From assembly GCA_004367505.1 (NCBI GenBank), contig SFCB01000260.1, positions 1-64,000 of the forward strand: a stretch of DNA of 64,000 bases. Direction: 5' to 3'. The position numbers and the translations under genes were made by a program. Positions 1 to 64,000 of this stretch are shown one piece after another. Origin of the DNA: Chloroflexi bacterium OHK40 (GTDB taxonomy: Bacteria; Chloroflexota; Chloroflexia; Chloroflexales; Chloroflexaceae). Within the stretch, counting starts at the first letter, position 1; each line of letters starts with the position of its first letter. The notes under the pieces were generated by a model, which had not been told where the DNA came from, searched no databases, and was given only the letters and a program-made list of their open reading frames with translations.

Positions 1-450
1 CCCACGGCGGCCGCGGTGGCGGAGCCGGCCCGCGCCCCATTGGTGAGCGACCTGCTGCCCTACCCGCGCGTGAAGATCGCCACCCTCGCCGACCTCAGCT
101 CCGGCGCCTTCAATGCCGCCTACCCCGACCAGAACTCGCCCGTGCAGGTGCTGAAACTCGGCACGCCAACCGTTGGTGGGGTTGGCCCCGACGAAGATAT
201 CGTCGCCTACTCGGGGCTTTGCACCCACATGGGCTGCCCGGTCGGCTACGATGCGGCCAGCAAGATCTTCGTCTGCCCCTGCCACTACAGCCACTTCGAC
301 GCCGCCGCCGACGCGATGCTGATCAACGGACCCGCCACCCAGCACCTCCCGCGCATTACGCTCGAGGTTGACGGTGAGGAGATCTATGCCGTCGGGGTTA
401 CGGGCCTGATCTATGGCCGTCCGCACAATCTCAGCCTCACCGAGCTGTAG
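1..450 (+). CDS. aioB: Arsenite oxidase small (Rieske) subunit, 5'-truncated by the window edge
   Basis: Frame is open from base 1 through the GTG at 16; Rieske motifs CTHMGC and CPCHYSHFD; directly followed by aioA. Confidence 0.88.
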   Translation, partial: PTAAAVAEPARAPLVSDLLPYPRVKIATLADLSSGAFNAAYPDQNSPVQVLKLGTPTVGGVGPDEDIVAYSGLCTHMGCPVGYDAASKIFVCPCHYSHFDAAADAMLINGPATQHLPRITLEVDGEEIYAVGVTGLIYGRPHNLSLTEL

Positions 451-459
451 GAGGAGCAT

Positions 460-2973
460 ATGCCTGTGCATCGCCCAGCCGATCGGCTCGTCCTGCCGCC
501 AGCCGACGCCGAGCTCTTCAAGACCGTCTGCCACTACTGTATTGTCGGTTGCGGCTACAACGTCTACAAGTGGCCCGAGGGCCAGGCCGGCGGGCTGCTG
601 CCGGCTGAGAACGCCCTCGGTGTTGATTTTACCCAGCCAGTCGCTCCGCTCAGCGGGAACTGGATCGCCCCCGCACACCACAGCGTGATCACCGAGCGCG
701 ACGGTCGCCGCTTCAATATCGCGATCGTCCCCGATAAGGAGTGTGTGGTCAACAAGGGCCAGCACTCCGGGCGCGGCGGCACCCTGGGCGCCAGCCTCTA
801 CCGGCCCGACGGCCCGACCAGCACCCGCCTCACCCACCCCCTCGTCTATCGCGCCACCGACCAGGTGCCCACCACCTGGGACGACGCCGTGGATCTCGTG
901 GCCCGCGTGATCTATGGCAGCATCGTCCGCGATGGCAACGACAGCATCGTGATGAAGGTCTTCGACCACGGTGGCGGGGGGGGTGGCTTCGAAAACAACT
1001 GGGCCATGGGCAACTTCTTCCACCGCTCGGTGCAGACGATCAACGCCAGCATCCACAACCGGCCCGCCTACAACTCCGAGGTCCACGCCTCGCGCGACAT
1101 GGGCGTCCCCGAGCTGAATCACGCCTATGTCGATGCCGAGCTTGCCGATACCATCGTGCTCTGGGGCGCCAACTCCTACGAGACCCAGACCAACTTCTAT
1201 CTGGTGCATATGCTCCCCAACCTCCAGGGCGCGACGAAGGCGCTCAAGGAGGCGGAGCTCGGCGGCGAGCCCGTGGCCGATCGCGGACGAATGATCATCG
1301 TCGACCCACGCCGCACCTCGACCGTGGTGGTCAGCGAGCAGGCCGCTGGCACCGAGAATGTGCTGCACCTGCAGCTCAACCCCGGCACCGACATCGCCCT
1401 GCTCAACGCCATCCAGCGCATTATCCTGGAGAATGGCTGGCAGGACCAGGCCTTCATCGACGACCGCGTGGAGGCAGAAACACTGGCGCCCTATCTGGAG
1501 CAGAGCCTCCAGCAAAGCCGCCCCCTGGACGACGTGATCGCCGAGGCTGAGCAGATCACCGGGATCAGCCGGGCGCAGATGGAGCAGGCGGCGAGCTGGA
1601 TCGCCGAGCCGAAGGCCCCCGGAGTGCGCCGGCGCGCCTTGCTGCTCTACGAGAAGGGCATGATCTGGGGCCTGAAGAACTACCAGAATATCGCCAGCAT
1701 CGTCAACCTGGCCCTGATGAGCGGCAACCTTGGCCGCCCCGGCACAGGCTGCTCGCGCCTGGGCGGGCACCAGGAGGGCTACGTGCGCCCCGGCTATGTT
1801 GGCCCGCGCCCGGCACCCTACGTCGACGACCTGCTGAGCCAGGGCCAGGGGAACGTCTTCTTCGTCGCTGGCTGCAACCCGGCCGTAACGACCCTCAACG
1901 CCCAGCGCATGCGTGAGACCCTCCAGACACGTGGGAAGCTGGTGCGTGACGCCCTCGACGCCAACTTTGCCGCCGACAACGCGACCAGGGCCCAGGCGGT
2001 GCTCGAGGCCATCGCCGCTGGCGGGCTCTTTGTGATCGTACAGGACCTCTATCCGACCGAGACGGCCCGCTTCGCCCACGTGGTCCTGCCTGCGGCGGCC
2101 TGGGGCGAGAGCCCGATCACCTCGATCAATGGCGAGCGTCGCTTACGGCTCTACGAGCAGTTCATGGACCCACCGGGGATCGCCGAGCCCGACTGGAAGA
2201 TCATCGGCCGGATCGCCACGCGCATCCGTGAACTCGCCGAGGCCGACGGCAATACCGAGCTTGCCGAGCGCTTCAGCGGCTACCAGTGGCAAACCGCCGA
2301 GGAGGTCTTCCTGGAGGGTGGGGCCACGTTTGGCGATGGAGTCAAGGCGAGCACCGAGCGCTACAAAGGCGTGGACTACGCCTTCCTCCGGAGCGCCGGC
2401 AACAACGGCATCCAGACGCCTGTGACCATCGTGAACGGCACGCCCCAGGGCCGGGTACGCTACTTCGAGAATGGCGAGCCCTTCTACACCGAAAGCGGGA
2501 GAGCAAAGATGCAGGCCACCCCCTGGCCCGGCTTCCCCGCCGTGGTGCAGGCCCAGCTCGATAAATACCCCTACTTCCTCACCAATGGGCGCAACAACAA
2601 CTGGCAGACCTTCTACAACGACGCGCGCATCCCCTTCCACGCCGAGCGCGTCCCGATGCCCTACATTGAGATTAGCCCCGATGACGCCCAGCGCGAGGGG
2701 CTGACCCCGGGCGACATTGTGCAGCTCTTCAACGACTACGGCGAGACCACCGCCTACACGGTGGTGAGCACGAGCGTCAAACCCGGCACGATCTTTATGC
2801 TCTTTGCCCACCCTCGCGGCACGCTCAACAGCCTGACCACCCCCTACGTCGATCCCGAGGTGATCATCCCGTACTATAAAGGGAGCGCGGCCGGCATCCG
2901 TAAACTCGGCCGCCTGGAGGATCTTGATGCGCGGCTGACCTACAAGCCCTTCAACTTCGAGCCGGTCGCGTAG
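460..2973 (+). CDS. aioA: Arsenite oxidase large (molybdopterin) subunit
   Basis: 837 aa; CHYCIVGCGYNVYKW Fe-S motif (C-x2-C-x3-C), FDHGGGGGGFENNWAMGNFF, MGRNNNWQT-like C-terminal MoCo-binding region; AGGAGG ribosome-binding site just upstream. Confidence 0.93.
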   Translation: MPVHRPADRLVLPPADAELFKTVCHYCIVGCGYNVYKWPEGQAGGLLPAENALGVDFTQPVAPLSGNWIAPAHHSVITERDGRRFNIAIVPDKECVVNKGQHSGRGGTLGASLYRPDGPTSTRLTHPLVYRATDQVPTTWDDAVDLVARVIYGSIVRDGNDSIVMKVFDHGGGGGGFENNWAMGNFFHRSVQTINASIHNRPAYNSEVHASRDMGVPELNHAYVDAELADTIVLWGANSYETQTNFYLVHMLPNLQGATKALKEAELGGEPVADRGRMIIVDPRRTSTVVVSEQAAGTENVLHLQLNPGTDIALLNAIQRIILENGWQDQAFIDDRVEAETLAPYLEQSLQQSRPLDDVIAEAEQITGISRAQMEQAASWIAEPKAPGVRRRALLLYEKGMIWGLKNYQNIASIVNLALMSGNLGRPGTGCSRLGGHQEGYVRPGYVGPRPAPYVDDLLSQGQGNVFFVAGCNPAVTTLNAQRMRETLQTRGKLVRDALDANFAADNATRAQAVLEAIAAGGLFVIVQDLYPTETARFAHVVLPAAAWGESPITSINGERRLRLYEQFMDPPGIAEPDWKIIGRIATRIRELAEADGNTELAERFSGYQWQTAEEVFLEGGATFGDGVKASTERYKGVDYAFLRSAGNNGIQTPVTIVNGTPQGRVRYFENGEPFYTESGRAKMQATPWPGFPAVVQAQLDKYPYFLTNGRNNNWQTFYNDARIPFHAERVPMPYIEISPDDAQREGLTPGDIVQLFNDYGETTAYTVVSTSVKPGTIFMLFAHPRGTLNSLTTPYVDPEVIIPYYKGSAAGIRKLGRLEDLDARLTYKPFNFEPVA

Positions 2974-3080
2974 GCCCACGGAGTGGATCGCGGGCGGGGC
3001 AGCCGGCAGGTGCCGCTGCCCCGCCTTTACGTTGCGGGCCGTTGTCTGGCCAGGCGCGCACTGCGATGAGGAGCCGAGCC

Positions 3081-3677
3081 ATGCATGATGATGACCCACA
3101 CCCGCCCACGCTCGAACGCCTGCTGGCGCAATCAGCCGACCTGCACCGGCATCTCTGCCCGCGCCAGGTGCTCGGCGCCCGAATGGGCATGCTCGCCGGG
3201 CGCCTGCTCGGCCTGGAGCTGCCGCAAACGGCTAGGCGGCTCTACACCTTCGTCGAGACCGACGGCTGCTTCGCCGATGGGGTGAGCGTAGCCACGGGCT
3301 GCTGGCTCGGGCGACGCACGATGCGCCTCGTCGATTATGGTAAAGTCGCCGCGACCTTCGTGGATACGCGTGCCGGGCAGGCGATCCGCATCTGGCCGAG
3401 CCCGCAAGCGCGTGAGCGCGCCTCCGTCTACGCCCCGGGAGCGAAGAGCCGCTGGCACGCCTATCTCGACGCCTACCAGGTGATGCCAGACGAAGAACTC
3501 TTGTGCGTCCGGCAGGTAACCCTGACGCTCGATCTCCCGGCGCTGATCAGCCGGAACGGCGCGCGGGCTCACTGTGAGCGCTGCGGCGAGGAGATCATCA
3601 ACGAGCGTGAGCTACGCCGGGGCAACGCAGTGCTCTGCCGCGCCTGCGCCGACGGGGCCTACTACGCCCATACCTGA
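3081..3677 (+). CDS. FmdE-family protein with C-terminal zinc ribbon (CERCGEEI...CRAC)
   Basis: HLCPRQVLGARMG and ETDGCFADGVSVATGCWLGRRTMRLVDYGKVAATF are FmdE-like; start chosen at ATG 3081 preceded by GAGGAG (ORF track starts at 3042). Confidence 0.8.
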   Translation: MHDDDPHPPTLERLLAQSADLHRHLCPRQVLGARMGMLAGRLLGLELPQTARRLYTFVETDGCFADGVSVATGCWLGRRTMRLVDYGKVAATFVDTRAGQAIRIWPSPQARERASVYAPGAKSRWHAYLDAYQVMPDEELLCVRQVTLTLDLPALISRNGARAHCERCGEEIINERELRRGNAVLCRACADGAYYAHT

Positions 3678-3707
3678 CCGCGCGGTTTCCCCGGGCCAGT
3701 TTCTTCT

Positions 3708-3736
3708 GGCGCCCCTCCACAGACTGGAGGGGCGCC
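3708..3736. terminator. Terminator-like hairpin after the aioBA-fmdE cluster
   Basis: Perfect 12-bp stem GGCGCCCCTCCA/TGGAGGGGCGCC with loop CAGAC, 30 nt after the FmdE stop; no strong T-tract. Confidence 0.6.
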
Positions 3737-4048
3737 GCGCACTCGTTCCCCCCATCCGCCGGCAGGCCGCTGGTGACGCCCGGCATCGCCCACGCGCCGT
3801 TACACCGATCTGCTACACTTGGCGTAGGAACATCCCATAGCGAACCCCGGACGGCAGGCGCGCGCTGATTCCCTCGTGGACAGCGCGCGTTGCGTCCTGA
3901 GCGTTCGGAGGCTCTCTGGTCAGCCGAGGACGTGGATGATTCCGCGTGGCACGACTCGCTCCATCGCACCACGTTTCTCTTTGAGGATCTCGGCGATGCG
4001 GCACACTGCCTCCCGGCACATCCGACCGAACAAAGCTTCAGGTGTTTT

Positions 4049-7000
4049 ATGCGCTCCGTCGTTCGTCTTGCCCAGGGCTACGTTGCCCTCGTCGTCGTCA
4101 TCGCACTCCTGCTGATCGGTTCCGCGCTGGTGTTGCAGCAACAGGGCGATGAGCAGGCACGCTACGCGGAGCTCCTGAATGTGAGTGGCCGCCAGCGGAT
4201 GCTCTCGCAGCGTATTGCGCTTTTTGCTTCCCTCCTGGCGACTCCGGATTCTGAGGTGAGCCGCGACGTGGCCCGCCGGGAGTTACGCCGCGCTGCCGAT
4301 GAACTGGAGCAGGCGCACCGCTGGCTCACTGGCACGGCGCCGGGTAGCCCGAGCCCCCTTTCGCCAACCCTCGCCGCCGTGTACAGTGCGCCGCCCCACC
4401 AGCTCGACCAGCGCTTACCGGCGCTGATCGCCGACGCGCGCCTCGTTGCGGCCCTTCCCGACACCGATCTGGCCGCCGGGCATCCTGCGGTTGTGCGGGT
4501 GCGCACGGCTAGCCTGGAGCTTCTCCCCGGCCTTGAGGCCGCCGTGGCGGCCTACGAGGCCGAGGGCAAGGCGGTCAGCGAGAGCCTTCGCCGCACAAAG
4601 TCCGCGATCTACACCCTTACGGCGTTGGCCTTGCTCCTTCAGGCGTTTCTCGTGCTACGCCCCTTGCTGGAACGCCTTTCGCAGGAAGCGCAGCAGGCAG
4701 CCATGCTGGCGCTCGTCGCCCGTTATACCGACAACGGCGTGGTGATCGTCGATGGGGCCGGTATGATCACCTGGGTGAACGAGGGCTTTATGCGCCTGAC
4801 CGGGCTCAGCCGGGCTGAGATCCACGGGCAGCCCGCGCTGGCCTGGCTGGACGGCTCCGCCTGCGACAAGGCGATCCGGGAGCGGATCGGCCATGCGCTG
4901 CGATCCGGCCAGTCGCTCAGGGAAGAAGTCGTAACTCAGCACCGCGATGGGCGCCAGCTCTGGCTCGCGCTCACCGTGAGCCCCATCCACGACGCCCGCC
5001 GCAACCTGTCGCTGATGATCGCCTTTGATATGACGGCCCAGCGTGAGGCCCAGGCTGCCCTGCGGGCCAGTGAGGCCCGTTACCGGACGGTCGTCGGGGC
5101 GCTGAGCGAGGGCATCGTGTTGCAGGGCGCCGATGGGGCCATCCAGGCCTGCAACCCGAGTGCGGAGCGGGTGCTCGGGCTGAGCGCCGACCAGCTCATG
5201 GGGCGCACCAGCGTCGATCCGCGCTGGCACGCCGTGCGCGCCGACGGCTCGCCTTTCCCCGGCGAGGATCACCCGGCGATGGTGGCACTCTGCACCGGCG
5301 CCCCCCAGGAGGGGGTGGTGATGGGGGTGCAGACACCCGACGGTGCGGAGCGCTGGTTGTGGATCAACTCCCATCCGCTCTTTGAGGAAGGCGCAACCCG
5401 GCCCTACGCCGTGGTCTCCTCGTTTACCGACATTACCGCCCAGCGCCGGGCCGAGGCCGATCTGCGCGCCAGCGCCTCGATCTTGCGCAGCTTCTTCGAT
5501 AGCACGACCCACATGATGGGCGTTGTTGAGCTGCTCGACGACGATATTCTGCATATCTCCGACAATGCCGCGACCGCCCGATTCTTCGGGCTGCCAGCAG
5601 ATCAGACTTACCCCTTCCGCGCGAGCGAGGTCGGGGTCCCGCGCGAGCACATCCAGTACTGGCTCGGCCACTACCGCGACTGCGCCAGCCGGGGGGGGCC
5701 GGTGATGTTCGAGTATCAACACGCCACACCCACCGGCCCCCGCTGGCTGTCGGCCACCGTGACACCGATCATTGACCATGCCCAGCCCTCTCCCCGGTTC
5801 GCCTACCTGGTTGAGGATGTGACGCTCCGCAAAGAGACCGAAGCTGCCTTGTATGAGAGCCAGCGCTTTAACGAGCGGATCACCGCTGCCAGCCCCAATA
5901 TTATCTATGTCTATGATCTGCGAACACAGCGGAACGTGTATGCAAACCGTGCCATCGCCAGCGTTCTTGGATACACCGTGGCAGAGACTCAGGCGCTGGG
6001 CGAGGAGCTTTTGCCTACGATCATTCACCCGGACGATATGCCCCGTGTCAACGCCTTCCATCAGGAGCTGATTGCCACCGGCGAGGGCGAGGTCTGCTCA
6101 CTCGTCTACCGTGTGCGTCACGCCGACGGGAGCTGGCGCTGGCTGCTCAGCCGGGAGACGATCTTCGCCCGCGACGAGCACGGTGTGCCTATCCAGAAAC
6201 TTGGCGTCGCGGAGGATATCACCGAGCGCAAGCTCGCGGAGGACCAGCTCCGCGAGGCGAAGGAGCAGGCCGAGGCGGCCGTGCGGGCCCAGTCCGCCTT
6301 TCTGGCGGCGATGAGCCACGAGATCCGCACCCCCATGAATGGCGTGATCGGGATGACCGGGCTGCTCCTCGATACGCCGCTCACGCCCGAGCAGCGTGAG
6401 TATGTCGAGACGGCCCGCCGGAGTGGTGAGGCGCTCCTGACGATCATCAATGATATCCTCGATTTCTCCAAGATCGAGGCCGGGAAGCTCGATCTGGAGG
6501 AGCTTGATTTCGACCTGCGTCGAGTCATCGATGATGTGCTCGACCTCCTGGCCGAGCCAGCCCAGCGCCAGGGCCTGTACCTCGAGGCGCGGGTTGCCCC
6601 GGATGTGCCACGCTGGGTACGGGGCGACCCCGGCAGGCTTCGCCAGGTGCTGACGAACCTCGTCGGCAATGCGGTCAAGTTTACCAATCAGGGCGGGGTG
6701 CGGGTGCGGGCCGAGCTGGCCGAGGCTGGGACCAATGGGCTCACGCTGCGGATCGCGGTGAGCGACACTGGCATCGGCATTCCCGCCGAGGCTCAGTCAC
6801 GCCTCTTCCAGCCCTTCACCCAGGCCGATAGCTCGACGACCCGGCTCTACGGGGGCACCGGCCTTGGCCTGGCGATCTGCCGCCAGTTGATCACCCTGAT
6901 GGGTGGTACAATCGTACTCCAGAGCGAACTGGGTGTCGGCTCAACCTTCAGCTTCACCGTACGGCTTCGCCCTGCTGTCCAGCCCCTCTTTGATGATATG

Positions 7001-8239
7001 CTCCAGGGCTGCCGGGTACTGGTCCTTGAGGGGGACACTCCAGGCTGTAGTGGGCTCAGCGAGCTGCTTGGCGGCTGGGGAGTCCAGGTGACGGTGGTGG
7101 CAAGCGGTGGCGCCGCGCGGGAGCGCTTACGAGCCGCCGTGACGACGGGGAGGCCTTTCGACGCCGCCGTGTTCGATTTCTGCGCGCTGAACCCACAGGA
7201 ATCCGGCCTGCTGCAGAGCATCCTGGCAGAGACGGGTGGTCCGGCAACACCGGTAATCCTGGTGGGCGCAAGCGCGCACCGCAGCCAGGCCCAGGCGGCC
7301 ATAACGGCAGGGGCGAAGGCCTTTCTCGCGAAACCCGTCCGTGGGAGCCAGCTCTTCGATTGCCTGGTCACCGCGCTCGATCTGGCCACACCGGAGCGCC
7401 AGCCGCCCCGCCCCGCGCCAGCGCCGCGACCACCGCGCCACAACGGGCGCATTCTCGTCGTGGAGGACAATGCGGTCAACCAGCGGGTGACGCTTCGCAC
7501 CCTTGAAAAGCTGGGCTTGCGCGCCGATGTTGCGGCGAATGGGCGTGAGGCCCTGGACGCCACTGCCCAGATCGCCTACGATCTGGTGCTGATGGATTGC
7601 CACATGCCCGAGATGGATGGCTTTGAGGCGACCGCAGCCATTCGCGCCCGCGAGGGCGCGGCCCGGCACACGGTGATCATCGCGCTGACCGCGAATGCCC
7701 TCACCGGCGAGCGCGAGCGCTGCCTCCAGGCAGGGATGGACGACTATCTTTCCAAGCCGGTCACCCGTGAGGCGCTCCTTGCAACGCTCAGCCGCTGGCT
7801 GCCCGCCGAGCAGGGGCCTGAGGATGTTCCCCAGGCTACTTCGCCGCAGGCTGGGCCAGCCCTGGATCGGGAGGCCTTCGGTGCCGTGCTGGGCGCGCCG
7901 ATCGAGGCCGAGGCCGGGCTGGCGGTCGAGCTGATCGACCTGTTTCTCGCGAATATGCCTGCCGTGGCCACGACGCTCAGGGCAGCCGTTGCGGCCGGCG
8001 ATTCCGCGACCGTGCGCGAGCAAGCCCATCTGCTCAAGGGCGCTGCCGCGAATCTGGGCCTGCTTTCCCTGAAAGCAGCGTGCCAGGCGCTCGAGGCAGC
8101 CGCCCGCGCAGGCGATAGCGGCGGCATGGCCGCCCGTGGGGCGGAGTTCAGCGCCGCCTTCGACGCTGCGGTTGGCGCTCTCACCGGGCTACGATCCGAC
8201 CTCATGGTACAATGCTTGCTAGCGAGGCTGCCAACCTGA
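4049..8239 (+). CDS. Hybrid sensor histidine kinase: PilJ-type N-terminus, multiple PAS, HisKA, HATPase_c, two REC, Hpt
   Basis: SGRQRMLSQRIALF (PilJ-like), FLAAMSHEIRTPMNGVIG H-box, LYGGTGLGLAI, ILVVEDNAVNQRV...LMDCHMPEMDG REC, EQAHLLKGAAANLG Hpt. ATG 4049 preferred over TTG 3890. Confidence 0.9.
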   Translation: MRSVVRLAQGYVALVVVIALLLIGSALVLQQQGDEQARYAELLNVSGRQRMLSQRIALFASLLATPDSEVSRDVARRELRRAADELEQAHRWLTGTAPGSPSPLSPTLAAVYSAPPHQLDQRLPALIADARLVAALPDTDLAAGHPAVVRVRTASLELLPGLEAAVAAYEAEGKAVSESLRRTKSAIYTLTALALLLQAFLVLRPLLERLSQEAQQAAMLALVARYTDNGVVIVDGAGMITWVNEGFMRLTGLSRAEIHGQPALAWLDGSACDKAIRERIGHALRSGQSLREEVVTQHRDGRQLWLALTVSPIHDARRNLSLMIAFDMTAQREAQAALRASEARYRTVVGALSEGIVLQGADGAIQACNPSAERVLGLSADQLMGRTSVDPRWHAVRADGSPFPGEDHPAMVALCTGAPQEGVVMGVQTPDGAERWLWINSHPLFEEGATRPYAVVSSFTDITAQRRAEADLRASASILRSFFDSTTHMMGVVELLDDDILHISDNAATARFFGLPADQTYPFRASEVGVPREHIQYWLGHYRDCASRGGPVMFEYQHATPTGPRWLSATVTPIIDHAQPSPRFAYLVEDVTLRKETEAALYESQRFNERITAASPNIIYVYDLRTQRNVYANRAIASVLGYTVAETQALGEELLPTIIHPDDMPRVNAFHQELIATGEGEVCSLVYRVRHADGSWRWLLSRETIFARDEHGVPIQKLGVAEDITERKLAEDQLREAKEQAEAAVRAQSAFLAAMSHEIRTPMNGVIGMTGLLLDTPLTPEQREYVETARRSGEALLTIINDILDFSKIEAGKLDLEELDFDLRRVIDDVLDLLAEPAQRQGLYLEARVAPDVPRWVRGDPGRLRQVLTNLVGNAVKFTNQGGVRVRAELAEAGTNGLTLRIAVSDTGIGIPAEAQSRLFQPFTQADSSTTRLYGGTGLGLAICRQLITLMGGTIVLQSELGVGSTFSFTVRLRPAVQPLFDDMLQGCRVLVLEGDTPGCSGLSELLGGWGVQVTVVASGGAARERLRAAVTTGRPFDAAVFDFCALNPQESGLLQSILAETGGPATPVILVGASAHRSQAQAAITAGAKAFLAKPVRGSQLFDCLVTALDLATPERQPPRPAPAPRPPRHNGRILVVEDNAVNQRVTLRTLEKLGLRADVAANGREALDATAQIAYDLVLMDCHMPEMDGFEATAAIRAREGAARHTVIIALTANALTGERERCLQAGMDDYLSKPVTREALLATLSRWLPAEQGPEDVPQATSPQAGPALDREAFGAVLGAPIEAEAGLAVELIDLFLANMPAVATTLRAAVAAGDSATVREQAHLLKGAAANLGLLSLKAACQALEAAARAGDSGGMAARGAEFSAAFDAAVGALTGLRSDLMVQCLLARLPT

Positions 8240-8305
8240 ATGTGGGGGTCCATGCGTCCTGGCACTGATGACCAGTGATGGCTCCGAGATCGCGCTGAGG
8301 ATCAC

Positions 8306-9229
<924 letters not shown>

Positions 9230-9481
9230 TCCCAGGGGTGTCGCGGGGCCGCGCATTGTGGCAATCGGCTCATCCGCTCGAAAGCCGGCGCGGCGCCTAT
9301 CGTCATCCTGGCGGGCCGCGTATACCCACTCCCGCTCTGGGTGCGAGGGCGGACAGAACCCGTGCTCGATCGGCGGTTTGCCGCTTGCGCTCGCAACCCC
9401 GGCTGATCGGGTATGATCATGGTGAGTGACGGTAGGGTGAACGTGCCGGGCGCGAGGCGCCACCGGCGCAGGGGGCGAGCC

Positions 9482-10117
9482 ATGATCCAGGTGGTGGTGG
9501 CGGACGACCACCAGGTGGTGCGGGCGGGCATCCGCGAGTTGCTTGCGGATGAGCCGGACATCCAGGTGGTTGGCGAGGCCCGTGATGGGCGTGAGGCCGT
9601 AGAACTCGCGCTTGCCGAGCGGCCCGATGTGGTGGTGATGGACATCACTATGCCCGGGCTCTCGGGGGTGGAGGCGACCCGGCAGATCCGCGCCGCCGCG
9701 CCCGAGGTGCGGGTGCTGGTGCTCACTGCCTACCAGGACGATCCCTACATCTACGGGCTGCTCGATGCCGGCGCCGCCAGCTACATTTTGAAGACGGCCG
9801 AGGGCCAGGAGCTCGTGCGGGCGGTGCGGGCCACTGCCGCCGGCCAGGCAGCGATCGACCCGGCCGTTGCACCTCGCCTGATCGCCCGGCTCACCCAGCC
9901 CGGCCCTCAGCCCGACGCGCTGACGGAGCGCGAGCTGGAGGTGCTGCGCCTGGCCGCTCGCGGGCAGACCAATAAGCAGATCGGCGCGGCGCTCCAGATC
10001 AGCGACCGCACCGTGCAGAACCACCTGGCGAACATCTACGCCAAGCTCAACGTGGCCTCGCGTACCGAGGCCGTCACCGTGGGCCTCCAGCGGAACCTGA
10101 TCTCGCTGACCGGATGA
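9482..10117 (+). CDS. NarL/FixJ-family response regulator (REC-LuxR HTH)
   Basis: VVVADDHQVVRAGIRELL, VVMDITMPGLSG, LTERELEVLRLAARGQTNKQIGAALQISDRTVQNHL. Confidence 0.93.
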   Translation: MIQVVVADDHQVVRAGIRELLADEPDIQVVGEARDGREAVELALAERPDVVVMDITMPGLSGVEATRQIRAAAPEVRVLVLTAYQDDPYIYGLLDAGAASYILKTAEGQELVRAVRATAAGQAAIDPAVAPRLIARLTQPGPQPDALTERELEVLRLAARGQTNKQIGAALQISDRTVQNHLANIYAKLNVASRTEAVTVGLQRNLISLTG

Positions 10118-10127
10118 GGGAGGGATC

Positions 10128-11099
10128 GTGGGCAAGCTCCTGATCGACGAGGCGGAGTTGCGGGCGCTGCAGCGGCGGGCCGAGCAGATGGCGCGCGGCG
10201 AGCTGGGCACGATGGGCCAGCCGGTGAGCGCCATTCCGGCGATGGAGGATCTGCGCCGGGCGATCGATGTGCTCGGCGCCCACACCAGGCAGGGCCTCCA
10301 GCACCAGTACGCCTATATTGCGGCGCTGAGCACGGCCCAGGAAGCTGAGCGAGGCCGGCTGGCCCGCGAGCTGCATGATGAGGTGGTTCAGCAGTTGATC
10401 GCCCTCGGCCATGGTGTTGATCGGGTGCAGCGCTTGCTGGAGCGGGGCGCGCCGGAGCAGGCCGCCGAGCGGCTCCAGAGCATGCGGAGCAGTATTACGG
10501 CGTTGGTGAACGAGTTGCGCACGATGATCGGTGATCTGCGCCCGCCAGCGCTGGAGGAGCTCGGGCTCCTGCCGGCGGTGGAGCTCCTGCTCCGGCGCGG
10601 CGGAGAGGGGGCGCCAGAGGTGGCGTTGATGGTGCAGGGCGTGGAGCGGCGGTTGGCGCCCCAGAGCGAGCTCGCCCTCTTCCGGATCATCCAGGAGGCC
10701 TGGAGCAATATTCGCCGTCACGCCCACGCCTCCCAGGCAGAAGTGGTCTTTCGTTACGGCGACGACGGGGTGCTGGTGACCATCACCGACGACGGCGTCG
10801 GCTTCGCCCATCCCGACCTCGATGCACTCCCTGATGGCCACTGGGGCTTGCGTGGCATGCGCGAACGGGCCGAGCTCACCGGTGGGCAGTTCGTGGTTGC
10901 GAGCGCGCCCGGTCGGGGCACAACGCTGACGATCCGCATTCCCTACCCCGGAGTCGATGGCCGCGACCCGGTCTGCGGGATGGCCGTCGCCCCCGATGCC
11001 CCCGGTGTTGCGTACGGCGGCCAGCTCTACCGCTTTTGCTCACCCGCCTGCCGCGAGCTCTTTCTCGCCCAGCCCGAGCACTACATTGCCCCGACTTGA
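10128..11099 (+). CDS. NarX-like (HisKA_3) sensor histidine kinase with C-terminal YHS domain
   Basis: EAERGRLARELHDEVVQQL H-box; HATPase GLRGMRERAELTGG; C-terminus DPVCGMAVAPDAPGVAYGGQLYRFCSPACRELFLAQPEHY is YHS-like. Confidence 0.9.
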   Translation: MGKLLIDEAELRALQRRAEQMARGELGTMGQPVSAIPAMEDLRRAIDVLGAHTRQGLQHQYAYIAALSTAQEAERGRLARELHDEVVQQLIALGHGVDRVQRLLERGAPEQAAERLQSMRSSITALVNELRTMIGDLRPPALEELGLLPAVELLLRRGGEGAPEVALMVQGVERRLAPQSELALFRIIQEAWSNIRRHAHASQAEVVFRYGDDGVLVTITDDGVGFAHPDLDALPDGHWGLRGMRERAELTGGQFVVASAPGRGTTLTIRIPYPGVDGRDPVCGMAVAPDAPGVAYGGQLYRFCSPACRELFLAQPEHYIAPT

Positions 11100-11303
11100 G
11101 CGGTGGAAGCCCTGTCGTTGCGCCCGGTCGCGCCACGCTTCGCACGAACGATGCGGGCAGGATATAGGCCAGATGGCCTGTGTCGTTCCGGGATAAACTC
11201 CTCAGGCGCCGGCAGGACCCGGGTGGTAGAACCAGAACACAGGGGTGGCGTCACAGGTGGCGCCACAGATCCCCACCCGTTACTTCACTCGCGAGGAGCA
11301 ACC

Positions 11304-11693
11304 GTGATCCCCGAGCAGTACCACGATCTTCTGGAGAGTACGGCGCTTGCCCATGTCGCTACGATCGGCCCGCACGGCGAACCGCAGGTGAACCCCGTCT
11401 GGTTCGGGTGGAACGGCCAGCACCTGCGCTTTAGCCAGACCACGACCCGCCAGAAGTTGCGCAACGTGCAGCGTGATCCACGCATCGCCCTGTCGATCGT
11501 GGACCCGGCCAATCCCCTGCGCTACCTTGAGGTCCGGGGGCGCGTCGTGGCCGTGGAGCCCGACCCGGAGCTGGCCTTCATCAACCAGATGGCCCGGAAG
11601 TACCTCGGGCTGGAGCGCTACCCCTGGCACCGGGCCGGCGATGAGCGTGTGGTGGTGGTGGTGGCGCCGGAGCATACCACCCACATGGGGTAG
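11304..11693 (+). CDS. PPOX-class (pyridoxamine 5'-phosphate oxidase fold) F420-dependent-type oxidoreductase
   Basis: LLESTALAHVATIGPHGEPQVNPVWFGWNGQHLRFSQTTTRQKLRNVQRDPRIALSIVDPANPLRYLEVRG; GTG start at 11304 fits better than the track start. Confidence 0.82.
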   Translation: MIPEQYHDLLESTALAHVATIGPHGEPQVNPVWFGWNGQHLRFSQTTTRQKLRNVQRDPRIALSIVDPANPLRYLEVRGRVVAVEPDPELAFINQMARKYLGLERYPWHRAGDERVVVVVAPEHTTHMG

Positions 11694-11787
11694 GGCTGGA
11701 TGGGATCTGTGAATCGGCCTCACGGCTGAGGCGAACGCTGCCTGCGCCGGCGTATAAACCGTTGTATTTCCCAGCGGTTTGAACGTA

Positions 11788-11822
11788 CACCGATGGCCTC
11801 CCCTGACCGGAGGCCATCGGTG
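11788..11822 (+). other. Strong hairpin abutting the Shine-Dalgarno of the UvrA-like gene
   Basis: Perfect 14-bp stem CACCGATGGCCTCC/GGAGGCCATCGGTG with 7-nt loop, immediately before GAGGAG and ATG 11839. Confidence 0.7.
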
Positions 11823-11838
11823 AGGAGCTGAGACGCAG

Positions 11839-14106
11839 ATGCGACAGGACCAGATCATCATCCGTGGCGCCCGCGAGCACAACCTCAAGAACGTCTCACT
11901 CGCCATTCCCAAGCGCCAGATCACGGTGTTCACCGGTGTGTCGGGCTCCGGCAAATCCTCGCTCGTCTTTGATACGATCGCCGCCGAGGCGCAGCGCCAG
12001 CTCAACGAGACCTTCACGACCTTTGTGCAGGGTTTCCTCCCCCACTACGGCCAGCCCGATGTCGACGAGATCGTCCACCTCAATGCCCCGATCATCATCG
12101 ACCAGAAGCGCGTCGGCGGCGGCGCACGCTCCACCGTCGGTACCTACACCGACATCGCCGCGTTGCTGCGCCTGCTCTTCTCGCGGGTAGGCCAGCCCGC
12201 CGCCGGGCCGGCGTTCGCCTTCTCCTTCAATACGCCCCAGGGGATGTGCCCCGAGTGTGAGGGCATCGGCAAGACGGTGCAACTCGACCTTGATCGTTTG
12301 CTCGACCGCTCGAAGTCGCTGAATGGCGGCGCTATTCTCCACCCCGACTTCAAGGTCGGCAAGTGGATGTGGAAGCTCTACGCTCTCTCGGGTCTCTTCG
12401 ATAACGACAAGCCCATCCGGGACTACAGCGACGACGAGCTCCAGGCTCTGCTCTACGGCGCCGACCTGAAGGTCTCCTTTGGCGAGTTCAGCGCCAGCTA
12501 CGAGGGCCTTGTCGAGCGCTTCACCCGGGTCTACCTGAAGAAGGACACGGCGGCGATGTCCGAGCGCAACCGTGCCGTCTTCGAGCAGTTTACCACCAGC
12601 CAGATCTGCCCGCGCTGCCAGGGCGCCCGGCTCAACGCGGCTGCACTCGCCTGTCGCATCAACGGACGCAACATTGCCGAACTCGCCGATCTGGAGGTGA
12701 CCGAGCTGATCACCTTCCTGGAAGGGTTGACTGACCCGCTCGCCGCGCGGCTGGCCGCCGCGCTCGTGGAGCGGCTGCGGCACCTGGTGGAGATCGGGCT
12801 CGGCTACCTGACCCTCAGCCGTGAGACTGCCACGCTCTCCGGGGGCGAGTCGCAGCGGGTGAAGATGGTTCGACACCTTGGCAACAGCCTGACCGAGATG
12901 CTCTACATCCTCGATGAACCAAGTGTGGGCCTCCACGCCCGGGATGTCGCCCGCCTCACCGGGCTGCTGCGCAAGCTGCGCGATAAGGGCAACACGGTAC
13001 TGGTAGTCGAGCACGATCCGGACGTGATCGCCATCGCCGACCACGTGGTTGACATAGGCCCACGGGCGGGCGTCCACGGCGGCGAGGTGGTGTTTGAGGG
13101 CAGCTACGCCGATTTGATACGGGCCGCAACACTCACCGGCCGGGCACTGGCCGGGCACCTGCCGCTTAAGGATCGTGTCCGGCAGCCCACCGGCTACCTG
13201 ACGATCCGCGACGCCACGCTCCATAATCTTCAGCACATCACCGTGGACATCCCCACTGGCGTGCTGACGGTGGTGACGGGCGTGGCCGGCTCGGGCAAGA
13301 GCACGCTGATCAACGAGGTGTTCCTGACTCAGCACCCGGAGGCGATCGCGATCGACCAGGCGCGGGTGGGGGCCAACAGCCGCTCCGCGCCAGCGACCTA
13401 CACCGGCATCATGGACGAGATCCGCCAGGCCTTCGCCCGGGCGAGCGGCGCTAATCCTTCGCTGTTCAGCTTCAACTCGGCGGGTAGTTGCCCCACCTGC
13501 AACGGCCTGGGCATCGTCTATATGGATCTGGCCTTCATGGAGGGGATCACGACGACCTGCGAGCACTGCGAGGGCAAGCGCTTCCGGGCCGAGGTGCTGG
13601 AGTACCGGCTTCGCGGCAAATCGATCAGCGATGTACTGGAGATGACGGTGGAGGAGGCGCTGGCCTTCTTCAGCGAGAAGCGGATCCGGCCGGTGCTCCA
13701 GGCCATGTACGACGTAGGGCTGAGCTACTTGCGGTTGGGCCAGCCACTGAGCACGCTCTCCGGCGGCGAGGGGCAGCGCCTGAAGCTGGCCACCGAGCTG
13801 CATAAGCGGGGCAGCATCTACGTGATGGACGAGCCGACCACCGGCATGCACCTCTCCGACATCGGCTTGCTGATGGCGATCGTCAACCGGCTGGTGGACG
13901 CCGGGAACACGGTGATCCTGATCGAGCACCACCTGGACGTGATCGGGCAGGCCGACTGGGTGATCGACATGGGGCCGGAGGGTGGCAGCAAGGGCGGGCG
14001 GGTGGTTTTCAGCGGTACGCCGGCGGCCCTCTGCCAGGCCGAGGGCTCGTACACCGGTGTTCACCTGGCGCGCGCCGTGGGCCAGCGCCCCACGCATCCC
14101 GCCTGA
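11839..14106 (+). CDS. UvrA2/DrrC-like excinuclease ATPase paralog
   Basis: 755 aa; two Walker A sites ([25 protein letters not shown]), ABC signatures TLSGGESQR and TLSGGEGQR, zinc-binding CPECEGIG and CPTCNGLG; shorter than canonical UvrA. Confidence 0.88.
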
Positions 14107-14150
14107 TATCCACGTCCACCTTGATCTCGTGCATCGGTGGGGAGGCACGG

Positions 14151-14167
14151 AGGGGCCGCAGGCCCCT
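14151..14167. terminator. Hairpin between convergent uvrA2-like and VOC genes
   Basis: AGGGGCC-GCA-GGCCCCT. Confidence 0.4.
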
Positions 14168-14302
14168 TCGCGGCCCAGTGTCGTGCATCCGAGTCAAACA
14201 GGGTTTGATATGAGGTTGCGCCGGAGGGCTTGCCCGTGTGTGCACTGCACCGGCCCCGGTGTGGGCTGACTGATAGCAGCCCGACCGCCCGGAACCCTCA
14301 CC

Positions 14303-15097
14303 TCACCCGGGGAGCAGAGCCAGGCAGATCCCCACCGGGTCCTGAATGGCCGCGAAGCGGTAGGCGCCATCGTCACCCCGCACGACCTTGACGACCTTGC
14401 CGCCCTCCGCCTCAACGCGGCGCAGACTCTCGGCGAGATCGCCCACGGGCAGATAGATCAGCCACACAGGCGGTAGACCAGCGTTCGCGCCACGGGCGTG
14501 GCATACGCCGGCCGCCGGGCTTCCATCGCCGCCGAGCATGGCGTAGTCGGCGTAGGGCGTGCCGCCGTCCTCCATCGGGACCTCCTGCGCCCTCCAGCCG
14601 ACGACCTGCTGGTAGAAGTCACGGGCTGCGGCAGCATTGGGGACCGTCAGATCGAGCCAGGCGATGTGGCCCACCGTCGCGGCCCCGTCGGACGCCACGG
14701 CGTCCGTGGGTATACTCTTCGCAGCAACCACCGGCACGATCCCGAAGGCGGCGCCGTGGGGATCACGCAGCACGGCCCACTGGCTCCGCCCATCGGCGTC
14801 CGTCGCATGCATCAGCACGCTCCCGCCCAGCGCCTGCGCCCGCTCGACGCTCGCCGCCACATCGGCGACCTGGATGTGCGGCATCCACTGGAGCGGAAGG
14901 TGCGCAACGTCGGCGCTGCGGGGGCCCAGGCCGATGATCGGGATGCCGAGGTTGTTCATGAGATCGGCCTCGCGCCAGAGCGGGTTCGCGCCGGTGCTGA
15001 GCACCCGCGCGTAGAAGCGCGCCTCGCGCTCGTGCTCGGGAACGGCGACATCGGCGCTGAGCACGCCGCCAACGCGGGCGGCAAACAGGCTGTTCAT
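14303..15097 (-). CDS. VOC family (glyoxalase/bleomycin resistance) protein, two domains
   Basis: Repeated VOC-type domains (HIQVADVAASVERAQALGGSVL...; IAWLDLTVPNAAAARDFYQQVVGW...). ATG at 15097 chosen within the longer ORF. Confidence 0.85.
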   Translation of the reverse strand: MNSLFAARVGGVLSADVAVPEHEREARFYARVLSTGANPLWREADLMNNLGIPIIGLGPRSADVAHLPLQWMPHIQVADVAASVERAQALGGSVLMHATDADGRSQWAVLRDPHGAAFGIVPVVAAKSIPTDAVASDGAATVGHIAWLDLTVPNAAAARDFYQQVVGWRAQEVPMEDGGTPYADYAMLGGDGSPAAGVCHARGANAGLPPVWLIYLPVGDLAESLRRVEAEGGKVVKVVRGDDGAYRFAAIQDPVGICLALLPG

Positions 15098-15369
15098 CAG
15101 TGGGCTCCTGCTGGCAAAACGCCCATCGCGCAGTGCGCACGAACGTGGTCGGAAGGAGGCATCGAGCACGGTGCCACGCGGCGGCCCGTATGCGCATACC
15201 GTCGGCGCGAACGCCTCGGTTCGGTTCGCGCCGGCCACCGCCTCACCGCGTTCCAGGGCCCGGTGTAGGGCTCTGGCATCAACCCTTGCAACGGCGACGC
15301 GACGGCGCACCGCGCCAGATGGCGAGAAGGCGTGGCATTGTGGCCAGCGTACGCTTGCGAAGTAGCACA

Positions 15370-15397
15370 AGTGTACCACGGGCCGGGAGCATGTCAA
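15370..15397 (-). promoter_or_regulatory. Sigma70-like promoter upstream of the VOC gene
   Basis: Minus strand TTGACA, 16-bp spacer, TACACT. Confidence 0.5.
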
Positions 15398-15427
15398 GGA
15401 TGTTAGGTGATGGGGCAGGCCCCCAGC

Positions 15428-16153
15428 TTACGGCACGCGGTCCAGCCCCCAGGCGACCACATCGAGCCGGCGGGCAAAATGCAGCAGCGGGGCGCCCTCC
15501 AGGCGCAGGCCCAGTGGTGCGGCCATGCTATTGTGGGCGATCTCGGCCGTGGCAGGCTGGAGCGGCCAGGGTGGGTGATCGATCTCGGCGCGCCAGACCC
15601 GGCCATGCCGGTTGGCGGCGTAGAGGCAGTAACGCTCGGTAAGCCAACGCTCCAGGCTACCCGGTGTAGCGTGGTAGAGCTCCCCCGTGGGCCTGTAGCG
15701 GGCGGCAAAGGCTGCGGGCCGGGGGGTGCCAGGATGGCGCCGGCTCACGTAGTCGATGCCGTGGGCCGTCGTGGTGCAGCGCATGGCGGCGTGAACGTAA
15801 GGCAGGTGGTAGAGCAGACGCGCCGCCTCCACCGCAGGCGGGCTGGCCGCGTCCAGGCTGAAGAACCAGACCCCGGGCTTGCCACCGGCCGTCACATAGG
15901 TGCGCACGTTCAGCTCGGGGAAGGCGCTGAGGATCGGGAGGGATGGCGTGCCCCGCAGGCGCGTACCGGCCATACGGAAGGGCACCACCCCGAGCCATGC
16001 CCACCCCTCGAAGGTCTGGAGCTCCAGAGGTGCCGGGATGAGCGGGCGGAGCGTTGCGGCGGGCACGGGCCAGTGGGCAAAGAGCAGGTCGTGCCACTGC
16101 ATGGCGAGCAGCCACGGGCGGCGCGGGCGGGGCCAGGGACGGTGGGTGGACAT
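15428..16153 (-). CDS. DUF2071 (YqjF-like) family protein
   Basis: MQWHDLLFAHWPVPAATLRPLIPAPLELQTFEGWAWLGVVPFRM...FPELNVRTYV. Confidence 0.85.
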   Translation of the reverse strand: MSTHRPWPRPRRPWLLAMQWHDLLFAHWPVPAATLRPLIPAPLELQTFEGWAWLGVVPFRMAGTRLRGTPSLPILSAFPELNVRTYVTAGGKPGVWFFSLDAASPPAVEAARLLYHLPYVHAAMRCTTTAHGIDYVSRRHPGTPRPAAFAARYRPTGELYHATPGSLERWLTERYCLYAANRHGRVWRAEIDHPPWPLQPATAEIAHNSMAAPLGLRLEGAPLLHFARRLDVVAWGLDRVP

Positions 16154-16160
16154 AGACGGC

Positions 16161-18974
16161 CTACCCGGTGTTCTTCAGCCCAGCGGCAATACCATTAATC
16201 GACATAAGAACAGCGGTCTCAAGCGCCTCCTGTGCTTCCGGGTCGGGGTTCGCGCGCAGGCGCCGGAGCAGTTCGATCTGCACGTAGCTGAGCGGGTCCA
16301 CATAGGGGTTCCGCTGGCGGATCGCGCGCTGGAGCACCGGCTGAGCGTCGAGGATCTCAGCGATCTCGGCCACCCGGCAGATCATCGTGCGGGTACGCTC
16401 GTACTCGGCGCTGATCGCCCCATAGATCGCGGCGGCGAGCGCCTGGTCGGAGACGAGCTCAGCATAGCGCCGGGCGATCGCCATGTCGGCCTTGGCGATA
16501 ATCAGCTGGGCGTTATCGAGCAAGGTCTTGAAGAAGGGCCAGCCGCGGTACATCTGGCGCAGCAGGGTGAGCCGCCCGGGCGCATCTGCCATCCCGGCGC
16601 CATCCATACCCTCCACAAAGGCGGCGAGGCCGCTGCCGAGCCCGAACCAGCCGGGGAGAGTGTGGCGGCTCTGCATCCAACTGAAGACCCAGGGGATCGC
16701 CCGCAGGTCTTCGATCCGGTCGCTCTTGCGGCGGGAGGCGGGGCGGGAGCCGATGCGCAGGCGACTGATCTCGTTGATGGGGGTGGCCTCGCGGAAATAG
16801 ACGAGGAAGTCGGGGTTCTCGTAGATCAGCGCGCGGTAGGCGGCCCGGGCGGCTGTCGCGATCTGCTCCATGGCGGTGAGCCACTCGGGGCGCGGGGGCC
16901 GGCTCATCTCCGGGAAGCCCGCGCGCAGCACCGCGTTGATCACCTGCTCCAGGTGACGCGAGGCGGTGAGCGGGTCCAGGTAGCGGTCGGAGATCATCTC
17001 GCCCTGGTCGGTCATCTTGATCTGGCCGCGCAGGGTGCCGGGGGGCTGGGAGAGGATGGCCTGGCCTGCCGGGCCGCCACCGCGCCCGACGGCGCCGCCG
17101 CGCCCGTGGAAGAGCCGCAGGCGCACTCCGTGGTGGTCGGCCACCGCGCTCAGTTCCACCTGGGCGCGGTAGAGGGCCCAGTTGGCGGCCACAAACCCGC
17201 CCTCTTTGTTGCTGTCAGAGTAGCCGAGCATGATCTCCTGGAGGTTACCACGCAGGGCCAGGTGGTCGCGGTAGATCGGCAAGGCGAGCAGTTCGTCCAT
17301 GAGCCCGGGGGCATTGGTCAGGTCATCGCCCGTCTCGAAGAGTGGCACGACGTTCAGGCGGCTATGCTCGCCCGGCCGGTAGAGGCCGACCTCGCGGCAG
17401 AGCAGGAGCACCGCAAGGATGTCGCTGACACTGGTGGTGGTGGAGATGATGTAGGTCTCGATCACCTCGGGGTCCACCTGTTCGATCAGCGCAGCGACGG
17501 TGCGGAAGGTCTGAATCGTCTCGGCGGTCTCCGGGGTATACCCGGTGAGGCGGGCCGGGGTGAGCGGGCGGGAGCCAGCGATCTCGGCGGCGAGGAGCGC
17601 GATGCGGGCGGGCTCGTCGAGCGCGGTATAGTCGGGGCAGAGGCCGGCGATGCGGAAGATCTCATCGAGGGCGCTGAGGTGGCGTCCGCTATGCTGGCGG
17701 ATGTCGAGGGTGGCCGTATGAAGGCGAAAGATCGCCACTTTAGCGATCACATCGCGCAGCAGGCCGCCGGCCACCAGGTTGCCGCCATTGGCGCAGAGGC
17801 TAGCGTTGATCAGGCGCAGGTCGTCGAGCAGTTCGCTGCTCTGCCGGTAGGCGGCGGGGGGTGGCCCGGGCACCGGTTCGGCGCCCCAGCGCGGCTCGTG
17901 GGAGAGGGTATGGGCGAGGGTCTGCTCCAGACGCGCGCGGATAAAGGCGAGTAGCTGGCGGTAGGGCTCACGGGCGTGGTGCGGGCTGATCCGCGCGGCG
18001 GTTTCGGGGAGCAGCGCGGCATAGGCCGCGATGCGGTCGAGCACGGGCTGGCCGACAGCCACCTGCGCGTGCGACTGGCTGAGATCGGTGAAGAGCCCGT
18101 CGACGCAGGCGAGCAGATGGCGGATCATCGAGGCGCGCATCAGCCGCACGGTTTCCACCGTCACCTCCGGGGTCACGAAGGGGTTCCCGTCGCGGTCGCC
18201 GCCCATCCAACTGCCGAAGCGCAGCAGGGGGGGCAATTCCCATGCCTGCTCGGGGTAATGCTCGGCGAGCGCCTGGGCGAAGACGCGGTCGATCTGGGGG
18301 AGCAGGTCGTAGAGCACCGTCTGGAAGTAGAAGAGGCCGTTCTCCACCTCGTCGAGGACCGAGGGCTTCTGGATGCGTACATCATCGCTCTGCCAGAGGC
18401 CGACGATCTCGCGCTCGATACGGGCGAGGGTTGCGGCGCGCTCGTGGGGGAGGAGCATGCGCTCGCCGAGGCTCAGGTCGAGCAACGCATCGAAGATCCG
18501 GCGCTGCTTGATCAGGGTCGTACGGCGGCGGGACTCGGTAGGGTGAGCGGTGAGCACGGGCATCATCAGCGCGCCGTCGAGCCAGGCGCGGATGGCCTCG
18601 GCGGGCACCCCGTGGGCGCGGAGCATGGCCACGGCGGCGCCGATACTCTCGGCGCGGGGGGCGGGGGCGCTGCGCATGTCGCGCTCGCGGAGCACCCGCA
18701 GGCGCTCGACGGCCTCGGCGAGGTTGACGAGCCCGAAGTAGAGGGTGAAGGCCTTGGTGAGGCCGTGGAGCTCGGCTACGGAGAGGGCGGCGATCAATTC
18801 CTGGAGTCGGCGGGTGAGCTCAGGCCCGCCGCCGGCGCGGAGCTCCTTGGCCATCAGGCGCACCCGCTCCTCCAGGGCGAAGGCCGCAGCGCCGCTCTGG
18901 TCGGTGAGCACGCGGCCGAGGGCGTTGCCAAGCGCGCGGATGTTGGCTGAGAGGGGGTCTCGTTCGCTGATCAT
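16161..18974 (-). CDS. ppc: Phosphoenolpyruvate carboxylase
   Basis: FGSWMGGDRDGNPFVT, VLTAHPTESRRRT, MLGYSDSNKEGG, LFHGRGGAVGRGGGP, C-terminal KNTG; start MISERDPLSANIRALG at 18974. Confidence 0.96.
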   Translation of the reverse strand: MISERDPLSANIRALGNALGRVLTDQSGAAAFALEERVRLMAKELRAGGGPELTRRLQELIAALSVAELHGLTKAFTLYFGLVNLAEAVERLRVLRERDMRSAPAPRAESIGAAVAMLRAHGVPAEAIRAWLDGALMMPVLTAHPTESRRRTTLIKQRRIFDALLDLSLGERMLLPHERAATLARIEREIVGLWQSDDVRIQKPSVLDEVENGLFYFQTVLYDLLPQIDRVFAQALAEHYPEQAWELPPLLRFGSWMGGDRDGNPFVTPEVTVETVRLMRASMIRHLLACVDGLFTDLSQSHAQVAVGQPVLDRIAAYAALLPETAARISPHHAREPYRQLLAFIRARLEQTLAHTLSHEPRWGAEPVPGPPPAAYRQSSELLDDLRLINASLCANGGNLVAGGLLRDVIAKVAIFRLHTATLDIRQHSGRHLSALDEIFRIAGLCPDYTALDEPARIALLAAEIAGSRPLTPARLTGYTPETAETIQTFRTVAALIEQVDPEVIETYIISTTTSVSDILAVLLLCREVGLYRPGEHSRLNVVPLFETGDDLTNAPGLMDELLALPIYRDHLALRGNLQEIMLGYSDSNKEGGFVAANWALYRAQVELSAVADHHGVRLRLFHGRGGAVGRGGGPAGQAILSQPPGTLRGQIKMTDQGEMISDRYLDPLTASRHLEQVINAVLRAGFPEMSRPPRPEWLTAMEQIATAARAAYRALIYENPDFLVYFREATPINEISRLRIGSRPASRRKSDRIEDLRAIPWVFSWMQSRHTLPGWFGLGSGLAAFVEGMDGAGMADAPGRLTLLRQMYRGWPFFKTLLDNAQLIIAKADMAIARRYAELVSDQALAAAIYGAISAEYERTRTMICRVAEIAEILDAQPVLQRAIRQRNPYVDPLSYVQIELLRRLRANPDPEAQEALETAVLMSINGIAAGLKNTG

Positions 18975-19170
18975 GGCCTTCCTTCGCCCCGCCGGGGCGC
19001 TGCTCCTGCATGATGAGAGGTACGCTGCCGCTCCGCGCTCCCGGCGTCGGGGGGCGGGCGAACCTGGCCGCAGAGGGTTGAGCCGGCGCTGGCAGGAGGT
19101 GGGGGGCAGCGGCGCCCACGCGAGCGTGGCGAGGCAGCGTCGCCTGCGCGAGGGGGAAGGGTGGGGGCGT

Positions 19171-19800
19171 TTACTCGCCGCCCTCGGCGATGAGCCCCTC
19201 GACGTGGGCGGCGTCGTTGAGGCGCATGAGCCGCCAGCCATTGCGGCCAAGGCGCAACTCGGTGATCGAGCCATTGTCGAGCCACATGCGGCCGAAGTTG
19301 GCCAGATCGAGGCCGATCACGTGGCAGAGGAGCGCGCGGATGGTGCCGCCGTGGGAGACGGCGACGACAACATCGCCCTGGCGGTGCGTCTCCTGGAGCC
19401 GGTTCAACGCCACCAGGGCCCGGGCCTGGAGCTGAGCGTAGCTCTCGCCGCCGATCCGCACGGTGCGGGCCGGATCACGCCGGTACTCGGCCATATGGTC
19501 GGGGAAGCGGCGGTAGAGCTCCTCTGGGGTGAGGCCCTCCCACTGGCCAACGTCGATCTCGCGCAGTTCGGGCATGGCTACGGGCGCCAGACCAAGCGTG
19601 GCGCCGATCGTTTCGGCCGTCTGCCAGGCGCGGGCAAGGTCGCTACTGTAGAGCGCCACCGCGCCCAGGGGCGCCAGGCGAGCAGCCACCCGGCGGGCCT
19701 GCTCGTGGCCGCGCTCGTTCAGCGGGATGTTCGCCTGGCCCTGGTACTGGAGCGTTACGTTCCACGGCGTCTCGCCGTGCCGTACAAAGAGGAGGCGCAT
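19171..19800 (-). CDS. Histidine phosphatase (phosphoglycerate mutase) family protein
   Basis: LLFVRHGETPWN...YSSDLARAWQTAETI...VSHGGTIRALL; start at 19800. Confidence 0.9.
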   Translation of the reverse strand: MRLLFVRHGETPWNVTLQYQGQANIPLNERGHEQARRVAARLAPLGAVALYSSDLARAWQTAETIGATLGLAPVAMPELREIDVGQWEGLTPEELYRRFPDHMAEYRRDPARTVRIGGESYAQLQARALVALNRLQETHRQGDVVVAVSHGGTIRALLCHVIGLDLANFGRMWLDNGSITELRLGRNGWRLMRLNDAAHVEGLIAEGGE

Positions 19801-19883
19801 GGTACTCGCTCGGGCTGATGGTGCTGTGGTGCCGCCCGTATTATAGCCGATGTCCCGGGCCGGGTTCGACGGGTGGCGTCGCT

Positions 19884-20543
19884 TTATCCGACGCGGTCGG
19901 CTGGCGCCGGGCTCGCCAGCAGGCGCTCCAGGTGGGCCAGTTGCTCCGGCGTGTTCAGATTGAGAAAGGTATGGCCGGCCGGGTCGAGGCGGGCCAGAAG
20001 CGCGGGCTCCACGTAGGCCACGCGCAACTCGGGCAGCAGGGCGCTGAGCTGCAGGCGACCGGCGGCGATCGCCGCCTCCATCGGCGCCAGGCATGCCCGG
20101 CTGTAGATCGCGTGGAGCGGCTCGATCCCTTCGGCATTGCGGCCCCCCCCCGCTAGCGATCGCGGGACGAGCAGATCGTAACTGCGCGGGTGGGCCAGCA
20201 TTGCCGTGAGCACCGACGGGCTGAGGAGCGGCATGTCGCAGGCTACCACCAGCGCGAAGGGCTCCGCTACGGCGGCCAGCCCGCTCGCGATCCCACCGAG
20301 GGGGCCGGTGCCGGGGTAGGCGTCGCCCACCAGCCGGGCCGGTAGCCCCGGCCAGCTCTCCGGGTCGTTCAGCACCACCACCACATCGGCGCAGAGGGCG
20401 GCCACGGTTGCCACCGTGTGCTCTAACAGGGTGGGGCCTGCGGCGCCCCAGAGCCGCAGGCGGCGCTTATCGCGCCCCAGCCGCCGACTCTGGCCGCCAG
20501 CCAGGACAATGGCGCTCGCGGGAGGGTGTCCAGGGACGTGCAT
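19884..20543 (-). CDS. mobA: Molybdenum cofactor guanylyltransferase
   Basis: AIVLAGGQSRRLGRDKRRL, VACDMPLLSP, GTGPLGGIASGL. Confidence 0.88.
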   Translation of the reverse strand: MHVPGHPPASAIVLAGGQSRRLGRDKRRLRLWGAAGPTLLEHTVATVAALCADVVVVLNDPESWPGLPARLVGDAYPGTGPLGGIASGLAAVAEPFALVVACDMPLLSPSVLTAMLAHPRSYDLLVPRSLAGGGRNAEGIEPLHAIYSRACLAPMEAAIAAGRLQLSALLPELRVAYVEPALLARLDPAGHTFLNLNTPEQLAHLERLLASPAPADRVG

Positions 20544-20558
20544 TGATCGTGGGTGGCC

Positions 20559-20594
20559 CGCCGTAGGGACGCCGCGCGCAACGTCCCTACGGCG
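20559..20594. terminator. Strong intergenic hairpin between the MBL gene and mobA
   Basis: Perfect 13-bp stem CGCCGTAGGGACG/CGTCCCTACGGCG with 10-nt loop, 4 nt after the MBL stop. Confidence 0.6.
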
Positions 20595-20597
20595 TCG

Positions 20598-22067
20598 CTA
20601 TAGCGGCACGGTGAGTGTGTAATCAATAAATCCCTCGCCGACAGTGAAGGTGGCCGCCTGGGCCTCGGCGAGCAACTCGCGCTCATCGTCGAGGAGCGCG
20701 TCGGGGGTCTGCTCCAGACACGATCCGGGGGCCGGCGCGAGCGGCGGCGGGATGGGGTGTTCACGGTCGGAGATGATCAGGCGCCCGCGCGTGCGCTCGA
20801 TCAGCGCCTTGAAGAGCGGCTGGTGGGGCCAGGTCTGACATTTCCAGATCCCGCTGGCCCGGGCGATGTTGAGCGGGATCATCGCCACCAGATCGGGGCT
20901 GCGCATCTTCTCCAGGCCCCTGGCTCGGAGGGTAGCGTTGACGCTGCCGTGGTGGCCGACCTTGTAGAACACGGTGCGAGCAAGGAGCTCGTCGCCCCGT
21001 GTTGGGCGTGGCGTGCCGTCGGGGCCGGGCACCGTAAAGCTCAGGTCACCCCAGGAGAGCCAGCTTCCCACCTGGGCATCGCCGGGGAACAGCAGCACCT
21101 TGCCGCTCGCCACCAGTTCGATGGCGAGCACCAGGCTGGTATTGTTGGTGGCGTTGTCCAGATCGAGCGCGAGGGCACTGGCGATGTCGCCCATCACATC
21201 ATCGATTCGCCGCCAGGCTTGCTCGGGCGGGCCGTAGTAGTGCCGCGCGAAGAAATCGAATGTCCGGGCCTCCTCTTCACGAAGGCCATAGGCTTCCTCG
21301 AAGGGCGCATAGGGATCGGCGCCGGGGTCGCCCGCGTGCTCCAGAGCGGCGAAGAAGCTCTCGGCGAGCTCGGCGCGGCGCCGCAGAGCGTACACTGTGT
21401 CGGCCCCGTCGTCGCGCTCGGCGGCGTAAAGCAGGCTATTCTGCGGCGGGCCGAGCACGTAGAAGCGCACGCCCGGTAGGCCGGGCAGTTCGATCAGGTC
21501 GCCGGGCTTACAGTAGCGCGGGGTGGGCGCGACCCGGTCGCGCAGGTAGCGCATGGCTCGCTGCGGCCCCGTCTCCGTGTCATCGGCGGCGAGGGCATCC
21601 GGGTCGTCCACAAAACCCAGCAGACCCTCCAGCGCCTCGCGCGTGGTGGGGCTCAGTGTATCGCCCGAGCGCTTGAGGAAGCGGGCGAGCTTGCTGGCGC
21701 TGCGCAACTGCTGCTCGCGCAACACCTCGCCGACCGGATGGCCGGGCTGCTCCGTCCAGGCCATCCAGACCTCGCCAATATCGATGCGATCCCACTCATC
21801 GCGGGCGACATTGAAGCCCGAGAGGTGATCGCCGTGCTCGTGGGTCGCCACCACCACGTCCACCTTGCCACGGCGCCCGCGCCCTCTGGTGGCGGCGATA
21901 ATATTGCGCACGGCGTCGCGGAGTGGCTCCTCACGCGATCCGGCGAAGAGACCGCAGTCGATGACCATGGTAAAGGGCGGCTCGCCAGTCCGGGTGAAGG
22001 TGAGCAGGAAGCAGTCGCCGAGGCCCTGGCGATACATGCGGATGCGTACGTTGAGCTGGCCGGACAT
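20598..22067 (-). CDS. ComEC-like MBL-fold metallohydrolase (stand-alone)
   Basis: GLGDCFLLTF N-terminus, VVVATHEHGDHLSGF (HxHxDH), KVLLFPGDAQVGSWLSW, FYKVGHHGSVNAT. Confidence 0.82.
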   Translation of the reverse strand: MSGQLNVRIRMYRQGLGDCFLLTFTRTGEPPFTMVIDCGLFAGSREEPLRDAVRNIIAATRGRGRRGKVDVVVATHEHGDHLSGFNVARDEWDRIDIGEVWMAWTEQPGHPVGEVLREQQLRSASKLARFLKRSGDTLSPTTREALEGLLGFVDDPDALAADDTETGPQRAMRYLRDRVAPTPRYCKPGDLIELPGLPGVRFYVLGPPQNSLLYAAERDDGADTVYALRRRAELAESFFAALEHAGDPGADPYAPFEEAYGLREEEARTFDFFARHYYGPPEQAWRRIDDVMGDIASALALDLDNATNNTSLVLAIELVASGKVLLFPGDAQVGSWLSWGDLSFTVPGPDGTPRPTRGDELLARTVFYKVGHHGSVNATLRARGLEKMRSPDLVAMIPLNIARASGIWKCQTWPHQPLFKALIERTRGRLIISDREHPIPPPLAPAPGSCLEQTPDALLDDERELLAEAQAATFTVGEGFIDYTLTVPL

Positions 22068-22147
22068 AGCGGTTCTCGTTGGGAGGCTTTCAGAGAGCGT
22101 GATCGTCAGGGGCCGATCGCTGATCGTGGAGGCGTCGCCAGCCAGCT

Positions 22148-24118
22148 TCAGAGGTCGCGGTGCAGCAGCGCAAACGGCTCGATCGCGGCGTTGAGCTCAC
22201 CAGCGTAGGTCTCGTGGAGGGTGAGGTCGGGCGGCCCGTTGAGGACGTAATCCACCTGGCGCGCGAGGCGGGTTTCATCGAGGATCGACTTGGCGATCGC
22301 GTAGCGCACCCGGCCCTGGCCGAGGTCGATAATAAAGGTGCAGCCGCCCCGGAAGCGAATGGCACGACCAGCGGCGGCGAGGTGGCGCCGCTGCTGGGTG
22401 ATCTGGATCACGAGCTGGTTGAGGATGGTGGCGCCGGGGCCGATACGTTGGGCCGGCCAGAGGGCGTGGACCTCGAACCGGGGGTTGCCCGACTTATCGA
22501 GGTTGAACTCCTCCAGCAGCTCGGGCCGAGCCTCGAAGGCGCGGTTCTCGCGGGTGAGGGCGAGGCCAGTTAGCTCCGAGGCGTCCAGATCGCGGATCAG
22601 CGCGCGGTACTTCGGATCGCTCAGGGCCTCCTTGATGAAGTTGTGCAGCTGCCCGCGAGTCACCTCCGTCTTACGAGCCGCCTCCATCCGGTCGGTCTGG
22701 TAGCTGGCCTCGTGAGCAAAGGACTTGAGCAGGGGGTCAATGATCGGCTCGAAGATCCGGAAGGCGGCCGGGTCCACGATCGGCCAGCGCACGCTTTCCA
22801 CGGAGAGCGATCGGACGCCCTGGGGGTAGATTCCCCGGCGGCGAAAGGCCTCGACGAAGGCCACCCGGTACTCGAAGCTGTCCTCGGGCACCAGGTCGAA
22901 GTCGGCGGTGATCAGGGCGCGCAGGAAGTCGCCGAAGGTGGTATCGATCGGCAGCATGTAGTCGATCGCGCGGATGCAGGCGTTGAGCACGTGCTGGGCC
23001 GCGCGGGCGGCCTCATCGGCGAGGCGGTTGGTGAGATCGGGGTGCAGCGCACCGCCTCGGAGCACACCGGTGCCGTCGGAGGCGATCCGGATCAGGTCCT
23101 CCACGCGCCGCCGGTAGATCGTGAGGAAGGCATCGAAGACGGCCGCCACCAGGATGGCGCCGCGCTTATGGGGGGTAAACTCGCGCTGGTAGGCGCCCGG
23201 GTCGAGCGGCAGCGGCTCCCAGGCACCGGTCTGCGGGTTGCGGTAGCCGATCGCGCTGCGCAGCGCGCCATTACGACCGGTGGCCTGGCCGAACTGCTGG
23301 GCGAGCTCACCCAGGAGATTCTGCTGGGCCAGGTCGCCACGGGTGCGGGCGATCTGGTGGCGCAACACCTCCGGAAAGGTGAAGTGCTGCATGAGGGCCA
23401 CAATATCGGCGAAGGCCTCGTGGAAGGCGCGTACGTCGGGGTTGGTGGGCTCGATCAGCCGGCGGTGTACACCGTCGAGCAGGGCGTGGGCCGTCTCATG
23501 GGTGATGATATCGTGGGAGAGGCAGCTGAAGATCGTGCCGCCGGGGAGTTGGGTGCCGGCGTTCAGGCTGGAGGCGGGGAAGTAGCCGAAGAGCAAAGCC
23601 ACCTTTTCCGGGCTGTAGTAGGCGTTGGATGAGCGCAGGGCGTGGGGGTAGATCCGCAGCCTGGCCACCGGCTCCTCTCTGGTGTAGGTGTAGCCATCGC
23701 TGGTGACGGCGCGCACGAAGCGAGGGCGCCAGGTGGCGCGGCGGCCGAGGGCCCGCTCGAAGTTGTGGATGGTCGTCATGGCCACGGTGTAGACGTACTG
23801 CTGGTGAAACTGGGGGCTGCCCTCGGAGGGCGGCAGGCCGTCCTGGGCTAGCACCAGCGGGTCATCGAGGGCCACCGGCTCGTAGCAGCGCCGGCTGGCC
23901 GGGTCCACATCAACAACCTCCAGGTACTCACCCACCGGGCCGGGCTCCAGCCGCTCCCAGGGCACCTTGAACATCACCTCATTGATCTCGACGGTGTCAA
24001 CCTGGGCGGAGAGGCTCGGGTCGAAGGCGTAGCCGCGCAGGTAGCGGTGGGGTGGGCGGGGGATGCGCAGGCGCCAGCGCTGGGGTGCGCGTTCGGGCTC
24101 TTCCGGGCTCATCGTCAT
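22148..24118 (-). CDS. Uncharacterised 656-aa protein with HExxH gluzincin-like metallopeptidase motif
   Basis: HDIITHETAHALLDGVHRRLIEPTNPDVRAFHEAFADIVALMQHF: HExxH followed by EAFAD, as in M4-like gluzincins. Confidence 0.7.
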   Translation of the reverse strand: MTMSPEEPERAPQRWRLRIPRPPHRYLRGYAFDPSLSAQVDTVEINEVMFKVPWERLEPGPVGEYLEVVDVDPASRRCYEPVALDDPLVLAQDGLPPSEGSPQFHQQYVYTVAMTTIHNFERALGRRATWRPRFVRAVTSDGYTYTREEPVARLRIYPHALRSSNAYYSPEKVALLFGYFPASSLNAGTQLPGGTIFSCLSHDIITHETAHALLDGVHRRLIEPTNPDVRAFHEAFADIVALMQHFTFPEVLRHQIARTRGDLAQQNLLGELAQQFGQATGRNGALRSAIGYRNPQTGAWEPLPLDPGAYQREFTPHKRGAILVAAVFDAFLTIYRRRVEDLIRIASDGTGVLRGGALHPDLTNRLADEAARAAQHVLNACIRAIDYMLPIDTTFGDFLRALITADFDLVPEDSFEYRVAFVEAFRRRGIYPQGVRSLSVESVRWPIVDPAAFRIFEPIIDPLLKSFAHEASYQTDRMEAARKTEVTRGQLHNFIKEALSDPKYRALIRDLDASELTGLALTRENRAFEARPELLEEFNLDKSGNPRFEVHALWPAQRIGPGATILNQLVIQITQQRRHLAAAGRAIRFRGGCTFIIDLGQGRVRYAIAKSILDETRLARQVDYVLNGPPDLTLHETYAGELNAAIEPFALLHRDL

Positions 24119-25599
24119 GGCGTCGGCTCCGTGGGTGTGGCAACGAGGATGTGAGCGCCCCAGGCGGGCACGTCGACGAAGAGCCCCTCAGCTTGCAGGC
24201 TGTCGCCCGGGTGGGTGAGGAGCAGGTCGTTCAGGGCGTCGGCGAGTTGCCAGCGACGGCCGGCAAGCTCGGGCCAGGGCAGGGCGATTCGGCCCTGGGC
24301 GGGGGCGCCGCTATAGTTCACCACGATGGCGGCCCAGGTGGTGGGAGCGGCCCAGCCCCAGGCGATCAACTGCTCGGCGCTCCGGTTGTCCTCCCAGCCG
24401 GATACATCACAGCGCCGCCACTCGCCCTCGCGCAGAGGTGGGAGGCGCAGGGCGGCGAGGAGTTGGCGATAGAAGGCGGCGATCTCCGCGTCCGGGGGCT
24501 CGGCGGGGCGGCGCCCAAGAAAGACTGGCACGCGCACCCGGCGGCCCTCTAGCTGGCCCTCGTGGATGAGGCGCATGCCGGCCTGCGTGAGGACGGCCAC
24601 GGCTGCCGCGCGCTGGCGCTCACCGAAGACCGTTGCGGCGCGGGGCTCGTCGTGGTTTTCGATGAAACGCACGAGCCGGCGCTGGTAGTCCGGGTCGGCG
24701 TGGAGGTGGCCGCGCACGCTCGCGGCGCCCTCGTGGGCCAACCGGTCATAGAGACGCTTGTCGTAGCAATAGTCGAAGCCGAGCTGCTGCAGCGCCCACT
24801 CGCGGTCCCAGTAAGCCTCGGCCACCCAGACGAAGGACGGGTGAGCCGCGCGCACCGGAGCCATCACCTCGGCCCAGTATTCCGTGGCGGGCGGCGGGCC
24901 GGCGCGCTCGCCCCAGGTCTGGGCGAAGATGTCGTTCATCACCAGCATGGCCATATCACAGCGCACCCCATCGCACTGAGCGGCAAGATCGAGCAGGGTC
25001 GCGCTGGCGGCGGCGCGGAGGCCAGGGTCGAAGGCATTCAGCTGCACAACGTCGCCCCAGGGGGCGAAGTAGGGGTCACGGCCACGGGCGAGCACGGCGC
25101 GGCCAACGCGTAGGAACTCGGCCGGGGCCCGCTCCAGGTCGGCGGCATCACCCTGAATGAAGAAGGCGGGGTGCTCCGTTGCCCAGGGGTGGTCGGGGGC
25201 CACGTGGTTGGGCACGAAGTCGAGCAGCAGGCCGAGGCCACGGGCGGCGAGGGCCGCGCGGGCGGCGGCGAGCCCGGCCCGACCGCCCAGGCGCTCATCG
25301 GCCTCGTAGCGGCGTACGCAGTAGGGCGAGCCCACGACATCGGCGGGACCCATGCCCGGCAGCGCGTGGCGCAGATCGGTCATCAGCGGCTCATCGGCCA
25401 GGGCGATCGCCAGGCCGGCCGGGCTGCGCTCCCATACCCCCATCAGCCAGACGGCGTCGGCCCCGGTTGCCGCCAGCTCGTCCCAGGCCCTGGCCGGGAC
25501 CTCAGCCAGGCTCAGTGGGGCGCCGTGGCCGCCGGCGAGCTCGGCCAACCAGACCCAGGTATTGACCTCGTAGACCAGCGGCTGTGGCGGAAGCGGCAT
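24115..25599 (-). CDS. GH13 alpha-amylase family glycosidase
   Basis: LLLDFVPNHVAPDHPW, CDGVRCDMAMLV, FVWVAEAYWD, FIENHDEPRA; 4-bp ATGA overlap with the downstream peptidase gene. Confidence 0.88.
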   Translation of the reverse strand: MPLPPQPLVYEVNTWVWLAELAGGHGAPLSLAEVPARAWDELAATGADAVWLMGVWERSPAGLAIALADEPLMTDLRHALPGMGPADVVGSPYCVRRYEADERLGGRAGLAAARAALAARGLGLLLDFVPNHVAPDHPWATEHPAFFIQGDAADLERAPAEFLRVGRAVLARGRDPYFAPWGDVVQLNAFDPGLRAAASATLLDLAAQCDGVRCDMAMLVMNDIFAQTWGERAGPPPATEYWAEVMAPVRAAHPSFVWVAEAYWDREWALQQLGFDYCYDKRLYDRLAHEGAASVRGHLHADPDYQRRLVRFIENHDEPRAATVFGERQRAAAVAVLTQAGMRLIHEGQLEGRRVRVPVFLGRRPAEPPDAEIAAFYRQLLAALRLPPLREGEWRRCDVSGWEDNRSAEQLIAWGWAAPTTWAAIVVNYSGAPAQGRIALPWPELAGRRWQLADALNDLLLTHPGDSLQAEGLFVDVPAWGAHILVATPTEPTP

Positions 25600-25712
25600 G
25601 GGGGCACCTCGGGGCAAGGCGCGGGTGGGGCTGCTGGTATTGTACGGTATGGAGCAAGGGGAGAGGGGAGCGCGGCCTTAGAGGATGGTGCACCACCGCT
25701 GAGCACCACGGC

Positions 25713-25812
25713 CATGATCCAGATTGCTCGCGAGCTCAAGCTGAGCCGGCAGACGGTGCGCGCGTCAATGCCCAGCGCCACCTTCTCTGAACACGCCCGG
25801 CCTCGTCAGTAG
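25713..25812 (+). pseudogene. Possible transposase HTH remnant (ISL3-like)
   Basis: MIQIARELKLSRQTVRASMPSATFSEHARPRQ-stop resembles the N-terminal HTH of ISL3-type transposases; no remainder of a transposase follows. Confidence 0.4.
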
Positions 25813-25919
25813 CGGAGCAGTCTGGATCTCTACGCCAGGTGCGGGAGATGGGGAAGAGCCAACCTGATTGATGGACCCTGAGACGCAGCGTGCTGCTCTT
25901 CCCCGTCCCCTGTCCCCTC

Positions 25920-27287
25920 TCAGCCACTCTGGGCTGTACTGCCCATCACCCGCTGCTCGGCCGCCCGGGTGGCCGCGTCCTCGTGGGGAATGCGGGCCGG
26001 GTTCACGCCGAAGAGGCCGACGATCAACTGCTCCAGGGAGTGCTGCAGCACGCCAAAGGAGTAGTGGCGCCTACCCAGTTCGTAGTTGTGCTCGGCCATC
26101 TGCTGGCCGATCGCGGGGCGCTCCAACAGCGCGCGCACCTGCTCCACGGTATCGTCGGTGATGAAGCCGTCGAACTCGACTACCTGGAAGCCCTTGGGGC
26201 GGATGTCGTAGGCGTAGATCGAGTAGCTATTGACCACCAGGGGCCGCCGGAAGTAGACCGCTTCCAGGAAGGCATTGCCGAATCCCTCCATGGTCGAGGG
26301 GTAGGTCACCAGGTCGGCCTGGGCGTACACATCGTCCAGGGTGTAGATCTTGCGCCCGTCAGGGGTGGTGCCGCGCGTCGGGGCTACCAGGTCACCCACC
26401 AGAGCCAGCGGCACCTCCAGCAAAGCGGCGTAGTCCCGCACGCGCCGGACGTAGCTATCACCCTCATCGCCACCAGCGTGGGAGATCACCAGGCGGCAGC
26501 GCAGGCCGAGGCGGGCCAGGCGGTGCAGCAACTCGATCGCATGCTCAATCCCCTTCCGCTGCACGATCCGTGTGGGCTGGAGGACCATGTACTCATCCGG
26601 CGCCAGGCCCAGGTCGGCCCGGAGGGTCTGGCTGTACTCGTCGGGCGGCGCGGGTGGAGCCTCGAACTCCATCACATTGGGGATGAGCAATGAGGAGACG
26701 CCGGCGCGCAGGCTGAGTTGGTGGGCGCCGGAGCTGTTGATCACTACGTGGCGGATGGAGGGCAGCTGGGGTGGGAAGCACATATTCAGATAATCCCACG
26801 CGCATCCGCTGAGAAAGCGCTTGCGCTCCCAGAAGAAGTCGTGGTGGTGCCCGATCGTCGGGAAGAGCGTCTCGCTGATAAACTCCGTCAGCGCCACGCC
26901 CAGTGGGAGGTTCATCGGGATAGCCAGCGCGTTCTCGACGATCAACAAGTCCACCTCGAAATCTCGCACGAAGGCGTAGAGCTGCTCCTTGAGGTACTGT
27001 TGCAGCTCCCGGATCAGCCGCGAGATCGCGGGTGGGCGGCGCGTCTCGGTAAAGATGGCATCCTGTACGACGCGCACCTGTGGGTGCTCCCAGAAGGCCT
27101 CCGGCACGACCCGGCTCTGTTCCGCGGGCAGGTTCGAGAGGCCCGAGAAGTAGCAGCAACGGTGCCCCATTGCCTCCAGCACGTCGGCCCACTTGGCCGT
27201 CTCCAGCGAGACCCCGTCGGTACCTGCGAAGCGCGTGGAGACGAAGCCGATCCGGCGGCCAGTGGGGGTGCGGGCCGAACTGCTCAT
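25920..27287 (-). CDS. Glycosyltransferase family 4 protein
   Basis: GFVSTRFAGTDGVSLETAKWADVLEAMGH, VLQPTRIVQRKGIEHAIELLHRL, YPSTMEGFGNAFLEAVYFRRPLVV. Confidence 0.9.
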   Translation of the reverse strand: MSSSARTPTGRRIGFVSTRFAGTDGVSLETAKWADVLEAMGHRCCYFSGLSNLPAEQSRVVPEAFWEHPQVRVVQDAIFTETRRPPAISRLIRELQQYLKEQLYAFVRDFEVDLLIVENALAIPMNLPLGVALTEFISETLFPTIGHHHDFFWERKRFLSGCAWDYLNMCFPPQLPSIRHVVINSSGAHQLSLRAGVSSLLIPNVMEFEAPPAPPDEYSQTLRADLGLAPDEYMVLQPTRIVQRKGIEHAIELLHRLARLGLRCRLVISHAGGDEGDSYVRRVRDYAALLEVPLALVGDLVAPTRGTTPDGRKIYTLDDVYAQADLVTYPSTMEGFGNAFLEAVYFRRPLVVNSYSIYAYDIRPKGFQVVEFDGFITDDTVEQVRALLERPAIGQQMAEHNYELGRRHYSFGVLQHSLEQLIVGLFGVNPARIPHEDAATRAAEQRVMGSTAQSG

Positions 27288-27348
27288 CTGAAAGCCTCCT
27301 CTAGCGACTTCATGGCCATCGAGGAAGGACCAGGGCGCCGCCGCCCGC

Positions 27349-29385
27349 TCAGAGCAGCGTTTTGTCCACGTAGCACCATCCCCAGCTCTCCCCCGGCTCC
27401 AGCGAGCGGACCACCGGGTGCTCCGTCTCGTGGAAGTGGCGTGTGGCGTGCTTGTTCTTCGAGGAGTCGCAGCAGCCCACGTGACCGCAGATCATACAGA
27501 CCCGCAGGTGGACCCATGTGTCTCCCATGCGCAGACACTCCTCACATCCGTCGGTCTTCGGTACCACCTCGCCGAGCCCCACCGCGTGGGTGCATCCTCT
27601 GGCCTGGCCCGCCGTCGGGCTCAGCGCCACGGGCCTGCGGGCTGCTCCATTGCTCATCGCGCGTGCCTCCGCGACGTAGGCGCCAACTTCGACCGCCTCC
27701 AGTTCGTAGTCACCCATCACGCGCCCGAGGAGCGCCGTGATGCTCACCTCGTCCTCGGCCACCACCCGTTCGGCCCCAGCCGCTTCGAGCTCGCGGGCGT
27801 CCTCCCCGGTGCGCGCCCGCGCCATGATCCGCAGGTCGGGCCGCATGCCCCGGGCCACGTTAATTACCCGGTGGGTCATGGCCGGGGTATCGTCGGCCAC
27901 GACGAGCAGACGGGCCCGGCGGATCCCAGCCTGCTCCAGCACGTGCTGGCGGGCGTAGTCGCTCCGCAGCACGCGCAGGCCCTTCGCCTCCGCCTCGTTC
28001 GCGCCGCCCGGGCTGAGGGTCAGCACGCCGTAGGGCACCGCCGCATCATGAAGCGCGCTGGCCAGAGCGGCGCCCGCCGGGCCGTAGCCGGCGATGATGA
28101 CGTGGTCCTGCAGGGCCCCGAAGGCCTCGGCGTGGGCCGGGTCGCCCGGGTCGTCCTCGGGGATGGCCGGGTCGGCTTTGCCATCTAGCTTGCGCTGCAG
28201 CAGGCCCCCGAGTTGCGCCAGGAACGGCGTGAGGATGATCAGCACGACGGTGGCGGCAATGAAGGTCTGGGTGCCAGCCTCACCCATCCCGAAGGGTGTC
28301 AGGCCTAGCTCACGACCGCTGCGCTCGAGCACGAGTGAGAACTCGCCGATCTGGGCGAGCAGCAGCCCCACGAAGCCCGCTGTGCCCGCGCCGTAGCCAA
28401 GCGCGCGCACACTCAGCGCCGTGGTGAGCAGCTTGAGCAGCACCGTCCCGGCCACCACACCGAGCACCAGGGGCAGGTTGAGCATCAGGGAGCTGAGATT
28501 GAGCAGCAGGCCCACCGAGACGAAGAAGGTTGCGCTGAAGAGTACCTGCAGAGGCAGGATCTCGCCGAGGGCGTAGTCGCGGAAGCGGGTGTCGCTCACC
28601 ACCAGACCCGCCAGGAAGGCCCCCAGCGAGAGGCTCACGCCCGCCAGGCTGGTCAGGTACGCCGTGCCGAAGCAGATCGCGACCACCGTGAGCAGGAAGA
28701 TCTCCTGGGAGCAGGTGCGCGCCACCGCCTCGATCAGTGGTGGCATAACGCGGCGGGCCACCACCAGCACGGCGGCGATCAGCAGGCCGGCCGTGCCGAG
28801 GGCCTGCAGCACGCCCCAGGCCGAGCCACCATCGCCGCCGAGCATCGGCACCAGCAGCACCATCGCCACCACGGCCAGATCCTGAAAGATCAGCATGCCC
28901 AGGCTGATCTGCCCAGCCTGGGTGTCGGTCTCGCCACGGCTCTCAAGCAGCTTCATGACCACGGCGGTGGACGAGAGGGCGAGCAGGAAGCCGGTGAAGA
29001 CCGCGATCTGCCAGGGCAGGCGGAAGAGCGCCAGCAGCGCCACGCTGATCCCCACCACGAGCAGCACCTGTAGCCCCCCGCCCACGAAGATCAGCCGCCG
29101 GATGCGGGCCAGCTGGTCGAGGCTGAACTCAAGGCCGATCGTGAAGAGCAGCAGGATGATGCCGATCTCGGCCGTGGCCTCGATCAACGCCTGGTCGCGT
29201 ACGATCCCGAGGGCGTTGGGGCCGAGCAGCACGCCGGCCAGCAGGAAGCCGACAATCGGGACGAGGCCGAGGCGCTGGGCGAGGTAGCCGAAGAGTGCGC
29301 CGATTGCGAGCAGGGCGGCCACCTCCGGGAGAAACCCGAGCGGCGACTCGCCTGCGGCGAGGGGCAGAAACTGTGCGAGATCCAT
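27349..29385 (-). CDS. CPA2-family cation:proton antiporter with TrkA-N domain and C-terminal UBP-type zinc finger
   Basis: Multi-helix Na+/H+ exchanger-like N-terminus; VIIAGYGPAGAALASAL TrkA-N; C-terminus CTHAVGLG...CEECLRMGDTWVHLRVCMICGHVGCCDSSKNKHATRHFHETEHPVVRSLEPGESWGWCYVD. Confidence 0.9.
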   Translation of the reverse strand: MDLAQFLPLAAGESPLGFLPEVAALLAIGALFGYLAQRLGLVPIVGFLLAGVLLGPNALGIVRDQALIEATAEIGIILLLFTIGLEFSLDQLARIRRLIFVGGGLQVLLVVGISVALLALFRLPWQIAVFTGFLLALSSTAVVMKLLESRGETDTQAGQISLGMLIFQDLAVVAMVLLVPMLGGDGGSAWGVLQALGTAGLLIAAVLVVARRVMPPLIEAVARTCSQEIFLLTVVAICFGTAYLTSLAGVSLSLGAFLAGLVVSDTRFRDYALGEILPLQVLFSATFFVSVGLLLNLSSLMLNLPLVLGVVAGTVLLKLLTTALSVRALGYGAGTAGFVGLLLAQIGEFSLVLERSGRELGLTPFGMGEAGTQTFIAATVVLIILTPFLAQLGGLLQRKLDGKADPAIPEDDPGDPAHAEAFGALQDHVIIAGYGPAGAALASALHDAAVPYGVLTLSPGGANEAEAKGLRVLRSDYARQHVLEQAGIRRARLLVVADDTPAMTHRVINVARGMRPDLRIMARARTGEDARELEAAGAERVVAEDEVSITALLGRVMGDYELEAVEVGAYVAEARAMSNGAARRPVALSPTAGQARGCTHAVGLGEVVPKTDGCEECLRMGDTWVHLRVCMICGHVGCCDSSKNKHATRHFHETEHPVVRSLEPGESWGWCYVDKTLL

Positions 29386-29566
29386 ACGCTCCTTCGTTTG
29401 CCTGATACCGGCGTGGAGGCCGGCGGCCCAACCCCCGCTGTGTAGCATACTCCGGGACCACGGCGGCGGCAACTGCCCGAATCACCGGGCGGGCGGGCGA
29501 GCCGGCAACTGATGGTACAATAGAACGAGGAAAGAACCCGAGCCCATCAGGACGCCGCGCCGCCCT

Positions 29567-30751
29567 ATGTCGATTGCCTATCAGGAGCAGGTTCAGCTCG
29601 CGTGCCCCGCCTGCGGTGCCCCGTTCGAGGCGTCCGTCTGGCTGATCCTGGATGCACAGGAGCAGCCCGCCGAGGACGCTGCCCTGCGCCGGGGCGAGCT
29701 CAACCGGGTGACATGCCCGAGTTGCGGTACCAGCGGCCCCGCTGGCGCCCCTCTGCTCTACCACGATGGGGCGGCGCGCCGCGTGATCTTCGCGCCCGCG
29801 CCCGGATCGGCCGAGCACGAGTGGCGCGAGCAGGCCCGCGACCTGCACGCCTTGCTCGTCGGCTCCATCCCCGAGGAGCAGCGCCGCCCGTACCTCGCCG
29901 ACATCGACATCGCCCAGGATCTCGATGGTGTGGCGCACCTGCTCGGGCGCATGGCGCGTCGGCGCCGAGGGGCGGGGGCCACGGAGCGTGGCAGAGACGG
30001 GGAGGCGATGGGGGCTGTGGCGCCACCGGTGGCTCCCGCCCGTGAGCGGCCCGAGGCAAACGACGCGCCCCCGCCCCTCCTCGTTGCCGTCGAGGCGCTG
30101 CTCGGCGCCGACTCGCCCGCTGAGCTCGACGCCGTCCTTCATGCGCACCCCGTGCTGCTCGACGCTACCACCGACCGGACGCTCGCGCAGCTGGCCGAGG
30201 TTGCCAGAGAGCAGCGGGCCTACGAGGTGGCGGAGAGCCTGCACCAGGCCCGCGCGTTGCTGGCCCGTGTGGGAGCCTCCGTTGCCCCGGCGCCCGACGC
30301 TGAGCCGGCGCGCCTGAGCGAAGCGGCCGTGAGCGCGCTCCTGCAGGCCCATAGCGCCGCCGAGCTCGACGCCGCCGTCGCAACCTATCCGCTCCTCCTC
30401 CATCCCCGCTCCGACATCCAGATCGGCGAACTGGTGGAGCATGCGCTCGATGAGGGGAACGAGCGCCTTGCTGCCGACCTCGAGGATCGCCGTGAGGCCC
30501 TGGCCCGCCTGCGGGCCACCGGGGCCGCGCCAGGCCCCACCCTCGATGAAGCGATCGAGGCCCTGCTGGTGGCCGAGGGTGAGGCCGCGATCGCCGAGGT
30601 GATCGATGCCTACCCCGTGCTGCTGGAGGAGGTGGCGGCCCGGGCGCTCTGGGAGTTCGCCGCCGAGGCCCACGCCAGCGGCGATGAGGAGCTCGCCCGC
30701 TACGCTGTCGAGTGCCGCGAGTTGCTCCGCCGCATCCGCGAGCAGCTGTAG
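29567..30751 (+). CDS. CpXC domain protein with three C-terminal ~75-aa repeats
   Basis: N-terminus LACPACGAPFEASVWLILDAQEQP...LNRVTCPSCGT; repeats EALLGADSPAELDAVLHAHPVLL, SALLQAHSAAELDAAVATYPLLL, EALLVAEGEAAIAEVIDAYPVLL. Confidence 0.8.
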   Translation: MSIAYQEQVQLACPACGAPFEASVWLILDAQEQPAEDAALRRGELNRVTCPSCGTSGPAGAPLLYHDGAARRVIFAPAPGSAEHEWREQARDLHALLVGSIPEEQRRPYLADIDIAQDLDGVAHLLGRMARRRRGAGATERGRDGEAMGAVAPPVAPARERPEANDAPPPLLVAVEALLGADSPAELDAVLHAHPVLLDATTDRTLAQLAEVAREQRAYEVAESLHQARALLARVGASVAPAPDAEPARLSEAAVSALLQAHSAAELDAAVATYPLLLHPRSDIQIGELVEHALDEGNERLAADLEDRREALARLRATGAAPGPTLDEAIEALLVAEGEAAIAEVIDAYPVLLEEVAARALWEFAAEAHASGDEELARYAVECRELLRRIREQL

Positions 30752-30820
30752 GCGGAGCGCTCCCTGCTGCTGAACCGCATGGGCGCGGCGCGCCCCCCCA
30801 GGCCCACAACAGGAGAAGCT

Positions 30821-31927
30821 ATGCTGCAACGTACCGTGCTCTACGACTCTCACCTCGCCGCAGGTGCCCGGATGGTCGAGTTTGGCGGCTGGGAGATGCC
30901 CGTGCAGTACAGCGGCCTGATCGAGGAGCACCAGGCGGTGCGCGGCGGCGCCGGGCTGTTCGATATCAGCCACATGGGCCGTGTGATGGTCCGGGGACCC
31001 CAGGCTACCGCCTTCCTGCAGTACGTCACCACCTGCGATGTGACCGCCATCCCCCTCGGGCACTCCAGTTACGGGCTGCTCTGCCAGCCCGACGGGGGCG
31101 TCGTCGATGATATCTTCATCTACCACGTTCCCGACGAGTACCTGGTGGTGGTGAATGCCGCAAACCGCGCCAGAGACTGGGCCTGGCTCGAACAGCACGC
31201 CCGCAACTTCGACGTTGAGCTGGAGGATCGCTCGGAGCGCTGGGCGATGGTGGCGCTCCAGGGGCCTGCCGCCGAGGCCCTCATCGCGGGCGCCGAAGAT
31301 TCCGAGGCCGTCGAGATCGGCTATCTGCCCTTCCACGGTGTCGCGCTCACCCGGCTCTTCGGCCACACTGTGCTGATCGCCCGTACTGGCTACACCGGCG
31401 AGGACGGTTTTGAGCTCTTCTTCGATACCGAGCACGCCCCCGCGCTCTGGCAGCGGCTGCTCGCCCTCGGTGGCCCCGGCAGCGTCAAGCCGTGTGGCCT
31501 CGGCGCGCGCGACAGCCTGCGCTTTGAGGCCTGCCTGGCCCTCTACGGCCACGAGCTCAGTGAGGCGATCAATCCCTACGAGGCCCGCCTCGGCTGGGTC
31601 GTCAAGCTCGACAAGGGCGATTTTGTCGGGCGCGAGGCCCTGGCCGCGATCAAGGCCCACGGCCCCGCCCGCCGCCTGGCTGGCTTCGAACTGCTGGGCA
31701 AGGGTGTGGCCCGCAGCGATTACCCGGTTCACACCGTCGATGGCACGCCCGTAGGCCACGTGACGAGCGGCATGCCCTCACCCACGCTCGGCAAACCCCT
31801 TGGCATGGCCCTCGTTCCCACCGCCCTCAGCGCCGAAGGCAGCGAGTTCGATGTCATCATCCGCGACCGGCCCGTTCGGGCCCGTGTCGTCAAGATGCCC
31901 TTTTACAAACCGCGCTACAAGAAATAG
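30821..31927 (+). CDS. gcvT: Glycine cleavage system T protein (aminomethyltransferase)
   Basis: FGGWEMPVQYSGLIEEHQAVR, FDISHMGR, LIARTGYTGEDGFELF. Confidence 0.96.
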   Translation: MLQRTVLYDSHLAAGARMVEFGGWEMPVQYSGLIEEHQAVRGGAGLFDISHMGRVMVRGPQATAFLQYVTTCDVTAIPLGHSSYGLLCQPDGGVVDDIFIYHVPDEYLVVVNAANRARDWAWLEQHARNFDVELEDRSERWAMVALQGPAAEALIAGAEDSEAVEIGYLPFHGVALTRLFGHTVLIARTGYTGEDGFELFFDTEHAPALWQRLLALGGPGSVKPCGLGARDSLRFEACLALYGHELSEAINPYEARLGWVVKLDKGDFVGREALAAIKAHGPARRLAGFELLGKGVARSDYPVHTVDGTPVGHVTSGMPSPTLGKPLGMALVPTALSAEGSEFDVIIRDRPVRARVVKMPFYKPRYKK

Positions 31928-31976
31928 GAGAGACGCGGCTTTCCGCGTCTGCATGCGTCGCATTCTGGAGGAACCA

Positions 31977-32366
31977 ATGGCCCCCAATATCCCCGCCGAC
32001 CTGAAGTACAGCAAGTCCGACGAGTGGGTACGCGCCGAGGGCGATGAGGTGGTGATCGGGATCACCGACTACGCCCAGGATCAACTCGGCGATATCGTGT
32101 ACCTCGAACTGCCCCAGGTGGGTGCCAGCTTTGCCCCCGGCCAGAGCTTTGGCGCGATCGAGTCGGTCAAGGCCTCCTCCGAGCTCTACGCCCCGGTCGG
32201 TGGGGAGGTCGTGGCCGTCAATAGCGCGCTCGAGGCCAACCAGGAGCCGATCAACCGCGACCCCTACGGTGCCGGGTGGCTGGTGCGCCTCCGCCCCTCC
32301 GGCGAGCAAGAGGAGTTGCTCGACGCCGCAGCCTACGCCCGGTACTGTGAGGAGCGCGCCCACTAG
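31977..32366 (+). CDS. gcvH: Glycine cleavage system H protein
   Basis: KYSKSDEWVRAEGDEVVIGITDYAQDQLGDIVYLELP, FGAIESVKASSELYAPVGGEV lipoyl region. Confidence 0.96.
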   Translation: MAPNIPADLKYSKSDEWVRAEGDEVVIGITDYAQDQLGDIVYLELPQVGASFAPGQSFGAIESVKASSELYAPVGGEVVAVNSALEANQEPINRDPYGAGWLVRLRPSGEQEELLDAAAYARYCEERAH

Positions 32367-32549
32367 CAACCACGACTGTATAGCCTGTGCCGGCCCTTCG
32401 AAACGTGAGCCCCCTCTGGAGGGCTCGAGCGCGTCAGAACGCCATCCGCTCGCAACGCTCCAGCTCCTGGTGCCTGGTTCGCGCGCTAGATGGCGCCAGA
32501 TTCTTCCGCCGCGTGTAGCCGCCGCGCCCGCGGCGCTAGCGAAACGTCT

Positions 32550-33884
32550 ATGTCACATTACATCTCCATCACCGAGGCCGAGCGCGCCGAAATGCTCAAG
32601 GCCATCGGTGTGGCTTCTACCGCCGACCTGTTCGCCGACGTTCCCGCCGACAAGCGCTTCCCGCGCCTGGAGTTGCCCGCGCCACTGTCGGAGCCCGAGC
32701 TCGTGCGCGAGCTCCAGGCGCTGGCCAGCCAGAATGCCAACGCCCAGAGTCACAGCATCTTCCTCGGTGCCGGGGCCTACAACCACTTTGTGCCCGCCGC
32801 CGTGGACCAGATCCTGCGGCGTGGGGAGTTCTACACGGCCTACACCCCCTACCAGCCCGAGATCAGCCAGGGAACGCTCCAGGCGATCTTCGAGTACCAG
32901 AGCCTGATCTGTTCGCTTACGGGCATGGAGATCGCCAACGCCTCGCACTACGACGGCGCCACCGCAATTGCCGAGGCCGCGATTATGGCCCTCAACCTGG
33001 TGCGCAATCGCCGCAAGATCGTCGTCGCCCGTGGCGTGCATCCCCAGTACCGGGCGGTGCTGCGTACTTACCTCCAGGCGCTCGATGTGACCATCACCGG
33101 CGACGAGACGCCCGGCGCCACCCTTGAGGATGCCCTTGCCCTCGTAGACGAGCAGACTGCCCTGCTGATTGTGCAGAGCCCTGATTTCCTCGGTCGCCTC
33201 CACGATCTGCGGGGCCTCGCCGAGCGGGTACAGGCTCGCGGCGCCCTGCTCGCCGTCCATTTCGATCCGATCGCTCTCGGCCTTTTCCAGACCCCCGGTG
33301 AGGTCGGCGCCGATATCGCTACCGCCGAGGGCCAGCCCCTCGGGCTCGGCCTGGGCTTCGGTGGCCCCTACCTCGGGATCTTCACCGCCAGGCAGAAGCA
33401 CGTCCATAAGATCGCCGGGCGCCTGGTGGGCGCCACGAAGGATGTGGAGGGCCGGCTGGCCTATGTGCTCACCCTGCGCGCCCGCGAGCAGGATATCCGC
33501 CGCGAGCGGGCGACCAGCAACATCTGCACCAACCAGGGCCTCATGGCCCTCGCGGCGACCGTCTACATGAGCCTGATGGGCAAGCAAGGCATGCGCCGCG
33601 TGGCCGAGCTCTGTTACCAGCGTGCCCATTACGCCGCTGCCCAGATCGCCGCTCTCCCCGGCTACGCCGTTCACGGCGGCCCCTTCTTCAAGGAGTTCGT
33701 CGTGCGCTGCCCCCGTCCTGTTGCCGAGATTAACGCGGCCCTGCGCGAGCAGCGGATCGTGGGTGGCTACGATCTCGGCGCCGACGAGCCCGAGCTCGGC
33801 AACGCGATGCTCCTCGCCGTGACTGAGATGAATAGCAGGGCGGAGATCGATCGGCTCGTCGATGTGCTACGGAGCGTCGCATGA
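32550..33884 (+). CDS. gcvPA: Glycine dehydrogenase (decarboxylating) subunit 1
   Basis: FLGAGAYNHFVPAAVDQILRRGEFYTAYTPYQPEISQGTLQAIFEYQS, TSNICTNQGLMALAATVY. Confidence 0.96.
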   Translation: MSHYISITEAERAEMLKAIGVASTADLFADVPADKRFPRLELPAPLSEPELVRELQALASQNANAQSHSIFLGAGAYNHFVPAAVDQILRRGEFYTAYTPYQPEISQGTLQAIFEYQSLICSLTGMEIANASHYDGATAIAEAAIMALNLVRNRRKIVVARGVHPQYRAVLRTYLQALDVTITGDETPGATLEDALALVDEQTALLIVQSPDFLGRLHDLRGLAERVQARGALLAVHFDPIALGLFQTPGEVGADIATAEGQPLGLGLGFGGPYLGIFTARQKHVHKIAGRLVGATKDVEGRLAYVLTLRAREQDIRRERATSNICTNQGLMALAATVYMSLMGKQGMRRVAELCYQRAHYAAAQIAALPGYAVHGGPFFKEFVVRCPRPVAEINAALREQRIVGGYDLGADEPELGNAMLLAVTEMNSRAEIDRLVDVLRSVA

Positions 33885-33993
33885 TCATCCCCTCCAGCCG
33901 CCGATCGATTACCAACGGGCTCCGGCGGGCGCGGGCCACGATCCATACCGGCCAGGCCCGGCTGCCCGCCGTCGGGCGCCCGTCGTCACACCG

Positions 33994-34965
33994 ATGATCA
34001 CCGACGTCCAGCTGAGCCGCATCCTTGCCCACGGGCTGCCCGGCGCCCGCCTGGTCGCCGCCGAGCCGCTCGGCGAGCGCAGCCTGGCCCTGGAGCTCGC
34101 CGGGGGCCGCCGCGCCCTGCTGCGCCTCGCTGGCCCGTCCGACCCTGGCGCGGGCGACCCGCTCCGCGCTGAACTGGCCGCCCTCGCTGCCTTGCGAGCG
34201 GAGATCGACCTACCGCTGCCCGAAGTGCTGGCCCATGATCTCGCGGGTGAGAGCGGTCTGCCCTACCTGCTCATCAGCGCGCTCGAAGGGATGGCCCTGA
34301 TCGAGGCCGTGCCCGCCCTCGATGAGGAGCAGCGCTACGAGCTTGGCCGCCAGCTCGCCGACCTGGTGGCCCGCGTCCACGGCTATACCGCGAGCGCTTA
34401 TGGCGCCCTCGATCTCGCCACCCCTCCCACCGTGCGCGCCGAACCCATCGCGCGCGGCAGCGATCCGGGCGAGCCCCTCGCCGAGCCCGACGACGAGGAT
34501 GTGCGCTACTTCCACGCTCGCCTTGATGCCGCCCTCGATGCCGCCACCAATGCCGGTGAGCTTGATCCCGACGGCGCTCGGCAGATCGCTGCCTGGGCCC
34601 GTGGCAATCTCGCCGGAACCGGTCGCCCGGCCTGCCTCGTCCACGGCGACCTGCGCCCCGAGCGTGTGCTCGTGCGCCGCCGGGAGCGCCGCTGGGCCAT
34701 CGCCGGCCTCACCGGCTGGGGCTACGCGCAGGCCTGGCGCCCCGCCTGGGATCACGCGGCGGTGATGGAACACTTCGCCGGCCCCGCCTACTTTAGCCTC
34801 CGCGTCGGCTACGGCAACGCCTACGATGCCACGACCGAGCGCCGCTACGATCAGCTCCGCGAGTTTGCTCTGCGCCCCTATCGCCTGGTGCTCTTCCTCG
34901 AAGCTGGCCGCGCCGACCTCGCCCTGGCCCTCGTTCAGCAGGAAAAGGCTTCTACCAATGGATAA
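33994..34965 (+). CDS. Aminoglycoside phosphotransferase-fold protein (possible pseudokinase)
   Basis: Brenner-like [11 protein letters not shown] followed by [11 protein letters not shown]...PAWDHA; overlaps the gcvPB start by 8 bp. Confidence 0.75.
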
Positions 34966-36430
34966 CTTCGAGCCCCATATCTATGAGCTTTCAGCCCCCG
35001 GCAAGCATGGCACCAACCTCCCCCGCCTTGATGTGCCCGAAACCGACCTGCCCGAAAACCTCTTGCGCCAGGACGATCTCAACGACTTCCCTGAGCTAAC
35101 CGAGCTGGAGGTGGTCCGTCACTATACCCGCATCAGCCGGAACAATGCGTCAATTGACACGGGCCCGATCTTCCTCGGGTCCTGTACCATGAAAGGCAAT
35201 CCGAAGCTGCACGAAGAGGTGGCGCGCTACGCTGGCTTTGCCGCGGCGCATCCCTTGCAGGGCGATGCGCTCTCCCAGGGCGCCCTGCGGCTGATGTACG
35301 AATTGCAGCACTATCTGGGCGAGATCTCGGGCTTCGAGGCCGTCTCGCTGCAGCCCGCCGCGGGCGCCCAGGGCGAGTTCACCGGCATCCTGGCCTTCCG
35401 CGCCTACCACCTGGACCGGGGGGACCACGATCGTACCGAGGTGCTGGTGCCCAACGCTGCCCACGGGACCAACCCGGCCACGGCGGCCATGGCCGGCCTC
35501 AAAGTGGTGGAGCTGAAGAGCGATGCCCGTGGCAACGTCGATATGGACGACCTGCGGGCCAGGCTCTCGCCGCGCACCGCCGGCATGATGCTCACCAATC
35601 CCAACACCCTGGGGCTCTTCGAGGATCAGATCGTCGAAATCTGCCGGCTGGTCCACGAGGCCGGCGGCCTGATGTACGGCGATGGCGCTAATTTCAATGC
35701 CATCCTCGGCATCGCCAGGCCCGGCGAGCTCGGCTTCGACTTCATGCACTACAACCTGCACAAGACCTTCACCACCCCCCACGGCGGCGGCGGCCCCGGC
35801 TCGGGCGCCGTCGGTTGTACCGCCGCCCTGGCGCCCTTCCTGCCGGGCCCCCGCGTGCGCAAGGCCCCCGACGGCTCCTACGAGCTCTACACCCCCGAGA
35901 AGTCCATCGGCCGCATGAAGGCCTTCCACGGCAACTTCGGGATGCTCGTGCGCGCCTGGACCTACATCCGCACCCTGGGCGAGGAGGGCCTGCGCGAGGT
36001 GAGTGAGACGGCTGTGCTCAACGCGAACTATGTGCGCGCGCGCCTGAAGGATCTCTACCCCCAGGCGGTGGACCGGATCTGTATGCACGAGACGGTGCTC
36101 AAGGGCCAGATCGCTGGCGCCAGCGGCGTGCGCACCCTCGATATCGCCAAGCGCCTGATCGACTACGGCTTCCACCCGCCGACGATCTACTTCCCGCTGA
36201 TTGTGCCCGAGGCGCTCATGATCGAGCCGACCGAGACCGAGAGCAAGCGGACCCTCGATCAGTTCATTGAGGCCATGCGTGCGATTGCCCGCGAGGCCGT
36301 CGAGACGCCCGAGTTGCTCCACGAGGCTCCCACCAGAGCTCCCGTGCGCCGGCTGGACGAGGTGCGCGCGGCGCGTCAGCCCGTGCTGCGCTACGACGCC
36401 GAGGCGTTCCGCCGGTTGCGGGAAGGATGA
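34958..36430 (+). CDS. gcvPB: Glycine dehydrogenase (decarboxylating) subunit 2
   Basis: [63 protein letters not shown]. Confidence 0.96.
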
Positions 36431-36509
36431 CCCGCAGGGCGCTCGGAGACGGCGGGCCGGGGCACGAGAATGGGGCCCCGGCCCGTTTGTCGTCCGCGTC
36501 CCGGCCCCC

Positions 36510-37205
36510 TCAAGGCTCGGATGGCGCAGGCGCATCGGGCGCCACCGGCGCCGCGCTGGACTGGCCGCCCAGGTGCAACACGGCCTCGCGCACCTCATCG
36601 GCGGCGCTCTGCCACGTCGCCCGGAAGCGCGGGTGGGCCTTCAGAAAGAGCGGCTCGCCAAAGCGCACCGTAGCCTTGTAGGGCCGGGGGATGAAGCTAC
36701 CCTTGGGCATCACCCGGGTCGTGCCGCCGATATAGGTCGGCACCACCGGCGTGCCCGGGAACTCGGCGATCAGGCGGCCGATGCCGGCGCGGAACGGGCC
36801 GAGCCTCCCGTCCTTGCTGCGGGTGCCTTCGGGGTACATAAGCACCGCGTAGCCCTCGCGCAGCGCCCGGCTGAGGTGGCGCAGCGGGTCCTGGCCGCCC
36901 CGCCGGTCGCGAGCGAGGGGAATGGCATTAAAAAGGACCCGCGAGAAGAATTGTGCTGGCCCGCCCTGGAAGAAGTAGTCTTGCGCGGCGGCCGCCACAA
37001 AGCGCTCACGAACGGCCGGCGTGAGCGCGGCAAAGACCACGGCCGTGTCGGCGTGGCTCTGGTGGTTGGCGGCGATGATGAACGCGCCCTCACCGGGCAG
37101 GTGCTCGCGCCCTTCGACCTGCAGGCGCGCGTAGAGCTGCGTGAAGCGCACGAACAGACCGGGAACAAAGCGTGCCGCAACGTGGCGGCTCCGATACAGG
37201 CTCAT
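36510..37205 (-). CDS. plsC: Lysophospholipid acyltransferase (1-acyl-sn-glycerol-3-phosphate acyltransferase family)
   Basis: AANHQSHADTAVV (HX4D), MYPEGTRSKDGRLGPFRAGIGRL. Confidence 0.88.
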   Translation of the reverse strand: MSLYRSRHVAARFVPGLFVRFTQLYARLQVEGREHLPGEGAFIIAANHQSHADTAVVFAALTPAVRERFVAAAAQDYFFQGGPAQFFSRVLFNAIPLARDRRGGQDPLRHLSRALREGYAVLMYPEGTRSKDGRLGPFRAGIGRLIAEFPGTPVVPTYIGGTTRVMPKGSFIPRPYKATVRFGEPLFLKAHPRFRATWQSAADEVREAVLHLGGQSSAAPVAPDAPAPSEP

Positions 37206-37273
37206 CGTCTGCTCCGCACGAAGCTATCCTCGGACCCCATCGTCCGCTGGCCGAGCTGTAGTCTTGTAGCGAT

Positions 37274-37279
37274 ATTATA
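37274..37279 (-). promoter_or_regulatory. -10 element (TATAAT) upstream of plsC
   Basis: Minus strand CGCTCGCGGTATAATA; -35 is weak. Confidence 0.45.
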
Positions 37280-37398
37280 CCGCGAGCGCCGCCGCTTCGA
37301 AAGACCGGCTCGTCCGCTGGTGAGGGTTCAAACGGTCGCTGCCAATGGCCGCGCCGCGAGCCGGGTGACAGCGCTGAGCCGTCCATCAAGCCGATGTG

Positions 37399-39381
37399 CT
37401 ACCGCTGCCGGAGCCGCGCCGCCAGGTCCACATAGAAGGGCAGCAACTCCGGGTTGCGCAGCGAATCCGGGTTGGCGGCCCGCTCCACTGGCACCCCGGC
37501 GAGGATCTTCTTCACCGGCACTTCGAGCTTCTTGCCGGAGAGCGTGCGCGGCACATCGGGAACGGCGAAGATCTCGTCGGGCACGTGCCGGGGCGAGAGG
37601 GCGTTGCGGATGGCCGCCTTGATCCGCTGCTGGAGCGCCGTGTCGAGCTCAACACCCTCCCGCAGCACCACAAAGAGCGGCATATAGGAGGCCCCCCCGA
37701 GGCCCTCCAGATCGAGGACCAGGCTATCGAGCACCTCGGGCAGGCTCTCCACCACGCGGTAGATCTCGCTGCTGCCCATGCGGATGCCCTGGCGATTGAT
37801 CGTACTGTCGGAGCGACCGTAGATCACCACGCCGCCACGCTCATTAATCACGACCCAGTCGCCGTGGCGCCAGATGCCGGGGTAGAGCTCGAAGTAGCTC
37901 TCGCGGTAGCGCCGCCCATCCGGGTCGTTCCAGAAGTAGATCGGCATGGATGGCATGGGCTGGGTGATCACCAGTTCACCCATTACGCCCGTGACGCTAT
38001 TGCCGTCGGTATCGTAGGCCCGGGCGTCCACGCCGAGGGCCCGGCACTGGATCTCGCCACTGTACACAGGCAGCAGGGGGCAACCGCCCACAAAGCAGCC
38101 GCACACATCCGTGCCGCCGCTCACCGAGGCTAGCCAGATATCGGGTTTGACGTGGGCATAGACCCACTCGAAGCCCTCGGGCGGCAGGGGCGAGCCGGTG
38201 GAGCCAAGGCCCACGAGCCGGCTCAGGTCGTACTGGGCGCCGGGCTCCACGTCGCTCTTCATCAGGGCGGTAATATACCCGGCGCTGGTGCCGAAGAAGG
38301 TGGTGCCGCTCTGCTCGGCAAAGCGCCAGAGAGCGCCGAGATCGGGGTAGGCCGGGCTGCCGTCGTAGAGCAGGACGGTGGCGCCCACCAGCAGGCCGCT
38401 CACCAGCAGGTTCCACATCATCCAGCCGGTGGTGGTGAACCAGAAGAATCGGTCGCCCGGCTTGAGGTTGAGGTGCAGGCTCAGCTCCTTGAGATGCTGG
38501 ATCAGAATTCCGCCCTGGCTGTGGACAATCGGTTTGGGCAGGCCGGTGGTGCCCGAGGAGTAGAGCACCCAGAGCGGGTGGGCGAAAGGCACTGGCTCGA
38601 AGCGGAGCGGTGCCGGCGCGGGCGGCAGATCGTCCCAGCGGAGCACAGTTCCGCTCAGGCCCTCGGGGGTTGCCGCCGGGTCGAGGTAGGGTACGAAGAT
38701 TGTCGCCTGGAGCGTGGGGAGCGCGGCCTGGATCTCGGCCACGGCGCCGCGTCGGTCGAAGGGCTTGTCGCCATACTGGTAGCCGTCGATCGCGACGAGC
38801 ACCCGGGGCTCGATCTGGGCGAAGCGGTCGATCACGCTGGGGCTGCCGAAGTCCGGCGAGCAGCTTGACCAGATAGCGCCGAGGCTGGCTGCAGCGAGGA
38901 AGGCCACCAGCGCCTGGGGGATGTTCGGGATGTAACCTACCACCCGGTCGCCCGGGCCAACGCCGAGCCCGCGTAGCGTGGCGGCCACCCGGGCGACCTG
39001 CGCCTCCAGCTCGGCCCAGCTGATCGTGGTAAGTGGATGGCGCTCGGACTGGAAGATCGCGGCGGGGTGCTCCGCACTGGCGTTGCGGAAGACGTGCTCG
39101 GCATAGTTGAGCGTGGCGCCCTCAAACCAGCGGGCGCCGGGCATGCTTCGGTCGGCGAGCACCGCCGTGTAGGGTGTTGCGGAGCGAATCGCGAAGTAGT
39201 CCCAGAGCGAGGCCCAGAAGGCCTCCAGTTCCTCCACCGACCAGCGCCAGAGGGCGTCGTAGTCGTGGAACTGTAGGCCGCGCGTGGCGGCGAGCCACTC
39301 CATATAGGCGCGAAGGTTGCTCCGGGCCTGGAGCTCCGCCGGTGGTGTCCAGAGCAGCCGAGGCTGTTGATCGTTCATCAT
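37399..39381 (-). CDS. Acetoacetate-CoA ligase (acetoacetyl-CoA synthetase)
   Basis: LWTPPAELQARSNLRAYMEWLAATRGL, WVLYSSGTTGLPKPIVHSQGG, WFTTTGWMMWNLLVSGLLVGATVLLYDGSP. Confidence 0.9.
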   Translation of the reverse strand: MMNDQQPRLLWTPPAELQARSNLRAYMEWLAATRGLQFHDYDALWRWSVEELEAFWASLWDYFAIRSATPYTAVLADRSMPGARWFEGATLNYAEHVFRNASAEHPAAIFQSERHPLTTISWAELEAQVARVAATLRGLGVGPGDRVVGYIPNIPQALVAFLAAASLGAIWSSCSPDFGSPSVIDRFAQIEPRVLVAIDGYQYGDKPFDRRGAVAEIQAALPTLQATIFVPYLDPAATPEGLSGTVLRWDDLPPAPAPLRFEPVPFAHPLWVLYSSGTTGLPKPIVHSQGGILIQHLKELSLHLNLKPGDRFFWFTTTGWMMWNLLVSGLLVGATVLLYDGSPAYPDLGALWRFAEQSGTTFFGTSAGYITALMKSDVEPGAQYDLSRLVGLGSTGSPLPPEGFEWVYAHVKPDIWLASVSGGTDVCGCFVGGCPLLPVYSGEIQCRALGVDARAYDTDGNSVTGVMGELVITQPMPSMPIYFWNDPDGRRYRESYFELYPGIWRHGDWVVINERGGVVIYGRSDSTINRQGIRMGSSEIYRVVESLPEVLDSLVLDLEGLGGASYMPLFVVLREGVELDTALQQRIKAAIRNALSPRHVPDEIFAVPDVPRTLSGKKLEVPVKKILAGVPVERAANPDSLRNPELLPFYVDLAARLRQR

Positions 39382-39566
39382 TGAACCGCTCCTGCGATCG
39401 GGGGCGCATGAGAGGGCCAGGGCATGACGGGCTGGCGCCTGTGGCCGGGCTGCCTGCCCCCGGCCTCTGCTCACACGGGCGCCGCAACCATCCAGATGCA
39501 TCCGAGCGCTGCTCATGCGTGCACGGTAGGCTGGCTTCTCCATGATACCACGGGGCGGAGCCAGGC

Positions 39567-39594
39567 TTGACATCGCCGCGAAACGTGCTACCAT
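39567..39594 (+). promoter_or_regulatory. Sigma70-like promoter of the marR-ABC-ABC operon
   Basis: TTGACA (39567-39572), 16-bp spacer, TACCAT (39589-39594). Confidence 0.65.
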
Positions 39595-39602
39595 ACAAAC
39601 AG

Positions 39603-39619
39603 TTAGTTCATCTAACTAA
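39603..39619 (+). promoter_or_regulatory. Probable MarR-family operator
   Basis: Inverted repeat TTAGTT-CATCT-AACTAA at the expected transcription start, 8 bp before the marR ATG. Confidence 0.7.
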
Positions 39620-39627
39620 AGGAAAGC

Positions 39628-40107
39628 ATGAGCGATCCGAACGCCAACGCCCGGCGCATGCTGGGGATCATGGAGCGGCTGCGCCCCCTCTTTCTGGGGC
39701 CGGCCTTTCGCCGTCTGACCGAGCTCCAGCTCTCGCCCTCCCATCACCGCATGCTGCGTGTGCTGGCCACCGCCCACCCCATGGCCATGAAGGATCTGGC
39801 TGACCGGCTCGGCCTGACTCCGCCATCCATCACCGCCCTCACCCGCCGGCTGGTGGCCACCGGCCTGGTGGAGCGGCGCGCCCATCTGGACGACAGCCGG
39901 GTTGCGCTGCTTGATCTGACGGCGGCTGGCAACGCGCTCTACCAGGAGCTTATGGCCGAGCAACTGCTCGGGATGCGCCGCCTGCTCGACACGCTGAGCC
40001 CGGCGGAGCAGGAGACGCTGCTCGAGCTACTCGATCGGGCCGTGAGTGGCGCCACCGATGGCGCCGCGTGCGACCATCACCGGCCCACGAGCGGCCCACC
40101 CCGCTGA
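39628..40107 (+). CDS. MarR family transcriptional regulator
   Basis: SPSHHRMLRVLATAHPMAMKDLADRLGLTPPSITALTRRLVATGLVERRAHLDDSRVALLDLT. Confidence 0.92.
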   Translation: MSDPNANARRMLGIMERLRPLFLGPAFRRLTELQLSPSHHRMLRVLATAHPMAMKDLADRLGLTPPSITALTRRLVATGLVERRAHLDDSRVALLDLTAAGNALYQELMAEQLLGMRRLLDTLSPAEQETLLELLDRAVSGATDGAACDHHRPTSGPPR

Positions 40108-40291
40108 GGGCGACGTATGGGGGCGTCGGGGTGTTCCGCGCAGGCGCCCCCCGCCATCTCGCACCCATCGTCGTGGCAAACCAGGAGCCGCGAGCAGACG
40201 GGTTGGGAACCGTTCGCCGCCCGGCGCGCTGCCGGGCGCTCCCGCTGTGCGCTCTATCACGCTGCGCTTCGCGATACCAAGAGGAGTTCCT

Positions 40292-42058
40292 GTGCAGGCA
40301 CAGCTCGACCGTAAGGCTCCCCGGGGCGGCCTGGGGCGCGCCATGCGCTACCTGGGCAACCAGCGCCGCAGCGCGATGATCGCCTATGGCGCCCTGGTGC
40401 TGGCCACCCTGGCCCAACTCGCCGTGCCCCAACTCGTCCAGAGCATGATCGACGCCGTCACCCGGGCCGGCGCCGACCCCTCCGCCGCCGAGGCCATCGT
40501 GCTCAGCGCCGCCGGCCTGATCCTGCTCTTCGCCGTGCTGCGCGGCGTCTTCTCCTTCCTCCAGGCCTTCATGTCGGAGCAGACCTCCCAGGGCCTGGCC
40601 TTCGATCTGCGCAACGCGATCTTCGAGAAGATCCAGCGGCTCTCTTTTAGCTATTACGACCAGAACCAGACCGGCCAGCTTATGGTACGGGCCACCGACG
40701 ACGTCGAGCGGGTGCGCACCTTCATCGCCCAGGGCCTGATAATGGCTGCCCAGTCGCTCCTGCTGCTGGTTGGCGCGCTGCTCGTGCTGGCCTTCACCAA
40801 CTGGCAGTTGACCCTGGTAGTGCTGCCGCTGCTCCCGGTGGCGCTGCTCGTCTTCGTGATCTTTGGCAGCGTGAGCCAGCCGCTCTTCGCGGCCGTGCAG
40901 CAGAAGCTCTCGGCTCTTAACACCATCCTGCAGGAGAACCTGGCCGGGCTCAAGGTGGTCAAGGCTTTCGCCCGCGAGCCCTACGAGGAGCGCCGCTTCG
41001 CCGACGCTGCCACCGCGCTGATGGAGCAGCAGCTGCGGGTCAACCGGGTCTTCTCCTTCCTCTTCCCGGTGGTCTTCCTGGTCGCCCAGATCGGCCAGGC
41101 GGCCATCCTCTACTTCGGTGGCCGGCAGATCCTCGCCGGCACGCTGGATCTCGGCGAGTACCAGAAGTTCAGCCTCTACCTGGTCTATCTCTTCTTTCCG
41201 CTCGGCCAGCTTGGCTTCATCATCGCCCTGATGGCCCAGGCCAGTGCCTCGGCTGGCCGGATCTTCGAGGTGCTCGATGCCCGGAGCGAGATCACCGACC
41301 GGCCGGGGGCGATCACGCTCCCGCCGATCCAGGGCCGCGTCGAGTTCCGCAACGTCACCTTCCGCTACCTCGGCACGGGTGAGCCCGTGCTGCGTGGCGT
41401 GAGCTTCGTCGTCGAGCCGGGGCAGACCGTGGCGCTCCTCGGCGCTACCGGCAGCGGCAAGACGAGCATCATCAACCTGATCCCGCGCTTCTACGATGCC
41501 ACCGAGGGCCAGGTGCTGATCGACGGGTATGACGTGCGCGATGTGACGCTCGACAGTCTGCGGGGCCAGATCGGGATCGTGCTCCAGGAGAGCAACCTCT
41601 TCAGCGGCACCATCCGCGACAATATCGCCTTCGGCCAGCCCGACGCCACCGACGAGCAGGTTGAGGCCGCCGCCCGGGCCGCCGCCGCTCACGACTTCAT
41701 TATGAGTTTTCCCGAAGGCTACGCGACGCCCGTGGGCGAGCGCGGCGTGACCCTCTCGGGAGGACAGAAGCAGCGCATCGCGATTGCCCGGGCGCTGCTG
41801 CTGAACCCGCGCCTGCTCATCCTCGATGATAGCACCAGCAGTGTGGACCTCCAGACCGAGGCGACCATCCAGCAGGCGCTCGACCAACTGATGCAGGGGC
41901 GCACGAGCTTCGTGATCGCCCAGCGTATCAGCACGGTGCTCAACGCCGACCAGATCCTCGTGCTCGACAGGGGCCAGGTGGTGGCCCGTGGCACGCACGC
42001 CGAACTGCTGGAGCAAAGCCCGATCTACGCCGAGATCTACCACTCGCAGTTGGTGTAG
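40292..42058 (+). CDS. ABC transporter, fused permease/ATPase (exporter type)
   Basis: Walker A LGATGSGKTSIINL, signature TLSGGQKQRIAIARALL; GTG start at 40292. Confidence 0.92.
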   Translation: MQAQLDRKAPRGGLGRAMRYLGNQRRSAMIAYGALVLATLAQLAVPQLVQSMIDAVTRAGADPSAAEAIVLSAAGLILLFAVLRGVFSFLQAFMSEQTSQGLAFDLRNAIFEKIQRLSFSYYDQNQTGQLMVRATDDVERVRTFIAQGLIMAAQSLLLLVGALLVLAFTNWQLTLVVLPLLPVALLVFVIFGSVSQPLFAAVQQKLSALNTILQENLAGLKVVKAFAREPYEERRFADAATALMEQQLRVNRVFSFLFPVVFLVAQIGQAAILYFGGRQILAGTLDLGEYQKFSLYLVYLFFPLGQLGFIIALMAQASASAGRIFEVLDARSEITDRPGAITLPPIQGRVEFRNVTFRYLGTGEPVLRGVSFVVEPGQTVALLGATGSGKTSIINLIPRFYDATEGQVLIDGYDVRDVTLDSLRGQIGIVLQESNLFSGTIRDNIAFGQPDATDEQVEAAARAAAAHDFIMSFPEGYATPVGERGVTLSGGQKQRIAIARALLLNPRLLILDDSTSSVDLQTEATIQQALDQLMQGRTSFVIAQRISTVLNADQILVLDRGQVVARGTHAELLEQSPIYAEIYHSQLV

Positions 42059-42068
42059 GAGATCCTTA

Positions 42069-43958
42069 ATGATGATGCCAGGCGGGCCCGCCCGCATGCT
42101 CAACACCGAGACCCAGAAGCCTACCCGGGTGTGGCCGACCCTTGCCCGCTTCTGGTCTTACTTTCAGCCCTGGTGGTACGCTGTGGTCCTCACGCTGCTG
42201 CTGATCGTGGTGGCCACAGTGCTTCAGGTCGCTACCGCGCCGATGATCGGCCAGGCGGTGGATTGCTTCCTGCTCCCCAATCCGGCGGCGTGCTGGTATA
42301 CCCGGGCCGACCCGGCGGCCAGCACCGAGGTGCGCCTGGCGGGGCTGGGCGGGCTGGTGGCCTTGCTCACGCTCCTCTTCGTCGGCGGCTCGCTGCTGCA
42401 GGGGCTGGCCTTCTACAGCATGAACTGGGCCGGCCAGCGTGCCCTGCGGCGCATCCGCGAGGATACCTTCGCCCAGATCCACCGGCTCTCGCTTGGCTTC
42501 TACGCCCGCAACGAGGCGGGCAACATTATGAGCCGGATCACCAGCGACACCGACACCATCCAGCAGGTGCTGGGCTTCGCGCTGCTGAGCGTGGTGAGCG
42601 GCGTGCTGCAGCTCGTGCTCACCGGCGCCGCGATGCTCCAGGCCAATGTGCCCTACGCTCTCCTGAGCTTGAGCGTGGTTCCGCTCATGGCCTGGGCCAC
42701 GGTCTACTTCTCGGGGCAGGCGCGGCGGGCCTTCCGCGCCAGCCGGCGCGAGATGGGTAGCGTCAACGCCGGGCTGCAGGAGAGCATTGCCGGCGTTCGT
42801 GAGGTGCAGGCCTTCAACCGCGAGGATGAGAGCATCGAGCAGTTCCGCCGCACCAATGCCGCCAACCGCGACGCCAACATCCGCGCTGCCAGCTTTACCA
42901 GCGCGCTCAACCCGGTGCTGGAGGCCCTCGGCTACGTGGCGATCGCGATCGTGGTGGTGGCCGGCGGTCTCAGCGCCCTGCGCAACCAGCCACTTCTCGG
43001 CACCAGCGTGATCTCGCTTGGCACCGTCTTCGCCTTCATCCAGTTCGTGCAGCGCTTCAACCAGCCCATCCAGCAGATCGCCGTGCTCTGGACCAATGTA
43101 CAGAGTGCGATCGCTGGCGGCGAGCGGATCTTCGGCCTGCTCGACGAACGCCCCGAGATCGTCGATCGCCCCGATGCCCGGCCGCTGCCGCCGATCCAGG
43201 GCCGGGTCGCCTTTGAGGATGTCACGGCGGCCTATACGCCCGGCCAGCCGGTGCTGCGCGGCGTGAGCTTTGTGGCCGAGCCTGGCCAGACGGTGGCGAT
43301 CGTCGGGCCAACCGGCGCCGGTAAGACCACGATCATCAACCTGATCCCGCGCTTCTACGACGTGACGGGCGGCCGTGTGACGATCGACGGCCACGATGTG
43401 CGCGAGGTGACGGCGGCAAGTCTGCGCAGCCAGATCGGGATCGTGCTCCAGGACTCGTTTCTCTTCGCCGACACGGTGATGAACAATATCCGCTATGGCC
43501 GGCTGGAGGCCAGCGACGAGGAGGTGATCGCCGCGGCGCGCCTGGCCTCGGCCCACTCCTTCATCGAGCGGTTGCCAGAAGGCTACCAGACGGTACTCGG
43601 CGAGCGGGGCAGTGGGCTGAGCCAGGGCCAGCGCCAGCTGATCGCCATCGCCCGGGCGGCCCTGGCCAATCCGCGCATCCTCATCCTCGATGAGGCAACC
43701 TCGAGCGTCGATACGCGTACTGAGCGCCTGATCCAGGCCGCCTTCGACCAGCTCCTGGAGGGGCGCACCAGCTTCGTGATCGCCCACCGCCTCAGCACCA
43801 TTCGCAACGCCGACCAGGTGCTGATGGTGAAGGATGGTCAGATCGTCGAGCGCGGCACCCACGATGCCTTACTCGCCCGGCGCGGGGCCTACTACGAGCT
43901 CTACATGAGCCAGTTTCGGCGTGAGGAGCCAGCGCCCGCACACGAGACACCCGCGTAG
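42069..43958 (+). CDS. ABC transporter, fused permease/ATPase (exporter type), likely heterodimer partner
   Basis: Walker A VGPTGAGKTTIINL, signature GLSQGQRQLIAIARA; starts 10 bp after the previous gene's stop. Confidence 0.92.
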   Translation: MMMPGGPARMLNTETQKPTRVWPTLARFWSYFQPWWYAVVLTLLLIVVATVLQVATAPMIGQAVDCFLLPNPAACWYTRADPAASTEVRLAGLGGLVALLTLLFVGGSLLQGLAFYSMNWAGQRALRRIREDTFAQIHRLSLGFYARNEAGNIMSRITSDTDTIQQVLGFALLSVVSGVLQLVLTGAAMLQANVPYALLSLSVVPLMAWATVYFSGQARRAFRASRREMGSVNAGLQESIAGVREVQAFNREDESIEQFRRTNAANRDANIRAASFTSALNPVLEALGYVAIAIVVVAGGLSALRNQPLLGTSVISLGTVFAFIQFVQRFNQPIQQIAVLWTNVQSAIAGGERIFGLLDERPEIVDRPDARPLPPIQGRVAFEDVTAAYTPGQPVLRGVSFVAEPGQTVAIVGPTGAGKTTIINLIPRFYDVTGGRVTIDGHDVREVTAASLRSQIGIVLQDSFLFADTVMNNIRYGRLEASDEEVIAAARLASAHSFIERLPEGYQTVLGERGSGLSQGQRQLIAIARAALANPRILILDEATSSVDTRTERLIQAAFDQLLEGRTSFVIAHRLSTIRNADQVLMVKDGQIVERGTHDALLARRGAYYELYMSQFRREEPAPAHETPA

Positions 43959-44050
43959 CGCGCCCCTCTGCGCGCGGGAGCCCGGGCATGGGGCTGGTAC
44001 GGGCGAGGCCAGCCGGCGGTAGCGAGCCTCGCCCTCCGTCGCCGTGCCCG

Positions 44051-44118
44051 CGTGCGCTGGGTTCCCGCGTGCGCTGGGTTCCCGCGTGCGCTGGGTTCCC
44101 GCGTGCGCGGGAACGACG
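44051..44118. repeat. Three tandem 17-bp repeats ending in a hairpin
   Basis: CGTGCGCTGGGTTCCCG x3 exact (44051-44101) followed by CGTGCGCGGGAACGAC; hairpin GTTCCCGCG-TG-CGCGGGAAC at 44095-44114. Confidence 0.85.
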
Positions 44119-44319
44119 GTTCCAGGGCTGGGTGGGGCCTCCCATCGTGCAGGCCGGCCCGCCCCCGGGAACGCGGGGGCAGCAACATCCGGCACACCCG
44201 GGACGAGGAGCCCGCCCCACCCGGCCCCCCTGAACTGTAGAAGCGGGCAGCCCGGTTGAACAAGGGTCAGCTGTGGTATCGTATGCTGGCCGTTCGTGAT
44301 CACCACACGGAGCATACGT

Positions 44320-44745
44320 ATGCGCTACACGATCCGGCGGATCTCCATCCGCTCGGCGCTGAAGATCGGGCTCCTCCTGGGCTGGCTCCTGGCCCTGCTG
44401 CCGGCTCTCGCCATCGCCTGGCTGGCAATGATCGCCCTGCAGGGCGCCAGTGGCCTGCTCAGCCAGGTGCAGACGTACGAGATCAGTGTGCTGGGGCAAT
44501 CGATCGCGACGCTCGACTTCCTGGAGTTGCTCGGGCTCGCCGATCTGGCGGGCCGGATCGATGGCCTTGCCGCGCTTGGCTGGGGCCTCTTCGCAACCCT
44601 CACGGCCGGGCTCACCGTCCTCGGCGGTGCCATGGTTGCGATCACGGCGGTGCTCTTCAGCCTGGGCTACAATCTGCTCGCGGCGCTGGCGGGCGGCCTG
44701 ATCGTGGAACTGGAGCCGCGCTCCAGTGGTGAACGGAGCGGCTGA
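44320..44745 (+). CDS. Small membrane protein, DUF3566-like
   Basis: Basic N-terminus then long hydrophobic segments LKIGLLLGWLLALLPALAIAWLAMIAL and LTVLGGAMVAITAVLFSLGYNLLAALAGGL. Confidence 0.6.
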   Translation: MRYTIRRISIRSALKIGLLLGWLLALLPALAIAWLAMIALQGASGLLSQVQTYEISVLGQSIATLDFLELLGLADLAGRIDGLAALGWGLFATLTAGLTVLGGAMVAITAVLFSLGYNLLAALAGGLIVELEPRSSGERSG

Positions 44746-44894
44746 GCCGGGCTTTTGGTCGCTGGCTGATGCGGAAAGCGCCGTCGCGCTCCTGGCCAGC
44801 CTTGTGCTATAACATAGAGGAGAACCTTCGCGGGTGCCCGCGTACCCGCCTACGACGGGGCTGATCGGCACGATCAGCCCTCTTTCGAGTTTCC

Positions 44895-48494
<3,600 letters not shown>

Positions 48495-48665
48495 GGCGAG
48501 CGCGGTCGGCACCACCGGTATGCCCGCCGGCGAGCGCCGTGGCCGCGTAGAGCAGCAGCAGACCGAACAACTTGTAGGAGAGGATGAGCTGCCATTAGGG
48601 GCCGTAGAGCTCACTCCCGTAAAAGGTCCAGAGGTTGCCGTGGGCAAGGAGCGCTCCATTCCGTG
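48495..48665 (-). pseudogene. Decayed membrane-protein fragment with in-frame stop
   Basis: Minus-strand reading LLAHGNLWTFYGSELYGP-stop-WQLILSYKLFGLLLLYAATALAGGHTGG, between mfd and corA. Confidence 0.4.
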
Positions 48666-48671
48666 CCCACC

Positions 48672-49652
48672 TCAGACGATCCGTTTCGAGCGGAAGTAGA
48701 AGTAGAAGCCCAGGCCCATCAGGAGCATCGCGACGATCACGAGGGGCAGGGCGAGCGGGTGGTCTGCGAAGGGAATCACAACGTTCATCCCGAGGATGCT
48801 CGCGATGAGTGTCATCGGGAGCACGATGACCGAGATCAGCGTGAAGAGCTTCATCTCCTGGTTGATGCGGAAGGACATCAGATTATAAAGCGTCGAGTCG
48901 AGGCTTTCGATAATCTCCTTCTGTTCCTCGAGCATATCCCAGATCCGGTTCATGCCATCAACAAGGTCGCCGTAGTAGGCCTCCTCATCGAGGCGCAGGA
49001 ACTCGCGCTCGCGGCTGGCGAGCAGGCGCACCACCGGGATATTCGGCCGGATGATCCGGCGCAGGGCGATGATATCGCGGCGGAGGTAGGAGAGCTCCTG
49101 CACCGTGCGGCGGGTGTCGTCCTTGAACATCGCCTCCTCGACGGTGTCGAGCTTCTCGTCAAGGCGGTGGAGCATCGGGAAGCAGTAGTTGACGAGGGCC
49201 TCGATCAGGCGGTAGAGCAGAAAGCCACTCCCGCGCCCGAGGAGCAGTGCTGCGCCGCGCTCGTCGCCAGCCGTCTGGGCGAGGCGGCGCAGCGGCCGCA
49301 GGCGGCCATCGTGGAAGGTAACCACGAAGTCGGCGCCAACGAAAATGTCGACCTCGCTGATCACGGAGAGGCGCTCCACTTCGTCAAAGACCGGAAAGTG
49401 AAGCACGACGAAGATATACTCTTCGTCCTCGTTGTCGTCGAGCTTGGGGCGCTGCAGGCGTGAGAGCACGTCCTCCATGTGGAGGGGGTGGAAGCCGTAA
49501 TGGGCGCCAAGTGCGTGGACTTCGTCGCGGGTGGGGTAGATCACGTCCACCCAGGTTAGCCCACCTAGCGTAAAATGCTTGCGAATGGCCGCCGGGGCGG
49601 TGAGCAGGCCGGCGGGCACGCTGCGGGCCTGGGTCTTCACACGGTCAGCCAT
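48672..49652 (-). CDS. corA: CorA-family magnesium/divalent cation transporter
   Basis: C-terminal VIVLPMTLIASILGMNVVIPF with GMN motif and two transmembrane helices. Confidence 0.92.
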   Translation of the reverse strand: MADRVKTQARSVPAGLLTAPAAIRKHFTLGGLTWVDVIYPTRDEVHALGAHYGFHPLHMEDVLSRLQRPKLDDNEDEEYIFVVLHFPVFDEVERLSVISEVDIFVGADFVVTFHDGRLRPLRRLAQTAGDERGAALLLGRGSGFLLYRLIEALVNYCFPMLHRLDEKLDTVEEAMFKDDTRRTVQELSYLRRDIIALRRIIRPNIPVVRLLASREREFLRLDEEAYYGDLVDGMNRIWDMLEEQKEIIESLDSTLYNLMSFRINQEMKLFTLISVIVLPMTLIASILGMNVVIPFADHPLALPLVIVAMLLMGLGFYFYFRSKRIV

Positions 49653-49687
49653 GGGGCACCTCGTCGCTGGTGGCGCGGCCGGGCCCT

Positions 49688-49693
49688 ATTATA
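49688..49693 (-). promoter_or_regulatory. -10 element (TATAAT) upstream of corA
   Basis: Minus strand CGCTCGCGGTATAATA, identical over 16 bp to the site upstream of plsC. Confidence 0.45.
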
Positions 49694-49783
49694 CCGCGAG
49701 CGATGGGCGAAGAGCGAGAGCGCTGTGATGCCCTTCCGATAAGCTGATAAGCCGGGCCAGCGCCCCGGCCAGGAGCGTACGCC

Positions 49784-50668
49784 ATGAACCCCAACGCCTG
49801 GATTCCCTTCAGCGACGCGCTCCGCCGTTTCGCTGCGGGCGACGCCGCTGGCGCCGCGAGCGCAGCTCACCAGGCCGCCGCCGCCGACCCGTCGAGCCTG
49901 CTCGCCCCGGCGGCGGCGGCCTACCTCGACCGTGTGGCCACCTATGGCAAGGAGTCGGTCTACGTCACTGGCGAGGCCTTTGGCGCCTTCATCCGTAGCG
50001 GCGGCAATGTGCCCCTCTACCAGGCCGTCAGCGCCGCCCTCCGCGATGCCTACACCGGCTACGCCGCTATCGATCTACTCGATATCGGGGTTGGCGACGG
50101 CCTCGCCCTGCTTCCCGCCCTCACCCCCAATGTGCGCCGCGTAGACCTGGTGGAGCCTTCGCCCGCGCTGCTCGTGCGTGTGACGGAGGCTCTCGAGGTG
50201 CGTGCTCTGCCCTACCACGCCTTTGTCGGCACGTTGCAGGCCTTTACCGCTGCCAGCCACACCGCCTGGACGATCGCCCAGGCTACCTTCAGCCTGCAAT
50301 CGATCCCGCCAGTGCAGCGTCGCGAAGCGCTTGCCTGGCTCCGTGGCCACACCGAGCGCCTTCTGATCGCCGAGTTCGATGTGCCTGACCTCGGCACAGG
50401 GCTCGACCCGCTCTGGGCCGCCCACTGCGCCGAGCGCTACGAGCTTGGCCTCGCCGAGTATGCTGGCGACGGTGGCCTCGTCGCGCAGGGCTTTCTCATG
50501 CCGGTCTTCTTCGGCTACTTCGACCCCACGGCCGCTCGCACCAACTACGAGCAGCCCATCGGGGCCTGGGACGACGATCTGCGCGCCGCTGGCTTTAGCC
50601 AGGTAGCCTGGCGCCACCTCTACGACTACTGGTGGGCGCCCTGTTACCTGCTCGATGCCCGCGCCTGA
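49784..50668 (+). CDS. Putative class I SAM-dependent methyltransferase-like protein
   Basis: LLDIGVGDGLALLPAL (motif I-like), VDLVEPSPALL. Confidence 0.65.
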   Translation: MNPNAWIPFSDALRRFAAGDAAGAASAAHQAAAADPSSLLAPAAAAYLDRVATYGKESVYVTGEAFGAFIRSGGNVPLYQAVSAALRDAYTGYAAIDLLDIGVGDGLALLPALTPNVRRVDLVEPSPALLVRVTEALEVRALPYHAFVGTLQAFTAASHTAWTIAQATFSLQSIPPVQRREALAWLRGHTERLLIAEFDVPDLGTGLDPLWAAHCAERYELGLAEYAGDGGLVAQGFLMPVFFGYFDPTAARTNYEQPIGAWDDDLRAAGFSQVAWRHLYDYWWAPCYLLDARA

Positions 50669-50730
50669 GCATGGAGGGCACGCGAGAGGCAAAGCAAGCC
50701 GTCAGCCCCTTCGCTCCCAACCGGGTCTTG

Positions 50731-51777
50731 CTACCCTTCCCACACCGTGACGCCACGGGGGCTCAGGCTGATGGGGATCACGCGCATGCGCGGGTCGGCT
50801 GCCGTGATCGCCTGGCCCAGCCGTCGCCGCGCGCCGGGGGCACGGTCGCAGAGGATCGTGATCGAGCCTCCCTCGCCGCCAGCGCCATTCACCTTCCAGC
50901 CCGTGGCGCCGTGGGCGCGGGCCAGGGCGATCACCTGGCGCGCCTCGGGGCTCACCAGCCCGGGGTGGAGCGCGGCCTGGCCCTCCGTACAGTCGGCCAT
51001 GGCTGCGCCAAAGGCGGCCAGGTCGCCCGCGCAGAGCGCGTCGCGGGCCTCGTATGCGCTGCGGCGCAGGCGCTCCAGCCGGGGCGCGGCGGCCCCCTCC
51101 GCCTCGAGCTCGGCGATCACCCGCTCGTGCACGGCGGAGGAGTTGTGAGTGCGGCCGAGAAAGATCAGCAGCAGCCGTCGCTCCAGTTCCAGCACGGTGG
51201 CATCCGATGGCCGCAGTTGAGAGACACTGGCGCGCGGGTATGCGTGCATCTCAATGAAGCAAATGCCGCCATAGGCCGCGCAGAGCTGATCCTGGATGCC
51301 GCTCTGCAGCCCGAGCCGCTCGGTCTCGACGCGGTGGGCGGCGTAGGCCAGTTCGTGGGCGCTGAGGGCGCCAGGGGTGAGCCGGTCCAGGGCGGCGAGT
51401 AGGGCCACGCAGACGGCGGCAGAGGTGCCGGTGGAGCATCCGGCGGGCACCGCAGAGCTGATGGTAATCTCAAGCGCCAGATCGGGCGGCGGAGGCAGTT
51501 CCGCAACGGCGGCGGCAAGCAAGCGGTGGGCTGGTGGACCAACCTCACCCGGCGCGAGCGCGAAGCGCTCGCCGTAGTTCTCGGCGTCAATCAACACCTG
51601 GTGCGAGCGAGCATCACGAGGGAAGACTGCCAGTTGCACCTCCACGCGTGGCGCCACGGCAAGGTTACAGATTGCGCCGTGGCCAGCGAACCAGGTGTCG
51701 GTCCAGCCACCGTTATCGCAGATGCGGATGGGCGCCACGCTGCAGATCAGGCGTGCCGGCTCGTCCGATGAGCGCAT
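50731..51777 (-). CDS. GHMP kinase (sugar kinase, HddA/fucokinase-like)
   Basis: APIRICDNGGWTDTWF, VPAGCSTGTSAAVCVALLAAL, GWKVNGAGGEGGSITIL. Confidence 0.87.
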   Translation of the reverse strand: MRSSDEPARLICSVAPIRICDNGGWTDTWFAGHGAICNLAVAPRVEVQLAVFPRDARSHQVLIDAENYGERFALAPGEVGPPAHRLLAAAVAELPPPPDLALEITISSAVPAGCSTGTSAAVCVALLAALDRLTPGALSAHELAYAAHRVETERLGLQSGIQDQLCAAYGGICFIEMHAYPRASVSQLRPSDATVLELERRLLLIFLGRTHNSSAVHERVIAELEAEGAAAPRLERLRRSAYEARDALCAGDLAAFGAAMADCTEGQAALHPGLVSPEARQVIALARAHGATGWKVNGAGGEGGSITILCDRAPGARRRLGQAITAADPRMRVIPISLSPRGVTVWEG

Positions 51778-51797
51778 TGCCCTTCCCCCGTCCCCTC

Positions 51798-51998
51798 TTA
51801 CTTCCGGCCCAATTTTGCCAGTTCGCTGGCGTAACACTCCGGGCAGATCCCGTGGCTGAGCTGGCTCTCTTCGGGGGCAGGCCGGCGCGGACCCCAACCG
51901 TTTGCATCACACTGGCGCTGCTTGCACCAGGCGCAGACAATCGTAAGGTGGGTGGCGGCGGGCTTGCGGCGCCGCCGCCGAACCTGGTGAAGCATCAA
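51798..51998 (-). CDS. 66-aa zinc-ribbon-like protein
   Basis: TIVCAWCKQRQCDANGW...SHGICPECYASEL: two CxxC pairs. Confidence 0.6.
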   Translation of the reverse strand: MMLHQVRRRRRKPAATHLTIVCAWCKQRQCDANGWGPRRPAPEESQLSHGICPECYASELAKLGRK

Positions 51999-52125
51999 TC
52001 GTCTCCTCCCTGCCGGCGCATCACCGGCTCTACAGAGAGGACGTCGGGACCCGGTTCAGAGTTGCCCCGGGCCGGTCCAACGTCAGGCGGATTGATGCTC
52101 CTGCTACAAGATGAGTGCCGGGGTG

Positions 52126-53127
52126 CTATCTCTGCTGGAAGGCCGCGTCGAAGGCCACATCGGAGGGCGTAAGGTCCAGCCGGCGAACCAGGGCCAGCGC
52201 CTCGGGCGCTCCCTGCTCACGGTTCATGCCGTTGTCTTCCCACTCGATCGAGAGCGGCCCCGTATAGCCGACGGCGTTGAGCGCCCGGAAGACCCGCTCG
52301 AACGGCACTCCACCACGCCCCGGCGACACAAAGTCCCAGCCGCGCCGGTGATCGCCGAAGAAGCGGTGGGAACCCAGGATTCCATTGCGCCCATCCAGCG
52401 CGCGCACCGACTCCTTCACGTGGGCGTGGTAAATCCGGTCGCTGTAGGCGTAGACGAACGCCACCGGATCGACCATCTGCCAGTAGAGGTGGCTCGGGTC
52501 GAAGTTGATCCCGAAGGCGGGGCGGCGTTGCAGCGCCTCCAGCGTGCGCTCCGTGGTCCAGTAGTCGTAGGCGATCTCGCCGGGGTGTACCTCGAGGGCG
52601 AACTTCACACCCACCTCGTCGAACACATCGAGGATGGGGTTCCAGCGATCGGCGAACTCCTGATAGCCAGCCTCAATCATCCGGGGTGGCACGGGCGGGA
52701 ACATCGCCAGCACGTGCCAGATCGGGCTGCCGGTAAAGCCGTTGACGACCCCCACACCGAAGGCGGCTGCGGCGCGGGCGGCATTCTTCATATCCTCTGC
52801 GGCCCGCTGCCGCACGCCCTCGGGGCTCCCATCGCCCCAGATGCGCGGTGGCAGAATGCCCTTGTGACGCTCATCGATGATCGCATCGGCAACCGCCTGG
52901 CCCACCAGGTGGTTGCTGATCGCGACACACTGCAACCCGTGCCGTTCAAGCAGGTCCCGCTTGCGCCGCACGTAGCCGTCGTCTTCCAGGGCCTTGTCGA
53001 TCTCGAAGTGATCGCCCCAGCAGGCGAGTTCCAGCCCATCGAACCCCCAGCCCTTCGCCTTTGCGGCGAGCGTCTCCAGCGGCAGATCGGCCCACTGGCC
53101 GGTGAAGAGAGTGACGGGACGTGCCAT
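52126..53127 (-). CDS. Sugar phosphate isomerase/epimerase (xylose isomerase-like TIM barrel)
   Basis: [57 protein letters not shown]. Confidence 0.9.
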
Positions 53128-53167
53128 TATGCCTCCGCTCGTGTTTCTCCGGTTCCTGGCGCTTACA

Positions 53168-54331
53168 CTAATACTCCGGCTCTACCCACTGCTTGCTACC
53201 GGCAGACCGCTCTACCGCGTCGAGCACGGCCTGGCAGCGCAGTCCGTCCTCGAAGGTGGCGGCTGGGCTACTGCCTGCCGCAATGCCGTTGAGCAAGTCA
53301 TAGACGCCATGGGTGAAGGTGTGCTCCCAGCCGATAATATGGCCTGCAGGCCACCATGCGCTCCAGTAGGGGTGGACAGCGCCATTGGAGACGAGCACAG
53401 TCCGGAAGCCGGCCACATCGGGCTGATCGTCCTCCAGCAGCACCTCGAGCTCGTTCATGCGCTCAAGGTTAAAGCGCAAGCTCCCCTTGCTCCCATTGAT
53501 CTCAAAGCTGTTGTAGTTTGCGCGGCCCTTGGCGAAGCGGGTCACCTCAAAGCTGCCCACGGCGCCGCTAGCGAAGCGGGCCAGGAAGAGCGCCGCGTCA
53601 TCAACCGTCACCTCGCCCATCCCCTCGCCGGCTGTAGCGCCCAGGGCGCTATCGCTGCTGGCCTCCAGGGGTCGCCGCTTGATAAACGTCTCGGTCAGAC
53701 CCGTCACCGCCGTGATCTCCCCTACCAGCATGCGCGCCAGATCGACGATATGGGCCCCGAGGTCGCCCAGGGTGCCGGAGCCCGCCTGATCCTTCTGAAG
53801 CCGCCAGACGAGCGGGAAGTTGGGGTCCATGATCCAGTCTTGCAGGTAGACCGCGCGCCAGTGGTAGATCGTGCCGAGCCGGCCGTCCGCGATCAGGCGC
53901 TGTGCGAGCTGCACGGCGGGCACACGCCGGTAGTTGAAGTTAACCATCCCCACGACACCGGCTCGCTGCACGGCCTCCACCATCTGCCGGGCCTCGGGCA
54001 GCGTGTTGGCCAGCGGCTTCTCGCAGAAGATGTGCTTCCCGTGCTCGGCGGCGGCCAGAGCGATCGGGGCGTGGCTATCGCCGGGGGTGGAGATATCCAC
54101 CAGGCCAATCGCCTCGTTCGCCACGAGCCGGTGCCAGTCGGTCTCCACATTGGCCCAGCCGAACTGATCGGCGGCCGCGCGGACACCGGCCTCGTCGCGC
54201 CCACAGAGCGTGTGCAGCACCGGGCGCAGCGCTACATCGGGGAAGAAGTGAGCCACCTGGCGGTAGGCGTTCGAGTGGGCCTTGCCCATGAACTTGTAGC
54301 CGACGAGCCCGACATTGATCGTCGCTGCCAT
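53168..54331 (-). CDS. Gfo/Idh/MocA family oxidoreductase
   Basis: [52 protein letters not shown]. Confidence 0.93.
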
Positions 54332-54409
54332 GTGCGTCCCTTGATACCATCGACACGTGACCAGTGCCGGCCATGGTACCACATTGTGTCAGGTGCTCTG
54401 CCAGCCCGG

Positions 54410-54605
54410 GCGCTGGGTTCCCCCGTGCGTGGGAACGACACATCGGCGCATTTGTGTCACGCCCGCGCAGGCGGGCGTCCAGGGAGGGACGCCGGCGAGC
54501 CCCGCATGCGCCGGGTTCCCGCGAAAGCGGGAACGACACCCCTGGCGCGTTTGTGTCACGCCCGCCTGCGCGGGCGTCCAGGGAGGGACGCCGGCGAGCC
54601 TCGCG
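54410..54605. repeat. Two tandem ~98-bp units each carrying two hairpins
   Basis: Units begin GCGCTGGGTTCCC (54410) and GCGCCGGGTTCCC (54508); both contain GGGAACGACAC...TTTGTGTCACGCCCGC...GCGGGCGTCCAGGGAGGGACGCCGGCGAGCC. Confidence 0.88.
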
Positions 54606-54702
54606 GGCCCCTGCGCCCCCCGCGCGAGCAGGCCCGTCCCACGCACATGCGGGGGGGCCTGCCCGGACGATCCGGGAGCGGTGTGGCGCGCGGTGGCGCC
54701 CC

Positions 54703-56553
<1,851 letters not shown>

Positions 56554-56635
56554 GGTGCGTTTCCTTTCGATGATAGATCAGCGCTTGCAGCACGCGTCAG
56601 CCACCCGGCCACGCGCCACATGCCGCAGCACTGCT

Positions 56636-56655
56636 CTGCGCCAGGAGTGGCGCAG
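56636..56655. other. Hairpin in the glmS upstream region
   Basis: CTGCGCCA-GGAG-TGGCGCAG, perfect 8-bp stem. Confidence 0.5.
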
Positions 56656-57078
56656 GCTATGATACGCAGCGGAGCTGAGACGCCCGGGACGAGCGCCCAC
56701 CGCACGTTCGGTCGGAGTGGGGAAAGAAAAGGGGGGTTGGGCTACCGCGAGCGGCCTTGTCCTCGCCCGTCACCGGGAGGCGTTGCGCCCTCGCTCACAG
56801 GCGGCACCCGCGCCTGGGAGGCTTCCGCTGATCTGTCGATGTTCCGGCTGGCGAGCGCCGCTTGCCAGCCGTTAGCCCCACGTCGCCGTGGAGAACCTCC
56901 GCCTCGTCAGCTCCGCAGCTGCGGAGCCCGTGCGCTTCATGACCGATGCTCTGCTGACTCTGCCTCCTGGCCACCTTCCCCCGGCAGCCCTCTACCTATG
57001 CCAGACTGTAAGTATACACGATCCCTGGCAGGCGCGGGAGCACAAGGGGGCAGGGGACAGGACCACCCGGCCCGCCAA

Positions 57079-57104
57079 CCCACCCCCGCGCAAGCGGGGG
57101 TGGG
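57079..57104. terminator. Hairpin downstream of dsbB
   Basis: CCCACCCCCGC-GCAA-GCGGGGGTGGG, perfect 11-bp stem, about 40 nt after the dsbB stop. Confidence 0.5.
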
Positions 57105-57143
57105 CGTCCACAGCGCGGCCCGCGCTGGGCCCTACCGGTGCCT

Positions 57144-57761
57144 TCAGATCACCAGCCCGAGCACCAGGAACACCACGATCGTCACCCCCAGAATCGCCCA
57201 CGCGGCGATCGCGGCGGCCCGCCGGCGCCCTGCCGGGGTAGCAGGGGCTCCAGCCACCACGTAGTTCCCCAGCATCACACTGATGATCGTAAAGGCGATC
57301 AGGGCCAGAAAGGGGATCTTCACAAAGGCGAGCGCGCCCGTTAGATTAATATAGTCGATGCTGCACGGCACGCCGCCCTGACAGGGTGAGGGTGGGATCA
57401 CCTTCAGCACCTCGAGGTAATGGTAGAGCGACACCGCCATGCCAGCTAGCGAGAGCGGGAGCACGTACCAGTGCAGACCCCGGTCGTCCCGAAGGATGCC
57501 CACCGTGAGGATCACCGTGAGCGGGTACATCAGGATGCGCTGAAACCAGCACAGCTCGCAGGGCACCCAGCCGAGCGCCTCACTAAAGAACAGACTACCG
57601 CAGGTGGCGATGATCGCGGCCAGTAGCGCCACATGCCGTGTCGCCGCCGTAACCGGGTCGATCCGCTTCTCTACCTGCGCCCGCGATACCGTCGCACCCT
57701 TCGCCGCCTGTGCCATGCGCTGCCCCCGGATCGTCAGGACGTCCTCCGCCATCGCCGGCAT
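57144..57761 (-). CDS. Disulfide bond formation protein DsbB/BdbC family
   Basis: FFSEALGWVPCELCWFQRILMYPL (CxxC) and PPSPCQGGVPCSIDYIN; four hydrophobic helices. Confidence 0.88.
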   Translation of the reverse strand: MPAMAEDVLTIRGQRMAQAAKGATVSRAQVEKRIDPVTAATRHVALLAAIIATCGSLFFSEALGWVPCELCWFQRILMYPLTVILTVGILRDDRGLHWYVLPLSLAGMAVSLYHYLEVLKVIPPSPCQGGVPCSIDYINLTGALAFVKIPFLALIAFTIISVMLGNYVVAGAPATPAGRRRAAAIAAWAILGVTIVVFLVLGLVI

Positions 57762-57932
57762 TGTACCACCGCGCCGGGCACGAACGCGACGCACGCGAAG
57801 GACGTGCTGGAGCTCCGCCGGGCAGCTGGAACTTCGCCAGGACACACCCTCGCATGGACGCCGCGTCCTGCCTCTCTCCGGTCGGATCGCCGCCCGTGCC
57901 TGTGAGTTGCACCGATGCGCTATCATAGGCCG

Positions 57933-60551
<2,619 letters not shown>

Positions 60552-60698
60552 TCCTGGTATACTTGTCTTGTCCAATATCATGGGCCACGGAACGGCCCGC
60601 CCCCCGGCATCTCCCTTCGCACTGGCACCCTGTGTCCCGTTGCAGGCCCCCGAACAATAGCTTCCGTTCCCCGATCCGCTTGAAAGCAGGAGACCGAT

Positions 60699-61886
60699 AT
60701 GAGTGCCCCCTTTCTGGCCGAAGCTGAGGCCATGCGCGACGAGCTTGTGGCCATCCGCCGCGATCTGCATATGCACCCCGAGCTTGGCTTTCAGGAGGTC
60801 CGTACCGCGCGGATCGTCGCCGAGAAACTCGGCGCTCTCGGCTACGAAGTGCAGACCGGCGTCGGCAAGACCGGTGTCGTCGGCCTGCTGCAGGGCGGTC
60901 AGCCTGGCGAGCGGACGGTGCTCTTGCGCTTTGATATGGATGCCTTGCCCATCCAGGAGGAGAGCGAGACGCCCTACCGCTCGCAGACGCCCGGGGTGAT
61001 GCACGCGTGCGGCCATGATGCTCATGTGGCCGTCGGGATCGGCGTGGCGACACTCCTGGCCAGGCACCGCGAGCGCATCCCCGGTATCGTCAAACTCATG
61101 TTTCAGCCCGCCGAGGAGGGCCTGGGCGGAGCCCTGGCCATGATCGAGGATGGCGTGCTCGATGCCCCCCGCCCCGATGTCGCCCTGGGCCTGCACGTCT
61201 CCTCCAACCACGATCTGGGGAGTGCCGTAGTGCGCAGTGGTGCGATGATGGCCGCCTCCGACGGCTTCCGGCTCGTGGTGCACGGACACGGGGGCCACGG
61301 CGCCCACCCCGACCAGACGGTCGACGCAGTGCTGGTGGCCGCCCACATCGTGGTGGCCCTCCAGACGATCGTCGCCCGCAATGTCAATCCCGAGGAAACG
61401 GCGGTCGTTACCGTTGGCGCGCTCCACGCCGGGGAGGCAGGCAACGTGATCGCCCAGACCGCTGAGCTCCGGGGGACGATCCGCAGCTTCAGCCCGGAGG
61501 TGCGCGAGCTCCTCCACCGGCGGGTGCGCGAGGTCGCCGAGGGTGTGGCGACGACCCTCGGGGCGCGCGCAGAGGTGGCCCTGCGCATCGGCGTCGATGC
61601 CACCGTGAACGCCGAGCGGCCCACTGCGGTGATGCACGCGGCCGCCGCCGCAGTGCTCGGCGAAGATCGGATCAATACGAGCTACCGGACTACCGGCGGC
61701 GAGGATTTCTCGGCGGTGCTTGCCCGGGTGCCGGGCAACTTCTTCTTCCTCGGCGCTCGCAGCGATGAGCGCACGAGTTTCCCGCATCACAACCCGCGCT
61801 TCGATATCGACGAGGCCTGCCTGCCCACCGGGGTCGCCATTCTCTGTGATGCCGCCCTGCGCTGCCTACATGGGGCGCACGAATAG
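60699..61886 (+). CDS. M20 family amidohydrolase (hippurate/IAA-amino acid hydrolase type)
   Basis: IRRDLHMHPELGFQEVRTARIV, MHACGHDAHVA, MFQPAEEGLGGA, GHGGHGAHPDQTVDA. Confidence 0.93.
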   Translation: MSAPFLAEAEAMRDELVAIRRDLHMHPELGFQEVRTARIVAEKLGALGYEVQTGVGKTGVVGLLQGGQPGERTVLLRFDMDALPIQEESETPYRSQTPGVMHACGHDAHVAVGIGVATLLARHRERIPGIVKLMFQPAEEGLGGALAMIEDGVLDAPRPDVALGLHVSSNHDLGSAVVRSGAMMAASDGFRLVVHGHGGHGAHPDQTVDAVLVAAHIVVALQTIVARNVNPEETAVVTVGALHAGEAGNVIAQTAELRGTIRSFSPEVRELLHRRVREVAEGVATTLGARAEVALRIGVDATVNAERPTAVMHAAAAAVLGEDRINTSYRTTGGEDFSAVLARVPGNFFFLGARSDERTSFPHHNPRFDIDEACLPTGVAILCDAALRCLHGAHE

Positions 61887-61944
61887 TGGCATGGCTCTTG
61901 CTGACGCTGGCATCAGCAAGGGCGCCAACGTCAGCAAAACGTCA

Positions 61945-61973
61945 TTGACACTGCCCGTAGCCGTCGTTATAGT
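61945..61973 (+). promoter_or_regulatory. Sigma70-like promoter of the VanW-family gene
   Basis: TTGACA, 17-bp spacer, TATAGT. Confidence 0.7.
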
Positions 61974-62026
61974 TGCTGGAGCAATAGAAATCCTCATCTC
62001 TGCTCACGGCGCTTCAGGAGGTCCTG

Positions 62027-64000
62027 GTGTCGGTCGACCACTCCACCCCCCTCGGCTCGCCCGCCGGTCACGCAAGCAACGACCCCCACAGGATGTCGAC
62101 GGTCCCCGGTGCCGCCGAATGGCCCGCCGCGCGGCGCCGCGATGAGCGCGGCCAGCCGAGTCCGCCCAGCACGCGGGCTCCCCGTAGCCGCACGCGCTGG
62201 CTCTGGATGGTGCTCACCGGCCTGCTCCTGACGCTGGTGATCGGTGTGAGCACGGCACTCTACGCCTTTGACCGGGCCTACGCCGGGAAGATCTACCCCA
62301 ATGTCACGATTCGCGGCGTCGCCGTCGGCGAGCTTACGCCTGAAGGGGCCCGCGCCGCGCTGCAGGAACGCTTCGCGCCCTTTCTCGCCCAGCCAGTCAC
62401 GCTAACGTACGGCGATCGTAGCTGGACGCCGACCCTCGCGGAGCTCGGCGTGCGCCTGCAGATCGACGAGGCGGTAACCAGCGCCTACCGCGCTGGTCGG
62501 GGCGGTGGGCTCTTTGAGAATGCCCGCCAGGTCTACGCTGTCTACCGCAACGGCCTTGAGTTGCCCCTCCACCTGACGGTGGATCAGCAGGCCATGCAGG
62601 CCTACCTGATGGCCCGTGTGGCCGAGGTCGAGCGGCCCGCCGTTGACGCGCGGTTGGAGCTTGATGGGACGCTGATCTCGACCGCGCCGGCCGCTATCGG
62701 CCAGCAGGTGCTGGTCGGCGATACGCTCCAGGAGATCACCGCCGCCATCCAGGAACTTGCCCCGCAGACGGTCGTGCTGCGCACGCGTGAGCTGCTGCCC
62801 CGCCTCGACGATGCTGCGGTGCGTGAGGCTCAGGCGGCGATCAGTCGCATCCTCGCGGGCCCCATCACGATCGACATCCCCGGCGCTGAGGAGCCATTCG
62901 TCTGGTCGCTTGAGGATCTGGCGCGGCTGGTGCGCGTTGAGCGTGTGGCGAACCCGGAGGGCGACCGGCTCCAGGTGACACTGGACGAGGATCAGATCCG
63001 CGCTAAGCTCACCGCTCTCGGCGACGCAACTGCCGTGATGGGCGACCTCCCCCGCGTCGACTGGAATGGCGGCGACCTGCGGATCTTTCAGGAGGGTACG
63101 CCCGGCCGGCGCATCGATGAGGCGCAGGCCTTCGAGCAGGTCCTTGAGGCGCTGGCCGCCCCCGCCGGTGCGCGCCAGCTCTCGTTCCGGATGGTCGCGG
63201 TGCCGCCGGCTGTCACGGCGGCTAATCTCGATCAGCTCGGGATTACCGAGCTCCTCTCAGTGGGCCGCAGCGACTTCAGCGGGTCGGCCGCCTACCGCGT
63301 TACGAACATTCAGGCAGGGATGCGGCTGCTCCACGGCATCCTGCTGGCACCGGGTGAGGAGTTCTCGTTCAATGACTCGATCGGCTCGATCGATGCCTCG
63401 AATGGCTTTGTCGAAGGCTACGCGATCGTGCAGAATCGCACCCAGTTGGAGTGGGGCGGCGGCATCTGCCAGGACTCGACCACGATGTTCCGAGCGGCCT
63501 TCTGGGCCGGTCTGCCGATCACCGAACGCTGGGGCCACTCCTTCTATATTAGCTGGTACGACAAGTACGCCTTCGCTGAGTACGGCAACGGCCCGGGCAT
63601 GGACGCGACGATCTATACCGGGGCGCTCGATCTCAAGTTTCTCAATGATACCGGTAACTGGCTCCTGATTCAGACCTTCGTTGATCGCAGCCAGGCCCTT
63701 GCCGAGGTGCGCATCTACGGCACCAGCGATGGTCGCAAGGTCTCGCTCATTGGCCCGGAGATCACCAACCGCGTGCCAGCCCCGTCCGAGCCAGTCTATG
63801 TCGCCGAGCCGTCGCGCCCGCGTGGCAGCATCCGCCAGAGCGATACGGCCCGTGGCGGTATGACAATCAGCTTCACCCGTGTGGTCGAGCGTGATGGCCA
63901 GGTGATCGAGCGGCGTGCCTTCGAGACCAAATTCAAGCCCTGGCCCAACATCTTCGAGGTGAACCCGGCCGATCTCGGCCCGGACGGCAAACCCCTGCCC
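62027..64000 (+). CDS. VanW family protein with N-terminal transmembrane helix, truncated at window edge
   Basis: Open GTG-initiated frame to base 64000 (not in the ORF track because it has no stop in the window); AGGAGG upstream; TM segment WLWMVLTGLLLTLVIGVSTALYAF; VanW-like GRSDFSGSAAYRVTNIQAGMRLLHGILLAPGEEFSFNDSIG...GGGICQDSTTMFRAAFWAGLPITERWGHSF. Confidence 0.9.
   Translation, partial: MSVDHSTPLGSPAGHASNDPHRMSTVPGAAEWPAARRRDERGQPSPPSTRAPRSRTRWLWMVLTGLLLTLVIGVSTALYAFDRAYAGKIYPNVTIRGVAVGELTPEGARAALQERFAPFLAQPVTLTYGDRSWTPTLAELGVRLQIDEAVTSAYRAGRGGGLFENARQVYAVYRNGLELPLHLTVDQQAMQAYLMARVAEVERPAVDARLELDGTLISTAPAAIGQQVLVGDTLQEITAAIQELAPQTVVLRTRELLPRLDDAAVREAQAAISRILAGPITIDIPGAEEPFVWSLEDLARLVRVERVANPEGDRLQVTLDEDQIRAKLTALGDATAVMGDLPRVDWNGGDLRIFQEGTPGRRIDEAQAFEQVLEALAAPAGARQLSFRMVAVPPAVTAANLDQLGITELLSVGRSDFSGSAAYRVTNIQAGMRLLHGILLAPGEEFSFNDSIGSIDASNGFVEGYAIVQNRTQLEWGGGICQDSTTMFRAAFWAGLPITERWGHSFYISWYDKYAFAEYGNGPGMDATIYTGALDLKFLNDTGNWLLIQTFVDRSQALAEVRIYGTSDGRKVSLIGPEITNRVPAPSEPVYVAEPSRPRGSIRQSDTARGGMTISFTRVVERDGQVIERRAFETKFKPWPNIFEVNPADLGPDGKPLP

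Follow-up and report, generated by a model that had tools for sequence, protein, structure and literature searches.

A mobile metallopeptidase–MBL gene pair in Chloroflexi bacterium OHK40, possibly encoding a protease-gated nuclease

The locus

The window analysed here comprises the first 64,000 nucleotides of contig SFCB01000260.1 from Chloroflexi bacterium OHK40. On its minus strand, three genes follow one another: a GH13 glycosidase-like gene (24115..25599, 494 aa), a gene for a predicted M4-like (gluzincin) cytosolic metallopeptidase (22148..24118, 656 aa), and a gene for a ComEC-like MBL-fold hydrolase, a presumed pro-nuclease (20598..22067, 489 aa). The stop of the GH13 gene and the start of the peptidase gene overlap by 4 bp (ATGA at 24118-24115), and the MBL gene lies downstream of the peptidase gene after an intergenic gap of 80 bp; genes, strand, overlap, gap and coordinates were all found as given in the initial annotation. 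With a third-codon-position GC content of 0.84-0.89, all three genes look coding. A foreign base composition of the peptidase–MBL pair was not seen, its tetranucleotide distance being below the window median. The GH13 gene product matched PF00128 (1.3e-7), with the catalytic D/E/D of the alpha-amylase domain present (GVRCD, VAEAYW, ENHD).

A hairpin with a 16-bp stem (-36.8 kcal/mol, 70-nt segment) lies 4 nt past the MBL stop, and no T-run follows it. The initial annotation had it close the unit; the hairpin is real, but its palindrome (20563..20590, without strand) belongs to a dispersed element with five copies in the genome, the core GTAGGGACG...CGTCCCTAC being present at five sites, against none for a reversed control pattern. 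The hairpin alone is therefore no marker of the end of a dedicated unit, and its candidacy as a dedicated terminator is weakened. The palindrome is possibly a REP-like element.

The two proteins of the pair

The peptidase carries the HExxH zinc motif HETAH (residues 207-211, 23486..23500, minus strand), followed by HEAFAD (residues 233-238, 23405..23422), which contains the presumed third zinc ligand E234 together with D238, at a spacing close to that of M4-type gluzincins, and by H317 (23168..23170), the presumed equivalent of the catalytic His of thermolysin. H207, E208, H211, E234, D238 and H317 are invariant across 31 homologues. A hydrophobic stretch was not seen at the N-terminus, which agrees with the earlier remark that the protein has no visible signal peptide. 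Sequence searches returned no match to the M4 domains of Pfam at E <= 1, no matching NCBIfam or PADLOC family, and in the PDB only a sub-threshold match to a neutral protease; one homologue carries the annotation 'peptidase M4'. For a 10-row AlphaFold model (mean pLDDT 66.5, pTM 0.77), the best solved structures in Foldseek were aureolysin and thermolysin (E 8e-4 to 2e-2, probability 0.99-1.00). Given the HExxH...E...D plus His layout and the predicted fold, both of which it has in common with these M4 enzymes, we take the peptidase for a divergent M4-like gluzincin of the cytosol, in which H317 would act as the catalytic His. It differs from thermolysin and aureolysin in having neither a Pfam M4 match nor a visible signal peptide, in its low identity to them (~10%), and in its additional N- and C-terminal regions. 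Thermolysin-like metallopeptidases are otherwise known chiefly as secreted enzymes. Foldseek also matched the model weakly (probability ~0.1) to NTF2-like or CaMKII-hub folds; these matches might point to an oligomerisation domain but were given no weight as evidence.

In the MBL protein, the metal motifs THEHGDH (residues 75-81, 21825..21845, minus strand) and GHHGS (residues 371-375, 20943..20957) are intact, so that both hydrolases retain their metal-binding residues, as had been noted. HxHxDH, GDA and HHGS are conserved in about 30 homologues, the MBL of locus L031 having no exact HHGS match; further conserved residues are WTEDP (104-108), PF (255-256) and WR..D (285-289). The closest solved sequences are ComEC nuclease domains, which bears out the likeness to ComEC first reported, and the best of them aligns in two stretches (MBL profile 9-85 and 316-405 versus chain 4-77 and 146-222). 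The MBL domain of ComEC is a nuclease (PMC8579336). Compared with this C-terminal domain, with which it shares the core motifs, the MBL of the window stands alone, shows no visible export signal and is longer by about 160 residues between HxHxDH and NNxS. These extra residues flank the LGPP strand on both sides, as insertion 1 (residues ~111-178, 21534..21737) between HxHxDH and LGPP, and insertion 2 (residues ~209-300, 21168..21443) between LGPP and NNTS, each a candidate gating loop. In the structural model (mean pLDDT 66.1) the core is modelled confidently; over most of insertion 2 the pLDDT is below 50. Judged by its sequence, the protein is ComEC-nuclease-like with two large insertions, and its putative activity is the cutting of DNA.

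Matches to defence-associated MBL families were low-scoring or partial: the match to Avs1a (NF041809) gave 18.8 bits and did not reach the curated cut-off of 420 bits, the protein also scored far under the curated cut-off of 6A-MBL, and matches to LmuA were partial. An Avs1a-like MBL encoded beside a subtilase (genome G175, locus L092) has the same insertion layout with a shorter insertion 2. At this locus (L092:1155-3113), as at L031:1-2751, an MBL gene, Avs1a-like or other, comes immediately after the subtilase gene, which suggests a further type of protease–nuclease pair.

Conservation, spread and neighbourhoods

With profiles of both proteins, the analysis covered 33 loci in which the peptidase was matched strongly. 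The MBL gene comes immediately 3' of the peptidase gene, on the same strand, in 32 of them, and the gap, measured in 30 loci, has a median of 1 bp. The MBL gene is split over frames in two of these 32, and in the sole unpaired locus, L078, the peptidase is itself frame-broken. The initial annotation had proposed the two genes as a coupled pair and had named the co-occurrence of their homologues as the test; with this search, the pairing held. As near-copies are present (L029/L030, L025/L069, L002/L003), the 33 loci do not equal 33 independent events; pair loci span six phyla, namely that of the window, Acidobacteriota, Pseudomonadota, Bacteroidota, Deinococcota and Planctomycetota.

The distances among peptidases and among MBL proteins co-vary, with a Mantel r of 0.92 over 30 loci, the best of 2000 permutations reaching 0.40. 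When 301 genomes of the window's phylum were searched separately with the two proteins, close homologues of both were found in the same four; likewise, all 30 plasmid records that matched the MBL also carried the peptidase. Of 60 close relatives one has the peptidase, and on the tree the peptidase of the window groups with one from a Hymenobacter plasmid, homologues from its own phylum being scattered. Peptidase and MBL genes thus form a real, conserved and mobile (horizontally spread) two-gene module.

Genome G278, from the window's phylum, has a distant peptidase relative only, and the distant relatives at L018-L024 are likewise without an MBL, so that the pairing defines a clade inside a wider peptidase family. 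L019-L024 are six viral contigs (the largest 390 kb) with distant relatives of the peptidase domain, in several of which a ferritin-like gene lies nearby; viral relatives of the MBL were looked for and none were found. The phage record MT836994.1 ('Bacteriophage sp.', 9.5 kb, human faeces) contains a peptidase stretch at 4702-5901 that is 47% identical.

On plasmids, a further hydrolase gene frequently adjoins the pair on one side or the other. A patatin is the partner in nine pair loci, and in six (L004, L026, L028, L032, L034, L071) the peptidase carries an N-terminal subtilase fusion; a Tle1-like lipase (DUF2235) lies near the pair in four loci (PF09994 at L072), a PLD at one (L077) and a caspase at one, and a C39-like gene adjoins L007. 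The type of partner switches repeatedly on the peptidase tree, with at least five changes for patatin. The third gene is thus not a constant enzyme of one pathway: other loci fill its place with unrelated hydrolases.

A scan for PADLOC families at a threshold of 1e-10 gave 122+193 (315) for 221 neighbours of the pair and 9+26 (35) for 226 control genes, taken far from the pair on six of the plasmids that carry it, a ratio that overstates the number of systems because many PADLOC models overlap. Recognisable near the pair were Hachiman (L029, L030), CBASS (L030, L070) and Septu-type genes (L070), and in the control stretches one Shedu locus and Iet-type matches. The conflict role on which the initial annotation had speculated is now backed by these plasmid neighbourhoods. 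As the sensor of the pair in L029/L030, Hachiman was rejected and judged a neighbour, because Septu-type genes occupy that place in L070, a sister plasmid, and because the HamA of L029/L030 carries no fusion and has a GESK motif.

In two Hymenobacter plasmids (L025, L069), the gene immediately before the peptidase encodes an AAA/SMC-like ATPase. When L025 was scanned singly, its ATPase was LmuB-like (E 2.5e-20) and its MBL LmuA-like (5e-10), which recalls Lamassu, with its LmuB and LmuA effectors; ATPase, peptidase and MBL in a row (L025:4496-10363, L069:5577-11351) give a Lamassu-like arrangement with a metallopeptidase. Most pair loci, in contrast, are without an LmuB-like gene, and none is found among the scanned neighbours in the window, where an ABC-ATPase (11839-14106) lies about 6.5 kb from the pair on the other strand. 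Around the pair in the window lie genes for PEP carboxylase, a MobA-like protein, a glycosyltransferase and an antiporter; in this metabolic setting the pair has no local defence island, and no sensor is visible in the window.

A gated nuclease and the alternative readings

We favour, with a probability of roughly 0.55, reading the pair as a mobile conflict module, likeliest anti-phage, whose insertion-gated MBL nuclease would be freed through cleavage by the M4-like peptidase. The MBL would be a ComEC-type DNA nuclease kept inactive by the two insertions beside its active site; upon a trigger, the cytosolic metallopeptidase would cut these insertions, and the freed nuclease would degrade DNA, so that the infected cell is stopped or killed. 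At other loci, the exchangeable third hydrolase (patatin, subtilase, Tle1-like lipase or PLD) would supply a second activity. Occurring in several phyla and often by antiviral plasmid genes, the pair is probably a self-destruct switch. Counted against the gated nuclease were the metallopeptidase class, the upstream place of the peptidase gene, the sensor not found, the low Avs1a and 6A-MBL scores, the partial LmuA matches, the metabolic context in the window, and the mean pLDDT of ~66.

According to the main text of Tuck et al. (PMC12799240), MBL nucleases with two insertions stay inactive until cut by a trypsin-like protease, for which the evidence is in vitro for Hachiman, and from mutants and western blot for AVAST; in Canu, of the caspase type, CanAB activates CanC. 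There, proteases of 'other diverse families' are said to accompany related MBL nucleases. The main text nowhere uses the terms metalloprotease, metallopeptidase or thermolysin; as it refers for these families to a supplementary figure, a metallopeptidase type may already be seen there.

Set against the systems as described in that text, the pair resembles Hachiman (HamM), AVAST (Avs1a), Lamassu, DRT and Canu in that a ComEC-type MBL gene adjoins a protease gene, and its insertions sit where the gated pro-nucleases of HamM, Avs1a and Canu type have theirs. Also in common with the gated pairs are its exchange between genomes and defence settings and its location in plasmid defence islands. The protease gene is upstream of the nuclease gene, as in Canu, whereas in the trypsin-type pairs the MBL is upstream and the protease fused to a sensor; here, no HamA-like sensor fusion was seen, an extra exchangeable hydrolase occurs at other loci, and the protease is M4-like rather than trypsin-like or a caspase. 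Most likely, the pair is a protease-gated immune nuclease of the known kind in a new form, its protease belonging to an unusual class. If so, these nucleases would gain thermolysin-like metallopeptidases as a further protease class, a function would be given to a peptidase family without a Pfam, NCBIfam or PADLOC match, and the changing partners would suggest one protease–nuclease core combined with interchangeable lipases and proteases. It is conceivable, at rather long odds, that the peptidase activates two zymogens, the MBL pro-nuclease and the exchangeable third hydrolase, which would make this a stand-alone multi-effector immunity outside the described families.

Among the rival readings, one would have the pair process or deliver toxic hydrolases against other bacteria, or act in their immunity. 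It could draw on the Tle1-like PF09994, PLD and C39-like genes mentioned above, on annotated neighbours (cell wall hydrolase, amidase, GH25, peptidoglycan-binding gene) and on the N-terminus of the L007 peptidase, which is PG_binding-like by eye. At the pair, however, neither signal peptides nor genes for secretion or immunity were seen, the commonest partners are patatins and subtilase fusions, and the neighbours are enriched for anti-phage families, so that we consider antagonism unlikely. We are similarly doubtful of housekeeping or stress proteolysis, in which the substrate of the MBL would be RNA or a small molecule, and a co-transcribed but unrelated peptidase would bring no activation step. 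MBL folds serve many different chemistries; phosphorylcholine esterase and lactonase are among the structures that Foldseek matched to the model of the MBL, and the surroundings are metabolic in the window and at several genomic loci. Such a role fits poorly with the patchy distribution (4 of 301 genomes), the scattered phylogeny and plasmid carriage, and with near-perfect pairing alongside a changing third partner.

The three-gene operon of the initial annotation, with the glycosidase as a functional component, is very improbable: the 4-bp overlap speaks for it, and the variable third hydrolase elsewhere would allow GH13 to be the version of the window's lineage, but none of the 33 other pair loci has a GH13 homologue, even at E <= 1, and a protein search found relatives at 57-62% in five related genomes, all without the peptidase. 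Four such regions have no orthologous neighbours in common with the window, the sole matches being generic response-regulator and histidine-kinase genes. The unit as first drawn was right for peptidase and MBL and wrong for GH13, which, missing from the other loci and found elsewhere without the peptidase, looks like a resident gene that abuts the pair as a bystander and is perhaps co-transcribed with it. Among the other neighbours in the window, the glycosyltransferase (25920-27287, family 4) also matches Pfam GT4-conflict, just over the cut-off, and the antiporter (27349-29448) is a Na+/H+ exchanger that also has TrkA_N and, at its C-terminus, zf-UBP, a ubiquitin-hydrolase zinc finger that is unusual for a bacterial antiporter.
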